A stretch of 64,000 nucleotides of DNA from Prochlorococcus marinus str. MIT 9313 (lineage in GTDB: Bacteria > Cyanobacteriota > Cyanobacteriia > PCC-6307 > Cyanobiaceae). Every line of letters begins with the position of its first letter. The first letter of the stretch is position 1. The notes under the pieces are model-generated. The model was not told where the DNA came from and did not search any database. It worked only from the letters and a program-made list of their open reading frames with translations. Position numbers and translations under genes: made by a program. The stretch lies in assembly GCF_000011485.1 (NCBI RefSeq), contig NC_005071.1, positions 685,347 through 749,346 of the forward strand, given 5' to 3'. Below, one piece after another: positions 1 through 64,000 of the stretch.

Positions 1-131
1 TGTTGCTAAGGATTGGCTCCTTTTATTTTTAAATCTAATTGGATTTACTCGCTACTTGCTTTGAACTCTACTCCCTTTAGTTTTTTATTTGCTTAAGATG
101 AATCCTTTTTAATCATCTCAATAACCAATCG

Positions 132-425
132 CTAATTCATATTAATTGCCGTCCACTCTTCATATCGCCCATGTACTTTGCCTTGAATATTGTACCGAGG
201 ATGCTTCCATGTGCTGGTCAACTTATGCCACGAAGGCCTTCCCATATTGCATCTGTCTACACGTAGATCCATATCTAAGCCAATATAATTATTAAGAATA
301 ATGCCTGCACAGATGGCTTTCAGTTGATCAAGGCTTAGTTCTTGATCGTGGCGTTCCATGGACATTGTTTTACTCTGGTTGAGAAGGTTGTTTGCCTTCG
401 ATGCATTTAGCTTCTCGCTGATCAC
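132..425 (-). CDS. Small protein with ELSLDQLK leader-like motif
   Basis: A 97-residue product of unknown function. Residues about 29-40 read ELSLDQLKAICAG, which resembles the leader segment (ELSxDxLKxxxGG) of double-glycine secreted peptides in marine picocyanobacteria, but the usual GG is AG here. The part after the motif is about 57 residues, rich in Trp, His, Asn and Arg, with one Cys. A second in-frame Met (MERHDQ) just before the motif is a plausible alternative start. No exporter lies nearby. That it is an exported or processed peptide is inference; it could also be an ordinary small soluble protein. Confidence 0.5.
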   Translation of the reverse strand: MISEKLNASKANNLLNQSKTMSMERHDQELSLDQLKAICAGIILNNYIGLDMDLRVDRCNMGRPSWHKLTSTWKHPRYNIQGKVHGRYEEWTAINMN

Positions 426-530
426 TCGCTCTGGAGGTGATCTCGTTCAAATGAAAGTGTGACCTAGCTCATCGATCTCTAACTCCAGGGAATACTCCGC
501 TTGCGAATGGAGAGCGCTTGATGTGGCTGT

Positions 531-752
531 CTACTTCCTTTCCTTCTTTGCCAGTTGTTTCTTTCGCCATTTCCTCCAGGGAGGGACTGTGTGATCACAA
601 GCGACCCACCAGATTAAAAAACCAGGCAAAAACCAGCCACTGCTGCCTCCGGCGAGCATCACCCAGATCCCAAGTGCAAATAAAGGCCAAGCTAACCATT
701 GTGACCACTCCTTCGCATACAGCTCCTGCCACTGCACCCAGAGCTTTCTCAC
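531..752 (-). CDS. Small membrane protein, unknown function
   Basis: A 73-residue protein with two hydrophobic stretches (about residues 17-35 and 38-51) rich in Trp, followed by a very basic tail ending in KKQLAKKERK. This looks like a two-helix inner-membrane or thylakoid protein with a cytoplasmic tail. Its start overlaps the stop of the upstream minus-strand ORF by four bases (ATGA), which suggests translational coupling. I do not recognise the family. Confidence 0.55.
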   Translation of the reverse strand: MRKLWVQWQELYAKEWSQWLAWPLFALGIWVMLAGGSSGWFLPGFLIWWVACDHTVPPWRKWRKKQLAKKERK

Positions 753-937
753 CCTTCTCCCCGTAGACGATATCGACCTTTTAGCAAACCATTATATGCT
801 GTTCTGACTGGTCCTAATCGATCGCGCCATTGACGGCCTTCTATGCGCTGCTTCGCTCTGCGGGATAGCGCCTGAAGCACTTCAAGTAACATTCTCTTCT
901 GGGGATCTGTTGAACAGTGCTTATAACCGAGCATCAT
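749..937 (-). CDS. Small basic protein, unknown function
   Basis: An ORF of up to 62 residues coupled by a four-base overlap to the downstream membrane-protein gene. The product is basic and has no recognised domain. Taking the first ATG puts the start only 8 bases from the opposing rlmH start, leaving no room for promoters. The internal Met (MLLEVLQ, start near 892) is therefore at least as likely. The coupling and the divergent position next to rlmH are the main reasons to believe it is a gene. Confidence 0.4.
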
Positions 938-945
938 GGAGAGTG

Positions 946-1398
946 ATGTTGCTGCAACGGTTCTTGAGAAACTGTGCGTTTAGAATCATCGCCGTTGGCA
1001 AGGTACGCAAAGGCTGGATCCAAGACGGCCTAGCGATGTATCAAAAACGCCTACCAGGCTTGATTATCACAGAGGTTCGTGATGCATCTATGCCGCGAGA
1101 AGCGGAAGCGATCAGGGCCGCACTCAATAGCAACGAAGTGCTGGTTCCTCTTAGCGAAGAAGGGGAAGCGCTGACTTCAGTGTCCTTTGCTAAACGCCTT
1201 GAAAAATATGGCTCTCAACGTCTTGCCTTTGTGATTGGTGGCGCTGATGGCCTATCAGCAGAGCTGAAAAACTCAACCCAATGGCAGCTCAGTTTGTCTG
1301 CGATGACGCTTCCTCATGAACTTGCTCGCTTGTTGCTTGTGGAGCAGCTCTACCGAGCACAGACCATCACGCAAGGAGGTAAATACCACAGGAGCTAA
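946..1398 (+). CDS. rlmH: 23S rRNA (pseudouridine1915-N3)-methyltransferase RlmH
   Basis: A SPOUT-class methyltransferase that uses S-adenosylmethionine to methylate the pseudouridine at 23S rRNA position 1915 (E. coli numbering) on assembled ribosomes. The N-terminal [13 protein letters not shown], the trefoil-knot cofactor segment [13 protein letters not shown] and the C-terminal [18 protein letters not shown] are family hallmarks. From the ATG at 946 it is 150 residues, close to the usual length of about 155. A TTG at 910 would add 12 unconserved residues and overlap the divergent ORF, so I rejected it. It appears to be a single-gene unit. Confidence 0.9.
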
Positions 1399-1756
1399 CG
1401 ATTCTGCAGATCTGAATTGCGATCACTGATAAAACAGCTGCATTCGATTAATGCGATAACTCTTGAGCACACTGAAAAGGAAATCAGTTTAAGATAATGA
1501 TGATGCTCAAATGTCAGATTGCTTCAGCAATATATGCCACAACACTCTCTCCAGAATGAAATCCAACCATCCTTCCAATCTTTATCAGTTGCCAGCCTCG
1601 GCGTCTGTTAATTCTTAGTTAACGAACTAATATTAGAACCTCAAAATAGGATGCTGTTCAAGTTCATGTCACTAATATTTACTTTAAGCTGACCAAGCTT
1701 ACAGTTGACTTTAAGCTGGTCATTGTCCACTAAATGATCAATAGAGGTCTTTCGAT
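1399..1756. other. Gene-poor spacer with a repeated 14-mer
   Basis: No convincing gene in 358 bases between rlmH and the 2TM-domain gene. It contains a short inverted repeat TTAGTT-aacg-AACTAA (1615-1630) and two near-identical 14-mers, ACTTTAAGCTGACC (1681-1694) and ACTTTAAGCTGGTC (1708-1721), whose starts are 27 bases apart and which lie 36-76 bases before the next start codon. Confidence 0.4.
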
Positions 1757-2017
1757 ATGCCTGATGACGAAATTTTGCGCAGAAAAGCATTATCACAACT
1801 CAGGAAGAAAAGGGTACTGAAGAGACAGGCTCAAACCTATTTCACTGTTAACCTTGCTCTGATTGTGATTTGGTTGGTAACTGGCATGGGCTACTTCTGG
1901 CCCATTTGGCCTATTTTTGGATGGGGCATTTCTCTTTCTGTTCAGTCTTGGAAGCTTGCTCATCCAGAGAGAGACTTCAGCACAGAAGAGATTGAGGCAG
2001 AGATGCGCCGCAGTTGA
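1757..2017 (+). CDS. 2TM domain-containing membrane protein
   Basis: An 86-residue protein. Residues 1-25 are basic and charged (RRKALSQLRKKRVLKRQ). They are followed by two transmembrane segments, about 27-45 and 47-62, joined by the turn FWPIWPIFGWG, then an acidic tail. The pattern YFTVNLALIVIWLVTG...FWPIWPIFGWGISL matches the 2TM domain (Pfam PF13239), a small module of unknown function found alone or fused to signalling domains. Here it stands alone. The ATG at 1757 follows a GAGG-like element. A repeated 14-mer just upstream may be an operator. Confidence 0.7.
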   Translation: MPDDEILRRKALSQLRKKRVLKRQAQTYFTVNLALIVIWLVTGMGYFWPIWPIFGWGISLSVQSWKLAHPERDFSTEEIEAEMRRS

Positions 2018-2240
2018 TTTAAATCAATACTATTTTATACACCTATCTTTTTCAATTGGTTTCAGTTAAGTGAATACACAGAATGATAAGTGAGTTATGA
2101 TCTGAGGAATATCAAGACCTAAATGCTTCTGCGGTCTAAATCTTTCTCTGACCAGCTAATGACTGTCAAATGTGTTTCATTGATGTAGCCTATGACGCTA
2201 AGTCCCTAATCTTCTTGCGTCTACACTTTTTTAATTGATC

Positions 2241-2702
2241 ATGCAAAGACTATTGCTTGCACCACTGGCAATTATTGTGGTTTCGACCATTTCATCAAAG
2301 TCCTTAAATGCACATGATAATGCTAAGTATGGCAAGGATCTTGGTACTAAGATTGAAACACTTGTGCAAAGCACTAAGCAATGGGATGGAAACTTTCTTC
2401 CCGATTACCCAACCAGCAACGCTGAAATCACAGTTCTGCGTATCACGATTCCAGCCGGAGTCACCCTGCCATTGCATACCCACCCAGTCATCAGTGCAGG
2501 AGTAATCCTTCAAGGCACGCTTCAGCTAACTCTTCAAGATGGAACGACACGCCTTTTCAATCAGGGAGCTGCGCTGATTGAGACAGTGAATACAGTTCAT
2601 ACCGGAAAAAGTCTTGGTCCAAAAGACACTGTTGTTCTCGTTTTTTATGCAGGCAGCAAGCATCTTCCGAGGACTGTTCAGGTGAAAACGAAAGCCCTTT
2701 GA
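2241..2702 (+). CDS. Secreted cupin-domain protein
   Basis: A 153-residue protein with an N-terminal signal peptide (hydrophobic core LLLAPLAIIVVSTISS, then LNAHD) and a single cupin barrel. The cupin shows PLHTHP, a putative metal-ligand segment with two His, then GVILQGTLQLTLQDG, and a later NTVHTG with another His. Such proteins bind a metal or small ligand in the periplasm, and many are uncharacterised. A TTG two codons upstream (2235) is in frame, but I chose the ATG. The substrate is unknown, and the gene stands alone ahead of umuD. Confidence 0.7.
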   Translation: MQRLLLAPLAIIVVSTISSKSLNAHDNAKYGKDLGTKIETLVQSTKQWDGNFLPDYPTSNAEITVLRITIPAGVTLPLHTHPVISAGVILQGTLQLTLQDGTTRLFNQGAALIETVNTVHTGKSLGPKDTVVLVFYAGSKHLPRTVQVKTKAL

Positions 2703-2845
2703 GAAAGGTTCCCTAGGCAGCGCTTAAAACTTAAATGCTGGCAGGTTCTACAGAGCAGCTCGATCAGGCACGAGCGATCCTGTAAAGAGGTTGCTACCGC
2801 CTGGGGACACACCCCTATCAAGCCAAATCAGAAAATCACCCTGCT

Positions 2846-2859
2846 GGAACGGGTGTACT
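2846..2859 (+). promoter_or_regulatory. Candidate LexA (SOS) box for umuD
   Basis: GGAACGGGTGTACT matches the cyanobacterial LexA-box pattern RGTACNNNDGTWCB with one mismatch and ends 24 bases before the chosen umuD start. The partner gene umuC carries a similar site that shares the TGTACT half. The consensus is from published work on cyanobacterial LexA; binding here is inference. Confidence 0.55.
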
Positions 2860-2883
2860 ATCGGGTTGACGTCCGATGTCGCG

Positions 2884-3360
2884 ATGGAGTTCAGCGAGCC
2901 TCTTCTTCATTTGCGCTCCGAGCGGAAGCAGCAGATCCTGCCATTAGCGAGTGAGCACGTGGCGGCAGGCTTCCCCTCCCCTGCTGAGGACTATATCGAG
3001 ATCGGTATCGACCTCAACGAACAGTTGATTCGTCATCCGGCTAGCACCTTCTTCCTGCGTGTTAGCGGCCACTCAATGACAGGTGTTGGCATCCACAATG
3101 GCGACCTCTTGGTTGTCGACCGCAGCCTAGATGCACGCCCCGGTCACATCGTGGTGGCGATTCTTGATGGTGCCTTCACACTCAAACAACTTGTCCGCCA
3201 CCGTGGTGTACTGCGTCTAGAGGCCGCCCATTCCAATTACCCACCGCTGGATCTGGCCTGCTTCGGTGACGTGCAAATCTGGGGTGTGGCAGTGCATTCC
3301 ATTCATAGCCTCAACCCTGCGCAGCAAATATCCCACTCAACACAACGCCTACATGAATAG
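2884..3360 (+). CDS. umuD: UmuD-like S24 peptidase, SOS mutagenesis protein
   Basis: The regulatory subunit of DNA polymerase V. It is a LexA-family self-cleaving serine protease that, once processed, activates UmuC for translesion synthesis. From the ATG at 2884 it has 158 residues. The cleavage site Ala28-Gly29 lies in AAGFPSPAEDY, the catalytic Ser64 in VSGHSM and the catalytic Lys101 in AFTLKQL. All are offset by exactly +4 from the E. coli positions. An in-frame start at 2791 would put the LexA-like box inside the gene, so I chose 2884. The C-terminus is about 15 residues longer than in E. coli. Confidence 0.92.
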   Translation: MEFSEPLLHLRSERKQQILPLASEHVAAGFPSPAEDYIEIGIDLNEQLIRHPASTFFLRVSGHSMTGVGIHNGDLLVVDRSLDARPGHIVVAILDGAFTLKQLVRHRGVLRLEAAHSNYPPLDLACFGDVQIWGVAVHSIHSLNPAQQISHSTQRLHE

Positions 3361-3473
3361 GCTCAAAATAGGCAAGACGATGAATAAGGCTGCCCGGCAT
3401 AGCAATAGTGTTGTTGCTCACCTTTAAAGATATTGCCTTTAAATCGTATATAGAGATAGGCAAGTTTGGTGGA

Positions 3474-4112
3474 TCAAATGGCTGACTTTTGTTCACCCAG
3501 ATCGCGTAAGGCAAGGATGCGATCAGACCAATAACAATGAGAGGAGCCTTTGAAATCCCATAACGTGTCGGTCAACTGACCAAGCCATTGACGCCTTTCT
3601 TGTTGTTCATTTGCCTCTTGATCGGAAACCCAAGCAGAAACAGAGGTGTGGGAGTAATTCAGGGATTTCTCCTCCGGCCCCCTTGCCCAGCCAAGATCTT
3701 CCAGATACTCGTGAACACATTCATCTACAAATGCAAACCAATCATGTAAGTGTTTAATACCATTGGCTTTAATCGCTTTTTGCTGAAGCTCTGAGGCTCC
3801 TTCTGGAGACTCAACATGGCCATGCACAGCTATGATTTCTTCTCTGATATTGAGCCATTCGCAATCACCCTGTGATTGAAGCTCATAGTAACGTTCGCGG
3901 AACTGATCATCTTCCTTGCAAAGCCATTCGATCCAGACCTCTTCCATCAACTCTCTGATCTCTTGCCTATCTCCTCTTGATAGCCATTCAGAGAAGGTTT
4001 CCTTGTTGACTCTCTGAATAATATCTTTCTGATGCTTGCTTAGAGTTGGTGCCATTGCAAATCCTTTGGTCTTGTTGGTTTTACAAAAGACCCGACCGAT
4101 GCGGTTGCTCAT
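3474..4112 (-). CDS. Hypothetical acidic protein between umuD and umuC
   Basis: A 212-residue protein with no recognised domain, signal peptide or membrane segment. It is rich in Glu, Gln and Trp, with charged helical stretches (EIRELMEEVWIEWL, YYELQSQGDCEWL), so it is probably a soluble alpha-helical protein. An internal Met at residue 20 (MAPTLSKHQKD) is a likely alternative start. It lies on the strand opposite to umuD and umuC and splits a pair that is normally adjacent. Function unknown. Confidence 0.6.
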   Translation of the reverse strand: MSNRIGRVFCKTNKTKGFAMAPTLSKHQKDIIQRVNKETFSEWLSRGDRQEIRELMEEVWIEWLCKEDDQFRERYYELQSQGDCEWLNIREEIIAVHGHVESPEGASELQQKAIKANGIKHLHDWFAFVDECVHEYLEDLGWARGPEEKSLNYSHTSVSAWVSDQEANEQQERRQWLGQLTDTLWDFKGSSHCYWSDRILALRDLGEQKSAI

Positions 4113-4476
4113 AACATGGAATCAACCTATGTGGCCAGGTTCAGCTAAGACGTCATAGACGACTTTTTGTAGACATTGTTAGGGATTCAGCTACGCCTAG
4201 CCGGCCATTGAGCCAGCATCCTCTATCGCAAAAGGTTTCTAGGTCACAACGACAGGCTTGAGGTTGGAAACCTTGATGCAGCCAAGCAAGACCAATGCAG
4301 CCAAACAACCAATCAAAGTAATGATTGGCCGCCAGTCTGCATTGACATTCTCCTCGCCACATTGACGACAACCATTGCGACTGGCTGTCACAGCAAAGCA
4401 CGTTCTCGCCATCAAACAGGCACTAGTATCTTTGTACTAGGATAGGGCATAGTTTCGCTCGCTTCTCTTCAGTGCC
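4113..4476. other. Spacer upstream of umuC
   Basis: No supported gene in these 364 bases apart from the LexA-like box near the right end. A minus-strand ORF at 4153-4401 is open, but its product is Cys/Trp-rich with no recognisable features and I do not call it. The stretch may be decayed sequence left by whatever separated umuD from umuC. Confidence 0.35.
4423..4440 (+). promoter_or_regulatory. Candidate LexA (SOS) box for umuC
   Basis: A perfect inverted repeat, CTAGTA-tctttg-TACTAG, 36 bases before the umuC start. The core AGTATCTTTGTACT matches the cyanobacterial LexA pattern RGTACNNNDGTWCB with one mismatch. It probably represses umuC outside DNA damage. Confidence 0.65.
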
Positions 4477-5751
4477 ATGTCTCGGGTCACAGCCCTGATC
4501 GACGGCAACAATTTCTATGCCTCCTGTGAGCAAAGCCTTGACGCCTCGCTGATCGGTCGTCCTCTGGTCGTGCTCTCCAACAACGATGGCTGCATTGTTG
4601 CTCGCAGCTCCGAAGCGCGTGCTCTCGGAATCAGCATGGGCACGCCCTATTTCAAGGTCCGTCACAAATTGGACCGACTTGGCGTTGTCGTGCGCAGCTC
4701 CAACTACGCCCTCTACGGCGATATGAGCCAACGACTGATGAGCTTGCTGGAAGCCCATTGTGAGGAGCTGGAGATTTACTCGATTGATGAAGCCTTTGCT
4801 TACATCAATGGTCCCTCTGATGACAACCTAAAGCCCTGGGCCCGTCAACTACGGGCCCTGGTGCATCGCAACCTGGGCCTACCGATAGCAATCGGACTTG
4901 GCGCCAGTAAAGGTCAGGCCAAACTCGCCAACCACCTGGCCAAGGCCATACCGGCTCACGCTGGAGTGTTCAACCTACTCACCGCTAGTGATCCAGATAC
5001 ATGGCTTGAGAGCGTCGCTATCGAAAATGTATGGGGGATCGGTCGCAAGTTGGCCCATTGGTGCCGACTTAGAGGCGTAACCAATGCCCGGCAATTGCGC
5101 GATATGCCACGTAGCCAACTTCATGCCCGCTGCGGCGTTGTAGGCATACGCCTACAACGAGAATTACAAGGTTATGCCTGCCTTCCTCTAGCCCTAGCCC
5201 CAACATCAAAACAGGAAACCTGCGTTAGCCGCAGTTTTAGCCGACCAATCGCCAACCTAGAGGAATTACGCCAGGCAATCGCAACCTACGTGGTGCGCGC
5301 CAGTGAAAAACTGCGACGACAACAGCAACGGGCCGGGATCCTCACCGTATTCACACGTACCAGCCCATTTGCACCATCGTTTTACAGCCAAGCCGCTACC
5401 ATTCAACTGGATTTGCCAAGCAACGACACTGCAATCTTGCTAGCAGCAGCCTTGCCACTAGTCGAGCGAATCTACCGGCCCCATCGCCGCTTAAACAAAG
5501 CCGGGGTGCTGATGCAAAACCTACAGAGCGCAGACCATCTGCAACAACACCTGTTGGTAGCAGTTCATGCCGATGAGCAGCATCGTAGCGATCGACTAAT
5601 GAACACCGTCGACCGACTTAATCACCGTTACGGCAGCGGAACCGTGAGTTGGGCTGTTTGTGGCATGCAGCCAGGATGGAGCATGCGTCGTCATCAACTC
5701 AGCCGCGCGGCCACAACTCGCCTCAATGACGTGCCGTTGGTGCTGGCCTGA
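4477..5751 (+). CDS. umuC: DNA polymerase V catalytic subunit UmuC
   Basis: A Y-family translesion polymerase. The 424 residues match the family length. Metal-binding carboxylates are visible at Asp9 in LIDGNNFYASCE and at Asp104/Glu105 in YSIDEAF. SNNDGCIVARS follows the palm start, with helix-hairpin-helix-like and little-finger regions in the middle. The end (DRLNHRYGSGTVSW ... RRHQLSRAATTRLNDVPL) matches the DUF4113 tail that marks UmuC. It needs UmuD', encoded 1.1 kb upstream on the same strand, and is probably under LexA control through the box at 4423-4440. Confidence 0.95.
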   Translation: MSRVTALIDGNNFYASCEQSLDASLIGRPLVVLSNNDGCIVARSSEARALGISMGTPYFKVRHKLDRLGVVVRSSNYALYGDMSQRLMSLLEAHCEELEIYSIDEAFAYINGPSDDNLKPWARQLRALVHRNLGLPIAIGLGASKGQAKLANHLAKAIPAHAGVFNLLTASDPDTWLESVAIENVWGIGRKLAHWCRLRGVTNARQLRDMPRSQLHARCGVVGIRLQRELQGYACLPLALAPTSKQETCVSRSFSRPIANLEELRQAIATYVVRASEKLRRQQQRAGILTVFTRTSPFAPSFYSQAATIQLDLPSNDTAILLAAALPLVERIYRPHRRLNKAGVLMQNLQSADHLQQHLLVAVHADEQHRSDRLMNTVDRLNHRYGSGTVSWAVCGMQPGWSMRRHQLSRAATTRLNDVPLVLA

Positions 5752-5780
5752 AATTTAGAATTGAATGTCAACAGATCTCA

Positions 5781-6089
5781 TTAGTTAGTGGATTGGGCTG
5801 GATTTGATTTGCTCGGTTCCATCCACATCTCCAATCCATAAAGAATGCGCCAAGCAGAGAAGAAAGAAGTGAGGATAAATAGAAAAGTTACTATGAAAAA
5901 AGTCTTGGTTATTAGGCGAACAAATGAGAGCCTGGCTGATGGCCTAGAAGGCAACAAGTGCGTGGTTTCATGAGCCAGGCAAGTAGAGCAAATTATTGAA
6001 GACCCTCCCGTTCGCTGAATACTCTTGGCAAATGCTTCAGTAATCTCAACAGATTTACCGCAAAGTCTGCAAAGGTGACTGAACGCCAT
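5781..6089 (-). CDS. Zinc-ribbon-like membrane protein, unknown
   Basis: A 102-residue protein with two CxxC pairs (CRLCGKSVEI and CSTCLAHET, residues about 7-10 and 35-38) that could hold one zinc ion. A single hydrophobic segment follows (about 59-81, TFFIVTFLFILTSFF), then a short tail. The layout suggests a small cytosol-facing zinc finger anchored in the membrane. I do not recognise the family. It ends 29 bases from umuC on the opposite strand. Confidence 0.55.
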   Translation of the reverse strand: MAFSHLCRLCGKSVEITEAFAKSIQRTGGSSIICSTCLAHETTHLLPSRPSARLSFVRLITKTFFIVTFLFILTSFFSAWRILYGLEMWMEPSKSNPAQSTN

Positions 6090-6179
6090 TAAAATAATCT
6101 CAAGGCAGAGTAACTGATCTACAGATATACAATGAAGAAGAGAGGTTTTTTTATTTGATCATTAGGGGGTGCAGGCATT

Positions 6180-6476
6180 TTAAAATTGCTGCAGAAGCTG
6201 CACCTCCTCTTCGCGACGATTCAACAGCAATACCATGCGCTCACCATGGCAAGCGAGGCCGGTCTGATGACGCAGCAGTTCAGTACTAGCCAAGGCGACC
6301 CCACAAGTTTCAACCAAAAGCACCGGCAAAGTTGCAGCATGACCTTGCATGCCCTGCAAATCAAGCGCCTGGCGCACTGCGCGTTTTGATTTATCCATTC
6401 CCAGCCGTTCAACAAGCTGAGGCCAGAGATGATTCACCGGCGTGCAACCAGCAAAGGCAATAGGGACGTCACTCAT
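6180..6476 (-). CDS. Hypothetical protein
   Basis: A 98-residue soluble protein with no recognised motif. It has a Leu-rich middle, one CGVALAS segment and a C-terminal charged helix ending NRREEEVQLLQQF. It follows another small minus-strand gene (6516-6770) by 39 bases, so the two may be co-transcribed. Codon use looks like that of neighbouring core genes. Function unknown. Confidence 0.5.
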   Translation of the reverse strand: MSDVPIAFAGCTPVNHLWPQLVERLGMDKSKRAVRQALDLQGMQGHAATLPVLLVETCGVALASTELLRHQTGLACHGERMVLLLNRREEEVQLLQQF

Positions 6477-6515
6477 CAGAGGCTAATCGCAGCAACCTTT
6501 GGATTAAAACAGCGA

Positions 6516-6770
6516 TCATGAGGAAAGTTGTTGTACAGCTCCTGCAATCATCGCCGGGGTTACCGGAATCGTCTCGATTGCATCGGCATTATCAAGATAA
6601 GCGTCGAAGGAAGAGTAGTGATCCACATGAGGATTCGCCCCGTCCTTCGCACAGGCTTCTGTCCAGTCGCCATCTTCAGGTTTTACCACGATATAAGCCT
6701 GGAGAGACTCCTCTAAATCACCTCCATCACCAATGCCCTCACCGTGCCAAATCGCTTCGTAGAAGCTCAT
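6516..6770 (-). CDS. Hypothetical acidic protein
   Basis: An 84-residue, strongly acidic protein (EGIGDGGDLEESL, VKPEDGDW, DNADAIETIP) without membrane segments. A Tyr/His-rich patch, VDHYSSFDAYLD, lies in the middle. The family is unknown to me. It probably forms a two-gene unit with 6180-6476. Both frames opposite it are open but give low-complexity basic products, as expected for shadows. Confidence 0.5.
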   Translation of the reverse strand: MSFYEAIWHGEGIGDGGDLEESLQAYIVVKPEDGDWTEACAKDGANPHVDHYSSFDAYLDNADAIETIPVTPAMIAGAVQQLSS

Positions 6771-7115
6771 GCCATCAAATTTAAGAAGAGATCATCAGTT
6801 TAAAGAGCCATGCTGCAGTTAAAAGGCCTCAGTACACCTCCGTAGAGACAACCATCTGCTTAGAATGACAAGTGAGTTTCATCTTTAAGCTCCACAACTT
6901 GACGCCTTATCTGACAGCCCTACAAAGGATTCGTTGACCTGCGCAGCTGTTGCTAATGGACTGAAACGTAGATGGTAAAGCCTCGCTGAGCGGTGCATTC
7001 AAAAGCTAGAAAAGATCAGCGAGAAGATGCAAGCAGGAATCGTGATGGTCAATCAAGACAACAAGTTCTTTGATATCGCCGATTGGCTTGTGAAGCGCAT
7101 CCACAGACTGATGAC
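6771..7115. other. Spacer between small genes and dnaG
   Basis: No gene of normal size in 345 bases. The right third contains a 30-codon ORF (7027-7119), described separately. Its reading frame stays open further upstream without a start codon, as expected for the tail of a decayed gene. Confidence 0.35.
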
Positions 7116-7119
7116 CTAA
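7027..7119 (+). CDS. Possible 30-residue ORF or gene remnant
   Basis: ATG at 7027 to TAA at 7117-7119 encodes MQAGIVMVNQDNKFFDIADW and a basic tail, KRIHRLMT. The frame stays open for 18 more codons upstream (SLAERCIQKLEKISEK) but lacks a start there. The amino-acid composition looks protein-like, so this is either a very small gene or the 3' end of a decayed one. It overlaps the dnaG stop by three bases on the opposite strand. Confidence 0.25.
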   Translation: MQAGIVMVNQDNKFFDIADWLVKRIHRLMT

Positions 7120-9170
7120 GCCGGAATGACATCCTGGCCTGAGAACCCACCACACCGCTGCTGATCTAAGTGACCAATATGCTTGCGCTCGCTGTAATAA
7201 AGCTCCTGGAAACGCAACGCATCGCTGTTGAGCTCCTCAAACATTGCTTCGATACGCTTTTCCATATCGACTGATTCAGTAGGTTGCTGTCGCTCTTCTT
7301 GAATCAAAGCAGCAATACAACGCTCAAGAGTTTCAAGACGCTGACCACCCCAGGCCTCAAGAAGATGACGACAACGCTTGAGGGATTTCTGGCGTTCTAG
7401 AGCCGCTGCTGTGCCCCGGAGCTGAAGCAGTGGCTTAGCCATAGCCGCCAAATGAACCTCGCCAGGCTCTAATAACGGGGTAAGACGAGCGACTAGAGCA
7501 CTGTTCTCCAGGAGCAATTGATCGGTAAGCAGCCGTGGCAACTCAATATCCTCCAAATCATGACCAGAGTCAGTTCCGCGACTGATCGCCTCTAAACGTC
7601 CTGCACCAAGATTGGTTTCCTCCAAATCAGTGATCGCCGCCCAAAGCAAACGGTGATGTTGTAAGGCAAAATCCTCCAGCTCTCGCTGTCGTAACTCCCT
7701 GCGAATGGCAGCCCGATGATTTGAGCAATGGAGATATAACCTCAGTATTTCCGCTTCGCTGCGCTCCCGTTGACTGGCCTCGCCAGGTTGCTCATGGCGA
7801 CTTGAGCGGCCATGCCAGCGCTGCCCTTTCACTTGTTGGCGCAGGTCTTCCTCCAACTGCAAGGCCAACCGGCCCTGCCCACCGCTCAAGCGTTCGGCAA
7901 CCTGTTGCAGGTAGTGGGTCCGTACGGCCGACTGGGGCAACTTGCCGAGCAATGCAACCAGGCCACTCACTGCTTGCTGAAACTGATCCGCTTGACTTAA
8001 ATCACGGCCCTCCAACACCTGTTGAATCTGCCAATCAAGCCAAAGAGGTGACTGATCTAATAGAGCCCTGTAATCGCCAGCACCATGATCTTTGAGAAAT
8101 TCATCGGGGTCTTTGCCAGAAGGCAAATGAAGCACTCGTAATTCCAACTGGCCTTGCAAAGCCAGTTGCTCAACTTCGCCAATGGCTCGGTTCGCAGCAC
8201 GAACACCGGCTCCATCAGCATCAAAATTAAGCACGATCCGCTTCCCTTCGCTGCAACGGCAGATCTGGGTGATCTGCTGACTACTCAAAGCAGTGCCTAA
8301 GGAGGCCACTGAATTGGTGACACCTGCAGCATGCAATGCAATGACATCGAAATATCCTTCGACTACCACAGCCCGGTCATCCTTACGGATGGCATTCGCC
8401 GCTCGATCCAGTCCAAACAAATGCTTGCCTTTCTCGAACACGTCTGTCTCAGGAGAGTTGAGGTACTTCGGCTCTGAGCCATCAAGACTGCGTCCACCGA
8501 AACCAATCACCCTTCCCTGGCGGTCGTGGATCGGCACCATCACACGATGACGAAAGCGATCGTAAAAACCTCCTCCCCCCTTGCGCGCCACAACAAGCCC
8601 GGCGGCTTCCAGTAATTCAGCAGACAAACCTTCCACCTGCTGGAGGTGCTTGAGTAAACCATCCCATTGCTCAGGGGCATAGCCAAGCTCGAAGGATTCC
8701 AAGGTGACTTCACTAAGGCCCCGCTTCTCAGTGAGGTAATTCAGCGCACTTGCACCAACTGGCGTACGCAGCTGGCCACGAAACCAACCGGCCGCCAATG
8801 CAAGCGCACGATGAAGCTTGTCTCGACGAGAGAGCTGCTGACGTAGTCGTTCCTGCTGGGGCCCCTCGACCGTCTCAACAGGTAGTTGATACTTGCGAGC
8901 AAGCTCCAGCACCACATCACCAAAACTCTGGCGCTGAAACTCCATCAGGAACTTGATCGAGTTTCCACCAGCTCCACAAGAGAAGCAGTAATAAAACTGC
9001 TTCGCTGGCGAGACCGTCATCGATGGTTTGCTGTCGTCATGGAACGGACAGATCCCTACGAATTCACGGCCCTTTTTCTTTAGAACCACATGTTCGCCAA
9101 CGACATCAACAATGTCGGCACGCTCCTTGACGGCCTCGATCGTGCGCGGGTGAAGACGGGGGACGGGCAT
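7116..9170 (-). CDS. dnaG: DNA primase DnaG
   Basis: Synthesises RNA primers at the replication fork. The 684 residues contain the CHC2 zinc-binding domain with Cys41, His44, Cys62 and Cys65 (GICPFHDD ... YYCFSCGAGG), then the primase core and a Toprim domain (VVVEGYFDVIALHAAGV, then IVLNFDADGAG with its Asp-x-Asp). The C-terminal third (about 450-684) is Arg/Gln/Leu-rich and should carry the DnaB-helicase interaction, but is poorly conserved. It starts at MPVPRLHPRTIEAVKERADIV, typical for cyanobacteria. Confidence 0.96.
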   Translation of the reverse strand: MPVPRLHPRTIEAVKERADIVDVVGEHVVLKKKGREFVGICPFHDDSKPSMTVSPAKQFYYCFSCGAGGNSIKFLMEFQRQSFGDVVLELARKYQLPVETVEGPQQERLRQQLSRRDKLHRALALAAGWFRGQLRTPVGASALNYLTEKRGLSEVTLESFELGYAPEQWDGLLKHLQQVEGLSAELLEAAGLVVARKGGGGFYDRFRHRVMVPIHDRQGRVIGFGGRSLDGSEPKYLNSPETDVFEKGKHLFGLDRAANAIRKDDRAVVVEGYFDVIALHAAGVTNSVASLGTALSSQQITQICRCSEGKRIVLNFDADGAGVRAANRAIGEVEQLALQGQLELRVLHLPSGKDPDEFLKDHGAGDYRALLDQSPLWLDWQIQQVLEGRDLSQADQFQQAVSGLVALLGKLPQSAVRTHYLQQVAERLSGGQGRLALQLEEDLRQQVKGQRWHGRSSRHEQPGEASQRERSEAEILRLYLHCSNHRAAIRRELRQRELEDFALQHHRLLWAAITDLEETNLGAGRLEAISRGTDSGHDLEDIELPRLLTDQLLLENSALVARLTPLLEPGEVHLAAMAKPLLQLRGTAAALERQKSLKRCRHLLEAWGGQRLETLERCIAALIQEERQQPTESVDMEKRIEAMFEELNSDALRFQELYYSERKHIGHLDQQRCGGFSGQDVIPA

Positions 9171-9355
9171 GACCTTATTTTGCTGGTTGCGCCGTGAGAG
9201 GTCGAGAAGAGAACATGATCAGCAAAATCAATCGATACGACAAGCAAGGCCGAGATCAATAAGAACTCAAAACCTCTTCAAAATCGTCCTCTCTGTATTG
9301 GCAGCGCAAACGCCGTAATCAGCCCTGCCGCAAAACGACAAAACTTTGATCGAGA

Positions 9356-10183
9356 TCAATCGAGTTGGAGCACATCACGTGTATTAGAGCGTCGAATTGA
9401 TTCCTGCTGCTGATAAGACGCCAAACAGCCATCACGAATCACCAATAGGCAATTCACATAATCAGCACCATCAATGAGAGCTGCGCGAATGGCTTTTGCT
9501 GCGGGAGTGCGATTACTTTCACTGGATGATTCTTCATAACTAAAAGTGCCTGCAGCCGCAAGGCCATAGGCCCCTGCCCCTCTTGCTCCGGTTGCACCTC
9601 CTACAAGCCCAGCCAAGGGAGCCAAAGATCCGCCGGAGCCTTTCTGCTTAGCTGTGCTGGTCGCACGCCCCTCTACTGTTCGCGCACCGACAACCTCTCC
9701 AGTGGAGGAATCCACCACCCGTAGGTCGATGGAAACATAAGCCTTGGATTCCGAAACAGTCTTCGAGCCTCCAAAACCCATAAAGCGCATCCCACTTCCA
9801 GATTGCTTTGTTTCAACCCCATCCTCGTAGCCACTCACACGCCCCATAATCAAATATTGGGCGCCACGCATTTGACGGCTACGTGCGGCGTTTCCGTCGT
9901 TTCGCACAATCCCCAACTCGGCAAGCTCTTGCTCAGAGAGGACGGCCTTGAGATTCTGCCGTTCCACGACTGTTAGTCCACCAGCAAGGGCTAGTTCATT
10001 GGAAAGAGCATCCGCGAGCTGACGGCTCACACGCGGGCTCCACCAAGACAACCTGCCCACCTGGTTTTTAAAGTCAGGTACAGAAACCGTTGGGCCAGCC
10101 CAGGCGGTTACTGGAACAAACACAAACGAAGCCACTGCTGCTGCAACACCAAAGGAGGAGAGTTTCAAGGCTTTTGAATCCAT
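9356..10183 (-). CDS. CsgG-family periplasmic/outer-membrane protein
   Basis: A 275-residue protein related to CsgG, the curli secretion pore family. It has a signal peptide (residues 1-29, ending VTAWA-GP), then PDFKNQVGRLSWWSPRVSRQLADAL and LTVVERQNLKAVLSEQELAELG, both typical of the domain, and further strands such as YVSIDLRVVDSSTGEVVG. E. coli CsgG is a lipoprotein, but this signal peptide has no lipobox Cys. A Gly/Ala-rich stretch, GGATGARGAGAYGLAAAG (about 200-215), precedes the C-terminal region, which has two Cys. There are no curli subunits nearby, so its cargo is unknown. It may simply be an envelope-assembly protein. Confidence 0.75.
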   Translation of the reverse strand: MDSKALKLSSFGVAAAVASFVFVPVTAWAGPTVSVPDFKNQVGRLSWWSPRVSRQLADALSNELALAGGLTVVERQNLKAVLSEQELAELGIVRNDGNAARSRQMRGAQYLIMGRVSGYEDGVETKQSGSGMRFMGFGGSKTVSESKAYVSIDLRVVDSSTGEVVGARTVEGRATSTAKQKGSGGSLAPLAGLVGGATGARGAGAYGLAAAGTFSYEESSSESNRTPAAKAIRAALIDGADYVNCLLVIRDGCLASYQQQESIRRSNTRDVLQLD

Positions 10184-10211
10184 TAGAGATTTCTACAGTC
10201 GGGCAATTTAA

Positions 10212-10373
10212 AAAGAATTAGGAGAGTGGGTTGATTCTCGTAAAGCAACGCGACTTGCCATCACCAATTTGGAACGTCATGGCGATCTCAATCCTGTTGC
10301 TGGTCTTTCCTTGCTGCAATGGCTTTCAGGGATGGCCTCTTCTCTTGTGTTGTTGACTATGCCATTGCCTTAG
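10212..10373 (+). other. Open 54-codon stretch without a normal start
   Basis: Between the CsgG-like gene and the exporter gene, a frame open from a stop at 10209 to TAG at 10371-10373 would encode a plausible sequence (RKATRLAITNLERHGDLN, then LSLLQWLSGMASSLVLLTM). It has no ATG or GTG near its 5' end, only an internal TTG and ATG. It may be a small gene with an unusual start or the remnant of a gene. Confidence 0.25.
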
Positions 10374-10390
10374 TTCTGCGGATGAGATGA

Positions 10391-11305
10391 ATGATGTCGA
10401 TGCAGGGCAACAACCAACCGCAGACAAACAGCCAATGGCGTGGATTCAAATCACTCCTGCTCGCCGCTCTGGCCTTCAGCTTGATGACCGTTTGCGTCAA
10501 ACACCTTGGTGGTCGTTTGCCTGTCGCAGAAATTTTGTTTGCAAGATCTCTGATCAGCCTGGCAATTACTCGGTTCATGCTCAGTCGGGTTGGGGTTTCC
10601 CCCTGGGGACACCGTAAAAGGTTGCTGTTATTGCGAGGGCTGCTGGGCACAGCGGCATTGTTCTGTGTATTTGACGCCTTGGCGTCCTTACCCCTTGCTA
10701 CAGCAACTGTTCTGCAATACACCTATCCAACTTTTGTTGCGTTAGCGGCATGGATGTTTTTAAGAGAAAGAATCCATCCTCGTATTGGCATAGCAGTATT
10801 TCTTGGTTGGTTGGGGATCACCCTGGTTTTAAAACCCGCATGGCTTGGCACAAGCTTCACCGGTTACTCCCCTTTATCTGTCTCTATTGCACTTTCAGGT
10901 GCTCTATTTACAGCTCTGGCCTACGTCTGCGTACGTGAGCTTTCCAAGCAGGAACATCAACTTGTGATCGTTTTCTACTTTCCATTGACATCAGTACCAA
11001 TAGCCTTGCTCTTCCTCGGGAATCAGGGAGTCTTGCCACTTGGAATCGATTGGCTCTGGATACTGGGTATTGGCCTATTTACCCAACTTGGGCAAATCTG
11101 GATTACCGAGGGATTAACTCTTTTACCAGCAGCTACAGCAGGTTCAATTGGCTATTTCCAAGTTTTGTTCGCAACTCTCTGGGGTGTACTGTTGTTTGCT
11201 GAACCTGTTGATGGCTGGTTCGTGATTGGAGCTCTGTTGGTACTGGGAGCAACACTCATCAGCTTCAGAAGCAGACAAGAAAATATCCTAAAGCAATCAA
11301 CATGA
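10391..11305 (+). CDS. EamA/DMT-superfamily transporter
   Basis: A 304-residue polytopic membrane protein of the drug/metabolite transporter superfamily. It has two EamA repeats of about five helices each: the first from FKSLLLAALAFSLMTVCVKHLGG to LGWLGITLVLKP, the second from SGALFTALAYVCVREL to FVIGALLVLGATLIS. The family exports amino acids, nucleobases or other metabolites, and the substrate cannot be read from sequence. The first of several Met codons (MMSMQG) is at 10391; the second or third is equally possible. It stands alone. Confidence 0.85.
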   Translation: MMSMQGNNQPQTNSQWRGFKSLLLAALAFSLMTVCVKHLGGRLPVAEILFARSLISLAITRFMLSRVGVSPWGHRKRLLLLRGLLGTAALFCVFDALASLPLATATVLQYTYPTFVALAAWMFLRERIHPRIGIAVFLGWLGITLVLKPAWLGTSFTGYSPLSVSIALSGALFTALAYVCVRELSKQEHQLVIVFYFPLTSVPIALLFLGNQGVLPLGIDWLWILGIGLFTQLGQIWITEGLTLLPAATAGSIGYFQVLFATLWGVLLFAEPVDGWFVIGALLVLGATLISFRSRQENILKQST

Positions 11306-11374
11306 AAACAAGATAGCGACCTCAGTCTTGTTGATGGAGTTGTAAATAATGGGTGGCAACTTCTGTAAAAACAC

Positions 11375-11430
11375 CTTAAAAGTGCACGCCTAGGAGCACC
11401 AGATGAGAATTAGCTGTCGTCACTTTTAAG
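11375..11430. repeat. 10-bp perfect inverted repeat
   Basis: CTTAAAAGTG (11375-11384) and CACTTTTAAG (11421-11430) are perfect reverse complements separated by 36 bases, between the convergent EamA exporter and the double-glycine peptide gene. There is no adjacent T-run. It could be a long-loop terminator or an operator pair. Confidence 0.45.
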
Positions 11431-11514
11431 ATGTCGAAACGTGTCGTAGGTAGTCAAGGCTGGTAGGGGAGTCTTGTAACCCTTTTTCTGGTCCTAAAAT
11501 GGGGTCAGAACAAC

Positions 11515-11742
11515 CTAGAAACTACTCCCACCGTGGGTCTTGAACCCAGAATCTTCCTTAACTTGACCATCCAAGTCCTCTAATGCTTTCTTTGCTGAAG
11601 TCCCTGAATCTTTTTGGTCATTAGATTTTAGTTCAAATAGAACACTATCTATTCCACCACTAACACCTTTCAACTCATCATTTGAGAGTTCCTCGGATCT
11701 TTCTTCCCAGTACTGAGAGTTCCTCGTTTCTTCGTCTGTCAT
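11515..11742 (-). CDS. Double-glycine leader peptide precursor
   Basis: A 75-residue protein with EELSNDELKGVSGG at about residues 17-30. This is the classic ELSxDELKxVxGG leader end cleaved after Gly-Gly by C39-peptidase ABC exporters. The predicted 45-residue mature peptide is acidic and hydrophilic (LKSNDQKDSGTSAKKALED) and has no Cys, so it is not a lanthipeptide of the prochlorosin type. No modification enzyme or peptidase-exporter lies in the window, so export would need a transporter elsewhere in the genome. The leader call is firm; a bacteriocin or signalling role is inference. Confidence 0.65.
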   Translation of the reverse strand: MTDEETRNSQYWEERSEELSNDELKGVSGGIDSVLFELKSNDQKDSGTSAKKALEDLDGQVKEDSGFKTHGGSSF

Positions 11743-11834
11743 TAGGTGTTTCTGCTAGGTATTCTAATGATAGGCCATGTGAGGAGATAATCTAGTCACA
11801 TGTATCTAAAAGAGACGGAATCTTTATGGGTTGA

Positions 11835-12047
11835 TTGGTTGTATGGATTTTAACTCAAATACCAATATCAATAAATGACCACAAGATAAACGAGTGTAGA
11901 AGTAAGCTAGAGGTCTTGTATAGCTATCATCCCGCAAAAGACTCAATTATTAAGGGTAAAGGTTGGAATAAGGAGAAGGGTGAAAGCCTGAAAGAGAAAA
12001 CCAGAACTTGTAGATTATACTTGTCCAAAATCAATGGGGTCTATTGA
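11835..12047 (+). CDS. Doubtful small ORF
   Basis: Seventy codons with a Lys/Arg-rich product (KGKGWNKEKGESLKEKTR) and two Cys. It has no recognised family and no clear ribosome-binding site. It is listed only because the surrounding 850 bases are otherwise empty; it may be chance. Confidence 0.2.
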   Translation: MVVWILTQIPISINDHKINECRSKLEVLYSYHPAKDSIIKGKGWNKEKGESLKEKTRTCRLYLSKINGVY

Positions 12048-12078
12048 GTCTAGCTTTACTCAGTAGATGAGCTTGTCT

Positions 12079-12116
12079 AACCTCGTCAAGCCTATAGGCA
12101 AAACGGTATCGAGGTT
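12079..12116. repeat. Nested inverted repeat
   Basis: AACCTCG (12079-12085) pairs with CGAGGTT (12110-12116), and the loop itself contains the perfect palindrome GCCTATAGGC (12090-12099). No T-run follows on either strand, so this is not a standard terminator. Confidence 0.4.
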
Positions 12117-12589
12117 CTAGTTCTTCTTTGAGTAGACAGTTTGGGCTTCTCTTCTGAAGATGGTCATAAATAGACAGGCAAATACAACTTACCCTTTTTA
12201 AAAAATGCTCTAGAAATTATTTAACGAACTTTCTACAGGTAGTGAATCACTAGGTAGCTGTTAAGCAAAGTCACCCATTACCCCCCAAGACCCAATTCTC
12301 ACGTAGATGACTGTTATCTCGCTTGTCAACATGCACTCCACTCCTATCTGCACAACTCCTCCTCTTAAGATCTAGGAGGCTGGTAATAGCGGTTTGCAGC
12401 AGCTCAATCTGTAGTACCAAGGCTTCTGGCGAACATCCACTGGCGAGGCTACTGATAACCATTGCAGGAATTGAGTTTTAGACCGGTTACGCAAAGCAAA
12501 ACAAGCTCCAGAAGCTCTAATCAGATCCTCGAACGATCAAGCAGAGGCTGGACAGATCAGGCAGCATGGATGACATCAAGAGCAACCTT

Positions 12590-13267
12590 ATGATTGGCTG
12601 GCTGCAAGGGCAAAAGGTAGAAGCCTGGCAGCAAGGGACTCGGCAAGGAGTCGTTCTGGCTTGTGCTGGTGTTGGTTACGAGGTTCAGATTGCACCGCGC
12701 CATCTCAGCGAAATGGAGCACGGGCAAAACACATTCATCCTCTGGATCCATCAGGTGCAGCGTGATGATGGATCCAGCTTGTTTGGCTTCCCGGAACGAC
12801 GAGAACGGGACATGTTTCGTACCTTGATTGGTGTCAGCGGCGTGGGGCCCCAGATGGCTCTCGCTCTTCTAGAGGAATGTCAGACCGGAGAACTTGTAGA
12901 GGCGATTGTGCAGGGAGACCTACGCAAGCTTTGTCAGGCTCAAGGTGTAGGCAAGCGCACTGCCGAACGTCTTGCGGTGGAATTGCGCACAAAGTTGGCT
13001 GAATTTAGTTGTCGTGATCCTGGAATGTCCCTGGTGGACAATGGTGTGATCGATTCGCATCAGCTCAAGGATTCAAGTCTGCATGAGCTACAGATCACCC
13101 TCGGGGGCCTTGGCTACGAAGATCTTGAAATACGCCGTGCCATAAGGGCTGTGGCCAGCGGTGCTGCAATAGGAGCCAGTGACATGCCTGAGTCTGTCCC
13201 TTCCATCGACGACACTGACGCCTGGCTGAGAGCAAGCCTGCGCTGGCTTAGTCAGGAAGCTGCCTAA
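12590..13267 (+). CDS. ruvA: Holliday junction helicase subunit RuvA
   Basis: Binds Holliday junctions as a tetramer and targets the RuvB motor for branch migration. From the ATG at 12590 (MIGWLQGQ) it is 225 residues and starts like other RuvA proteins; an upstream ATG at 12566 would add eight unconserved residues. The N-terminal OB fold ([15 protein letters not shown]) is followed by two helix-hairpin-helix motifs ([16 protein letters not shown] and [18 protein letters not shown]) and a C-terminal RuvB-contact domain ([18 protein letters not shown]). The linker is somewhat longer than in E. coli. No ruvB or ruvC is in the window. Confidence 0.93.
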
Positions 13268-13325
13268 ACAATGGTCCTCAAAGAGTTAGATTGTTTTTTT
13301 GGTCTCTCAGGGCAAAACGCCAAGC

Positions 13326-13595
13326 ATGTCGCTCGATACAACAGAAAAGCAACAGCTGATCAATGCCAACCAAACCCATGGCACCGATACGGGGTCTGTG
13401 GAGGTGCAAGTGGCAATGCTTAGCGAGCGGATTACAAAGCTCAGCTCGCACCTGCAGGAGAACAAGCACGACTTCTCATCCCGGCAGGGACTGCTCAAGA
13501 TGATTGGTCGTCGCAAGCGCCTGCTTAGTTATGTACGCGGAAAAAGTGAACAGCGCTACAACGGCCTGATCACCAAACTAGGCATCCGCGGTTAA
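13326..13595 (+). CDS. rpsO: 30S ribosomal protein S15
   Basis: An 89-residue primary 16S rRNA-binding protein, exactly the usual length from the ATG at 13326 ([12 protein letters not shown]). Conserved segments are [36 protein letters not shown] and [14 protein letters not shown] nine codons upstream is in frame but would add non-family residues. It lies about 60 bases downstream of ruvA on the same strand, with a T-rich run (TTGTTTTTTT) between. Confidence 0.96.
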
Positions 13596-13631
13596 ATCCC
13601 TTTTGGCGATTTCCCTCTAATTCTTAAGCAG

Positions 13632-14117
13632 ATGGCCGAACGAAGCAAAGCTATGCCTTTCGAGCCAGAAAAGAGTGGAACGGCCAACAAAAGCCTGCCC
13701 CAAAAGGGATCCAAATCGCCAAAGATCAAGAAACCAAAAGCGACTTCCAGCAGTCAGCAGGCTATTCCAAAGCCAGTGGCAAATCGCATGCTGCGGCGCG
13801 TGATCTTCGCCTCGGGTCTGCCTACAGCTGCAGGGATGGGTGTTTTTGTAGTTAGTTATCTGATTGTGAGCCGTGGCATTGCTGATATCTCACCATTCAT
13901 CACGCTGATCACTTCAGCAGCCTGTTTCCTCGTTGGCTTGATAGGACTGAGTTATGGGGTTCTATCTGCCAGCTGGGAAGATGCCCCAGGCAGCCTGCTT
14001 GGACTGGAACACATTGGTCGCAACATAGGAAGAATGCGCGATTCAAGCAAAGCTAATCAACCTGGCTCAAAATCAGAGAACAAGCCAAAGGATTCCGGAC
14101 AAACATCAGACAAATAG
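13632..14117 (+). CDS. PAM68-like photosystem II assembly protein
   Basis: A 161-residue protein with a Lys/Ser/Pro-rich N-terminus (1-48), then [20 protein letters not shown] and two transmembrane helices (about 58-78 and 88-108), ending in a hydrophilic tail. This matches the PAM68/DUF3464 family. In plants and Synechocystis the family helps early photosystem II assembly and chlorophyll insertion in thylakoids. It follows rpsO by 36 bases and may share its transcript. Its 3' end overlaps the convergent dnaE gene by 12 bases. Confidence 0.85.
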
Positions 14118-17100
14118 TCGGTCGCTGCATCGAGCTTTGAATGCCTGCTGTTGAAGGGAACTGAGTGCAGCAGAAGCGTCTCGAACGCAGAACTGATGAC
14201 CTAGGCATACGTAACGCACCTGGGGACCCTGGCGAACCGCTGCCACCACGGGCACTCGCACGCCAAATTCATCCTTGGCTGGGCGATGCTGATGGAGACA
14301 TTCCCGAAGCTTGTGCTGCACAGTGATGTCACAGGCTTCATCAGGCATCAACTCCACCAACAGCAGTCGTAGGTCATCGATGGCGCGGCAATCATCAATG
14401 ATCAATTGGATACGGTCGTCGCGACGATCAACAGAGGCCCAGATGAGCAGTCGCGCTTCCAACATGAGGTGATCTGATAGACGGGCATAGCTCTTGGGGA
14501 ACACCACAGCTTCGCAACTACCGGTGAGATCCTCAATGTTGAGAACTGCCATGCGATCGCCCTTGCGGGTTGTGACTTGGCGCATCTCCGTCAGCATCGT
14601 GATCACACTGACCTTCGCCTTGTCAGGCTGATCCTCAAGGCTGGCAAGACCAATGGGCGCCAGCAATTGAGCTGGAGCAGTGAGCTGCTTGAGAGGGTGA
14701 TCAGAAAGGTAGAAACCAACCAACTCTTTTTCAAGTCTCAGCTTTTCAGTCGGTGGGTAGTCGGTAACCGGTGCTGCCTTGGGTGCAGTGCTCAGCTCAT
14801 CAGACGTTTGCTCGTCTGCTGCTCCAGCTACAAGATCAAATAGGTTGCCCTGACCACTGAGTCGATCACGGGCACGAGAAGCAGCCCAGTGGATCAGAAG
14901 CTCCAAGTCGGCAATTAACTGGGCCCGGTTCGATTCAGGGTCTATGGCATCTAGGGCTCCGCAATGAATAAGAGATTCCAACCCGCGACGATTCAGAACA
15001 TTGGAGGGCAGACGATCACAGAGATCGGCAAGGGAGACAAAGGGGCCATCACCATCGCGATTTGCAATTAGCTGCCTGATTGCACCATCGCCAAGATTTC
15101 TCACAGCAGAAAGACCAAACAAGATGCGATCACCAGCAGGGGTGAAATCAATCCCTGAAGCATTCACATCTGGCGGCATCACTTCAATTCCCATCGCATT
15201 GCAATTCGAGATATAGCGCTGCACCTTGTCACTAGCGCCAGCATTTACTGTCAGTAATGACGCCATATAGGCAACTGGATAATGTGCCTTTAAATAGGCA
15301 GTTTGATAAGTAACAGCGCCATAAGCTGTTGAGTGACTCTTGTTGAAGCAATATTCGGCGAACAAAACCATTTGGTCGAAAAGCTCATCGGCGATCTTCT
15401 GATCAACACCACTTCGACTTGCTCCTTCAACAAAAATACTGCGATGTTTCTGCATCTCTGAAACCTTTTTCTTGCCCATTGCACGCCGTAGCAAGTCAGC
15501 TTCGCCCAGAGAATAGCCAGCAAGATCCTGGGCAATTTTCATGATCTGCTCCTGGTAAACCATGATCCCGTAAGTCTCCTTAAGGATTGGTTCAAGGGCA
15601 GCATGAGCAAAATCAATTGCCTCTCGACCATGTTTCCGATTGATAAATTTTGGAATCAATCCGGCATCCAGAGGACCTGGTCTGTACAAAGCTAAAATTG
15701 AGGATATATCTTCAAGAGATGAGGGGCGAAGGTCACGCACAATCTGTCTCATCCCAGTCGATTCAAGTTGAAAGATGCCCTCAAGATCTCCTCTTGCAAG
15801 TAAGGCAAAAGTTTCAGGATCCTCTGTTGGCAATTGATCAGGATCAATTCTCTCTCCATTGCTGACTTCAACAAGCTCAAGTGTTTTGTCAATCATGGTG
15901 AGATTCTTGAGCCCAAGAAAATCCATCTTTAATAACCCCATCGACTCCACATCCTCCATGAAGTATTGAGTAATTACCTGTCCATCGTTATTGCGCTGAA
16001 GGGGTACAAGATCATCTAGGGGCTCAGCAGCAATGACGACTCCAGCGGCATGAACGCCAAAGGTTTTATTTGTACCTTCAATGCGCATCGCCATATCGAC
16101 CCATTTTGTAACTACTGGATCGTTCTGATACTTCTCACGGAATTCAGCATTCGGCGAATCGCTGCCGATCATCGCAGCTAGTTTTGCAGGCTTTCCCCTT
16201 ACTACGGGAATAAGCTTGGCAAGTCGATCGGCATCTCCATAGGGAATATCAAGCACCCGGGCTACATCCTTCAAGACGGCCTTGGATGTCATTCGGTTAA
16301 AAGTGATAATTTGAGCAACCTTGTCTTCGCCGTAACGACGCGTGACATAGTCGATCACCTCACCACGACGTTCAATACAGAAATCAGTGTCAATATCAGG
16401 CATCGACTTACGCTCAGGATTAAGGAATCGCTCAAATAACAATCCGTTTTGAACAGGGTCAATGTTGGTAATACCAAGGGCATATGCCACGAGTGAGCCA
16501 GCTGCTGACCCCCTCCCTGGTCCTACTGGAATGCCCTGTTCACGTGCAAAGCGGATGTAATCCCATACCACCAGGAAATAGGTGGGGAAGCCCATCTGTT
16601 CCATCACGCCCAGCTCATAGGTGAGCCTTTCGCCGTAATGGTCATCAATTGGATCTGTCGTTGCCAGTTTCAACCTTTGCCGTAGCCCCTGCTCAGAGAC
16701 CTCGTGTAGATAACTCACGGCGCTATGTCCTTCAGGAATCGGGAAACGAGGCATCTGATAACTACCGAGGATTGAGTATTCCTCTACTTTTTCGGCAACG
16801 GCTGCTGTGTTGGCAATAGCCTTTTGCAGCACATCAGGTTCGAGATGATCGGCGAATAGCCGTCCCATCTCCTGTTCAGACTTGATGTATTCAGTACCTG
16901 TGTAGCGCAGACGCTTCTCATCACTGATCAACTTGCCTGTCAGCACACAAAGCAGGGCGTCATGGGCCTCCACATCGTTCTTGCTGAGGTAATGGGCGTC
17001 ATTGGTCGCAATCAGCTCAATCCCTAGTTCTTTGGCAATGTTCACAATCTCTACATTGACGATTCGGTCTTCCGGCGAGCCGTGATCCTGAACTTCGAGA

Positions 17101-17621
17101 TAGAAGTCTTTGCCAAAGACCTCCTGGTACCAACGGGCCACATCCCTTGCTACATCAATGCGACCGCGCAAGATGGCTTGAGGAATCTCCCCACCAAGAC
17201 AAGCGGTGGCAACAATTAACCCCTCGCTATAGGCCTTCAGCAGTTCTTTATCAATGCATGGCCTTGCAAAGATGCCTCGGCCGCGCATGCCGCGCAGATG
17301 GCTAATGCTGGTGAGTTTCACAAGATTGCGATAGCCAACAGCGTTCTTAGCAAGCACCACCAGGTGATAACGACGCTCCTTCTTCGGTTGCGGATCCTCA
17401 ATAGACCCGTTGATCACATACATCTCATTGCCGATGATCGGCTTGATCTCAGCGTTCTTGCAAAGCTTCAGCAGTTCAATGGCGCCATACATCACACCGT
17501 GGTCGGTGAGTGCCAGAGCGGGCATGCCTAGCTCCTTGGCTCGCTTCACCATCTGGGGAAGCTGTGTAGCTCCGTCCAGAAGGCTGTAGTCGCTGTGGTT
17601 GTGAAGAGGAACGAATGCCAT
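14106..17621 (-). CDS. dnaE: DNA polymerase III alpha subunit
   Basis: The replicative polymerase. Its 1171 residues match cyanobacterial full-length DnaE, with no intein in this part of the chain. The PHP domain opens the protein ([24 protein letters not shown]). The polymerase core has [18 protein letters not shown] (about 366-382) and the catalytic PDIDTDF with Asp409 and Asp411. The fingers, the helix-hairpin-helix and a C-terminal OB fold ([19 protein letters not shown]) follow. Some cyanobacteria split this gene with a trans-splicing intein, but here it is contiguous. Confidence 0.97.
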
Positions 17622-17697
17622 GCCCCCAGCCTAGGAGGAGGCGCAAGATGCAGGGTTGTTCATGTAGCCAAACGCTGCATCTAGTGCAATTGATCGT

Positions 17698-19158
17698 TTA
17701 GGGAATGAAGTTTCCCTGCGGGTGATTTGCCATAACGTTTGCTGCTTGCTCATAGTGAAAAGCCACTTGTAGGAGGCGTGACTCCTCCAGCACATTTGCA
17801 ATCAACTGCACCCCGATCGGAAGGCCATCGTCATCGAATCCACAGGGAAGACTGATGGCAGGTAAGCCAGCCAGGTTGGCTGGGATCGTCAGCAGGTCAG
17901 CCAGGTACATGGCAAGTGGATCATCAGCGTGGGCACCGGCTTTGAATGCAGTGGTAGGTGATGTGGGTGTCAGCAGCACATCGACCGTTTGGAAGGCTGC
18001 ATCAAAATCTTGACGGATCAATGTGCGGACCTGCTGGGCTTTCTTGTAGTAAGCGTCCATGTAACCAGCCGAGAGGGCATAGGTGCCGATCAGGATGCGT
18101 CGCTGCACCTCGCTACCAAAACCCTCTGCGCGACTTCGGGCTGTCATCGCGGCTAGAGCATCAGCTCCTTCAGCTCGGTAGCCGTACTTCACCCCGTCGT
18201 AACGCGCCAAGTTGGCCGAAGCCTCCGATGGGGCAATCACGTAATAGGTGGCGATGCCATCGCTAAAGCGTGGGCAACTCACCTCAACCAGTTCCGCTCC
18301 CAAGGATTGCAGCTTCTCTGCAGCTGTCAAAACTGTTCTCTTCACTTGCGCATCCAAGCCGTTTTGGTCAAAGCACTCACGAATCAAGCCGATGCGTACC
18401 CCAGACATTGGTTGCGAAAGGGCAGAGCAATAATCGGGAACAGCAACATTGAGACAAGTGGAGTCACGAGGATCAGATCCTGCGATCACTTGTAAAAGCT
18501 CAGCAGCATCGGCCACGTTGGTCGTGAATGGTCCAACCTGGTCAAGAGAACTGGCAAAAGCCACCAAACCCCAACGACTGACACGGCCATAGGTGGGTTT
18601 AAGGCCTACGACTCCACAAAATGAAGCGGGCTGACGGATTGAGCCCCCAGTATCCGAACCCAAGGCAGCCATGCATTCACCTGCCGCAACAGCTGCTGCA
18701 CTGCCACCAGAACTGCCACCCGGCACACGGCTGATATCCCAGGGATTGGATGTAGCCCCAAACGCAGATGTCTCGGTCGAGCTACCCATGGCGAACTCAT
18801 CGAGATTTGTTTTCCCGAGAAGTACAGCACCGGCCTGCCAGAGGCGCTCAGTGACGGTGGATTCATAGGGCGGCACAAAGGTTTCCAGCATTCGACTGGA
18901 ACAGGTGGTGCGTATTCCTTTCGTGCAGAGGTTGTCCTTAATTGCCAAAGGCACACCAGCCAGAGGTGGCAGAGACTCACCCGCAGCCAAGGCCTCATCG
19001 ATGCGATCGGCATCGGCACGAGCTCGATCTGCTGTGATATCCAGAAAAGCGTGCAGAGTGGGATCCACCACTGCGATACGAGCAAGTTGGTGATCTGTGA
19101 GTTCCCTGGCGGAAACCTCGCCGAGCTTTAGTTGCTGACGCCATTCAGCGATCGCCAT
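17698..19158 (-). CDS. gatA: Glutamyl-tRNA(Gln) amidotransferase subunit A
   Basis: The amidase subunit of GatCAB, which converts Glu-tRNA(Gln) to Gln-tRNA(Gln). The protein has 486 residues. The Ser-cisSer-Lys triad is visible: Lys74 in LAIKDN, the cis-Ser in [14 protein letters not shown] (about 148-160) and the nucleophile Ser173 in [11 protein letters not shown]. The start [20 protein letters not shown] is typical. It lies 76 bases upstream of dnaE on the same strand. gatB and gatC are elsewhere. Confidence 0.96.
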
Positions 19159-19194
19159 CGGCTTGCGGTGCTGTGCTGTGCAGCAGCGACGCTA

Positions 19195-19452
19195 TCAGTC
19201 GTCTGACCAGCCTTCGACTGCGATCGTCAGCGGCTCAACGCGACGACAACGCACGAGGGTGTGATTCACAGACGCAGGTCCCTCAAAAGAGAGATCCGCA
19301 ACGAAGGTCGATAGCTTGACCTCAAGACTCTTTCGGGTCACAAAAGGGCCGAACCAATAGGTGACATTTGGTTCACGGGTTTCAACCCTGGCCCACCAAG
19401 CCAAACCAAAGCCATTGACGAGGCTACGCAGGGGCCTAATCAATGAGCCCAT
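19195..19452 (-). CDS. DUF1816 domain protein
   Basis: An 85-residue protein from the ATG at 19452 (MGSLIRPLRSLVNGFGLAWW). The core WWARVETREPNVTYWFGPF...SLEVKLSTFVADLSFEG is the DUF1816 pattern, a family restricted to cyanobacteria and of unknown function. A TTG at 19539 would couple it to the methyltransferase stop but adds 29 unconserved residues. It lies downstream of the RNA methyltransferase and upstream of gatA on the same strand. Confidence 0.75.
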   Translation of the reverse strand: MGSLIRPLRSLVNGFGLAWWARVETREPNVTYWFGPFVTRKSLEVKLSTFVADLSFEGPASVNHTLVRCRRVEPLTIAVEGWSDD

Positions 19453-19535
19453 GATTGAGGTTTGCGGATGAGCATTATTTTGCCTCGTCATGTTCCAATT
19501 GGTGTTCCGCTGTCGGCTGCGAAGGAATTTTTGGA

Positions 19536-21143
19536 TCAACGCTGAACACTCTCTTCATCAGGTGATTGATCCTCACAAACGTCAAAATTGCAATCCTGAC
19601 TGGTCAGCAAATCCTCATCCTCAATCGAAGTTCTTTCTGCCTGCAAATCCCCTATTTGGCGATCCATCGGTGGTTCATCATCTTTGGAACAAAGTTGCTG
19701 GTTAGCCAAGCTGGATGGCAAAGCCTCCCCAAACCGCTCAATCTCATCTGGCTGATGGATTGGCGAATGATTGGTCTTGGCAATGGGTTCTGACTCCACG
19801 GAAATGGAGTCGCAAGAGATGACCGGCAAAGGGCATTGAGGCCGCGCGATCCTGGGGGATGGAGTTTGGCCATGAACCCCCTTCATCCAGCCACGACGGG
19901 CAACCTCGTATAAACACATCGCAGTAGCAACAGAGGCATTCAGACTGGGAGTAACCCCCCGCAATGGAACGCGTACAAGCTGATCGCAATGGCGACGAGT
20001 TAGGAGAGAGATCCCCTGCTTCTCTGATCCCGTTACGATCACTAAAGGTCCGTCTAGATCGACATCTGGAAGGGTGATGTCCCCTTCCTCCGCCAGGCCA
20101 ATAACTCGATATCCCGCCTGCTTCAGTGCTTCTAAAGAGCGATTGAGATTCACGACACGCGCTACTGGTAGATGCTCCAAAGCGCCTGCTGCAACCTTGG
20201 CCACCGAACCAGTGAGACCAGCACTTCGTCGTTGTGGGAGAACAACTCCATGGGCGCCTAGAGCCTCTGCAGATCGAATAATGGCGCCAAGATTGTGGGG
20301 ATCCGTTAGGCCATCGAGGGCAAGTAAAAGGGGCGATTCCCCAAGACCCGCACATCCCTCGATCAGACTTTGCAAATCAAGGGTCTCCGCGGCAGCAGTC
20401 TGTAGAACAATTCCTTGATGCACAGCACCACCTGTGAGTTGACCGAGACGAGCCCAGGTAACTTCTTCCACCAGTACTCCTGAGGACTTGGCCTCACGAA
20501 GCAATTGCAAAAACCTTGGTGCGCTTCGTAAATCTGATGTGCACCAGATGCGATGAATCGGGCGGCCAGCTTCCAGAGCAGCTTGGCTGGCATGACGTCC
20601 CCAAAGCAAATCATCGGCAGCAGCCGGTCCGAATGTTTCTGCCTCTGGAACGCGATCCGAAGTAGATGGATCGAATCTTTTTGAAGGCAACTGCCTGTCT
20701 GCAGGACGTGAACGTTCTCCCAAGGAGGGACGTCGCCCTAGCCGTTCATCGCTGCGACGTCGTGATGGCCTCTGATCACGAAATCGACGAGCCTCTTTTC
20801 TGTCAGTTTCACTTGCACGCCCTTGTTCAGAGCGAGGCCGATCCCGGCTAAAACGCCCCTGCTCAGAGCGAGAACGATCACGGTTAAAACGGCCCTGCCC
20901 AGAGCCTTCACCATTGGATACTTTTGAAGGGCTATCACCAGCTTCTCCATCAGGCCTGGAGCGATACACCCCTCGCGGTCCAGAGGAACGACCACCCGAT
21001 GGGCGGCTGCCGGAAGAGCGGCTTCCGTAAGCAGATCGACCAGAAACCCCATCGCCATCCCGTCGGATCCCACCAGGACGACCTCCTCTAGGACGACCAC
21101 CACGAGGGGGGTTGCCTGAACGGCGATCAAAGCGGGAGCTCAT
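19536..21143 (-). CDS. SpoU/TrmH-type RNA 2'-O-methyltransferase with long tails
   Basis: The middle part (about 178-420) is a TrmH/RlmB enzyme: an N-terminal substrate-binding piece (LLWGRHASQAALEAG) and the SPOUT knot with motif 1 DPHNLGAIIRSAEA, motif 2 VTGSEKQGIS and motif 3 SLNASVATAMCLYE. It would transfer a methyl group to a ribose in rRNA or tRNA. Unusual are a 175-residue Arg/Gly/Ser-rich N-terminus with a duplicated 12-residue unit, probably disordered and RNA-binding, and a 110-residue acidic C-terminal tail with several Cys and no known domain. At 535 residues it is about twice the family size. It is probably co-transcribed with mrnC upstream. Confidence 0.88.
   Translation of the reverse strand: MSSRFDRRSGNPPRGGRPRGGRPGGIRRDGDGVSGRSAYGSRSSGSRPSGGRSSGPRGVYRSRPDGEAGDSPSKVSNGEGSGQGRFNRDRSRSEQGRFSRDRPRSEQGRASETDRKEARRFRDQRPSRRRSDERLGRRPSLGERSRPADRQLPSKRFDPSTSDRVPEAETFGPAAADDLLWGRHASQAALEAGRPIHRIWCTSDLRSAPRFLQLLREAKSSGVLVEEVTWARLGQLTGGAVHQGIVLQTAAAETLDLQSLIEGCAGLGESPLLLALDGLTDPHNLGAIIRSAEALGAHGVVLPQRRSAGLTGSVAKVAAGALEHLPVARVVNLNRSLEALKQAGYRVIGLAEEGDITLPDVDLDGPLVIVTGSEKQGISLLTRRHCDQLVRVPLRGVTPSLNASVATAMCLYEVARRGWMKGVHGQTPSPRIARPQCPLPVISCDSISVESEPIAKTNHSPIHQPDEIERFGEALPSSLANQQLCSKDDEPPMDRQIGDLQAERTSIEDEDLLTSQDCNFDVCEDQSPDEESVQR
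20832..20903 (-). repeat. Two 36-bp tandem units in the RG-rich domain
   Basis: Codes for residues about 81-104 of the methyltransferase, read as SGQGRFNRDRSR then SEQGRFSRDRPR, with a partial third copy (SEQGR). The in-frame duplication indicates slippage in a low-complexity, probably disordered tail. Confidence 0.6.
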
Positions 21144-21157
21144 AAGAAGAGAAGAAG

Positions 21158-21565
21158 CTATAGCAAGTCGTGTTCGGTCTCCTCCAGTTGATCCAAGAGC
21201 TGCGCAAGCCGCGCCGGATTCTGCAAAAAGAGCCAGCCAACCATTGTCTCAAACCCTGTGGCCTTGCCGTAGGTCGCTGCATCTCCACGGCGTGGTCCTC
21301 GTCCGGATTTGTTACGACCTCGCCGTACCAAATCCTTCTCAAGATCTGAAAGATGCGGATCTAAGCGAAGCAGAGCTTCTGCCTGCGCAGCGGCCTTAAC
21401 CTCGTCAACAACAGCTCGGTGGAGATCTTCAGATCTGCCAGGTTGGTAACAATGACGCAGACGCTGATGCAATTCCCAAACAGCATCACCAAGCCAAGCC
21501 AACTGCAACGGTCCCAGTTCATTAGCACCGCCAATCGCTGACTGACTACGAATCCAATTGTTCAA
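21158..21565 (-). CDS. mrnC: Mini-ribonuclease III
   Basis: A 135-residue RNase III catalytic domain without a double-stranded-RNA-binding domain, the mark of Mini-III. In Bacillus this enzyme matures 23S rRNA ends. The signature LAWLGDAVWELHQRLR (about 22-37) carries the catalytic acidic residue, and RRGRNKSGRGPRRGDAATYG...ETMVGWLFL is the second family block. Its start overlaps the stop of the STAS gene by four bases, and the RNA methyltransferase follows it by 14 bases, giving a small RNA-processing operon. Confidence 0.92.
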   Translation of the reverse strand: MNNWIRSQSAIGGANELGPLQLAWLGDAVWELHQRLRHCYQPGRSEDLHRAVVDEVKAAAQAEALLRLDPHLSDLEKDLVRRGRNKSGRGPRRGDAATYGKATGFETMVGWLFLQNPARLAQLLDQLEETEHDLL

Positions 21566-21918
21566 GCCTTCAACTGATTTAAAGCCGTACGCAGATCAAC
21601 TGCCAGGTGGAGAAAATCCTCAAGCCGCACAAGTTTCACAGTTTGGACGACCCTTGCATTGCCCACAAGGGCAAATGACCGTTTGGCATCGGTGCACTTC
21701 TTGGCAGTTTGAACCAAAGCCCCTAGACCAGAAGAGTCAAGAAAGTCAATCTTGTTCAGGTCAATAACCAAAGGAGCAGCATTGGCCATGAGCACATCCT
21801 CTACGTAGGTGATGAACTGCTTCTCGGAATAAGCGTCTAGCTGTCCAGTGAACTGGAACACCAGACAACCCTGCCGACGTTCAAAACCCCCTCTTAGAGA
21901 AACGGTCAGTCGCTGCAA
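21562..21918 (-). CDS. STAS-domain anti-sigma-factor-antagonist-like protein
   Basis: A 118-residue single STAS domain. The core VFQFTGQLDAYSEKQF, PLVIDLNKIDFLDSSGLGALVQTAKKC and VVQTVKLVRLEDFLHL follows SpoIIAA/RsbV-type regulators, with the phosphorylatable Ser in DSSGLG. Such proteins switch partners according to phosphorylation, releasing a sigma factor or another target. No cognate kinase or phosphatase is adjacent. It overlaps mrnC by four bases and is probably co-transcribed with it. Confidence 0.88.
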   Translation of the reverse strand: MQRLTVSLRGGFERRQGCLVFQFTGQLDAYSEKQFITYVEDVLMANAAPLVIDLNKIDFLDSSGLGALVQTAKKCTDAKRSFALVGNARVVQTVKLVRLEDFLHLAVDLRTALNQLKA

Positions 21919-21991
21919 TTCTGTGATGGGACCAGTCCCCCGGGACGCAATGGCACGAAGTGTAGTGATACTGAGTGATCCGCACCACGCT

Positions 21992-23131
21992 TCAGCGACG
22001 ATCTGCCATCAGCTCAACAAAGTGAGCGAAGTGGTGGTCTGCATCATGAGGACCAGGACTCGCCTCCGGGTGGTATTGCACACCAAAGACAGGTCGATCC
22101 CGATGCGCTATCGCGGCAACAGTGCGGTCATTGAGATTGAGATGGGTCACAACCACGTTGACCTGTGACAGAGACGAGGCGTCAAGTGCGAATCCATGGT
22201 TTTGACTGGTGATCTCCACCTGCCCCGTTGTGCCGCAGGGATGGTTGAGCCCGCGATGGCCATAGGCCAATTTGAAAGTACGGCCACCCATGGCAAGCCC
22301 AATAATCTGATGACCCAGGCAAATGCCAAACAGGGGGATATCAACCTTATTGAGAAGATCTTTAACCAGGGCAATACCACCAGTCACGGCAGCAGGGTCA
22401 CCAGGTCCATTAGATAGAAAAACGCCCTCGGGTTGTGAACTCAACACGGTGGCTAAATCTGAACTGGCCGGCAGGACGGTGACCTCACAACCGTGAGCGA
22501 CCAAACGGTCGAGTATGGCCCGCTTGATACCGAAATCAATCGCGACAACGTGATAGGGCGAATCAATTTGTTGCTTCAACCTTTGATCAAAGCCCACAGC
22601 ACAAGTTGATCTCCAGCGGTATGGATCTTTCGTTGAGACCTGATCTGCAAGGTTTAATCCCTCCATCGATGGAGCCTGCTGCAACAGTTCCATCAGCTGC
22701 TTAGGGGTGGAACCATTGCTGCTTATGACCCCATTCATGGCTCCGACCTCGCGCAGATGTCTCACAAGCGCCCTGGTATCAACACCTGAGATACCAACAA
22801 CTCTTTTCTCCTCCAGCCAAGTCTGCAGCGACTGTTGGCAACGCCAACTGCTCGGCGTTGGGGAGAGTTGACGGGCGATGACACCCCTTGCATGCGGCCG
22901 GGATGATTCTTGATCATCAAGATTTACGCCTGTGTTGCCCAACTCTGGATAGGTGAATGTGACCAACTGACCGGAGTAACTGGGATCCGTAAGGACTTCC
23001 TGGTAGCCCGTCATGCCGGTGTTGAAAACCACCTCGCCCATCGCGTCACCGCAATGACCAAAGGCCTCCCCCTCAAGCACCGTTCCATCAGCAAGCATCA
23101 AGAGCGCCGAATTTCGCGATGAAGCAATCAT
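21992..23131 (-). CDS. carA: Carbamoyl phosphate synthetase small subunit
   Basis: The glutamine amidotransferase subunit that feeds ammonia to CarB for arginine and pyrimidine synthesis. The protein has 379 residues. The N-terminal domain shows [20 protein letters not shown]. The class I GATase domain has the nucleophile Cys271 in GICLGHQ and the partners His354 and Glu356 in [13 protein letters not shown]. It lies 30 bases downstream of trpD on the same strand, so the two may be co-transcribed. carB is not in the window. Confidence 0.97.
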
Positions 23132-23161
23132 CAGCAGAAGGATCCCGAAGTCATCGCAGTC

Positions 23162-24217
23162 TCATTCTCCAATTTGATGATCAAGTGCCATGCGGAGCCC
23201 TTCTAGCCGTTGCCAGGGGAGGCCTTCCTGCAGGCAAGTCTTTGCAGTAGAAACACCTGCTTGTAAATCATCTTGTAGGCCAGCAGCCCAGAGCACTAGG
23301 GCTGTGTTCAATGCCACCACATCCCGTTGAGGGGCGGTACCACCTCCCTGAAGTACAGCGGAAAGAATCGCTTGATTTGTTGCCAAATCACCACCCTGGA
23401 GAGCCTGCAAAGGAGCTCTAGTAAGCCCGAGTTCTGCCGAATCGATCGATGCTTGTCGTAAGTGACCATTCTCAAGCAAACGCATTGCATTGGCTCCCTC
23501 CAACGACGCTTCATCAAGGCCTCCAGCGCCATGGACAACAACGGCCCGCTGCAAGCCAAGCCGTTGCAATGCTTCCGCCATTGGATTGAGCAGCTCAGCC
23601 TTAGCTACCCCGAGAACCTGGGCATTTGGTTGCAAAGGATTCACCAGTGGACCCAGAAGATTGAAGACGGTGCGCACTCCAAGGCTGCGCCGCAACGGGG
23701 CCAAGTTGACCAAAGCGGGGTGCCAGGCTGGGGCAAATAAAAATGTGACGCCTACCTCAACCAGGGCCTCCACCACGGAGACAAGAGGGGCCTTGAGCTG
23801 TAGACCCAGGCCCTCAAGAACATCTGCTGAACCGACTTTGCCACTTGCACTGCGATTGCCATGCTTAGCCACATTCGCCCCGCAGGCGGCAGCAGTAAAC
23901 GCCACTGCGGTTGAGATGTTGAAGGTGTCTGCACCGTCGCCACCTGTTCCACAAGTGTCGACCATAGGGATGTCTGGCAATGGGCAAGGCAAGGGACAAG
24001 CACCTCGCAACACCTGGGCCATGCCTGATAACTCATTTCCTGTTACCCCCTTGGCTCGTAAAGCCGCTAGAAACGCACCGGTCTGCACAGGGGTTAGTTG
24101 TTCCGCCAACCAAGCCTCCATCAAGGCAGTTGCTTCCACCTCAGGAAGGTTTTGTCCCTCGAGCAACATCTCGAGGATTTGCGACCAAGAGGAAGAGGCA
24201 GTAACTGAAGTAGGCAT
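23162..24217 (-). CDS. trpD: Anthranilate phosphoribosyltransferase
   Basis: Second step of tryptophan synthesis: anthranilate plus PRPP gives phosphoribosyl-anthranilate. From the ATG at 24217 ([11 protein letters not shown]) it has 351 residues, the family length. The PRPP loop [20 protein letters not shown] and the segments [18 protein letters not shown] and [11 protein letters not shown] are conserved. The frame is open to 24277, but that extra stretch contains an intrinsic terminator hairpin (24226-24254), so the later start is preferred. That hairpin leaves open attenuation of trpD. carA follows. Confidence 0.95.
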
Positions 24218-24225
24218 CGGAGCAG

Positions 24226-24254
24226 AAAAAAACCCGGGTGCAAAGCACTCCGGG
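24226..24254 (-). terminator. Intrinsic terminator just upstream of trpD
   Basis: On the minus strand CCCGGAGTGC-TTT-GCACCCGGG forms a nine-pair stem with one bulged A, directly followed by seven T. It ends 8 bases before the chosen trpD start, so RNA entering trpD from upstream must read through it. It is either an attenuator or the end of a separate short transcript. Confidence 0.75.
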
Positions 24255-24719
24255 CTGGGTGATGGGGACAACACCACTATCCCCTAAAACTTTGCTACTG
24301 GCGAGAATTTCTACAAGAGAACAGCAAGAAAGACCTCTGATCCATCCAAACGGCGCTATTGAAGCTCTGGATAGGAACGACTTTCTGATTGCTGCAACTA
24401 GTGCCAAGGCCAAAGGTCTCAGGCATTTAGCGCTGCGTCATTCAATCCCAAAAACTTAAGGATCTTGAGACATTCACACTAAAAATCTTGCACCCCTGAA
24501 GGACGATGAATCGAATCAACAATCAGGGCATAGAGACCAGATTTACATCCGGAGCTCGTTCGTTAGTGAGCAGCAACGTTACTTAATCGCCAGCATTCAG
24601 CTGGATTGGATGGTTCTAATGCGCATTAGCTAAGGATCTGTGATCGCAATGTTTCAAGAATCCCTCTAGGCTCGCTCATCAAACTGGCTGCATAGGTTGA
24701 ACCATGTAGCGATACCTGC
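24255..24719. other. Divergent spacer between trpD and ABC exporter
   Basis: About 465 bases with no convincing gene. A minus-strand frame open from 24413 into trpD contains only one Trp codon outside trpD, so no classical Trp-rich leader peptide is seen. A perfect 14-base palindrome is at 24616-24629. GGGGA/TCCCC arms (within 24264-24284) form a second, weaker hairpin just before the terminator. Confidence 0.4.
24616..24629. promoter_or_regulatory. 14-base perfect palindrome, candidate operator
   Basis: CTAATGCGCATTAG, followed at once by the overlapping palindrome TTAGCTAA, about 90 bases before the ABC exporter start. The size and symmetry suit a dimeric repressor; the regulator is unknown. 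Confidence 0.4.
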
Positions 24720-26471
24720 ATGGCAGCATTTCGCCTCGATCTCATTGGTCGTTATCTAAAGCCCCATCGCCGCACTGTGCTGATGGGTGCAATGGCCCTC
24801 GTAGTGGTGAACATTGTCAGCGTCATCATCCCCCTAGAGGTGAGGCGCATCATTGATGATCTCCAAGAAGGCTTTGCCATCACTGACGTGATGCGTCAGG
24901 CCAGCTGGATTGTGATTCTCGCCAGCATCATGGGCATCGTGCGTTTGGTGTCTAGGCAACTGGTTTTCGGTGTCGGTCGCCAAGTGGAGGTGGACCTGCG
25001 CCAGCGCATTTTTGACCACATGCTTAGGCAGGAACCAGGCTGGGTGCAGGAGACTGGTAGTGGTGAAGTCATTAGCCGCGCAACCAGCGATGTTGAAAAC
25101 ATTCGTCGTCTACTTGGCTTCGCGATTCTTAGCCTTACCAACACTGTGTTGGCTTACTGCTTCACTCTTCCCGCGATGCTGGCCATCGACCCAGGCTTAA
25201 CCCTGGCCGCAATCTCTCTCTATCCAGTAATGCTTGGCACTGTGCGCCTGTTTGGGGGGCGAATGATGCGGCAACAAAAACGCCAGCAGGAAGCTCTATC
25301 AAGTCTCAGCGAACTGATCCAGGAGGATCTCTCAGGCATAAGTGCCATCAAGATCTATGGCCAGGAGCAACCTGAACAGGATGCCTTTGCGGAGCGAAAC
25401 AATACCTATAAAGATAGTGCTATTCGCCTGGCACGAACTCGCAGCACCCTCTTCCCCTTGCTGGGTGGAATCTCCTCGGTTTCACTGCTCCTACTTTTGG
25501 CACTTGGCAGCGGTCAACTGGAACAAGGCACCCTCAGCATCGGCGGATTGGTGGCCTTGATCCTTTTTGTAGAGCGCTTAGTTTTTCCTACTGCACTACT
25601 TGGTTTCACCCTCAACACGTTCCAGACCGGACAGGTGAGCTTGGAGCGTGTGGAAGAGCTTCTGCAGCGTATCCCGATGATTCGCAACCCAACCACACCA
25701 TTAAGCCTGGAGACGCCGCTCAAAGGTCGAATCGAAGCACGTGAACTGCGGATTCGTTACGACAAAAGCAAGACCGACTCGCTGTCGGGACTGAGCTTTG
25801 TGATCAATCCAGGTGAACTCGTCGCCGTGGTGGGGCCAGTGGGATGTGGGAAAACGACCCTGGCAAGAGCTCTCGGAAGGATGGTGGAAGTTCCAAGGGG
25901 GCAACTTTTCATTGACAACCATGATGTCAATGATTTGCTGCTCGAGGATCTGCGCAGCAATGTTGCACTTGTTCCGCAAGAGGGCTATCTCTTCACCAGC
26001 AGCCTCGCCGACAACCTTCGTTACGGCGATCCTCAGGCCTCTATGGAGCGAGTTGAAACATCTGCGAGGCAGGCCCGACTGATGGATGACATCAGGGGCT
26101 TCCCGGATGGATTGGAAACGCTTGTAGGCGAAAGAGGCATCACTCTCAGTGGCGGGCAGCGTCAACGAACTGCTCTTGGCAGAGCACTTCTAGTGGAGGC
26201 TCCTGTTGTGGTTCTTGATGACGCTCTAGCCAGTGTGGACAACAAAACAGCTGCGTCAATCCTGAGTTCGATTCGTGCCCAACAGAATCAGACAATCCTG
26301 ATGATTAGCCATCAGCTTTCTGCGGCCGCTGCCTGCGATCGAATTCTTGTGATTGAACAAGGACGGCTGGTGCAACAAGGCCATCACACTGACTTACTTG
26401 CTGTCCAGGGACCATACCGCAGCCTTTGGGAACGGGAGCAAGCTGGTGATCAAATGGAAGCCGTTGCCTAA
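24720..26471 (+). CDS. ABC exporter, fused membrane and ATPase domains
   Basis: A 583-residue half-transporter of the MdlB/MsbA type. Six transmembrane helices fill residues about 15-300 (first YLKPHRRTVLMGAMALVVV). The nucleotide-binding domain follows, with Walker A GPVGCGKTT, the signature LSGGQRQR, Walker B VVVLDDALASVDN and the switch His in MISHQLS. It would act as a dimer exporting lipids, drugs or peptides; the substrate is not readable. There is no C39 peptidase domain, so it is not itself a processing exporter for double-glycine peptides. Confidence 0.92.
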   Translation: MAAFRLDLIGRYLKPHRRTVLMGAMALVVVNIVSVIIPLEVRRIIDDLQEGFAITDVMRQASWIVILASIMGIVRLVSRQLVFGVGRQVEVDLRQRIFDHMLRQEPGWVQETGSGEVISRATSDVENIRRLLGFAILSLTNTVLAYCFTLPAMLAIDPGLTLAAISLYPVMLGTVRLFGGRMMRQQKRQQEALSSLSELIQEDLSGISAIKIYGQEQPEQDAFAERNNTYKDSAIRLARTRSTLFPLLGGISSVSLLLLLALGSGQLEQGTLSIGGLVALILFVERLVFPTALLGFTLNTFQTGQVSLERVEELLQRIPMIRNPTTPLSLETPLKGRIEARELRIRYDKSKTDSLSGLSFVINPGELVAVVGPVGCGKTTLARALGRMVEVPRGQLFIDNHDVNDLLLEDLRSNVALVPQEGYLFTSSLADNLRYGDPQASMERVETSARQARLMDDIRGFPDGLETLVGERGITLSGGQRQRTALGRALLVEAPVVVLDDALASVDNKTAASILSSIRAQQNQTILMISHQLSAAAACDRILVIEQGRLVQQGHHTDLLAVQGPYRSLWEREQAGDQMEAVA

Positions 26472-26859
26472 GCAAATTAAAGCTTTTATTAATGATATGA
26501 GTTGATCAAAATTAAATCACTGTCATCTTTTGAAAAATATACTAAAAATTCAGTGATAATAGTCTACTTTGTATTACATTCAATTGTCTTTTGTTGGTAT
26601 TGATATTGATAGCTATCTCTCTTTGATTTGTCTCGCCCCTCTTCTATTTTTTATTATTGCTACACGTCCTATTTAATCCTAGTCAGGCAAGTTAGAGTTC
26701 GACTCCTGCTTACATAGTTTTTCTCTTTTGCCAAATGTTTAGTTTAATTTGCATCTATACTTATGTCAGTGACACATGTTGTTGTAAGCAATCTATTTCA
26801 ATAGAGTCTTCTTTTGTATCAAAGATAATTTATAAATCTGTTCCAAACTCGGCTTGTGT
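26472..26859. other. AT-rich spacer opening a low-GC segment
   Basis: About 390 bases with no gene. A 7-base inverted repeat, ATCACTG (26516-26522) / CAGTGAT (26551-26557), lies downstream of the ABC exporter without a T-run. GAGTTCGACTCCTGCT near 26695-26710 looks like a tRNA T-arm, but no tRNA can be folded around it. Confidence 0.35.
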
Positions 26860-27837
26860 CTACGAGCTCTTGTTGGCCGTAAATGGTTGATCAAGCTTCT
26901 GATTCATCAGATAGTTTAGTAGAGCCATTCGCTCATCTGGTATTATTCCTGCTTCTAATAATTGCTCTAACTCATTTGCACGTTGCAGTACATATTGACA
27001 AGCTAATCTACTGGCATTCTTATTCAATCCTTTTAGATATGTATGAACTCGTCCAGTTGTGGTTGTTGAAGCATCATTATTTAGCCCTAGCCCTTGTCTA
27101 AACAAGTCGGCAGAAAACACATTTAGCGCCCTAAGCATACCTAGGGCATCTGCAACCAGTTCATCAAATAGGTTTAACCTCATTTCTCCGGCTAATCGTT
27201 CTGTGGCGAGATGGGTTAGTTCATGTTCTAGTCGCCAACTTTGAGAGATTTCAAGCCATGCTTTTGTTGTCGGTTTCCCTGGGATAACACTTATAGGTAG
27301 TGAGCTATATGGAGAGCGATGTAGGATAATCAACTGACAACGTTCCTTAATATTTATATTTTGGATTAACCCCCAGTGAATTAAACCAGCAACAGCTTGG
27401 GCATGAACAGAAGATTGGATATGTGTTTGTTCACAGCGGTATGCTAAGCAACGTACCACATTCAAAAAATCATCCTGATCATTTATCTCTATTACAGGGT
27501 ATGTTCCGCATGGGTGATCGACTAATCGAACTGAAAACCCTTGTTGATCCTTAAGCTTCAGAATGTTATCATTTTCTACATTATTCATTGCTTTACCTCG
27601 TAGTACTAATTGTTTGTATCTCTCGGATTTATTCGCTCCATCATGAGGATTAATCCATAGCTGTGGTAGATAGGAACGCAAACTCTCGAAATATCCTTCG
27701 CAAGCTGTCTCTTGTAGCCATTTTTGCCACCATTCAATGCCTGGATGCACTGGTAGAGGAAGGCTTGGCCATTTTTTAGTAGATTGCATAAAGGGTCTAC
27801 AGTACTCTTCAATTGATATATTTGAAACTGAACTCAT
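26860..27837 (-). CDS. Putative metallopeptidase-like protein with HELTH motif
   Basis: A 325-residue soluble protein. The segment RLEHELTHLATERLAGEM has HExxH (His205, Glu206, His209), and a further acidic residue follows in LFDELVADALG (Glu226), the spacing seen in gluzincin-type zinc peptidases. No signal peptide or membrane helix is seen. The N-terminal 190 residues match no domain I know and contain several Cys and His. The gene is AT-rich, like the surrounding segment. Metal binding is inference from the motif; the substrate is unknown. Confidence 0.6.
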   Translation of the reverse strand: MSSVSNISIEEYCRPFMQSTKKWPSLPLPVHPGIEWWQKWLQETACEGYFESLRSYLPQLWINPHDGANKSERYKQLVLRGKAMNNVENDNILKLKDQQGFSVRLVDHPCGTYPVIEINDQDDFLNVVRCLAYRCEQTHIQSSVHAQAVAGLIHWGLIQNINIKERCQLIILHRSPYSSLPISVIPGKPTTKAWLEISQSWRLEHELTHLATERLAGEMRLNLFDELVADALGMLRALNVFSADLFRQGLGLNNDASTTTTGRVHTYLKGLNKNASRLACQYVLQRANELEQLLEAGIIPDERMALLNYLMNQKLDQPFTANKSS

Positions 27838-28278
27838 TTTTCTAGGGAAATTGAATATTCAAATTATTATTATAGTTGATTTCAAGCGTTAATCTCTGAT
27901 AAGTATTCAGATGCCTAGCCAACCTAACAAATAGCCTTCTAGGCTGCTGCTGTGCCTATTATTGCTCTCTAGTTAATTTATAAACAAATAATATTCTTAA
28001 TTATTATCCTCTTGATTGTCTGATTGACTAATCTATTTCCCAAAATGAATCATCAATTTAAAACTAGGGTACCAGTTTAATTGGTTTCATGTCCTAAAAA
28101 TCTCTTTCAAGAAAGTTATTTCTATTCCTTTATTGTCTTGATCTCATTTGCTTTGATTGAATAAACGCTCAGCGGATCAAGGTGTAACTAATGCAAATAA
28201 CTTGTTTAATTTTACCGTTCCATTTCGTCTATATTTATGCTAGCGTATTAAATCGATTGTAATGATCTTACTGCCTCC
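27838..28278. other. AT-rich spacer, nothing recognised
   Basis: About 440 bases between two divergent genes. It probably holds both promoters, but I cannot place either with confidence. No ORF of note. Confidence 0.3.
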
Positions 28279-28590
28279 ATGGGACCAATCACTGTTTTTA
28301 AGTTCAGCTCAGAGGATTGTGGTACCTGTCACCGCATGAGTCATTACGATGAAGCCGTCAGTAAGGAACTTGGCTATGGCTTTGTCAATGTTATGCTTCA
28401 GGATACAGATACTTATCGTCGATACAGGCGATTGTTGCTTGCCCAATACCCAAATAAAGTTGGCATGGGCTGGCCTACTTATTTACTAGTTAGTGATCCA
28501 GAGGGTGAATTTACTATTCATGGTGAACTTAAAGGAGGGATGCCAAAAGGAGATTTTCGTAAACGATTGGATTCAATAGAAATTCACTAA
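28279..28590 (+). CDS. Thioredoxin-fold protein with CGTC site
   Basis: A 103-residue protein that begins like a thioredoxin (ITVFKFSSEDCGTCHRM) with redox Cys14 and Cys17 as CGTC rather than the usual CGPC. The cis-Pro segment is GWPTYLLV. The short length and cytosolic N-terminus suggest a thiol-disulfide reductase or thioredoxin-like regulator. The first ATG at 28279 is used and no signal peptide is seen. It is isolated in AT-rich DNA. Its partner is unknown. Confidence 0.7.
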   Translation: MGPITVFKFSSEDCGTCHRMSHYDEAVSKELGYGFVNVMLQDTDTYRRYRRLLLAQYPNKVGMGWPTYLLVSDPEGEFTIHGELKGGMPKGDFRKRLDSIEIH

Positions 28591-29271
28591 TACTTTTTAT
28601 ACTTAGTAACTGTTACCCCTTTTCTTCTAGTCATACAAATGAACCTTTTACTTGTAATCGATTTTCATTTTACTTAAGCGACTGATTTTTCAAAAATACT
28701 TAAATTTACAATTCATAGTTCCAGGCTATGAGAAAAGATATTTGATCTAATGCTACTCTTCAGCTTATTCGCTATTAACTAAATACGCTTTGATCCTAAG
28801 GTCTCCACTGTTAATTTTTAATTAGATATTTATTATCATAATCAACAGGACTGTTTGTTTAACATCAGTCACAATATGACTTCTTGTTGATCATTCCATA
28901 ACTCATGAATTTCACTAACTAACAACTCATCAGTTGCTATTTGATTAGAATATCAAGATTAGAGTATTCTTCACTTTCCCTCTTTCACTAATAATAACCA
29001 GTATTTTATTAGAACCTCTATCTTTTGCTTGATTCTCTCTACAATTCTATTTATCTATATCACCCTATGTTTCTATTTATACATTAAATATATTCTTATC
29101 AACCTTATTTGTGGATTTCGGCCCTTTTATTCATACTTCTTTTTAGGCAACGTTCATTTGTATGTTGTAGCGATGACTTTTGCGTGTCTCGCCATACTAA
29201 AATTATAATTTGATATCCCGTGAATTCCCTATCAACTCTAGATTTGGTCTTGTTCTCACTCCACCGACTTC
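28591..29271. other. Very AT-rich 680-base gap
   Basis: No gene, clear hairpin or promoter recognised. The base composition is far more AT-rich than that of the flanking housekeeping regions. Confidence 0.35.
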
Positions 29272-29502
29272 ATGAGCTCTAAATACTGTAGTTCTTGTGG
29301 TGGCTCTATGTTTAGGGCCGATCGTTCGCTTGCCGGTCGGTTGGTTTGCATGACCTGTGGAACTCCATTAGGGTCAAATACTAGAAGCAGTCAAATTAAT
29401 CTATCAAGAATCACCCCATTAAGTTCAGCATTTAGATTACGCTGGCAGACACTCCTAATAATCTTTATCATAAGTTTATTAATTATATTAATTATGCCTT
29501 GA
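29272..29502 (+). CDS. Small zinc-ribbon membrane protein
   Basis: A 76-residue protein with two CxxC knuckles (CSSCGG at about 6-11 and CMTCGTPLG at about 26-34), forming a likely zinc ribbon, then one C-terminal transmembrane helix (about 57-75, LLIIFIISLLIILIM). The ribbon would face the cytosol. Many picocyanobacteria carry such tail-anchored ribbons of unknown role. The gene ends in a convergent spacer with a hairpin at 29561-29583. Confidence 0.6.
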   Translation: MSSKYCSSCGGSMFRADRSLAGRLVCMTCGTPLGSNTRSSQINLSRITPLSSAFRLRWQTLLIIFIISLLIILIMP

Positions 29503-29560
29503 TTTCTTTAAATACAATACTGATTTTTCAGAATAGAGCCTTATTTTTTATTCAAAATCT

Positions 29561-29583
29561 CACAATAGACCCTTCCTATTGTG
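29561..29583. terminator. Hairpin between convergent genes
   Basis: CACAATAG-acccttc-CTATTGTG is an eight-pair perfect stem with a seven-base loop, between the plus-strand zinc-ribbon gene and the minus-strand ATPase gene. The flanks are AT-rich rather than carrying a clean T-run, so it may act weakly in both directions. Confidence 0.45.
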
Positions 29584-29640
29584 CTGATAATACATTAATG
29601 ATGTCTATTCACGTTTTTTGATTTGACATATTGTTTGTAA

Positions 29641-30432
29641 CTACCCTGGGATAACTTGATAATATCCATTAGCAAAAATAATTTCTAGTGGTGTTTCATA
29701 GAGTTTTCCTAGTGGCTCTGATAGTAGTAGATCGTTAGTAGCTCCATCGCGAATAATTGCTCCATTCTTTAGGAATATGATTCGTTGCATTTCTTTTACT
29801 ATATCTTCTACTCGATGTGTTATTAAAATGATCGTACTTTTGCTAGTACATAAAATACGAATGTATTTTAGTAACTGGTGCCTTGCTTTTAGATCTAGTC
29901 CATTTGTGGGTTCATCTAATATTAAAACTTCAGGTTCATTTATCATTGCCCTAGCGATTAATAGTCTCCTCCTTTCTCCATCTGATAATTGACCGAATGA
30001 TCTTTCATCAATGTCTTCAAGTCCAAGCTCTGAAATAAGGTCCTGTACTTTTTTGATCTCTTTTTCTTTCGGGCTAAGGTTACGGTTAATTCCTATTGAG
30101 CCATAAAGTCCAGATAAAACAACATCCTTAGCACTAATATAATCTGGTGTGCGTACCTCCAGGTCAGTGGAAACCACTCCTATACGAGAACGAAGCTGAT
30201 TTAACTTAATTGTTTGATTACCAAAGATTTTTAGCGTAGAGCCCCTTTTGACGATCGGATATATATTTCGTGTGATTAATTTCACCAGGGCGGTTTTGCC
30301 AGATCCATTTGGCCCTAGAATTGCCGTGTTTTCTCCTTGCTTCAATGTTAAGGAGAGGTTTCTAAAAACTTGGGTAGGGCCAAGCCAGGCCTCTACTTCC
30401 TTAATTTCCAGCCATGGGTTTTCATCTTTCAT
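29641..30432 (-). CDS. Stand-alone ABC-type ATPase
   Basis: From the internal Met at 30432 (MKDENPWLEI) it has 263 residues; an upstream Met at 30474 would add 14. It shows Walker A GPNGSGKTALVKL, the signature LSDGERRR, Walker B VLILDEPTNGLD and the switch His in LITHRVEDI. It resembles the ATPases annotated as ModF/YlmA-like. No permease or binding protein is adjacent, so it may serve a transporter encoded elsewhere or a non-transport role. Codon use is AT-rich, as in its neighbours. Confidence 0.8.
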   Translation of the reverse strand: MKDENPWLEIKEVEAWLGPTQVFRNLSLTLKQGENTAILGPNGSGKTALVKLITRNIYPIVKRGSTLKIFGNQTIKLNQLRSRIGVVSTDLEVRTPDYISAKDVVLSGLYGSIGINRNLSPKEKEIKKVQDLISELGLEDIDERSFGQLSDGERRRLLIARAMINEPEVLILDEPTNGLDLKARHQLLKYIRILCTSKSTIILITHRVEDIVKEMQRIIFLKNGAIIRDGATNDLLLSEPLGKLYETPLEIIFANGYYQVIPG

Positions 30433-30474
30433 TGGCTTAAGACCAGAATTTCTATAACTTTTTTGCCCCTTCAT

Positions 30475-30849
30475 TATCTTCTTTCTTTCTTTTCAGTCAA
30501 GCAACTGCTTTCTTAGTTCTTTCTATGCAACAATAATCTTTGACTTCTAGTTCGCGTTATAGCAACATAGTTATATTAGCCATTCTCTTAACAGTCTTAC
30601 CATTTATATGGTAAGGCAATTTTATATTTGCTTTTTACTCTCTCTTGCACATCATTTTTCATATTACAACCTTTCTACTCCAGTCCCGAAGGTATGTAGC
30701 TCTTACCCGAATGCCATATGACTTCTATCTACAAAGCTTTACCTGCTTATCCATGCGATAATATCCTATGGATAACTTTCTATTGAATTTAACTTGTATT
30801 TGAATATTCTCTTCTTTCCACATAGAATGTTTGAAAATAAAGTCAACTA
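30475..30849. other. Divergent AT-rich spacer
   Basis: About 375 bases between divergent genes, with no ORF. It includes the hairpin at 30596-30615 and presumably two promoters that I cannot place. Confidence 0.3.
30596..30615. promoter_or_regulatory. Perfect hairpin in divergent intergenic region
   Basis: CTTACCAT-ttat-ATGGTAAG, eight pairs with a four-base loop, 122 bases from the start of the ABC-type ATPase gene and 235 from the start of the membrane-protein gene. No T-run follows. It could be an operator or an RNA element in a leader. Confidence 0.4.
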
Positions 30850-31227
30850 ATGAAACAGACAGTTTTCTATCGCCTCATTACTTTGATCACATTCTTCCTT
30901 TCTTGTTATTCATGGTGGCTTCTTTATAATCAACAGTCTTTATGGTGGATCTTGCTAGGGTTAATGTTGCTTATTACAATACTTACTTTTGTTTATGGTT
31001 TAAAGTCTGTTCGTAGGATTCTAGCCGTTCCTGGCCTGAGTCTCCCAATCTCAGATTTCCTACTCACGGCTTCTGCTATTGGATATTTTGCTTCAGCTTT
31101 GGTTGGATTTATGATTTTAATCTTTCAACTGCCATTTCACGATAAAAGCTTTATGATCTTCCCCCTAATTATCGCTATTTTATTATTTGCAGGTGCAACC
31201 CTTGGCCTTTACCATGATCAAATCTGA
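30850..31227 (+). CDS. Four-helix membrane protein, unknown
   Basis: A 125-residue protein with about four transmembrane helices: FYRLITLITFFLSCYSWWLL, WWILLGLMLLITILTFVYG, a helix around residues 73-95, and FMIFPLIIAILLFAGATLGL. I recognise no family. The only hydrophilic part is the short loop VRRILAVPGLSLPISD. It precedes the lipase-like gene by 133 bases on the same strand. Confidence 0.6.
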   Translation: MKQTVFYRLITLITFFLSCYSWWLLYNQQSLWWILLGLMLLITILTFVYGLKSVRRILAVPGLSLPISDFLLTASAIGYFASALVGFMILIFQLPFHDKSFMIFPLIIAILLFAGATLGLYHDQI

Positions 31228-31360
31228 TTGGCTTTGATTTTTTTATTCTTATTTCTAATTTAATTTATTCTCTAATGGCTACATCTGTTTAAATATTCTA
31301 TCCAATTTGTTATAGCTATCTTATCTTAAGCATCACTCCCTCTGCGACTAATTTTACTCC

Positions 31361-32071
31361 ATGCAATCTGTTGATCCTAATCAACCTGTTTTAATCCTAG
31401 GTGGTTTCTTGATCACAGATGAGGCCTATGCCTCTTTGGCTAGCTGGATTCAGAACAATCAAGGTTCGATTGTAAAGGTCGTACCTTCTTCTAAATTTGA
31501 CTGGCTACTCACTTCATGGGCCATTGGTTGGCGCAGACTCCTTGATCGAGTGGATGCAATTGTTCAAGACCTTCAGTCTCGATCCCATACAGGAAAGGTG
31601 ACACTTATAGGCCATAGTTCGGGTGGTGTCATGCTTCGCCTTTATCTCGGTGAACATCCCTTTTCTGGTCGTGTTTATAGTGGATATAAATCGTGCAATC
31701 GACTCATAACACTAGGTAGTCCGCATCAAGCTGTTCGTGCCACCCCTCTGCGGTCCCAGGTTAACACTCTCTATCCAGCTTGTTTTTATTCTGATCATGT
31801 AGATTATTTTTCTACTGCTGGTCGATTATCACTCGAAAGTCAAAATGCCAGCCAGTTTGCCAGGTATACCGCAGCTAACTCCTATCGCAGCATCTCAGAT
31901 GATCCTCTATTAGAGGGAGACGGCTTAGTCCCTGTCAGCTCCGCAATTCTTAATCAATCTCGAAATCTTGTTCTCAATGACACAGCCCACGGAGGCCTCT
32001 TTGGCGCTACTTGGTATGGCTCAATAGAGCGAATAGAACAATGGTGGCCTTCCGCTATGGGATATGCCTAA
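31361..32071 (+). CDS. Lipase-like alpha/beta hydrolase
   Basis: A 236-residue alpha/beta-hydrolase. PVLILGGFLI gives the oxyanion-region strand, and TLIGHSSGGVMLRLYLG (about 86-102) contains the nucleophile elbow GHSSG, here with Ser in the fourth position. The acid and His would be in the segment EGDGLVPVSSAIL ... NDTAHGGLFG. Related cyanobacterial proteins are annotated as permuted lipases or esterases. There is no signal peptide. The substrate is unknown, perhaps a membrane lipid. Confidence 0.75.
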   Translation: MQSVDPNQPVLILGGFLITDEAYASLASWIQNNQGSIVKVVPSSKFDWLLTSWAIGWRRLLDRVDAIVQDLQSRSHTGKVTLIGHSSGGVMLRLYLGEHPFSGRVYSGYKSCNRLITLGSPHQAVRATPLRSQVNTLYPACFYSDHVDYFSTAGRLSLESQNASQFARYTAANSYRSISDDPLLEGDGLVPVSSAILNQSRNLVLNDTAHGGLFGATWYGSIERIEQWWPSAMGYA

Positions 32072-32246
32072 GGCATGAAGGTTTTAGTTTCCGTAGTTTT
32101 TCCTGAATACTTAAACAATTAAATATTCTTGTCTTCTTTTCATTTCGTAGTATTGGCTAGTTTTCTCCACGCCATCTTTAAACTAATAAGAATTATTTCT
32201 CAGAGTTCTCTCTTGTTGTGTTGACCTTCAGCTTTACAGTGAACAA

Positions 32247-33248
32247 TTAATGTTCACTAGCCTCCTGTGTTTCTTTCATGTTTAGCATTCGTTGAATAGG
32301 AATAAAAGCCTTTTGACGTACCCCCTCTTCGATTTCTATTGATGGCTTCATTGTGCTTAAGCAGCTCCATAGCTTTTCTAATGTATTCAATCGCATATAT
32401 GGGCATTCATTGCAACTACATCCGTCAATACCTGGAACATCCATAAATTCTTTTTTTGGGTTCTTCAATTTCATCTGGTGTAGGATTCCTGGCTCTGTTA
32501 GTACGATAAATTTTGTGCATGAACTTATCTCGGTAAATTCAAGTAATTTGCTCGTTGAGCCAATATAATCCGCCAACTCTAGTAAATTTTCTAGGCACTC
32601 CGGATGGGCTATTACCTTTGCCTCGGGGTGCATGATTTTTAATTTCAGTAGAGCTTCTTCGCTGAATGTTTCATGCACCATGCAGCGTCCAGGCCAGATC
32701 GTCAGTTTTCTGCCGCTCTGCTTTTGAACCCATCTGCCCAAGTTTTGATCTGGAGCAAAAAGGATTGGTTGATCCTTCGGTAATTGATTTACAAGTTCTA
32801 CAGCGTTGCTACTTGTACAGATCAGATCGCTTTGGGCCTTAACAGCAGCTGTGCAGTTGATATAGCTCACCACAATGTGGTCTGGGTGCTTGTCTCTGAA
32901 AGCAGCAAACTCATCGGCTGGGCAGTCATCAGCAAGGGAGCACCCCGCTTCGAGATCTGGTAGCAATACAATTTTTTCCGGGCTGAGAATCTTTGCTGTT
33001 TCAGCCATGAAGTGAACCCCGCAGAACACGATTACATCAGCATTTGTGCTAGCAGCTCTACGTGATAGTTCCAGGGAGTCCCCAATGAAATCTGCGATGT
33101 CTTGGATCTCTGGATCCTGGTAGTAGTGAGCCAGGATCACGGCATTGAGTTTTTTGCGTAGTTCAGCAATGGCACCCTTTAATTCTTTCCTAGTTGATGG
33201 CACTGGAGAGACCGTCTTGGCGGTGCAAACAGCGGTCATTCGGACCAT
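32247..33248 (-). CDS. nadA: Quinolinate synthase A
   Basis: An iron-sulfur enzyme that condenses iminoaspartate with dihydroxyacetone phosphate to form quinolinate for NAD synthesis. The protein has 333 residues. Conserved blocks are [21 protein letters not shown], the cluster-ligand regions around [24 protein letters not shown] and [13 protein letters not shown], and AHPEC. The first Met is used; the second (MTAVC) is four codons in. It diverges from the phosphoesterase gene with only about 55 bases between. Confidence 0.95.
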
Positions 33249-33303
33249 CTAGGGCAGTATGGCCATAGCCTAGACATTTGCCACGTCACACCAGAGCCTC
33301 GCC

Positions 33304-34149
33304 ATTGTTGGAGACCTCCATGGTGTATGGACACCTGATGATCAGAACTTACTGACTGAACTTCAGCCAGATGCTGTGTTGTTTGTAGGTGATCTCAGCG
33401 AAGGTGATCTCAAGTTGGTCAAAGCAATACAACAGCTTCCTCTGCCGACAGCTGTCATTCTTGGTAATCATGACCACGGACGTGATCACAGCGGCGCAGT
33501 CCTCAGGCGTCAATTGACCTTATTGGGCGACCGTCATTGCGGTTGGAGTTTGCGACAATGGCAGTTTCCACCGATTGCTGTCGTTGGCGCCCGCCCTTGT
33601 AGTGCTGGTGGTGGCTTTCACCTCGCCAAAGCCGTTCAGGCGGTTTTTGGCCCGATGTCGGTCAGTGAATCTGCTGACCGGATTGAGGCCGCTGCAAAGC
33701 AGGCACCATCCCAATGGCCCTTAGTGATATTGGCTCATTCCGGTCCGACGGGCCTCGGCTCTGATGCTCAGAGCCCTTGTGGTCGCGATTGGAAAGTTCC
33801 CGCTCTCGATTGGGGCGATCAGGATCTTGCGATGGCCCTTGATCGGATCCGTAAGCATCGTTTGCCAGATCTGGTTGTCTTTGGCCACATGCATCATGAA
33901 CTCAAACGCGGAACAGGTTTGCGGCAAACATGTGTTCAGGATCGCTTTGGCACTGTCTTTCTCAATGCTGCTTGTGTACCGCGGCGTGGAAGTGATTCCT
34001 CTGGTCGTCAGTTGTGTCACTTTTCCTGGGTCGAGTTCCTTGATGGAAAGCTCAGTCAGGTGAGCCACCGTTGGTTTCTTCCAGATTCATCCTTGGCCTA
34101 TGAACAGATTCTTTTTGAAAGAGCAACACCATTGGTGACACAGTGCTGA
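33304..34149 (+). CDS. Metallophosphoesterase with uncertain start
   Basis: A calcineurin-like phosphoesterase. The motifs GDLHG (just after 33304), FVGDLSEGD, ILGNHDHG and FGHMHHE supply the two-metal site in the usual order. GDLHG is in frame upstream of the first GTG (33376) and is essential for the fold, yet no ATG, GTG or TTG precedes it after the stop at 33271-33273. The true start must be a rare codon; I place it provisionally at ATT 33304, with ACG at 33283 an alternative. The gene overlaps the glycosyltransferase start by seven bases, so the two are coupled. The substrate is unknown. Confidence 0.8.
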   Translation: MVGDLHGVWTPDDQNLLTELQPDAVLFVGDLSEGDLKLVKAIQQLPLPTAVILGNHDHGRDHSGAVLRRQLTLLGDRHCGWSLRQWQFPPIAVVGARPCSAGGGFHLAKAVQAVFGPMSVSESADRIEAAAKQAPSQWPLVILAHSGPTGLGSDAQSPCGRDWKVPALDWGDQDLAMALDRIRKHRLPDLVVFGHMHHELKRGTGLRQTCVQDRFGTVFLNAACVPRRGSDSSGRQLCHFSWVEFLDGKLSQVSHRWFLPDSSLAYEQILFERATPLVTQC

Positions 34150-35219
34150 TTTACCTCTGCTTGAGCAGTCATGGCTATGGCCATGCAGCACGCCAGGCAG
34201 CTGTTCTTATAGAACTGCATCGTCTTCAGCCGCAATGGCGATTCGTAGTGAGTACGGATGTGGACTTCCAATTCCTCAACCTTGCGCTGCAAGGTGTCCC
34301 TTTCGAACACCGCAAACTGCGCTGGGATGTGGGCATGGTTCAGGCGAATGCCTTAGCCATTGACCAAATGGCCACTCTCAAGGCTTTGCAGGAACTTGAA
34401 CAACACATTCCTGCCCAAATTGCGGCTGAGGTCTCTTGGATTCAGTCTCAACAGATGTCGGTACTTGTACTTGCTGACATTCCACCTGCTGCTGCTGAGT
34501 TGGCTGATCAGCTTGGTGTTCCTTTGGTATGGATGGGCAACTTTGGTTGGGATGAGATCTACGCCCCTCTAGGAGATTCTTTTCTTACCCACGCTGAAGC
34601 TGCGTCAGCTGAATACTCACGTGGGCAGAAGTTGTTACGTTGCCCATTCTCACTTGCAATGGACTGGGGGCTACCTGAACAGAGCCTGGGCATAACTGCG
34701 TCCTCACCTCGTTCACTACCGCTAGGACTCCAGCAGAGACTTGAATCTTTTCAAGGTCCAATCGTCATGGTGGGATTTGGCGGGCTGGGTTTGGCACTCG
34801 ACTCAGAGTTATTCCAACGCTGGCCTGATCACCTCTTTTTGATGCCCAAACCACGATCTGTTGACACTTTTCTGAGAAGGCAATCACCTGACAATGTTTT
34901 GTATCTACCTAGGTCAATTCGAGTTGTCGATGCTCTTCCTTACTGCTCTAGGCACCTTGGGAAGCCTGGTTACAGCAGTTTCTGTGAAGCCATCAGCTTG
35001 GGTGTCGGCCTTCATGTGGTTCTTCGAGAAGGCTTTGCAGAATCGGTAGCACTGATCAACGGCTTACAAAGCCATGCAGCCCATCGGCTGCTTGAGCGCG
35101 AGGCCCTCGAGCTTGGAGAATGGGATTTAGATCAACCCCTGATACCAGCTTCTCAGCAACCGCTGGCTGTCGATGGATCCGTGGAGGCAGCAAGTGCTGT
35201 AGTTGAACTGGTCTCTTAA
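34143..35219 (+). CDS. GT-B-fold glycosyltransferase-like protein
   Basis: A 358-residue protein from a GTG start that overlaps the end of the phosphoesterase gene. The N-terminus LIYLCLSSHGYGHAARQAAV is a typical GT-B glycosyltransferase opening with a Gly/His loop. The C-terminal half has IVMVGFGGLGL and a donor-site-like HLGKPGYSSFCEAISLGV. It resembles the MurG/UDP-sugar-transferase group. With the coupled phosphoesterase it may handle a phosphorylated sugar or glycolipid; this is inference. Confidence 0.75.
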   Translation: MLIYLCLSSHGYGHAARQAAVLIELHRLQPQWRFVVSTDVDFQFLNLALQGVPFEHRKLRWDVGMVQANALAIDQMATLKALQELEQHIPAQIAAEVSWIQSQQMSVLVLADIPPAAAELADQLGVPLVWMGNFGWDEIYAPLGDSFLTHAEAASAEYSRGQKLLRCPFSLAMDWGLPEQSLGITASSPRSLPLGLQQRLESFQGPIVMVGFGGLGLALDSELFQRWPDHLFLMPKPRSVDTFLRRQSPDNVLYLPRSIRVVDALPYCSRHLGKPGYSSFCEAISLGVGLHVVLREGFAESVALINGLQSHAAHRLLEREALELGEWDLDQPLIPASQQPLAVDGSVEAASAVVELVS

Positions 35220-35255
35220 TCAGAATTACTAATCAAAAATCTTAGATCGTTCAAT

Positions 35256-35396
35256 ATGCACAACGCTGATTCTTCAACTTGGATTTCAGCGATCTTTGGG
35301 CCCAACTCAACCATTGCCGCGTGTGGACGATCCTCGCACCGGTACACGAGGGCTGTCCCTTTGGGTCAGCTTCGTCAAAGTCAACCCGATTATTAA
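35256..35396 (+). CDS. Possible 46-residue small ORF
   Basis: ATG at 35256 to TAA at 35394-35396 encodes MHNADSSTWISAIFGPN, a middle with one Cys, then RAVPLGQLRQSQPDY. No family is recognised. Part of it overlaps palindromic DNA (TTGGGCCCAA at 35296-35305), so the signal could be RNA structure rather than coding. The candidate promoter of the downstream RNA element begins at its 3' end. Confidence 0.25.
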   Translation: MHNADSSTWISAIFGPNSTIAACGRSSHRYTRAVPLGQLRQSQPDY

Positions 35397-35415
35397 ATAA
35401 TTTGGTTTAATAGTC

Positions 35416-35487
35416 ACCCTTGGTTCATCGGCAACTCCCATTCGCTTCTGGGAATTGCCCAAACCTTCCCCCATTCCAAGGGTTTTT
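35416..35487 (+). ncRNA. Candidate small RNA or leader attenuator before lysozyme gene
   Basis: ACCCTTGG (35416-35423) pairs perfectly with CCAAGGGT (35476-35483), followed by a TTTTT run (35483-35487). Inside, GGCAA-c-TCCC (35430-35439) pairs with GGGA-a-TTGCC (35450-35459). A TTTAAT box at 35406-35411 is correctly placed as a -10 for a start at about 35416-35418. The result is a compact RNA of about 72 nt with an unpaired C-rich strand (AAACCTTCCCCCATT). It ends 9 bases before the lysozyme start, so it is either an independent sRNA or a transcriptional attenuator. Confidence 0.5.
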
Positions 35488-35496
35488 ATTCTCTGA

Positions 35497-36273
35497 ATGC
35501 AAAGAATGATCGCTCCCGCATCGACTGTCTATCGTCTTCTATCAGCAGTCGCAGCTGGTTTTCTCCCTTTCTCAATAGCAGCTGGAGCAGCGCAAGCAAC
35601 CAATACCCATATCCCTCTCCCTCCTTCACTTCCATCTCTTGAGCTAACAGCACGTTCCCAGTCGCTAAGTAATCCAGAACAGGTTCCCTCAGCGGCATTG
35701 CCATATGTGATCACCCCGGAGCGGCGGGCCCTTCTCAACACCATTCGCTTTGCCGAAGGTACTTGGAAGAATGGGCATGACCTTGGCTATCGAGTGATGT
35801 TTGGTGGAGGTCTCATGGCCTCATTAGATCGTCATCCCAATCGAGTCATTTACTCCTCTCGATATGCAAGTGCTGCAGCAGGGGCTTATCAATTCATGCC
35901 TTTTACCTGGGACATGGTGACCCGCAGTCTTGGTTTGCGTGGTTTTGGTCCAGAAGTTCAGGATCAGGGAGCTCTCTTTCTTGTTCAACGTCGCAAGGCT
36001 TTAGGTCTTACCGATTCAGGGTTTATGACCCCTCTATTAGCAGCAAAACTTGCGCCTGAATGGGCTTCATTCCCCACTCTGAGCGGCAGGAGTTACTACG
36101 GCCAGCCTGTCAAACGCTTTTCCAGCTTGCTTGGTTTCTACAAGTTCAACTTGGCGCAGCTCAGGTCGATCAGGGATCAGCGCCGTCAAGATCTTGCTGC
36201 ACCTGGTAATGACGCAGCTAGGAGACCTGTTTGCAAACCCCCCACAATTCTTTGCAGCATTCAAAGTCGCTGA
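35497..36273 (+). CDS. Secreted lysozyme, phage lambda R-like (GH104)
   Basis: A 258-residue protein with a signal peptide (core LLSAVAAGFLPFSIAAGAAQA), a Pro/Ser-rich linker (about 35-75) and a C-terminal peptidoglycan lytic domain. The domain shows LLNTIRFAEGTWKNG with the catalytic Glu, GYRVMFGGGL, RYASAAAGAYQFMPFTWDM and WASFPTL...YYGQ. The order and motifs match the lambda endolysin (GH104, lytic transglycosylase). It would act on the periplasmic murein. Its placement after a terminator-like RNA suggests controlled expression. A phage origin for the domain is likely, but it now has a host-type secretion signal. Confidence 0.85.
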   Translation: MQRMIAPASTVYRLLSAVAAGFLPFSIAAGAAQATNTHIPLPPSLPSLELTARSQSLSNPEQVPSAALPYVITPERRALLNTIRFAEGTWKNGHDLGYRVMFGGGLMASLDRHPNRVIYSSRYASAAAGAYQFMPFTWDMVTRSLGLRGFGPEVQDQGALFLVQRRKALGLTDSGFMTPLLAAKLAPEWASFPTLSGRSYYGQPVKRFSSLLGFYKFNLAQLRSIRDQRRQDLAAPGNDAARRPVCKPPTILCSIQSR

Positions 36274-36285
36274 TATCAATTGAAG

Positions 36286-37095
36286 CTAAGGCTCTGACTC
36301 TCGCTTTTGCCTACCCCCCAATGTTGCTTGAGCAATAACGTATGCCGTTACAGCTCCTCCCAAAAAGCCCAGCCCGTTGCGAAGGAGTGGTAGAAGATCG
36401 CTAGTTCGCGACACGACAGGGGCAATCCCGAAGATTCCAAACAACATGATCCATAGCGGGGAAGCGAGCAATAACCAAGGCCAAGCGATCAGTTCACCTT
36501 CTTTCCTGGGGTAGGAAGCAAAGCCAGCAACCAAACCACCAAGTAGCGATGTGGTGAATGTCAACAACCATTGCTCCAATGGCAGCCCAGGTACAAATTG
36601 ACAACCACCTCGATCCAAACAGGTTTCTACGGCATTGAGTGAATCGAGGATTGCGATGTCCTCGCCATGATCCTTCACGTAAAACTGGTTCCCATAGCGG
36701 GTTTGCAGCTCTACCCAGTAGGTACGAGGCATTAGTGCATATAACGCATCACCCACGTTGAAGTTGAGCAGATTTCCACCGCGTGGGTCGGCGACAATCA
36801 GCAAACTACGTTCATCAAGTCCCCAGTACTCTCGAACTGCAAGCCCAGGAGTTCGTTCGTACTGGGTCAGTACACGTAATTTCCAGCCTGTTCTCGTCTC
36901 ATAGTCGTCTAGTGATTTTTCCAGGTTGGTGAGTTGCTTTTCGCTGAAGACCTTCGCCAGATCAACCACGGGTGTTTGCTGCTGGGGAAGGAGTTCAGGA
37001 TTGTCGTAGGCGTAAACCGATCCTGCGCAACAAAGCAAGCAAAATAACCATGCCAACAGGTTTTTCAAGATTTTTCGCCTCTGATGTGCTCCCAT
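36286..37095 (-). CDS. TPM-domain (Psb32-like) thylakoid protein
   Basis: A 269-residue protein with an N-terminal signal sequence (LLAWLFCLLCCAGSVYA), then the TPM/TLP18.3 domain (LAKVFSEKQLTNLEKSLDDY ... GWKLRVLT ... DERSLLIVADPRGGNLLNF). The C-terminal part carries two or three transmembrane helices (LLTFTTSLLGGLVAGFASY, WPWLLLASPLWIMLFG, LGFLGGAVTAYVIAQATLGG). In cyanobacteria this layout is Psb32-like, linked to photosystem II repair. It converges on the lysozyme gene, with 12 bases between the two. Confidence 0.82.
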   Translation of the reverse strand: MGAHQRRKILKNLLAWLFCLLCCAGSVYAYDNPELLPQQQTPVVDLAKVFSEKQLTNLEKSLDDYETRTGWKLRVLTQYERTPGLAVREYWGLDERSLLIVADPRGGNLLNFNVGDALYALMPRTYWVELQTRYGNQFYVKDHGEDIAILDSLNAVETCLDRGGCQFVPGLPLEQWLLTFTTSLLGGLVAGFASYPRKEGELIAWPWLLLASPLWIMLFGIFGIAPVVSRTSDLLPLLRNGLGFLGGAVTAYVIAQATLGGRQKRESEP

Positions 37096-37126
37096 GGGCC
37101 TGTTTCAGTGACAGGCATTCTCTCGA

Positions 37127-38344
37127 ATGGATCTCTGCTCTGTGCCTTGTCCAGCTTGGTTGGTCAACCGAATAGTTCAGGCTGGAGGGAGCATCAGCTT
37201 CCATCAATACATGGACTGGGCCTTGCATGACCAAGTATATGGGGCCTATGCCTCAGGTCAGCTTCGTATTGGTCGTCAGGGTGATTTCGCGACTTCTCCT
37301 TCCTTAGGAGCTGACTTTGCCCAACTTTTGGCCATACAACTGGTTGATTGGTTCCAGCAACTTCAGCAGCGTGTTGACAAGGGAAAGTCTTTATCGTTGA
37401 TAGAGGTGGGGCCTGGTGAAGGCGATTTAAGTGCTGATCTGATCTCAGCCCTGGAGGATCTGTGCCCAGCGCTGATACCAAGACTGGAGCTGGTTTTGGT
37501 GGAGAGCAATAAGGCCATGGCCTTACGACAACGAGAGCGACTGAAATCTGTCACCAGTGTGCCGATTCACTGGCGAAGTCTTAATGAGTTGGCTCAAGCT
37601 CCCGCTATCGGCGTGATGCTTGCTCATGAAATGTTGGATGCTCTGCCGGTGGAGCGGTTGGTGTGGCGCGATCAACGTCTATGGCGGCAGGGTGTTTGTC
37701 TTGAGAACGTCGATTCGGTTGCTCATCTTCGCTTCACTGAGCTTTTTCTTACAGACGCTTTGCATTCAGCTTTAACTGAGGCCCGAATGTGTTTGGGCAT
37801 TCAGATCCCCCCTCCTGATGCTGCTGATGGTTGGTGCAGTGAATGGCATGGTGAACTGAAATCGTGGTTGAGTCAGGCAGCCTCTGCTCTGCTTTGCGGC
37901 CCCTTACTTGTCATCGACTATGCCCTCGAGGCCCGTCGTTATTACAGCGCGATGAGACCCTGCGGAACTCTGATGGCTTATCGCCAGCAGAGAGCTAGTG
38001 GTGCATTGCTTCAAGATCCCGGTCGGTGGGATCTCACTGCACATCTGTGTCTCGAAACTCTTCAACTCCAGGCCGAACAGCAGGGTTGGACCTTTCTCGG
38101 TGAGTCTCGACAGGGGCAAGCACTCTTGGCACTTGGCTTGGCAGAGAGGCTTCATGCTCTCCAAAGTCTTCCTACCAGTCAGCTCTCTGCTGCCCTCAAT
38201 AGAAGGGAAGCACTGTTGCGTCTTGTTGATCCAGTCGGCTTGGGAGAGTTTCGTTGGTTGGCTTTTGATTTGAGGCCCAAACCATCTCTTGATGCTGAGG
38301 TCGGTGAACTTCGCTGCCGGTTCCTAGAGGACCCAGTTAGCTGA
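37127..38344 (+). CDS. MidA/NDUFAF7-family SAM-dependent methyltransferase
   Basis: A 405-residue protein of the MidA family (COG1565), protein arginine methyltransferases that in eukaryotes act on complex I. Signs are [35 protein letters not shown], the cofactor loop [15 protein letters not shown] and [14 protein letters not shown]. In cyanobacteria a role in NDH-1 assembly has been suggested; the target is not known here. The ATG at 37127 is used. The 3' end overlaps aroB by eight bases on the opposite strand. Confidence 0.88.
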
Positions 38345-39455
38345 GCTCTGATAGGCATTTTCGGATTTCTTCTCTGCTTACGTCATTTTTGATTTCGACG
38401 TTGCCAATGCCGGTGGGAATCACAAAGCGAAGCTTTCCATCTTTGACCTTTTTATCCCCTTGCAGGGTATACAGCACCTCCTCTGGATCTAGCTTGGGCC
38501 AAGCAATCGGCAGCCCTGCCTTTGCGATCAGCGACTTTTGCCTGTTGGCATCATCCCTGCTCCAGCTCTGTCGCAACACCGCCAGCTCCCCAACCGCCAC
38601 CATGCCGATGGCGACAGCTTCACCATGCAGCCAGTTTCCATAGCCACAGAGGGTTTCCACCACATGCCCGAAGGTGTGCCCGTAGTTAAGGATGGCGCGC
38701 AGCCCGCCCTCTCGTTCATCTGAGCTCACCACTCTCGACTTCGCGAGTGCTGAACGTTCGAGAATTTTCTCCAGAAGGTCTTGATGGAGTTGTGATGGTG
38801 TGTCTAGTTCTTGAATGCCTTCTAGGAGTTGAAAAAGTGCTGAATCACCGATCACCCCGTATTTGATCACTTCGGCCATCCCTGCCCGGAATTCACGTTC
38901 TGGCAATGTTTTCAGAGTTGAGGGATCGATTAATACAAGCCTTGGTTGGTGAAATGCTCCGATCAGATTTTTTCCGCCCGGGTGATTGACGCCTGTCTTG
39001 CCACCAATCGCGGCATCCACCATTGCCAGAAGGGTTGTAGGAAGTTGCACCACCGAGATACCTCTTAGCCAAGTAGCTGCTGCAAATCCAGTCATGTCGC
39101 CCACTACCCCACCGCCAAGAGCAACCATCAAGGATCCTCTTTCTAGCTTTGCTTCATAGGCTGCATCGTGAATTAACGCCACGCTCACTGGCGTCTTTTG
39201 ATCTTCTCCGGCCTCGATCACCAGCAGAGTGGGCCTGAAACCGCTCTCCTTAAGGCTTTGGAGGCAAAGATCACCATATGGCTCAGCAACATCAGCATTG
39301 CTTACAACCAATACCTTGATTCCCTCTTTCAGCCCAGCACGGCGAAGCTCCTTACCAACACCCCGCAAGCCTTCCCCCCCAATGACCACCTCGTAGGGCT
39401 GGTGGCTCAGTGCTACTGGGATGCGTTGGGCGTCGATATTCACGAAAGCGGACAT
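38337..39455 (-). CDS. aroB: 3-dehydroquinate synthase
   Basis: Second step of the shikimate pathway: DAHP to 3-dehydroquinate, dependent on NAD and a divalent metal. The protein has 372 residues. Conserved blocks are [82 protein letters not shown] with metal-ligand His, and [10 protein letters not shown]. The start [16 protein letters not shown] is family-like. It converges with the MidA-like gene and diverges from the ABC permease gene. Confidence 0.96.
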
Positions 39456-39539
39456 GAAAGAGCAAGTCTGCTGATCTCAGTTTGCCGGGTGGCATCAAAC
39501 GCTCCCACGTAATCTCCTGTCAGTACAGGCATTGTGGTG

Positions 39540-40448
39540 ATGGCTGGTCCTCTGTTTCGGGGATTAAGACAGTCTTGGCGGACCACTCTTGTGGCATGGG
39601 TATTCCTCTTGCCTGCGCTCGTCCTACTCAGCTTGTCGGTGCTGATACCAGCGCTGATGGCTCTTTTGATGAGCTTCACCAAAACAGGTCTCGACGTTAC
39701 AGAGCCCCTTGTCTTTGTGGGTTTGGCCAACCTGCGACGTCTTGCTGGTGATCCGATGTTTTTTAAGGTGCTGATCAATACTTTGATCTACCTGGTTGGG
39801 GTGGTTCCACCGATTGTTTTGGGTTCTCTTGCATTGGCGGTGTTGTTGAACCGTTCCTTACCAGGTATTCATTTTTTACGCGGTGCGTTCTATACACCCG
39901 TGCTCGTGTCGATTGTGGTTGCGGCCATCGCATTCCGTTGGCTTTATGCAGAGAACGGTCTTATCAATGGCTGGCTTTCCGCCTTTGTTGGCACAGATTT
40001 CGTGCCGATTGGCTTTCTCACGAATCCATTCTTGGCACTCCCGGCAGTGATGCTTGTAACCCTGTGGAAGGGGCTTGGTTATTACATGGTGATATTTCTT
40101 GCTGGCCTCCAAGGAATTCCTAAAGAGCTTTATGAGGCAGCCGAACTTGATGGTAGTGATGGCTTGCGCAAACACATCGACATCACACTGCCGTTGTTGC
40201 GGCCTTACGTAACCTTGGTTGCGGTGGTTTCATCGATTGCGGCTACAAAAGTGTTCGAAGAAGTGTTCTTGATGACTCAGGGGGGACCCGCCGACACCAC
40301 TCGAACCCTTGTCTACTACGTTTACGACCAGGCTTTTGCTGAGCTTGAGATCAGTTATGCCTGCACGGTGGGCTTGGCGCTTTTCCTTTTGGTCCTGTTG
40401 CTCACTGCTGTGCGTTTGGCCTTTGCTGGTGATCAGGGCTTGCTCTGA
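39540..40448 (+). CDS. Sugar-type ABC transporter permease
   Basis: A 302-residue inner-membrane permease of the UgpA/LacF/MalF class with six transmembrane helices. The coupling (EAA) loop reads YEAAELDGSDGLRKHIDITLPLL (about 195-217). A pair of GTG codons precedes the ATG at 39540. It has no adjacent ATPase, second permease or binding protein, so it must pair with subunits encoded elsewhere. The sugar ABC cluster at the right edge of the window is one candidate but already has two permeases. The substrate is unknown. Confidence 0.85.
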   Translation: MAGPLFRGLRQSWRTTLVAWVFLLPALVLLSLSVLIPALMALLMSFTKTGLDVTEPLVFVGLANLRRLAGDPMFFKVLINTLIYLVGVVPPIVLGSLALAVLLNRSLPGIHFLRGAFYTPVLVSIVVAAIAFRWLYAENGLINGWLSAFVGTDFVPIGFLTNPFLALPAVMLVTLWKGLGYYMVIFLAGLQGIPKELYEAAELDGSDGLRKHIDITLPLLRPYVTLVAVVSSIAATKVFEEVFLMTQGGPADTTRTLVYYVYDQAFAELEISYACTVGLALFLLVLLLTAVRLAFAGDQGLL

Positions 40449-40505
40449 AATCTCAATTTTGTTGGGATGCAATGCTTGCAGGATTGCGTGGTTGATTCTC
40501 TCTGC

Positions 40506-41687
40506 ATGAGCAGCGTTAAAAGCCCAATGATTGGGGTCGTCGGTGGTGGTCAGTTGGCTCAGATGTTGGCGCAAGCAGCAAAAAGCCGCGCTGTAGATGT
40601 TGTCGTGCAGTCTGGATCTGCAATCGATCCCGCTGCTGTTGAAGCAACTCGACTTGTCTTGGCCGACCCAGTGGATGTAGAAGCTACTGGCAAGCTCGTG
40701 CAGGGGTGTTGTGGCGTCACGTTTGAGAACGAATGGGTCGATATTGAAGCTCTGATTCCCCTTGAACAACAAGGGGTGTGTTTTTCTCCGTCTCTTACTG
40801 CGCTTGCTCCATTGGTCGACAAAATCTCGCAGCGTCAGTTGCTTCGTGATCTAGATCTTCCTAGCCCTGATTGGACTTTGCTGAGTTCGATTTCTTTTGC
40901 TCAGCCAGAGCTTCCTAGGGAGTGGAACTTTCCGGTGATGGCCAAGTCAAGTCGGTGGGGATATGACGGCAAAGGAACCAAGGTTCTCAAGAGTGTCGAG
41001 GATTTATCGCAACTTCTGCGCTCAGTGGATCCAACTCAATGGCTGCTTGAGAGCTGGGTGCCGTTTGAAAAGGAATTAGCCATTGTTGTTAGTCGAGATG
41101 CTCAGGGCCGTGTTCGTAGCCTGCCTCTTGCTGAGACTCATCAGTTCCAACAGGTGTGTGATTGGGTGATTGCACCTGCGAGTGTTGATCATGCTGTGGA
41201 AATGATGGCCTACAACATGGCAGCGTCTCTTCTAACAGAGCTCAATTACGTGGGCGTGCTTGCTGTTGAATTTTTCTACGGACCAGACGGACTACAGGTC
41301 AATGAAGTTGCACCTCGCACTCATAATTCCGCACATTTTTCGATCGAAGCCTGCAGCAGCAGCCAGTTTGATCAACAACTTTGTATCGCGGCGGGCTTGC
41401 CAGTGCCTGAAACCCATCTCCATGCACCTGGAGCCTTAATGGTAAATCTTCTAGGTTTGCAAAAAGGGGGTGAGTCCTCTCTAGATGAGCGCCTAGCGAA
41501 GCTGCGCAGTTGTGATCGCTTCCATTTGCACTGGTATGGAAAAGATTGTGAAACTCCAGGCCGCAAGCTCGGTCATGTGACCGTGCTGCTTAATGGTGTT
41601 GATGCGCCCAGCCGTCAGCTCGAGGCGGAAACTGCCTTAAAGCACATTCGCTCAATTTGGCCGACGCAGGACACCGTTTGCGCTTAA
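40506..41687 (+). CDS. purK: 5-(carboxyamino)imidazole ribonucleotide synthase
   Basis: An ATP-grasp enzyme of purine synthesis that carboxylates AIR to N5-CAIR using bicarbonate. From the ATG at 40506 (MSSVKSPMIGVVGGGQLAQM) it has 393 residues; an upstream ATG at 40467 is less family-like. Conserved segments are VGGGQLAQMLAQAAK, CGVTFENEWVDIEAL, FPVMAKSSRWGYDGKGTKVL and NEVAPRTHNSAHFSIEAC. It lies about 60 bases after the ABC permease gene. Confidence 0.94.
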   Translation: MSSVKSPMIGVVGGGQLAQMLAQAAKSRAVDVVVQSGSAIDPAAVEATRLVLADPVDVEATGKLVQGCCGVTFENEWVDIEALIPLEQQGVCFSPSLTALAPLVDKISQRQLLRDLDLPSPDWTLLSSISFAQPELPREWNFPVMAKSSRWGYDGKGTKVLKSVEDLSQLLRSVDPTQWLLESWVPFEKELAIVVSRDAQGRVRSLPLAETHQFQQVCDWVIAPASVDHAVEMMAYNMAASLLTELNYVGVLAVEFFYGPDGLQVNEVAPRTHNSAHFSIEACSSSQFDQQLCIAAGLPVPETHLHAPGALMVNLLGLQKGGESSLDERLAKLRSCDRFHLHWYGKDCETPGRKLGHVTVLLNGVDAPSRQLEAETALKHIRSIWPTQDTVCA

Positions 41688-41875
41688 ATTCTGCTTGAAC
41701 TGCTGTGTTGGTGACGGCCTTTTTCTAGTGCTCTGATCTGACTCTCTTTCGATTTGGGGAGGCTGTCGTGAAGGTGACGTAGACCGGACTTGCTTCCGGA
41801 AACGAAGCCCCACTTTGCTTCCCCTTCTGGTTCTTCCAGGTCGAACACTGGGGCTCGCACGGCATGGCGGTTCAC
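41684..41875 (-). CDS. Small hypothetical protein coupled to DUF2103 gene
   Basis: A 63-residue hydrophilic protein with no domain. Its start overlaps the DUF2103 stop by four bases (ATGA), which favours a real, translationally coupled gene. Its stop overlaps the end of purK on the other strand by four bases. The C-terminus is His/Ser-rich (KGRHQHSSSSRI). Confidence 0.4.
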   Translation of the reverse strand: MNRHAVRAPVFDLEEPEGEAKWGFVSGSKSGLRHLHDSLPKSKESQIRALEKGRHQHSSSSRI

Positions 41876-42198
41876 CTCTTTTGAACGCCTGGACGACTGT
41901 GATTAAGTCGTTTCAATAATGACCCTTCGTCCAATTTTGTGACAACAAAAACCTCCTGAGCTGAGCTGCCAAGTCTGGCAACCAGTTTGAAACCACCCTT
42001 GATCGGCGTTGTAATTCTCAGGCGAAGTTCTGGACAATGACCTTTGACGCGTCGGATGACGGCTGGTGTAATCGTTTGAATGTTCTTCTCCTCTGCAAGG
42101 GCCTTCAACCATGGAATTAGACCCTCTACGTAGGTGCTGTGCGTGATTACAACTCGACCCATCGCAACTTTTTCGTGTAATTGATCGAAACTAGCCAA
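41872..42198 (-). CDS. DUF2103 family protein
   Basis: A 108-residue protein. The segment GRVVITHSTYVEGLIPWLKAL, followed by ITPAVIRRVKGHCPELRLRITTPIKGGFKLVARLGSSAQEVFVVT, fits DUF2103, a family of predicted metal- or nucleic-acid-binding proteins in cyanobacteria and archaea. It has no membrane segment or secretion signal. It forms a two-gene unit with the downstream 63-residue ORF. Confidence 0.75.
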   Translation of the reverse strand: MASFDQLHEKVAMGRVVITHSTYVEGLIPWLKALAEEKNIQTITPAVIRRVKGHCPELRLRITTPIKGGFKLVARLGSSAQEVFVVTKLDEGSLLKRLNHSRPGVQKR

Positions 42199-42752
42199 AG
42201 TTTCAAGGTGAAAGCAGCTCTGTCTAAGAGGCGATACTTAAATCCTATATTTTTCCTTGCGGTGGTTTCGATCCCAAGTATTCTACTTTTGCTCCCAGGT
42301 CAAGGCCCTCCCTGCAAGGTTCATGACGAATAGATTCACGCGTTGTCTATCCACCCTGGCGAGGTTGTGTTCAATGTTCCCCAGAGGGTTCTAACCCTTT
42401 TAATCGAGACTATAGGTAAATTTTATTTTTCTCATTCTTGCTAGGATCTTCATTCAAAGTTCAGATATATTCTAGGTACATTGATAACCCAAAAGTCAAG
42501 GATTGTTCTTCTCTGAGCAATCCCTCGATAACTATATTACGAATTAGTTTGTAGGCTAGATTCAGCTTTTACTTGCCAAAGTCAGTATTTTGAGCTCAGA
42601 GAGTTATATTTGTTTGACTATTTTGAAAACTATCGAGGATGAGTCGTGGGGCCATTAGAGCGGTGTAATATTGAGATTTTTAGAAATGAGTCTTTGCTGA
42701 TTTTCTTTGTAATTGTTGATGGAAGTTAAACTGTCTATGTTATATAGGCTGT

Positions 42753-42876
42753 CGATCCTTTTCATTTTGTAGCAGGATCTGTTCCTTTTAAGTTGATTAA
42801 TCGTGATTTTTATATTAACTCTTCAAAGATTTTTTTCAATGCACATTCAGCTAGGCATTGAGCGCTGAATGTTTTT
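42753..42876 (+). ncRNA. Candidate small RNA before clpS
   Basis: A -35-like TTGATG (42716-42721) and -10-like TATATA (42741-42746), 19 bases apart, precede a region whose first stem is GATCC (42754-42758) with GGATC (42775-42779). It ends in the intrinsic terminator ACATTCAGC/GCTGAATGT plus a T-run (42843-42876). No ORF of length exists. The nearest upstream plus-strand gene, purK, ends over 1 kb away with minus-strand genes in between, so the terminator calls for a local transcript. Confidence 0.45.
42843..42876 (+). terminator. Intrinsic terminator (plus strand)
   Basis: ACATTCAGC (42843-42851) pairs with GCTGAATGT (42864-42872), a nine-pair stem followed by TTTT. On the minus strand the tail is A-rich without U after the stem, so it works for plus-strand RNA only. 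Confidence 0.7.
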
Positions 42877-42966
42877 GCCGTTGCTGCTCGAAAAGCCTTT
42901 TGTCAGTCTTGCAAAAAGCAACAAGATCATTGTGCTGTATTGAAGGTTGATCAGCTTTGCCTTGTT

Positions 42967-43263
42967 TCAGCACCGTTCAAGTGGTGCCATTGTTAGCCCC
43001 TCCCCAGACAGTTGCTGGTGGTAGAGCTCGGCCTGCTCAAGTGGACCACACCAGACCTCTGCTGAACCTTGACCGTCGATTTGATGCGCAAGATTCCAGG
43101 CCCTCTCCTCGCTCATGCCTGGAATGATCCTTCGCAGACAATCAACGACGTGCTGAAAGGTGTTTACATCATCGTTGAGCACGATCACTCGAGCTTGTGG
43201 ATACCTCTGAGTTTGCTTGGCACGTTCAAGAAGTGGCGTAGTACCAGGAGTCGCGAACGTCAT
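42967..43263 (-). CDS. clpS: ATP-dependent Clp protease adaptor ClpS
   Basis: A 98-residue adaptor that delivers N-degron substrates to the Clp chaperone-protease. The core YPQARVIVLNDDVNTFQHVVDCL has the Asn-Asp-Asp region that reads the N-terminal amine, and WNLAHQIDGQGSAEVWCG has the conserved His. The length is normal. It diverges from petN with 72 bases between. clpP lies 2.6 kb away in this window. Confidence 0.92.
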   Translation of the reverse strand: MTFATPGTTPLLERAKQTQRYPQARVIVLNDDVNTFQHVVDCLRRIIPGMSEERAWNLAHQIDGQGSAEVWCGPLEQAELYHQQLSGEGLTMAPLERC

Positions 43264-43335
43264 GACTGATGAAGGCTTTGACGTGTAAAATGGTTGAAGC
43301 CTTACCAGGCTAAGTCAATCTGATTTGCGTCTTCT

Positions 43336-43437
43336 ATGTTGTTCACTCTCGCCTGGGCCTCACTGGCGGCTGTGTTCAGTTTCTCTATCGCCATGGTCGT
43401 GTGGGGACGTAATGGCGACGGTACACTGAACTTCTGA
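43336..43437 (+). CDS. petN: Cytochrome b6-f complex subunit PetN
   Basis: A 33-residue single-helix subunit of the thylakoid cytochrome b6-f complex. The product [20 protein letters not shown] followed by [13 protein letters not shown] has the hydrophobic helix, the WGRNG motif and the length of PetN. It was read directly from the sequence because it is too short for ordinary gene calling. The next small gene starts one base after its stop. Confidence 0.93.
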
Positions 43438-43438
43438 G

Positions 43439-43591
43439 GTGCCTGAGGCTTTCCAAAGCCTAGGGAGCAATCAGCTTCTCGCCGGAGCAGCTGTCATCCT
43501 TTTGGCCTTTGTGACCATTTCGGTTATTTATCTTTCAGTCGTTGATCGGCTAGATCGTCGTCGTCGCAAAAAGACAAATGAGAAAGTTTGA
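43439..43591 (+). CDS. 50-residue membrane protein just after petN
   Basis: A GTG at 43439, one base after the petN stop, opens a 50-codon frame ending at TGA 43589-43591. The product has one transmembrane helix (LLAGAAVILLAFVTISVIYL, about 17-36) followed by a basic tail with RRRRKK. The tight spacing argues for co-translation with petN. Function unknown; a role with photosynthetic membranes is inference. Confidence 0.65.
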   Translation: MPEAFQSLGSNQLLAGAAVILLAFVTISVIYLSVVDRLDRRRRKKTNEKV

Positions 43592-43622
43592 TCCCCAGCT
43601 GCCATAGGTAAAGGGCGATTGG

Positions 43623-45083
43623 ATGTCTCAGCATTCCCTAGGCCTCTTAAGGCTGAAGAAGATTGTCTACATCCCTTGTCGCTTTCCTGTCAGTTCGGCT
43701 GGAATTTGCTCGCTGCTTTTAATCCCAACGATCGTTCTCCTGCTTTTAAAGGGGCATTTGTCATCTAGCCGCACAGAACGGTTAGGGACATTTGCTCGCT
43801 TGATGACAGAGATGACTTTGATCCAGAGTTTTCGAGGAGATCCGCAAGGCCAAGCCCCGCGTCTATGGCAGGACCGTCTTGGCATGAACCTGGCCAAGGA
43901 TCTTTGGCGACGTCAGGGTCGGGGTCTCTGGTGGCAGGCGTGGGCAAATGATGGCGAGGCTTATTTGCTTTTGCCAGAGATCCTTTGGCCGATGAGTGTT
44001 AATTCAAGCATTGCTTTTAAGCGTCTTGATGATGTGGTTGTCATCGCTTCAGATGGCTTGCATCGTCAACAGCTACTTCAAAGCCTTGGTGAAGGGTTTG
44101 TCCATTCTTCTGCTGCTCAATCGTCTTTACAGCGTTTTTGCAATTCTGTTCTACAACATGGGCCAGCGGTGAGCTGGAGTCCCGATGGCTTGGCTTCAGT
44201 GAGTGGAGCAATGGCACCTCTTTTGCAAATTTCACGTTATGGATGTTTGTCACTGCGATTGGATCGTAATCAACTCAAATGGCAAGGAGTTGTTGGTTAT
44301 CGCCCTTTTGGTTTGGCTCCGGTTGGCATTGATGCCAGCCCTTTTCAGTATCGCCCTACGGCGATCAAATCGCCAGGTAGACCTGATTCAGATCAGGCTC
44401 TCCTGAATATGCAAGTGAAGAGTATGGACTTGCTTTTTGGCAGTTTGCTTTCTAAGCAGATTATTCAGGATTCCCTTGATAAGAACTATGGCATTAATCA
44501 GCAATTAGGGTTGAGACTTGCATCGTTACCACTTGATCTTAGCCTGGCCAAGCAACGTAAAGGGCCTTTTCAAGCCAGCATTCAAATCCAACTTGATCTA
44601 CCAGAGGGCTCCTCACGATGGCAACCAGTTATCGATACTGTTAGTCAACGTCTGGAAGCACGAAACTTCATTAAAGAAGATAACTCTGTTGTCAAAAATG
44701 ATCAAAATACTGACGCTGACTTCTATGGACTTACGCTCTGGAGACAACCTTACTCGGATGGTGAGAGAGTTGTTGGTGGATGGGTTTGGCAAAAACAAAA
44801 TGGAAAACCTACTCGTTTTGGTATTGCTATTGGCGACTCACCAATGCTCACTGAGATCTCTAATAAAACTATCAACCTAGTCCATCCTGATGTTATGAAA
44901 ATGTCCGCTGATACAGCTGGATTGTATCGTTTAGGTTTGCTTAATAGATCCTGGCCAGCCCCAGTTAAACAGGCTAAGTTTTTAACGATGAACCTAAGTT
45001 ATTTGCGGGGTGCCAAACTCAAAAAAACAGACTGGTGGTGGATGTCAGGTCAGCTGATATTGGAACAAGCTTCAACCCCCTGA
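43623..45083 (+). CDS. Hypothetical membrane-anchored protein
   Basis: A 486-residue protein with one N-terminal hydrophobic segment (about 26-44, SAGICSLLLIPTIVLLLLKG) and a long, presumably lumenal or periplasmic part. Its composition (WSPDGLASVSGAMAPLLQIS, QLGLRLASLPLDLSL) recalls DUF3352-like proteins of cyanobacteria, but I cannot assign it with confidence. It follows the petN unit by 31 bases and its 3' end overlaps thf1 by 34 bases on the opposite strand. Confidence 0.65.
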   Translation: MSQHSLGLLRLKKIVYIPCRFPVSSAGICSLLLIPTIVLLLLKGHLSSSRTERLGTFARLMTEMTLIQSFRGDPQGQAPRLWQDRLGMNLAKDLWRRQGRGLWWQAWANDGEAYLLLPEILWPMSVNSSIAFKRLDDVVVIASDGLHRQQLLQSLGEGFVHSSAAQSSLQRFCNSVLQHGPAVSWSPDGLASVSGAMAPLLQISRYGCLSLRLDRNQLKWQGVVGYRPFGLAPVGIDASPFQYRPTAIKSPGRPDSDQALLNMQVKSMDLLFGSLLSKQIIQDSLDKNYGINQQLGLRLASLPLDLSLAKQRKGPFQASIQIQLDLPEGSSRWQPVIDTVSQRLEARNFIKEDNSVVKNDQNTDADFYGLTLWRQPYSDGERVVGGWVWQKQNGKPTRFGIAIGDSPMLTEISNKTINLVHPDVMKMSADTAGLYRLGLLNRSWPAPVKQAKFLTMNLSYLRGAKLKKTDWWWMSGQLILEQASTP

Positions 45084-45805
45084 GACATTTGCTCTGATGA
45101 TCCAGTGTTGAGTTTTGCAGATTCATTTTGTTCCCGTTTGCGACGTTCAGATTCTAGAATTTGTTCAGTTAGTTCTACAGCCTGGGCCATCTTCTCGAGG
45201 TTGGACTTGTAGAGGTTCAGATCTTTTTCAACTCTGGCTTTGGAGAATCCAACTGATTCACTTAGTTCATGGGCGATTTGGCTTAGTTTTTCGGGATCAG
45301 ATGATTCATCACCTTGGGCAGATGCGAGAAGGCTGAGCAACCCCACGGCCATTAGGCGTGAGTAATGAAAAGTGGTGCTACCAGCAGTATTACGCAATGC
45401 CTTGGCGAGAGCTTCAGGAGCCCCTTTGCCTTGTTGTTGGATCCAGCCTTGGACCTCCTCAAGATCGTGACCCCGTACCGACTCAAGAGTTTGTTGGGCC
45501 TGCTTGCGCAAAGCATTTGGGTCGAAGCCGCAGCTTCGACATAGGGCATCGAACAACGTCTTGACGTGAGCTTCTGGTCGGTAACCACTCGTGAAGACAT
45601 CAAAAACTTGGCTAAGGCCAATAGCAAAGAGTGCGTCTGGGTGGAAATGCTTCTGATGGCTCAGGAGATGCAGCTCGACAAGAAGTTCATCGGTTGTACG
45701 TCTGTACAGCGAGGGGATGACATGAGGGAAATCATGATTAAACGCACGTTTGCTGTCAGCAATGGTCTTTCGGTCACTCAAGTGCTTGGCCCGACCTTTT
45801 CGCAC
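45050..45805 (-). CDS. thf1: Photosystem II biogenesis protein Psp29/Thf1
   Basis: A 251-residue homolog of THF1/Psp29. The protein is needed for photosystem II assembly and repair and in cyanobacteria is reported to stabilise FtsH complexes. TIADSKRAFNHDFPHVIPSL, YRRTTDELLVELHLLSHQ and LFAIGLSQVFDVFTSGY are family blocks. The C-terminus (VEKDLNLYKSNLEKMAQAVE...ILESERRKRE) is a predicted coiled coil. The N-terminus is a little longer than usual, so the start may be internal. It overlaps the convergent 486-residue protein gene by 34 bases. ftsH and clpP are neighbours. Confidence 0.92.
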   Translation of the reverse strand: MRKGRAKHLSDRKTIADSKRAFNHDFPHVIPSLYRRTTDELLVELHLLSHQKHFHPDALFAIGLSQVFDVFTSGYRPEAHVKTLFDALCRSCGFDPNALRKQAQQTLESVRGHDLEEVQGWIQQQGKGAPEALAKALRNTAGSTTFHYSRLMAVGLLSLLASAQGDESSDPEKLSQIAHELSESVGFSKARVEKDLNLYKSNLEKMAQAVELTEQILESERRKREQNESAKLNTGSSEQMSQGVEACSNIS

Positions 45806-45860
45806 CTGACCATAGCGCTGCTACGGCGCCGTTAAGATCGTGAAAACCGAGCAGAGCAGC

Positions 45861-46454
45861 ATGATCCCGATTGTGATTGAAGAGTCGGGCCGCGGGGAAA
45901 GGGCCTTCGATATTTATTCGCGCCTTTTGCGTGAACGGATCATCTTTCTTGGCGAGCCTGTGACAAGTGATTCGGCAAATCGAATTGTTGCTCAGATGTT
46001 GTTCTTGGAGGCGGAAGATCCTGAAAAAGATATCTATTTGTATATCAATTCACCAGGAGGTTCAGTATATGATGGCCTCGGAATATTTGACACAATGCAG
46101 CATGTCAAGCCAGATGTTCAAACAGTATGTGTAGGGCTTGCAGCAAGTATGGGAGCGTTCCTCCTCTGCGCTGGGGCAATGGGTAAACGCAGCAGTTTGC
46201 AACATTCTAGAATTATGATTCATCAGCCGCTTGGTGGTGCCAGAGGGCAAGCGAGTGATATTCGTATTCAGGCTGATGAGATTCTCTTCCTAAAGGATCG
46301 ATTGAACCGAGTATTAGCAGATCGTACAGGTCAACCTCTAGAGAGAATTCAAGAAGATACCGATCGAGATTTTTTCATGTCTCCCGCAGAAGCTGTTGGC
46401 TATGGACTTGTCGATAGTGTGATCGATAAGCGTCCGGTTCATTCAGTCAATTGA
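45861..46454 (+). CDS. clpP: ATP-dependent Clp protease proteolytic subunit
   Basis: A serine protease that forms the Clp proteolytic chamber. From the ATG at 45861 ([20 protein letters not shown]) it has 197 residues, the standard cyanobacterial start; an upstream GTG at 45840 is in frame. The catalytic triad is Ser96 (AASMGAF), His121 (IMIHQPLGG) and Asp near 170 ([10 protein letters not shown]). It diverges from thf1 by about 55 bases. A compact palindrome begins at its stop codon. Confidence 0.95.
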
Positions 46455-46629
46455 CAAGGCTGCCTTGTGATAGGCAAGTATTGCAAGTCAAAAGAATTTC
46501 TAATAGATAGTTATCAATCCATTAATCCTGAAGGAACTGATTGACTTGTTTGTAATTACGAAAACATTTATCCAGCTTCATCTTGGTGTCAAAATTGTTT
46601 TTATTCTAAAATTAAAGATTAAATCTTAA

Positions 46630-46664
46630 AGCGAATGGGGATGGATTGTCAGGATCCATTCGCT
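46630..46664. terminator. Long hairpin between clpP and ftsH
   Basis: AGCGAATGG (46630-46638) pairs with CCATTCGCT (46656-46664); inner GAT/ATC bases can extend the stem with a bulge. It lies between the convergent clpP and ftsH genes. No strong T-run follows on either side, so it may be a processing or weak bidirectional terminator structure. Confidence 0.45.
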
Positions 46665-46708
46665 GATGCTTGATTTCCTGGATGATTATTATTTAACTGC
46701 TAGTTCTA

Positions 46709-48625
46709 TTAGCTCTGGAGGATAGGTATGCTTCTTTCCTTCTCTGGAACAGATGTAAACTCTGCTACTACTGAAACAAATTCTTCTCCGTCTATGGTTT
46801 CCTTTTCGATGAGGATTTCAACGAGTCTATCCATAGCTTCCCGATGTTGCTTGACGATTTTTACAGTTTCGCTATAGCAATGCTTAACCATTTCCCGAAC
46901 TGCCTCATCTATTTGGCGGGATATTGCATCTGAAATCTCGCTTCGAGTCATCAGGTCTCGTCCAATAAATACTTCTTGATTTCCGCTCTCCAGAGAGACT
47001 GGCCCTAAATCGCTCATGCCAAAACGTGTCACCATTTGGCGTGCCATGGATGCTACCTGCTGGATGTCTCCACCTGCACCTGTTGTGATCTCTGCATCGC
47101 CAAAAACAACATCTTCTGCTGCTCTGCCTCCTAGTGCTCCCATGATTCGAGCCTTGAGTTGGGCTCGAGTCACCAGCATTTGCTCTTCATCTGGAGCAAA
47201 CCATGTAAGCCCCTGAGCCTGACCTCGTGGTATCAGAGTCACTTTTTGGACAGGGTCATGATCTTTAACTAATGTTCCTATTAGCGCATGTCCAACTTCG
47301 TGGTAAGCGATCAATCTCTTGCTACGTCCATCAGTGAGTGGGTGCCCTTCCATGCCTGCGATGATTCTGTCAACGGCATCGTCAATTTCATCAAGGCTGA
47401 TAGCCTTTTTACGACGTCTAGCTGTTAGGATTGCCGCCTCATTAAGTAGGTTGGCAAGGTCTGCCCCGGTAAATCCAGGTGTCCTTCGGGCTACATTCTT
47501 TAAGGAAAGATCTTCTTCAAGTTTCTTGTCACGTGCGTGCACTTCAAGAATTGCAAGTCGTCCTTTGATGTCTGGTGCATCCACACTGACTTGCCTGTCA
47601 AAACGCCCTGGTCGCATCAGCGCAGAATCCAGTACATCTGGACGGTTTGTTGCTGCAATAATGATGATTCCGCTATTACCTTCAAATCCGTCCATTTCTG
47701 TTAACAGTTGGTTTAGAGTTTGTTCTCGTTCATCATTCCCGCCACCTATTCCGGCACCACGTTGTCGGCCTACGGCATCAATTTCATCAATGAAGATTAG
47801 GCAGGGTGTGTTCTCTTTTGCCCGTTTGAATAAATCTCGGACTCGACTCGCGCCGACACCAACGAACATCTCTACAAATTCCGAACCAGAAAGTGAGAAG
47901 AAGGGAACACCTGCTTCTCCTGCAATTGCTTTGGCAAGCAGTGTTTTGCCAGTGCCTGGAGGCCCTACCAGCAGAACACCTCTTGGAATTTGAGCACCTA
48001 CCGAGGTGAAGCGTTCGGGTTTCTTCAGGAATGTCACCACTTCCTCAAGATCCTGTTTTGCTTCAGTTACTCCTGCAACATCATCGAATTTGACTCCAGT
48101 TTCAGCTTCCATTGCGAAGCGGGCTTTTGTCTTGCCGAACTGCATTGCCTGCCCTGGGCCTCCAGGCATTGAGCTTGATCGACGGGCCAGCAGAATTAGG
48201 CCGCCAATGAGGAGTAGCGGGAAGAGGAGATTGCCTAATAAGCCAAGCGCCGGAGGAGTGGTACGAGCAGGATGAATATCGAAACTGATCCCCTCGCTCT
48301 TGAGTGTGTTGATTAGCTCCGGAGCAAGACCGGGGAGATCAACTCTTAGCCGTTGTACGCGATTGTCGAGTTCGGGATCTACGGCTTCCACTACTGCATT
48401 CCGTCCACCGTCGTAAATATCCACGGCGGTGACTCTTCCTGCTTCCACGTAGTCGAGGAAGCGGCCGTAGCTCATCCGAGTAACCGCAGCATTGCGCGGA
48501 GCGAGAGTTGCGTTACTCGGCTGCTCTCCTGTGAGCTTGCCATTTCCTAAAATTTGCCAGGCGAGCAGCAAGGCAACACCGATGGGCAGCAGCCAGAGAG
48601 CAATGAGACGCCAGCGTTGATTCAT
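46709..48625 (-). CDS. ftsH: ATP-dependent zinc metalloprotease FtsH
   Basis: A membrane AAA protease that removes damaged membrane proteins, including photodamaged D1 in cyanobacteria. Of 638 residues, helices at about 8-26 and 129-147 flank a lumenal domain. Walker A GPPGTGKT is at 221-228, Walker [12 protein letters not shown] at about 276-286, and the zinc site HEVGH has His442, Glu443 and His446. This places it in the thylakoid FtsH group, but which paralog it is (FtsH2- or FtsH4-like) I cannot settle. A 26-codon ORF upstream (MVPEEDLAANDLTI...) overlaps its ATG by four bases. Confidence 0.96.
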
Positions 48626-48945
48626 CTGCTAGAGGATGGTTCACTGACTGTAACGGTGTCGATGGTTAGATCGTTGGCTGCTAGATCCTCTTCTGGCACC
48701 ATCTTTCTGAGCTTTTGAGCTCAGATTCCCACTTGCGCTTTTAGATGCTGCTTTGAGCAACCAACATCTTTGAGCCAAAAACCGTTTTGTTTTTTCCAGA
48801 AAGGACGCATTGGTTGATTGAGTTATCAATCCCATGCAACCCGCTTTGCTTGCGTTGGGCGCTTGACCTCATTGTTTTCGTAGCGGGGGAGTTGTGATTG
48901 CTACCCCTTTTTTGATTTGCCTATTCTCTGAAAATCAAAAAGGTT
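48626..48945. other. Spacer upstream of ftsH
   Basis: 320 bases with no accepted gene. Minus-strand frames include a 64-codon basic ORF (48641-48835) and a 26-codon ORF that overlaps the ftsH ATG; both lack family features. A plus-strand GTAGC/GCTAC hairpin with CCCCTTTTTT (48880-48913) resembles a terminator, but no plus-strand gene precedes it. Confidence 0.3.
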
Positions 48946-50175
48946 TTACAGGCGCCGGAGGGCAACGATTGGGTCAAGTCTTGCTGCACGTCTGGCGGGC
49001 AAAACACCAAAGATCAAACCAATTGATCCAGAGAGACTAACGGTGATTAGAACGACGCTTATTCCGATTGCTGCCGGGAGAGGGGTCAAAACTCCGATTG
49101 TTGTGACGGCACCAACACCTACAGCTGTGCCAATGACGCCACCAAAGCTTGCAAGAACGAGTGACTCGATTAGGAATTGGCTCAATACATCGCTATTTCG
49201 AGCTCCTAGGGCCTTTCTTAGTCCGATTTCCTCAGTGCGTTCACTGACCGCAACCAGCATGATATTCATGATTCCGATTCCTCCTACTAGCAGCGATATC
49301 CCTCCGATTGCTGCCAACATGAGGGTTAGTCCTCCGGTGATTGTGTTGACGATGCTGAGGGCATCTTTCTGTGATCGAACTGCAAAGTCGTCATCTCTCA
49401 GGATTCGATGTCGTTGACGGAGCAGGTTGGTGATCTGGAATTTTGCTGCCCCCGTGCTTTCTTCATTCTTGGCTTCCACACTGATAAAACTAAGGCTGAC
49501 GCCATAGGTTGGATCTCTGCCTGTGATCCGGCTAACCATTGTTGTGAGTGGAATGTACGCGTTTTCATCTTGATTGTTTCCAAACACTGCTCCTTTAGGA
49601 GCCATTACACCGATTACTTCAAATGATTGATCCTTAATTCGTAGAATCTTACCGACTGCAGCACTCGTTGGAAAGAGTTTATTGACAAGGTCGGGACCAA
49701 TCACAACCACATTGCGTGCGCTACGAAGATCTAGATCACTAATAAATCTTCCACGGGCTACTTCGAAGTTGCGCACTGGTAGAAACGATGGGGTCACCCC
49801 AGAGATTGAACTCGTAGCACTTTGGGCACCCGCTTGAATCACCTCGCTTGAGCTGATCTGTGGTGCGACTTCTTTCACGCTTGGAACTTGCTCAGCGATT
49901 GCATCTGAATCTTCGATGACGAGATTTCGCGGGAAGGCCACACCGCGACGACGAGTGTCGTTGTTGCCAGGCACCACAAACAACACATTGGCGCCCAGGT
50001 TGCTTAGTTGAGCCTCAGCCAGATTCTGAGCCCCCCTGCCAACCCCTACCAGGGTGATGACAGAAGCATTGCCGATCACAATGCCGAGCATTGTCAGGAG
50101 ACTACGTAGGCGATTGGCTTTAAGGGTTGAGAACGCCATGCTCACCGTTTCGATGAGCGGAAGTGAGCTATTCAT
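48946..50175 (-). CDS. MacB/DevC-type ABC transporter permease
   Basis: A 409-residue permease with a first helix in the N-terminal segment LRSLLTMLGIVIGNASVITLV, a large periplasmic domain (about 45-270) and three C-terminal helices, the layout of MacB- or FtsX-like permeases that couple to an outer-membrane tunnel. The conserved TMs include LMLAAIGGISLLVGGIGIMN and VSERTEEIGLRKALGAR. The partner ATPase and periplasmic adaptor are not adjacent. It lies 6 bases from pyk, on the same strand. Confidence 0.88.
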   Translation of the reverse strand: MNSSLPLIETVSMAFSTLKANRLRSLLTMLGIVIGNASVITLVGVGRGAQNLAEAQLSNLGANVLFVVPGNNDTRRRGVAFPRNLVIEDSDAIAEQVPSVKEVAPQISSSEVIQAGAQSATSSISGVTPSFLPVRNFEVARGRFISDLDLRSARNVVVIGPDLVNKLFPTSAAVGKILRIKDQSFEVIGVMAPKGAVFGNNQDENAYIPLTTMVSRITGRDPTYGVSLSFISVEAKNEESTGAAKFQITNLLRQRHRILRDDDFAVRSQKDALSIVNTITGGLTLMLAAIGGISLLVGGIGIMNIMLVAVSERTEEIGLRKALGARNSDVLSQFLIESLVLASFGGVIGTAVGVGAVTTIGVLTPLPAAIGISVVLITVSLSGSIGLIFGVLPARRAARLDPIVALRRL

Positions 50176-50181
50176 GAGCCC

Positions 50182-51966
50182 TCAGTCCATTGAGTCGAGC
50201 TTCATTGGCAGCTTGCCGCCTGTGCCGCGATGAACTTTGCCATTACTGAGCTGCATTGTTACCACCTCTCCTTCAAGCAGGTTTCTCGTGGCATGTGCTA
50301 TCCCAATGATGAACGGAATCCCTAGTCGTTTTGAGATCATTTCTGCGTGGTATTCCTCTCCTTCTTGTTCTGTAATCACTCCTGCAGACTTTCTGATTGC
50401 ATCGAGATAGTCATCGCTTGTTTCATGAATGACCAGAATCTCGCCTGGTTCAATTTTTGTTGAGTCGTTTGGGGAGAAAGCAAATCTGACCTTGCCGCTA
50501 ACGGTTCCATTGCCAATACCGATCCCTTGGCCAAGTACTGCACTGACAATTCCTACTTTGACAAGATCTGTGGACCCGCTCACGCCAGCAAGGGTTCCTG
50601 CAGTTTGAATTGTTAGATCTCCTTCTTTGAGAAGACCCAATTCCTGGGCAACAGCAATTGCATCACTGAAGGTTGCAGTGGTACTTTTTTGGGTTGGGAC
50701 AAGCAGTGGGGTAACACCCCATGCCAATTGAAGTTTTCTTGCTACAGCCAATTTGTTGGTTACGGCCAAAATTGGCGCTGCTGGGCGGAATTTACTGACG
50801 TTGTGAGCAGTTGCACCACTTTCAGTTAGTGGCACGATTGCTGCCGCGTTGAGATGACTGGCGATGCTGCTTACGGCTGAACTAATCGCGTTGGAAATGG
50901 TGCTGGCTAGATAAGTTTCGATTGGACGCTGTGGATAGTCCCGTTCAATCCGTCTGGCAATGGTGGCCATCGTTTGAACCGCCTCCACTGGATAGTCTCC
51001 TACAGCGGTTTCGTTCGAGAGCATCACTGCATCAGTACCATCAAGGATCGCATTTGCTACATCACTGACTTCTGCTCTGGTGGGCCTCGGGCTTGAGGCC
51101 ATCGAGTCGAGCATCTGGGTGGCTGTGATGATTGGAATTCCAAGGCTGTTGGCCTTGCGAATCAAATCCTTTTGCAGTAGAGGCACTTCTTCGGCTGGCA
51201 TCTCAACGCCTAAGTCCCCCCTTGCAACCATGACTCCATCACAGAGAGGAAGGATTGAATCGATTTGATCAATCGCCTCAAATTTCTCGATCTTCGCGAT
51301 CACTGGGGTGCTGTGCCCATGATCGCGGATGAGTTTGCGGATCTCTTTCATGTCCGAAGGGTTTCGCACAAAGCTCAGTGCGACCCAGTCCACCCCTTGC
51401 TGGAGGCCAAAGGCGAGATCTTGGCGATCTTTCTCTGTAAGGGCGCGAACCGAAAGCTGTACATCAGGGAAATTCACTCCCTTGTTATTTGAGAGCACCC
51501 CTCCCACCGTGACGATGCAGTGCAAGGTTTGTTCGCTTTGATCGATTTTTAAGACTTTCATCTCCACTCGACCGTCATCAAGCAAGATTCGGCTGCCGGT
51601 CGTGACTTCGTCTGCAAGCTTGTCGTAAGTGACGGTTGCCACTGACTGATTGCATTGAACTTGTTTGGAGGTCAGTGCGAAGGAATCGCCATTGGCCAGA
51701 GTGATAGGCCCCTTATCAAAACGACCCAGGCGAATTTTGGGGCCTTGCAAGTCTTGAAGAATGCCGATGTGCATTCCCAATTCATCAGAAACCTGACGGA
51801 TGGTGGAGATGCGCTTGGCGTGCTCGTCATGGTCGCCGTGTGAGAAATTCAGCCGGAAGGTGGTAGCACCTACCTCAACGAGTTCTCGGATTCGTTCGGC
51901 GCTCTCGGTTGCCGGACCTATGGTGGCAACAATTTTGGTCCGTCGTGTCAGATCAATCTGGGCCAT
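50182..51966 (-). CDS. pyk: Pyruvate kinase
   Basis: Converts PEP and ADP to pyruvate and ATP. From the ATG at 51966 (MAQIDLTRRTKIVATIGPATES) it has 594 residues. Blocks: FRLNFSHGDHDEHAKRI, ILQDLQGPKIRLGRF, VDWVALSFVRNP, IAKIEKFEAIDQID and the metal site DGVMVARGDLGVEMP. The extra 120 C-terminal residues form a PEP-utilising swivel-like domain (GEILVIHETSDDYLDAIRKS ... GVITEQEGEEYHAEMISKRL), as in bacterial long-form enzymes. It lies 6 bases upstream of the permease. Confidence 0.96.
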   Translation of the reverse strand: MAQIDLTRRTKIVATIGPATESAERIRELVEVGATTFRLNFSHGDHDEHAKRISTIRQVSDELGMHIGILQDLQGPKIRLGRFDKGPITLANGDSFALTSKQVQCNQSVATVTYDKLADEVTTGSRILLDDGRVEMKVLKIDQSEQTLHCIVTVGGVLSNNKGVNFPDVQLSVRALTEKDRQDLAFGLQQGVDWVALSFVRNPSDMKEIRKLIRDHGHSTPVIAKIEKFEAIDQIDSILPLCDGVMVARGDLGVEMPAEEVPLLQKDLIRKANSLGIPIITATQMLDSMASSPRPTRAEVSDVANAILDGTDAVMLSNETAVGDYPVEAVQTMATIARRIERDYPQRPIETYLASTISNAISSAVSSIASHLNAAAIVPLTESGATAHNVSKFRPAAPILAVTNKLAVARKLQLAWGVTPLLVPTQKSTTATFSDAIAVAQELGLLKEGDLTIQTAGTLAGVSGSTDLVKVGIVSAVLGQGIGIGNGTVSGKVRFAFSPNDSTKIEPGEILVIHETSDDYLDAIRKSAGVITEQEGEEYHAEMISKRLGIPFIIGIAHATRNLLEGEVVTMQLSNGKVHRGTGGKLPMKLDSMD

Positions 51967-52045
51967 CAACGGGACCTGAAACATCGCGGAAACTACCATC
52001 CAGGCCTCAAAACGTTGTTATTGACAGCGTTGCCAATGATTTTCT

Positions 52046-52375
52046 ATGGACATTAATCATTACCAGCATGGAGCTCGAGCTACGGCCCGCTATCCGAATG
52101 TGGGTCAGAACCCGATTTATCCAACCCTTGGGCTCACAGGTGAGGCAGGTGAAGTCGCGGACAAGGTCAAGAAGGTCCTTCGCGATCAACAAGGTGTTTT
52201 TGACCTGGATACGCGCCAAGCAATCAAGCTTGAGTTGGGAGATGTGCTTTGGTATGTAGCCCAGTTGGCTAGTGAGCTAGGTTTTGATTTAGAAGATGTG
52301 GCTCAAGCCAATCTCGATAAGCTGGCTAGCAGGGCATCACGTGGCCAGATCTCAGGAAGTGGTGATCAACGATGA
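52046..52375 (+). CDS. MazG-like nucleotide pyrophosphohydrolase
   Basis: A 109-residue all-helical protein of the MazG/dUTPase-alpha superfamily. The core TLGLTGEAGEVADKVKKVL supplies the first EExxE-like acidic set, and LELGDVLWYVAQLASELGF the second (E..D), both needed for magnesium. It would hydrolyse nucleoside triphosphates such as damaged or phage-derived ones. The start MDINHYQHGARATARYP is typical of the short family. Its stop overlaps the next gene start by four bases. Confidence 0.85.
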   Translation: MDINHYQHGARATARYPNVGQNPIYPTLGLTGEAGEVADKVKKVLRDQQGVFDLDTRQAIKLELGDVLWYVAQLASELGFDLEDVAQANLDKLASRASRGQISGSGDQR

Positions 52376-52920
52376 AGGAGAATTTTTTGCAAAGCTCCAT
52401 CTTCAAGGTAGTGCTCACTGCTGTTTTACTGGTTTTTAATCTGGTTTTCAGTGATCAAGCCTTAGCGGCAACCCTCAGTGTGGATCAGTTGAGTATCGAT
52501 GCTTGTGATCAAAAGGATCCAGGTGCGCAGCCCAGTCTGACTAGGCCTATCGGCGCCAGTTGCTATGTGCTTTCAGGTGAGGTCACCAATCCAGGAAACT
52601 CTGCCGTGATTGATAGCGATGTTTTTGCTCAGATCTTGGATCCAAGTGGTGAACCTGTTTTGCCAAACCGCGCTCGGGTTGGTTCTATTGGCGACGTGCA
52701 ACCCGGGTCAAGTATTTTTGCAGTGCGGTTGGCGATTCCGGCAGGAACTCCAGAGCCTTTACAAGTGAAGGGGGCAAAGGTAAAGGGATTCAAGGCTCCT
52801 GTTCGTACTCGTGCTGGAGACGATGATGAGCTGCTTCCGCTTGAACAGGCTGTAGACCCTGGTCTTTTATGGGGAACCAAGGCAGTGACCCCTTCGAAAC
52901 AACCGCTAGATCAGCTGTAA
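52372..52920 (+). CDS. Secreted protein of unknown function
   Basis: A 182-residue protein with a clear signal peptide (KVVLTAVLLVFNLVFSDQALAA) and a beta-rich mature part with Cys41 and Cys... in DACDQKD and GASCYVLSG that could form a disulfide. The middle (VIDSDVFAQILDPSGEPVLP, RVGSIGDVQPGSSIFAVRL) resembles Ig-like or FN3-like beta proteins, but I cannot name a family. It is coupled to the MazG-like gene by a four-base overlap. The 3' end overlaps yggT by ten bases on the opposite strand. Confidence 0.65.
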   Translation: MKENFLQSSIFKVVLTAVLLVFNLVFSDQALAATLSVDQLSIDACDQKDPGAQPSLTRPIGASCYVLSGEVTNPGNSAVIDSDVFAQILDPSGEPVLPNRARVGSIGDVQPGSSIFAVRLAIPAGTPEPLQVKGAKVKGFKAPVRTRAGDDDELLPLEQAVDPGLLWGTKAVTPSKQPLDQL

Positions 52921-53222
52921 TAGCTCATTCCACTATTCAAGATCGCCACACTTGCAGTATTCAGCATTTGTTGCAGAAGACTCAGGGCTACTAACGCCAG
53001 GATCGCTGAGAGATCCAAGCCTCCAAGGGGAGGAATCAAGCCACGAAAAGCATTGAGGTAGGGATCTGTGATTGAGCTAACGGTGCTCAGTACTGGATTC
53101 GCCCAGTCCAGATTAGGGAACCAGCTCAGCAGCACGCGCACGATAAGCACTAGTGAGTAGATCTCAAGTGTCTGGGCTAGTACCTGTAGCAACGTGGCCA
53201 GGATTTGCATGGGTGAAGACAA
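52911..53222 (-). CDS. YggT family membrane protein
   Basis: A 103-residue protein with two YggT-type membrane segments, LATLLQVLAQTLEIYSLVLI and LSAILALVALSLLQQMLNTA, separated by RVLLSWFPNLDWANPVLSTV and DPYLNAFRGLIPPLGGLDLS, the family signature. In cyanobacteria YggT homologs (YCF19-like) are linked to thylakoid or nucleoid organisation and osmotic response; the role is not certain. It follows scpB on the same strand, 14 bases downstream. Confidence 0.88.
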   Translation of the reverse strand: MSSPMQILATLLQVLAQTLEIYSLVLIVRVLLSWFPNLDWANPVLSTVSSITDPYLNAFRGLIPPLGGLDLSAILALVALSLLQQMLNTASVAILNSGMSYYS

Positions 53223-53236
53223 CTATTCTTAGAACT

Positions 53237-53770
53237 CTATGCAACCTGAGAAGGTTCGGCTGAACCTAAATCAGGAAGTACTGAGAAGGTTCGATGGAAC
53301 TTTTCAGAGAGCGTGAGCCAATAAGACCTGCCCTCGCTCTGTCGTTTGCGTTCGATGAAGTTCTGAGCAACGAGTTCTTTGATGTGGTCGTAGGCGCCTG
53401 ATCCCCGTATATCGATCAGCTCCGATTGAAGAATTCTTTTTTTCAGGGCAATGGTGGCAAGGGTTCTGAGTGTTGCTATGGAAAGATCTACGGGTAAAAG
53501 GTTGCGGACCAGCTCGCCAAGGCCTGGACACAATTGAAGGCTATATCGACCATTGTTCTCTTGGATCTCTAAGGCTGTATCTCGCTGTGCATAGCCTGCC
53601 GTCAGCGCAAGTAGAGCTTGCTCAATCAGTTCTTCAGTCTCATTGGCTAGCTCTGCCATCTCTTTGAGCGTTACAGGACGACCCTTCAAATAAAGAATGG
53701 CCTCTAAACGTGCTGGTAAGGAGAAGCTGGAGACCTCATCCCTCTCTTGAGCTGGGGAATCGGTGGCCAT
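53237..53770 (-). CDS. scpB: Segregation and condensation protein B
   Basis: A winged-helix component of the SMC-ScpA-ScpB condensin. From the ATG at 53770 (MATDSPAQERDEV) it has 177 residues. ARLEAILYLKGRPVTLKEMA, LATIALKKRILQSELIDIRG and VAQNFIERKRQSEGRSYWLT match the two winged-helix repeats. The frame is open to 53932, but this extra part overlaps ilvA, so the later start is better. It lies about 37 bases downstream of ilvA. scpA and smc are not in the window. Confidence 0.88.
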   Translation of the reverse strand: MATDSPAQERDEVSSFSLPARLEAILYLKGRPVTLKEMAELANETEELIEQALLALTAGYAQRDTALEIQENNGRYSLQLCPGLGELVRNLLPVDLSIATLRTLATIALKKRILQSELIDIRGSGAYDHIKELVAQNFIERKRQSEGRSYWLTLSEKFHRTFSVLPDLGSAEPSQVA

Positions 53771-53807
53771 GGCAGGCCCTGGTATGGAATATGCCAAGTT
53801 ACCGCGA

Positions 53808-55352
53808 TCAAACGGTCTGTGCACCCAGAAATAAGCAGTAGGCGGGGTTGTTTGTTTCTTCCCAGTTTGGGTAGCCCAGATCTTCAAGAAAGCGCTGCCA
53901 ATCGTCCATTTCGTTGTCCTGAACCAACACACCTACAACGATCCTGCCGACATCTGCTCCGTGATTGCGGTAGTGGAAGATGCTGATACTCCATTCAGGG
54001 TGAAGGGCACTAACAAAGGTCATAAGAGCTCCTGGTCGCTCAGGGAACTCAAAGCGATAGAGCAGTTCGCGACATCCATCTCGGCAAAGGGTTTTGGCTG
54101 AGGCAGGAAGCCGACCACCCACCATGTGACGAAGGTGCCCTTTGGTGAGCTCGTCGTTGCTGAGATCAAGGCATGCGAATCCTGACGACTGCAGTCGCGT
54201 TAAAAGCTTGGTTCGATCATCCAGGTCTAAAACCTGTACCCCGATGAATATTTGTGCTCTATCCCCTTCTGCCATTCGGTAACTGAATTCGGTGAGATTT
54301 TTCCCTGCAAGGACATTGCAGAGCTTTCGCAGGCTGCCTGCCTGTTCTGGGATTTCCACAGCGAGTATTGCTTCCCTTTCTTCCCCTAGCTCTGCTCTTT
54401 CGGCGACAAAACGAAGCCGTTCAAAGTTCATGTTTGCGCCACAGGCCACGGCCACAAGAGTGCGGTCTTGAAGATCACGTTTGGCGATATCTGCCTTCAT
54501 GCCAGCAATTGCCAGTGCGCCAGCTGGTTCAAGAATTGAGCGGGTATCTTCAAAAACATCTTTGATCGCTGCACAGATTTCATCAGTGCTTACCGTCACC
54601 ATCGCGTCTACGTGCATCTGGGCTAATGAGAAGGTGAGTTTGCCTACTTGACGTACAGCGACTCCGTCGGCAAATAGGCCAACATTGGGCAGCTGAATAC
54701 GTTCACCAGCCTCAAGAGAGAGCTTCATTGCTGCAGCGTCGTAGGGCTCGACACCGATAATTTCGACTTGCGGCCACAAGCTTTTGACATAGGTGGCAAT
54801 CCCTCCGATCAGTCCGCCACCGCCAACTGCGACATAGATTGCATCTGGTGGATCTTGGATCTGGCGCAGGATTTCTAGAGCAATCGTCCCTTGCCCAGCA
54901 ATCACCTCTGGATCATCAAACGGGTGGATAAACGTGAGTCCATCTTTTTCACTGCGACGCATGGCCTCTTGATAGGCCTCGTCGTAGGTCTCTCCATGAA
55001 GTGCGACTTCAGCGCCAAGAGCACGGACTGCCCGTACCTTCATTTCGGGTGTGGTGATAGGCATCACAATCACAGCTCTGCAATTGAGATAAGAGGCGCT
55101 CAGTGCCACTCCCTGAGCGTGGTTTCCAGCACTTGAAGCAATCACGCCACGCTGCAACTCTTCTTGGCTGAGAAGGGACATGCGGTTATACGCACCACGC
55201 AGCTTGAATGAGAAGACTGGCTGTAGGTCCTCACGTTTCAACCAGATCTTGTTCTGAAAACGGCGACTGAGGTTTTTGGCCAGTTCCAGGGGGGTTTCAT
55301 GGGCTACGTCATAGACACGTGCCCTCAGAATCCTCTGTAGATAATCGTCCAT
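53808..55352 (-). CDS. ilvA: Threonine ammonia-lyase, biosynthetic
   Basis: A PLP enzyme that makes 2-oxobutyrate for isoleucine. From the ATG at 55352 (MDDYLQRILRARVYDVAHET) it has 514 residues; the frame is open to 55394. The PLP Lys50 is in FSFKLRGAYN, and the Gly-rich phosphate loop is GGGGLIGG (about 177). Two ACT-like regulatory repeats follow (AILAVEIPEQAGSLRKLCNV; LLYRFEFPERPGALMTFVS), as in feedback-inhibited forms. It diverges from dxs with about 115 bases between the starts. Confidence 0.95.
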   Translation of the reverse strand: MDDYLQRILRARVYDVAHETPLELAKNLSRRFQNKIWLKREDLQPVFSFKLRGAYNRMSLLSQEELQRGVIASSAGNHAQGVALSASYLNCRAVIVMPITTPEMKVRAVRALGAEVALHGETYDEAYQEAMRRSEKDGLTFIHPFDDPEVIAGQGTIALEILRQIQDPPDAIYVAVGGGGLIGGIATYVKSLWPQVEIIGVEPYDAAAMKLSLEAGERIQLPNVGLFADGVAVRQVGKLTFSLAQMHVDAMVTVSTDEICAAIKDVFEDTRSILEPAGALAIAGMKADIAKRDLQDRTLVAVACGANMNFERLRFVAERAELGEEREAILAVEIPEQAGSLRKLCNVLAGKNLTEFSYRMAEGDRAQIFIGVQVLDLDDRTKLLTRLQSSGFACLDLSNDELTKGHLRHMVGGRLPASAKTLCRDGCRELLYRFEFPERPGALMTFVSALHPEWSISIFHYRNHGADVGRIVVGVLVQDNEMDDWQRFLEDLGYPNWEETNNPAYCLFLGAQTV

Positions 55353-55469
55353 CACGACAGTCTTGCAATATTCAGATCCGTCAACTGTTTGCACTTGCCA
55401 GGGTTGCTTTCGTCGTTCTATAGCTGAGAAGACCTAGATTGAATGGGTTGGAGTGGGACAGGAACGCGA

Positions 55470-57404
55470 ATGCGTCTGAGCGAGTTAACCCATCCGAATC
55501 AGCTTCATGGCTTGAGCATTGCCGAGCTTGAGGATGTAGCACGTCAGATACGGGAACGCCATCTTGAGGTGGTGTCCACCAGTGGAGGTCATTTGGGGCC
55601 TGGGCTCGGTGTTGTTGAACTCACCCTTGCTCTTTATCAAACTCTTGATCTAGATCATGATCGAGTTGTATGGGACGTTGGCCATCAGGCTTATCCACAC
55701 AAGCTGATTACTGGTCGATATGGCGACTTCAATACCTTGCGTCAGCAGGGTGGTGTAGCTGGCTATCTGAAGCGTTGTGAAAGTTCTTTCGATCATTTTG
55801 GTGCCGGCCATGCCAGTACCTCGATATCAGCGGCACTCGGCATGGCCGTTGCTCGTGAGCGTCGTGGTGAATCGTTCAAATGTGTAGCTGTAATTGGTGA
55901 TGGGGCTCTTACTGGCGGCATAGCACTAGAAGCTATTAATCATGCCGGCCATATGCCCAATACACCTTTTCTGGTTGTTCTCAACGACAACGACATGTCG
56001 ATTTCTCCGCCAGTCGGAGCGTTGTCGACCCATCTAAACCGCATGCGCCACAGCGCGCCTGTGCAGTTCATCTCGGATAGCGTCGAGGAGAGGGTCAAGA
56101 GTCTGCCTTTCATGGGAGGGGAACTGCCTGCCGAACTCGACCTGCTCAAGGGCAGTATGCGCCGATTATCCGTGCCGAAGGTAGGGGCTGTTTTTGAGGA
56201 GCTTGGCTTCACCTACATGGGCCCTATTGATGGCCATGACATTGAACGCATGGTTCGAACCTTTGAGACGGCTCATAAAGTTGGTGGCCCTGTCCTCGTT
56301 CATGTTGTTACGACCAAAGGCAAGGGCTATCCCTATGCCGAAGCAGATCAAGTTGGCTATCACGCGCAATCTGCGTTTGATCTAAGTACTGGGAAAGCTC
56401 TTCCCTCAAAAGGAAAGAAACCACCGAGTTACAGCAAAGTGTTTGGCGAGACGCTCATCAAGCTTTGTCAGCAGGACAGCACTGTCGTTGGGATCACAGC
56501 CGCGATGGCCACAGGTACTGGCCTTGACCTCCTGCAGAAGGCTGTTCCTGAGCAATACATCGATGTAGGTATCGCTGAACAGCATGCTGTAACTCTTGCT
56601 GCTGGGATGGCTTGTGAGGGGCTCAAGCCTGTGCTGGCGATTTACAGCACATTCCTGCAGCGCGCCTTCGACCAATTGATCCACGACGTGGGGATTCAGA
56701 ACCTGCCAGTGACCTTTGTGATGGATCGCGCAGGCATTGTTGGCGCTGATGGGCCGACCCATCAGGGTCAGTACGACATCAGTTATTTCCGGGCCATTCC
56801 TAATTTCACCGTGATGGCGCCCAAGGATGAGGCTGAACTTCAACGCATGTTGGTGACATGTCTTCAACATCAAGGCCCTGCAGCTCTCCGTATTCCAAGA
56901 GGATCAGGAGAGGGAGTACCTCTGCTTGATGAAGGCTGGAAGCCTTTGGCAATTGGTCGAGGCGAAGTGCTTTGTGAAGGTGATGATCTTTTAATCGTTG
57001 CTTATGGAGTGATGGTGCCTGCTGCGATGATCACAGCTCAGTTGTTGCAGGAAGCAGGTATCAAGGCCACTGTGATCAATGCTCGCTTTCTAAGACCACT
57101 TGATCAAGCCTTGATTCATCCGTTAGCCCGTCGTATCGGTAGTGTCGTCACGATGGAGGAGGGTGCTCTTGCGGGTGGTTTTGGTGCAGCTGTGGTTGAG
57201 TCCCTTAGTGATCAAGATGTCTTGGTTCCAACGTTCCGAATTGGAATCCCTGATCAATTGGTAGACCATGCCAGTCCCCAACAGAGCCGTGAAGCGCTGG
57301 GGCTCACACCAACACAGATGTCTGAACGAATTCAAGAACACTTTTGCTTGAATTCGAAGCCTTCTCTTGTAGGGCAGGAAGCACCGCAGGCCCTGTCAAC
57401 CTGA
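55470..57404 (+). CDS. dxs: 1-deoxy-D-xylulose-5-phosphate synthase
   Basis: A TPP enzyme and the first step of the MEP pathway that supplies isoprenoids for chlorophyll tails, carotenoids and quinones. From the ATG at 55470 ([16 protein letters not shown]) it has 644 residues. Blocks: [17 protein letters not shown], the TPP site [18 protein letters not shown]...[40 protein letters not shown] and MAPKDEAEL. It starts an operon with the FAD oxidoreductase gene, 4 bases downstream. Confidence 0.97.
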
Positions 57405-57408
57405 TCAA

Positions 57409-58626
57409 TTGACTGTTTTGGTGGCAGGTGCAGGGCCAGCAGGAGCTCGGCTTGCACAACGACTTGCTAGCCAGGGGATTGCTGTAACTCTTGTTGAACG
57501 CTTAAGAGAAGCCAATCAGAATGCTTTTTCTAGTGCTGCCATCCCTATCCAGGCGGTGTCTGATCTCTGCATTCCTGCTGAAGCAATTGCCAGCCATTGG
57601 AAAGGGTGGCAATTGGTGGATCCAGATGGAATTCAACATCAATGGTGGTCTCAAGATGACCTTGGTGTGGTTCTCAACTTCGGCTCGCTACGTCAACAGC
57701 TCTGGCAGCAAGCTATAGAAGCAGGTGTTGAATTTTTATTGGGTTGGAGAGTTCATTCCGTTCTTACGGTCAATGACGGCGCAAACGTTGAATTGATTGG
57801 TCCAAATGGTTTGTGTCAAACAAGGAGAGTGAGCTGGGTGGTAGATGCCACAGGTCATCGCCGCCTTTTATTGGGTTCAACTGCAGGATCCAAGCTTTCT
57901 GATACCGATTGCATGCTTGAAGGTGCTGGCGTTGAGTGGATCCTGCAGGGTGATCAAAAAACAACAGCTCACTGGCGTGACCGGGTTTGTTTTTTTTTGG
58001 GATGCCAGTGGATTCAACATGGTTATGGCTGGATTTTTCCCATGGCTGGTAATCAGTTGAAGGTAGGAGTTTGCCGTCTGCCTCCTCCACTGAAGGAGTG
58101 CCTCGAACCGATGAGCAGCATCTTGAACCGCCTGCTTATCAAGAACCAGCTTGATCAGCTACCAGTTATCGATAGACATGGCGGAATCTTGCGCAGCAGC
58201 TTAAGGCGCAGTGAAGCTCACGTTGTTGGCAGGATTGTTGGAGTTGGCGACTCTATTAGTACTGCCAATTTGCTTGGCGGAGAAGGCATCCGTCATGCTC
58301 TCGTTAGTGCAGAGGTGCTTACTCCTTTGCTTGTTGAAGCCTGCTCTAATCCACCCAGTTCAAATCAAGACAAAGACAACATGGTCTTAATGCAATTTGA
58401 ACGGCTCCTGCGTCTTCGTTTGGGTTGGCGCTGGAATCTTTCAGGTCGCTTGGCAAAGCGAACATGGTGGGGTTTGTGCGATCAAAAAGGCGATCGACGC
58501 TTGTCAGGTTTGATTAATGGGCTGTCAATGCGAGTCAGCGCTGAAGAACTGAGCCGATTGTTGTTCGAATACCGCTTTGAGCGCTACGGACTCCGTCTTC
58601 TTCCTTATTTAATGGGCTGGCGATGA
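57409..58626 (+). CDS. FAD-dependent oxidoreductase, geranylgeranyl reductase-like
   Basis: A 405-residue flavoprotein. The N-terminal dinucleotide fold is VLVAGAGPAGARLAQRLASQ, then LVERL; the second FAD motif is GRIVGVGDSISTANLLGGEG (about 277-296), with WVVDATGHR before it. The layout fits the geranylgeranyl reductase or lycopene-cyclase superfamily. The TTG start lies 4 bases after dxs, so it belongs to an isoprenoid operon. A role in prenyl or carotenoid modification is inference; it is not ChlP, whose sequence I would expect to resemble it more closely. Confidence 0.75.
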   Translation: MTVLVAGAGPAGARLAQRLASQGIAVTLVERLREANQNAFSSAAIPIQAVSDLCIPAEAIASHWKGWQLVDPDGIQHQWWSQDDLGVVLNFGSLRQQLWQQAIEAGVEFLLGWRVHSVLTVNDGANVELIGPNGLCQTRRVSWVVDATGHRRLLLGSTAGSKLSDTDCMLEGAGVEWILQGDQKTTAHWRDRVCFFLGCQWIQHGYGWIFPMAGNQLKVGVCRLPPPLKECLEPMSSILNRLLIKNQLDQLPVIDRHGGILRSSLRRSEAHVVGRIVGVGDSISTANLLGGEGIRHALVSAEVLTPLLVEACSNPPSSNQDKDNMVLMQFERLLRLRLGWRWNLSGRLAKRTWWGLCDQKGDRRLSGLINGLSMRVSAEELSRLLFEYRFERYGLRLLPYLMGWR

Positions 58627-58647
58627 ATTCGCCAGCCCTCGTGCTGT

Positions 58648-58908
58648 TCAGAGAACTCCGCGTGAAGCTAATCCGAGGATTGTGCCCATGCCAAGGATGT
58701 GGCCTAAGCATTGGGATCCGACAACGGAGGCGTGGCTCATGCCTCCATAGAATTTGTTATTAGGCATGTCGAAGCCTTCATTTTGGTGTTCGATGTTGGC
58801 CTTAGCAATGACAAATGCGAGCACGTTGCAAGCGATCATCACCATGCCCACCGCAGGCGACCAGGTGAATGTGGAAGGAGCAGCTGCAGCCAGGAGGTGC
58901 GTGAACAT
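58648..58908 (-). CDS. psaK: Photosystem I subunit PsaK
   Basis: An 86-residue two-helix subunit at the edge of photosystem I. MFTHLLAAAAPSTFTWSPAV starts like PsaK, with helices VGMVMIACNVLAFVIAKANI and GSQCLGHILGMGTILGLASRG, and the stromal loop GFDMPNNKFYGG between. It ends 21 bases from the convergent oxidoreductase gene. There is 68 bases between its start and the DUF3593 gene upstream. Confidence 0.93.
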   Translation of the reverse strand: MFTHLLAAAAPSTFTWSPAVGMVMIACNVLAFVIAKANIEHQNEGFDMPNNKFYGGMSHASVVGSQCLGHILGMGTILGLASRGVL

Positions 58909-58976
58909 TTAGACCGTGGAAGCGACGCCTTATTGTCCGACATTGATAGGTGTTCTTGGCATACAAGCCATACCTC

Positions 58977-59315
58977 TTAAGAGTTTTTCACCACCTGTTG
59001 CTGGCCAGCACGAATAAATCCCAAAACCACGAGGGCATCGCTTAGCACTAGAAAGGCTTCTGCCGCCCCATGGAAAGCATCAACTTCAACCAGCTCAAGT
59101 CCATAAATTTGATCAGCCAGGATCGAAAAAATGATTGTCATAAACACAAAAAGAAGAGTGAGCCGGAATCCCCAGATGGATAGTCGTGGCAAGCTCTTGC
59201 TCTGTTGCGCCCACCACAGGAAACCGAGATAGGGAATTAAAGAAAGGCCATATAGAGGACCTGGGTCCATCTCAATGAGGGAGTTCAGAATCTCAGTAGA
59301 AGTGGCAAAAATCAT
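58977..59315 (-). CDS. DUF3593 membrane protein
   Basis: A 112-residue protein with three membrane segments from the ATG at 59315 (MIFATSTEILNSLIEMDPGP): YGLSLIPYLGFLWWAQQS, LTLLFVFMTIIFSILA and LVLSDALVVLGFIRAG. This is DUF3593, found in cyanobacteria and plastids, often next to DUF2499, as here. An upstream Met at 59390 would overlap the DUF2499 gene heavily, so I prefer 59315, which gives a four-base overlap. Function unknown, plausibly thylakoid. Confidence 0.8.
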   Translation of the reverse strand: MIFATSTEILNSLIEMDPGPLYGLSLIPYLGFLWWAQQSKSLPRLSIWGFRLTLLFVFMTIIFSILADQIYGLELVEVDAFHGAAEAFLVLSDALVVLGFIRAGQQQVVKNS

Positions 59316-59614
59316 GATTTCTGTCGTTCTGAACGCATCAAATTCCAGGTGGCTGCGGCCAAACAGCAGTTGCCAATAAGAGTCAGCCACGCTTGGAGCA
59401 CAACAATTCCACTAAGGGCTTTGCTGTTGTCAAAAATATGCCAGGTGATGGCTGTCATTGCACTCACCAAGTTGGGGAGCATTGCTAGAGCCAACCATGA
59501 CATTGCCCTGTTTTGGTTCCTTTTCCCCCATTGCGCCACCAGCACAATCGCAAGCATCCATTCGAACAAGGATGCGAGGTGGATCCACCATGTGCCTAGA
59601 GATAGGGCGTGCAC
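59312..59614 (-). CDS. DUF2499 membrane protein
   Basis: A 100-residue protein from a GTG at 59614 (MHALSLGTWWIHLASLFEWM). The segment LSLGTWWIHLASLFEWMLAI is the DUF2499 signature, with three or four helices in total (MSWLALAMLPNLVSAMTAIT, LQAWLTLIGNCCLAAATWNL). The frame runs to 59707, but that part overlaps the csaB start and is unconserved. It couples to DUF3593 by four bases. This pair is conserved in cyanobacteria and plants. Confidence 0.82.
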   Translation of the reverse strand: MHALSLGTWWIHLASLFEWMLAIVLVAQWGKRNQNRAMSWLALAMLPNLVSAMTAITWHIFDNSKALSGIVVLQAWLTLIGNCCLAAATWNLMRSERQKS

Positions 59615-59686
59615 GTGATTCGCTCGATGGCAGCAGCCTAGGGAGGCTTGGTCGCCGTTAATGTTTGATGCAGCTATTGCTTGGCT

Positions 59687-60751
59687 ATGGCAGTTCAGGC
59701 AAAGCAATGCAAGGCAGTGCTGTTATGCGGCTACTACGGCGAGCACAACCTTGGCGATGATGCTCTTTTGCAGGTTTTACTTGAGGAGCTTCCCTCAAGT
59801 TTGCAGCCTTGGATCACGGCAAATGATTCAAATGTGATTAAGGGTTTAGCTCCGAAGGCTCAAGTCATTAACCGACGCTCATTGCTGGAGAGCATTAGGG
59901 CACTTTTTCAAGTTCAGGGTTTGATTCTTGGTGGTGGCAGCTTGCTGCAGGACAGCACGAGTTTTAAGAGCCTGATCTACTACTTGATCTTGATTGTGAT
60001 AGCCCAACAACGTGGCGTTCCTGTTTTGCTTTGGGGGCAGGGCCTGGGGCCATTCCGTTATCGCTTGAGTCGATGGATGGTTAGGAGAGTCTTACGCAGG
60101 GTGCAGGCGATCAGCTGGAGAGATCCAGACTCTTTTCAGCTTGCTGAGCAGTGGTGCCTACCCTCTCCGATGCTGATGGCACCAGATCCAGTTTGGCAGC
60201 TTCCCTCTAGGAGCTGGGAGGGTGGCCAAGCAGTTGTGCTCTGTTGGCGTTCCACCTCAATGCTTGATCGCTTTGGCTGGCAGCATTTGCTCCAAGCCCT
60301 TGAGATGATCCTTACAGATATTGATGCTCCAGTTCATTGGCTTGCTTTTCATCAACGTCAGGATGAAGAGCTATTCCGAAAACTAGATAGACAAGGATTG
60401 ATCAGTTCCAGCTTGAGATCAAGAAGTCATTCCTTTGCATTTGATTCACTAACAGAGGTTATGAATCAGTTCACGATGGCCAGATTGGTGCTCCCCATGC
60501 GACTGCATGCACTAATCCTGGCCCAATTGGCTGGTAGTCCCACAGTGGCACTCAGCTACGACCCGAAGGTGTCATCTGCAGCTTTGATGGCAAATGTGCC
60601 CTTTACTGATTTGCAATCGTTGCCTGACATTCGTTTGCTTGCTGGACTATGGGGCCAGGTCTTAGATGTTCCTCCTGACCTTGGAAAGATCGAAGCAATC
60701 CGCAAGCACGCTTCTCAACACAGCAAGATAATAGACAAGGTCTTTAATTAA
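59687..60751 (+). CDS. csaB: Polysaccharide pyruvyl transferase CsaB
   Basis: A 354-residue GT-B-like enzyme that adds pyruvate ketals to cell-wall or S-layer-linked polysaccharide. The start at the ATG 59687 (MAVQAKQCKAV) is followed by LLCGYYGEHNLGDDALLQVL, the family opening. Then come LILGGGSLLQDSTSFKSLIY, VPVLLWGQGLGPFRYRLSRW and VLPMRLHALILAQLAGSP. A TTG two codons upstream is possible. It diverges from the DUF2499 gene. Its presence supports pyruvylated surface glycans in this strain. Confidence 0.88.
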   Translation: MAVQAKQCKAVLLCGYYGEHNLGDDALLQVLLEELPSSLQPWITANDSNVIKGLAPKAQVINRRSLLESIRALFQVQGLILGGGSLLQDSTSFKSLIYYLILIVIAQQRGVPVLLWGQGLGPFRYRLSRWMVRRVLRRVQAISWRDPDSFQLAEQWCLPSPMLMAPDPVWQLPSRSWEGGQAVVLCWRSTSMLDRFGWQHLLQALEMILTDIDAPVHWLAFHQRQDEELFRKLDRQGLISSSLRSRSHSFAFDSLTEVMNQFTMARLVLPMRLHALILAQLAGSPTVALSYDPKVSSAALMANVPFTDLQSLPDIRLLAGLWGQVLDVPPDLGKIEAIRKHASQHSKIIDKVFN

Positions 60752-60825
60752 TGTTCAAGCTTCAGTTTCACTTCTTTGATTATTGTTAAACATGGCAATG
60801 ACATATGAACTTTATTGATCAATAC

Positions 60826-60849
60826 AATTCGCGATATTCTTTGCGAATT
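60826..60849. terminator. Hairpin between convergent csaB and ABC gene
   Basis: AATTCGC (60826-60832) pairs with GCGAATT (60843-60849), loop of ten bases, and a further copy of GCGAAT follows at 60856. It is likely to be a shared 3' end element for csaB and the ABC ATPase gene, without a strong T-run. Confidence 0.4.
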
Positions 60850-60880
60850 AAAATTGCGAATCAAATATTTTAACCTATTG

Positions 60881-61849
60881 TCAACATCTTTCTCCTGAAC
60901 TGGCATTGAATTGATGTTCTTTTTCTGGGGACCAATTGAGCATAATGGTCTCGGGAATTGTGATCTCGCTAGCGCAAAGCATCCTTAGTGGACCTCTGTT
61001 GCTCTCAAGAATGAGCAACTGGGATGTTCCCAGCCACTCCCTGTAGACAAGCCGGCAAGGAATCCCATCTGAACTTAGTTGAATATGTTCTGGTCGAATT
61101 GCCTTGATAATCCCTGACTCTGCTGGCAGAAGGTTGATCTGGGGGCGTCCTACAAAGCTGGCCACAAAGAGTGATAATGGATTGTTGTAGAGCTCTTGGG
61201 GAGTACCGATTTGCTCGATCTTTCCATCTCGCATTACGGCAATTCGATGTGCCATGGCCATGGCTTCATGTTGATCGTGTGTGACGTAGATGACTGGCTG
61301 ACTGCCTTGAAGAATTAAATTGCGTAACTGGGGTCGCAGATCTTCGCGCAGCTGAGCATCCAGATTGCTCATTGGTTCATCAAGTAGATACACCAGAGGA
61401 TCTCTGAGCAGAGCTCTGGCGAGTGCCACTCTTTGACGTTGACCACCTGAGAGTTCTGCCGGATGTCGCTCTGCAAGATCCTCTAATTGCATTAATGCCA
61501 GAACAGATGCCACTCGTTGTTTGCGATCAGTGGCGGATATTCCACGAACCTGAAGACCAAGTGCAAGATTGGCAAAAACTGTGAGATGGGGAAATAATGC
61601 ATAGCTCTGAAACACCATGCCGATGCGTCGGTCAATAGGGGAAACCTTCGTGACATCCTCGCCAGCGATAGTGATCGAACCTTCGTTGGGCTGGTCGAGT
61701 CCTGCTATCAGCCTGAGAGTGGTGCTTTTGCCACATCCACTTGGTCCAAGTAGGGCAAGGCATTCACCCTGGCCCACTTCAAGGTCTAGATGACGAACAA
61801 TCCAGTTTCTACCGAAACGACGACCGATGTTTTGTAGAACAAGATTCAT
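60881..61849 (-). CDS. Sugar ABC transporter ATPase (MalK/UgpC type)
   Basis: A 322-residue ATPase. Walker A GPSGCGKSTT, the Q-loop VFQSYALFPHL, the signature LSGGQRQRVALARAL, Walker B YLLDEPMSNLDA and the switch His in VTHDQHEAMAMAHRIAVM are present, followed by the short TOBE-like C-terminal regulatory part (IKAIRPEHIQL). It overlaps the downstream-facing permease by four bases. Together with the two permeases and the binding protein it forms a GgtABCD-like importer, which in Synechocystis moves glucosylglycerol and sucrose; the substrate here is inference. Confidence 0.9.
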   Translation of the reverse strand: MNLVLQNIGRRFGRNWIVRHLDLEVGQGECLALLGPSGCGKSTTLRLIAGLDQPNEGSITIAGEDVTKVSPIDRRIGMVFQSYALFPHLTVFANLALGLQVRGISATDRKQRVASVLALMQLEDLAERHPAELSGGQRQRVALARALLRDPLVYLLDEPMSNLDAQLREDLRPQLRNLILQGSQPVIYVTHDQHEAMAMAHRIAVMRDGKIEQIGTPQELYNNPLSLFVASFVGRPQINLLPAESGIIKAIRPEHIQLSSDGIPCRLVYREWLGTSQLLILESNRGPLRMLCASEITIPETIMLNWSPEKEHQFNASSGERC

Positions 61850-62664
61850 CCTTTAATTGCTCCCTGTGTCAGACCGGAAACGATCTGTCGCTGAAAGATG
61901 AGCACGAGTAACAAGAGCGGCAGAGCACCTAGAACGGTGGCAGCTGCATAAGCGCCATAGGGAATTGAGTAGACCGATGAACCTGCAATTCGTGCTATGG
62001 CAACTGGAAGTGTAAGGAGATCAGCTCGACTAATCCAGGTCAATGCGATTGGATATTCATTCCAGGAGAAGAGAAAGACCAAGATGGCAGTGCTTGCGGT
62101 TGCAGGACCGATTAGGGGAATCAATACCCAGCGCAATCTCTGCCATAAGTCAAAACCTTCAAGCCTCGCGGCTTCTTCTAGTTCAGAAGGTAGATCGCGG
62201 AAGGCTGATAAAAGCAACAACACAGCCAACGGCATAGATAAGCCTGCATAGGGAAAACTGAGCGCAAGCAGATTGTTTCCGAGGTTGAAACTCCTTGCAA
62301 GTTCTAATAACGCCAAAAAAAGCAGAACATATGGAAATAGAGCTGCACCAAGCAGTATAAGTTTTGCCGTTCTGGCAATATTTTGCGAGACCCTTGAAAG
62401 AGAATAGGCGGCTGGAATAGCAATCAGTAGGGTTAATCCTGTTGAGCTAATGCCAACGATGACACTGTTCAATAGATAACGCCAGAAGGGAGGGTTGGCT
62501 GTCAATACCTGGCGATAGTTGTCAAGTGTCCAACGCTGATTATGCTCAGCCAATGGTTGTAGAAGAGCTTCATGGGTGCAAAAAGATGTATAGAGCTGCC
62601 AAAGCAGAGGTGCTAAAGACCAAAGCAGGAGAACAATGATCCAAAGATTTCGCTGACGCATCAT
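61846..62664 (-). CDS. Sugar ABC transporter permease (MalG type)
   Basis: A 272-residue permease with six helices, from LWIIVLLLWSLAPLLWQLYT to LGALPLLLLVLIFQRQIVSG. The coupling loop EEAARLEGFDLWQRLRWVLI is clear. The ATG at 62664 is preferred because it overlaps the upstream permease stop by four bases; an earlier ATG at 62709 would give a 49-base overlap. It is the second permease of the importer. Confidence 0.9.
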   Translation of the reverse strand: MMRQRNLWIIVLLLWSLAPLLWQLYTSFCTHEALLQPLAEHNQRWTLDNYRQVLTANPPFWRYLLNSVIVGISSTGLTLLIAIPAAYSLSRVSQNIARTAKLILLGAALFPYVLLFLALLELARSFNLGNNLLALSFPYAGLSMPLAVLLLLSAFRDLPSELEEAARLEGFDLWQRLRWVLIPLIGPATASTAILVFLFSWNEYPIALTWISRADLLTLPVAIARIAGSSVYSIPYGAYAAATVLGALPLLLLVLIFQRQIVSGLTQGAIKG

Positions 62665-63527
62665 TTCATTGCCTCTCGCCAATGGCTGGCCTGGTTGATG
62701 ATCAGCCAAACAAGCAGACAGGCAATAACAAGTAGAAGAAACCCGCTGATCATTACAGTGGAGCTATAGCCAAAATCTAGGAATCTCATTGCGTTTAAAT
62801 AAGCATATAAAGCAAGGCTTTCCGTGCTTCCTGCCGGCCCCCCACCAGTCATCACCTGAATCAAGTCGAAAACGCCGAAGGCCTGCGCAAGGCGAAATAA
62901 AAGACTAAGGAGTAAATAAGGTTGCAAGAGCGGCAAGGTGATCTTAAATAGTGCGGCTCGTGGATGGCCACCTTCGAGATAGAAAGCTTCGTAGAGATCA
63001 TTGGGAATAGTTTGCAAGCCAGCCAAAAGAATCAGAGCAGCAAATGGCGTGGTCTTCCATACATCACCAACAACCGTGGCCAGCCAGGTGATATATGGAT
63101 TCGAGAGGATGTTTAGAGGTTGTAGTCCAATCAGTTCTGTGAACTGCTCAATAGGTCCGTAAGGTGTATTAAAGATCCAACGCCAGCCAAGAGCCATCAC
63201 AGTCGTTGGCAGAGCCCATGGGAGCAAACTGATTGCCCTTACAACACCTCGACCCCGCCAATGCTGATCGAGTAAGAGGGCTATAGCTATAGCAAGTAAT
63301 AGTTCTAGGCTGACTGAAACTGTTGCGAAGCGGGCTGTCTGATAGGTGTCTTGCCAGAAGCGTTGGTCGTGCAGTAGACGAAGCCAATTCGCACCATGAT
63401 TAGGAATCGCAACTAAGCCTGTGAGGACTGAATCAGCATGGAAGCTCAACCAGGAATAACGCAGTAGAGGAATACCAAAGACCAAGGCAATTAATAGAGC
63501 TGCCGGCAATAGAAGCAATTGGATCAT
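62661..63527 (-). CDS. Sugar ABC transporter permease (MalF type)
   Basis: A 288-residue permease with six helices (MIQLLLLPAALLIALVFGIP at the start, SSTVMISGFLLLVIACLLVW near the end). The coupling loop is YEAFYLEGGHPRAALFKITL, slightly degenerate at the first Ala. Start ATG at 63527 overlaps the stop of the binding-protein gene by four bases. It pairs with the MalG-type permease. Confidence 0.9.
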   Translation of the reverse strand: MIQLLLLPAALLIALVFGIPLLRYSWLSFHADSVLTGLVAIPNHGANWLRLLHDQRFWQDTYQTARFATVSVSLELLLAIAIALLLDQHWRGRGVVRAISLLPWALPTTVMALGWRWIFNTPYGPIEQFTELIGLQPLNILSNPYITWLATVVGDVWKTTPFAALILLAGLQTIPNDLYEAFYLEGGHPRAALFKITLPLLQPYLLLSLLFRLAQAFGVFDLIQVMTGGGPAGSTESLALYAYLNAMRFLDFGYSSTVMISGFLLLVIACLLVWLIINQASHWREAMK

Positions 63528-64000
63528 TTAGTTTCTCTTGCCGCCATAAGAATCTTCTCGGTGTTTGCTTGGGCGTTGGCCATTGCATCGCTAACACTGG
63601 ATTGGCCTGTTAAAATCGAACTAAGATTTCGTTGTAATACATCACTAATCTGTGCATAAAGAGGAGTTGATGGACGTTCATCAGTGCTTTCTAGGGCTTT
63701 AGCAAGCTCCGGAAGAATTTGTGACTTTGAGAGCAGCTCTTGGTCTTTGAATAGTTCAACTTTGGTTGGCGTATAACTTTCGTTCAAGAACAGTGTTTTT
63801 TGTGCAGATGTTGAAGTGAGGAAGGCAATTGCCTCTGCTGCTGCTTGAGGGTTCGATGAGCCCTTGAGGATCGAGAAGCCCCAGCTGCCTAGGGTTGATG
63901 TGGATCGATTGCCAGCGGAAGCAACCATCGTGGTTACGCCAACATTGCCTCTAACATCGCTGTTAGGCTTCTGAAGTTCTCCCCAGGCATAAGGCCAGTT
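63524..64000 (-). CDS. Sugar ABC transporter binding protein, partial
   Basis: The C-terminal 158 residues of an extracellular solute-binding protein (family 1). The reading frame continues without a stop to the window edge (WPYAWGELQKPNSDVRGNVG), so an internal Met at 63928 is not the start. GNRSTSTLGSWGFSILKGSS and EAIAFLTSTSAQKTLFLNES are typical of the C-terminal lobe. The signal peptide lies outside the window. It is the first gene of the four-gene importer operon. Confidence 0.85.
   Translation of the reverse strand, partial: NWPYAWGELQKPNSDVRGNVGVTTMVASAGNRSTSTLGSWGFSILKGSSNPQAAAEAIAFLTSTSAQKTLFLNESYTPTKVELFKDQELLSKSQILPELAKALESTDERPSTPLYAQISDVLQRNLSSILTGQSSVSDAMANAQANTEKILMAARETK

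Follow-up and report, generated by a model that had tools for sequence, protein, structure and literature searches.

A conserved structured leader upstream of a lambda-R-type lysozyme gene in Prochlorococcus marinus MIT9313 and marine Synechococcus

The lysozyme locus and its leader

The window analyzed here is a 64,000-nt part of the 2,410,873-bp genome of Prochlorococcus marinus MIT9313. It contains a chromosomal lysozyme gene of the lambda-R type, whose product matched PDB entries 1am7 and 3d3d (E about 1e-14) and a PHROG endolysin (E 1e-29); Pfam and NCBIfam searches with the same product gave no match. Of 400 family genomes, 230 have related genes. Two in-frame ATGs lie at the 5′ end of the reading frame, at 35497 and 35506. 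The second is the more likely start codon, because it is the one conserved in the comparison with Synechococcus leaders. Farther along the window, positions 41694–41877 match 6S RNA (Rfam RF00013, 100 bits) and coincide with the published coordinates of yfr7 (6S RNA) in MIT 9313, 727045..727219 (PMC1242208). The features of the lysozyme leader are as follows.

35372–35401, + strand: predicted promoter-like site, TCGTCA-18-AATAAT, 9/12 matches in a promoter scan
35406–35411, + strand: TTTAAT, possible but unproven −10 box of the original prediction
35416–35483, + strand: outer stem, arms ACCCTTGG (35416–35423) and CCAAGGGT (35476–35483), 8 perfect pairs, restricted to the genus
35430–35459, + strand: H1, the core (inner) hairpin, with 7 of 8 modeled pairs covarying (27 distinct sequences)
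35440–35449, + strand: H1 loop AUUCGCUUCU (family consensus AUYCGCUUCU), with 9 of its 10 positions the same in every sequence
35461–35485, + strand: H2, a small second hairpin, AAACCTT (35461–35467) with AGGGTTT (35479–35485), p = 0.023 in MIT9313
35483–35487, + strand: T-run, ending 9 bases before the ATG at 35497
35495–35500, + strand: GAATGC start-proximal block, conserved (GAAYGC in the family) and containing the first ATG
35497–36273, + strand: lysozyme open reading frame, start at 35497 or, more likely, 35506

The leader RNA is predicted to fold at −25.2 kcal/mol, compared with −14.5 ± 2.3 for shuffled sequences (z = −4.7), and none of 200 shuffles folded as low. The reverse strand of the element is equally structured. 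The stem of H1 pairs GGCAA.TCCCA (35430–35440) with TGGGA.TTGCC (35449–35459), giving 10 pairs and one 1 × 1 mismatch, and the first and last bases of its ten-base loop could form an A-U pair. About 52 nt lie within the outer stem, which in MIT9313 competes with H2 for the same bases, those of the AAGGG strand. The original prediction had described perfect or nearly perfect outer and inner stems, and both are there with small shifts in coordinates, as are the TTTAAT and the T-run.

Assignment of TTTAAT as the −10 box fared less well. The promoter scan found two sites where 0.5 would be expected by chance, and the better-scoring one ends in AATAAT (35396–35401) rather than in TTTAAT, for which aligned relatives have TTTAAT, TTTAT or TTGAAT. 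The AATAAT site belongs to a TTCGWCAAAGT...ATTAAA block that lies upstream of nearly all lysozyme orthologues, and the TTCGWCAAAGT block is conserved in leaders both with and without the hairpin. In genus g5, TTGACTGGCATATATACCTATTGC precedes this block. A short upstream ORF was also considered and rejected: the frame is open through the MIT9313 leader, but indels shift it in relatives.

An inner hairpin with a nearly invariant loop

The leaders of the lysozyme orthologues contain H1 in 32 species, 5 from the genus of MIT9313 and 27 Synechococcus (g5 and g34). Four of the Synechococcus leaders (G184, G223, G356 and G388) were missed by the strict search and have the exact loop; they were added from orthologous leaders once the model had been built. 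Only one loop position, C or U, varies among the 27 distinct hairpins. The stems of Synechococcus differ, with examples such as GAGCACCUC-AUCCGCUUCU-GAUGUGCUC, GUCGAACUCC-AUCCGCUUCU-GGAUUUCGAC and AAUU-AUCCGCUUCU-AAUU. From the 5′ side, the leader consists of H1, usually a small second hairpin, the GAAYGC block and the ATG, with 42–61 nt between loop and ATG. The second hairpin, found in 24 of 28 leaders, is local (p < 0.04 each) and differs in sequence from leader to leader.

Because the alignments were anchored on the loop alone and left ungapped, they did not impose pairing on the flanks, and the pairing of H1 is therefore an independent observation. Seven of the eight modeled pairs had changes on both sides among 19 sequences, and the same proportion held among 27 distinct sequences, with 45 double-changed cells. 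Pairing was retained in 92.6% of cells; shuffles gave 71.0% and slid controls no more than 48%. None of 500 shuffles reached the observed score, a count that is inflated by the relatedness of the sequences and is not to be read as a probability. Covariation in relatives, the check put forward with the original prediction, was thus strong, and the inner hairpin carried it. Together, the fold and the comparative analysis confirm a genuine structured RNA element linked to the lysozyme gene.

An inverted repeat close to a promoter-like site could also be a DNA operator bound by a transcription factor. The usual operator keeps its half-sites and lets the spacer vary; here the half-sites vary and the spacer is invariant, and the element has a single fixed orientation relative to the gene. 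Among the 30 non-Watson-Crick cells of H1, 14 are G-U where 5 would be expected (p = 1e-4, uncorrected for relatedness), an excess that favors RNA over a DNA palindrome. We regard an operator as highly improbable.

H1 is absent from most orthologous lysozyme leaders of g34 (including WH7803) and from some of g5, so the gene can do without the hairpin. Synechococcus leaders with and without it alternate, a pattern that may reflect either a single origin followed by losses or repeated gains. Leaders lacking the H1 loop (L133, L134, L137, L138, L142-L145, L148 and L013) have a small variable hairpin followed by TTGATC-TCCTCCTCC-GGTCAA, in which the loop TCCTCCTCC resembles an anti-Shine-Dalgarno sequence.

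That sister lineages carry other, unrelated leader hairpins, and that H1 lies near the predicted 5′ end, would suit a passive hairpin, one that shields the mRNA against degradation or leaves the start site accessible and needs no trans-acting partner. Such a role does not account for a 10-nt loop that stays constant while its stem varies freely, and we consider it rather doubtful. That pattern suggests instead a sequence-specific binding partner.

The outer stem, T-run and C-rich strand

The element precedes the lysozyme gene in all five species examined in the genus of MIT9313. Its 19-base core, CTCCCATTCGCTTCTGGGA, is identical in the five and occurs once per genome, and the flanks are divergent. 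The outer stem has 82.5% of its cells paired across these species, with three pairs changed on both sides. It dominates the folding ensemble in MIT9313, MIT 0701 and AG-412-I05; its pairing probability is about 0.9–1.0 in three species and reduced in the other two. Two of these species, AG-412-I05 (TTCTTG) and the ERR599070 bin (TCTTT), have an interrupted T-run, and genus g5 has none at the corresponding place. A terminator scan of the element found no canonical intrinsic terminator. The C-rich strand, CCTTCCCCC in MIT9313, reads CCTTTCC, CCCTCC or CCCTTCC in relatives, and g5 lacks it.

These observations bear on the two roles first proposed for the element. One was a free-standing sRNA of about 72 nt, starting after TTTAAT, ending at the T-run and acting in trans through its C-rich strand, which would pair with G-rich ribosome-binding sites. 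The compact fold is compatible with this, as is the spacing of TTTAAT and the T-run. Opposed to it are the lack of a canonical terminator, a T-run broken in two of five species, an outer stem that is weak in two of five and missing in Synechococcus, and the constant position of the element directly upstream of the same gene, 42–61 nt from the ATG. The pairing claim loses support because the C-run is not conserved; the lack of Shine-Dalgarno enrichment in MIT9313 (PMC6778093) also counts against it. A free sRNA now seems very unlikely.

The other role was attenuation at the T-run: the outer stem or H2, followed by the T-run, would stop transcription, and the two mutually exclusive pairings of AAGGG would act as a switch. 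H2 and the outer stem are predicted to compete in this way in MIT9313, and the outer stem shows some covariation within the genus. Some hairpin-less Synechococcus leaders also have the TTGATC/GGTCAA stem followed by T-rich DNA before the ATG. The T-run, however, is kept neither within the genus nor in g5, the outer stem is genus-restricted, and an attenuator gives no role to the H1 loop, the most conserved part of the leader. We judge attenuation unlikely.

Specificity of the element

A covariance model of the hairpin, run on 30 genomes, matched strongly once in each of 19; every one of these matches was at the lysozyme leader, and no other was better than E = 0.03. When the search covered 400 family genomes, lysozyme leaders again made up the strong matches, with one exception in G276; weaker matches at other genes were mostly in coding sequence. 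The exception (G276:C6:34574-34611, minus strand, E 4e-7) reads AAACAAATC-ATTCGCTTCT-GATCTGTTTG and is located at the end of a cupin-like gene, adjoining a psaB-like gene.

Rfam searches at both gathering and loose thresholds gave no match for the MIT9313 leader or for five Synechococcus counterparts, and the exact core was found in none of the viral contigs searched. The titles, abstracts and passages of the literature that were searched do not mention the element. H1 has the marks of a cis-acting leader: a covarying stem and a single downstream gene, on the same strand and at a narrow distance. As an RNA family or control element, it is apparently undescribed.

Candidate partners of the loop

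No conserved site that might pair in cis with the H1 loop was found within the leader and early gene. Pairing of CAUUC with GAAUG in the start region is possible in MIT9313 and was rejected, since it cannot form where the loop has AUCCGC and the start-proximal block is GAACGC. The complement of the loop, AGAAGCGRAU, occurs at 7 to 23 places per genome on both strands, mostly coding among those read, and no shared intergenic site was evident in the two genomes read. Pairing of Yfr1 or Yfr2 with the loop was not better than with shuffled loops (best p = 0.16). Since the search yielded no partner in cis, no significant Yfr1/Yfr2 pairing and no shared intergenic complement, a protein would be a likelier partner than an sRNA.

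In genome G102, CTGATAAGAAGCGGATA occurs at two intergenic sites (L296 and L297) separated by 3.6 kb. One of them precedes an ORF that resembles, by eye, a Nif11-type leader peptide.

A model for the lysozyme leader

We are highly confident, on comparative grounds, that the element is a conserved structured leader of the lysozyme gene. The reading that we prefer as a whole, and hold to be probable, is that the lysozyme mRNA has a structured 5′ UTR and that a factor binding its loop controls translation or mRNA stability. Transcription would begin just before H1, from a putative promoter some 100 nt upstream of the gene. H1 would then present the ten-base loop AUYCGCUUCU on a stem in which pairing is kept and sequence is free, and H2 and the GAAYGC block would lead on to the start codon. 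The partner that binds the loop in trans would most likely be an RNA-binding protein, an sRNA being the less likely choice, and its binding would set translation or decay of the message for a cell-wall-cutting enzyme. We infer the transcription start, the action at the RNA level, the partner and the direction of control alike.

Recognition of the H1 loop by a trans-acting factor, taken by itself, is plausible from the sequence pattern while falling somewhat short of probable. A more specific proposal, which we offer tentatively, is that the loop binds an RNA-binding protein or sRNA of marine picocyanobacteria, as yet undiscovered, that is dedicated to this single lysozyme message and restrains self-lysis.

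Little is known about post-transcriptional control of cell-wall-cutting enzymes in picocyanobacteria, and the organisms that carry this apparently undescribed RNA family are among the most abundant phototrophs on Earth. Its near-invariant loop could be used as bait for the partner, and a regulon of one gene makes the question of lysozyme control directly testable.

Comparison with known systems

In pattern, H1 resembles translational hairpin operators such as the MS2 coat-protein operator and the iron-responsive element, which place a fixed loop on a free stem. Like H1, they combine a sequence-specific loop with a stem conserved in its pairing alone; we claim no homology. Their binding proteins are known, whereas the partner of H1 is putative.

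H1 also resembles the orphan 5′ leader motifs of Rfam, those with no known ligand, in its link to a single gene, its covarying stem, its conserved loop and its position before a start codon. It differs from them in that no Rfam family matches the MIT9313 leader or its Synechococcus counterparts. Yfr1, Yfr2 and Yfr10, sRNAs of picocyanobacteria, are likewise small structured RNAs with a conserved unpaired motif in the same organisms, but they differ in sequence, in structure and in having independently placed genes, and Yfr1 and Yfr2 lack significant complementarity to the H1 loop. With intrinsic-terminator attenuators, the MIT9313 leader shares a stem and then a T-run before the gene; unlike them, it has an outer stem enclosing about 52 nt, and the stem and T-run are not kept across relatives.
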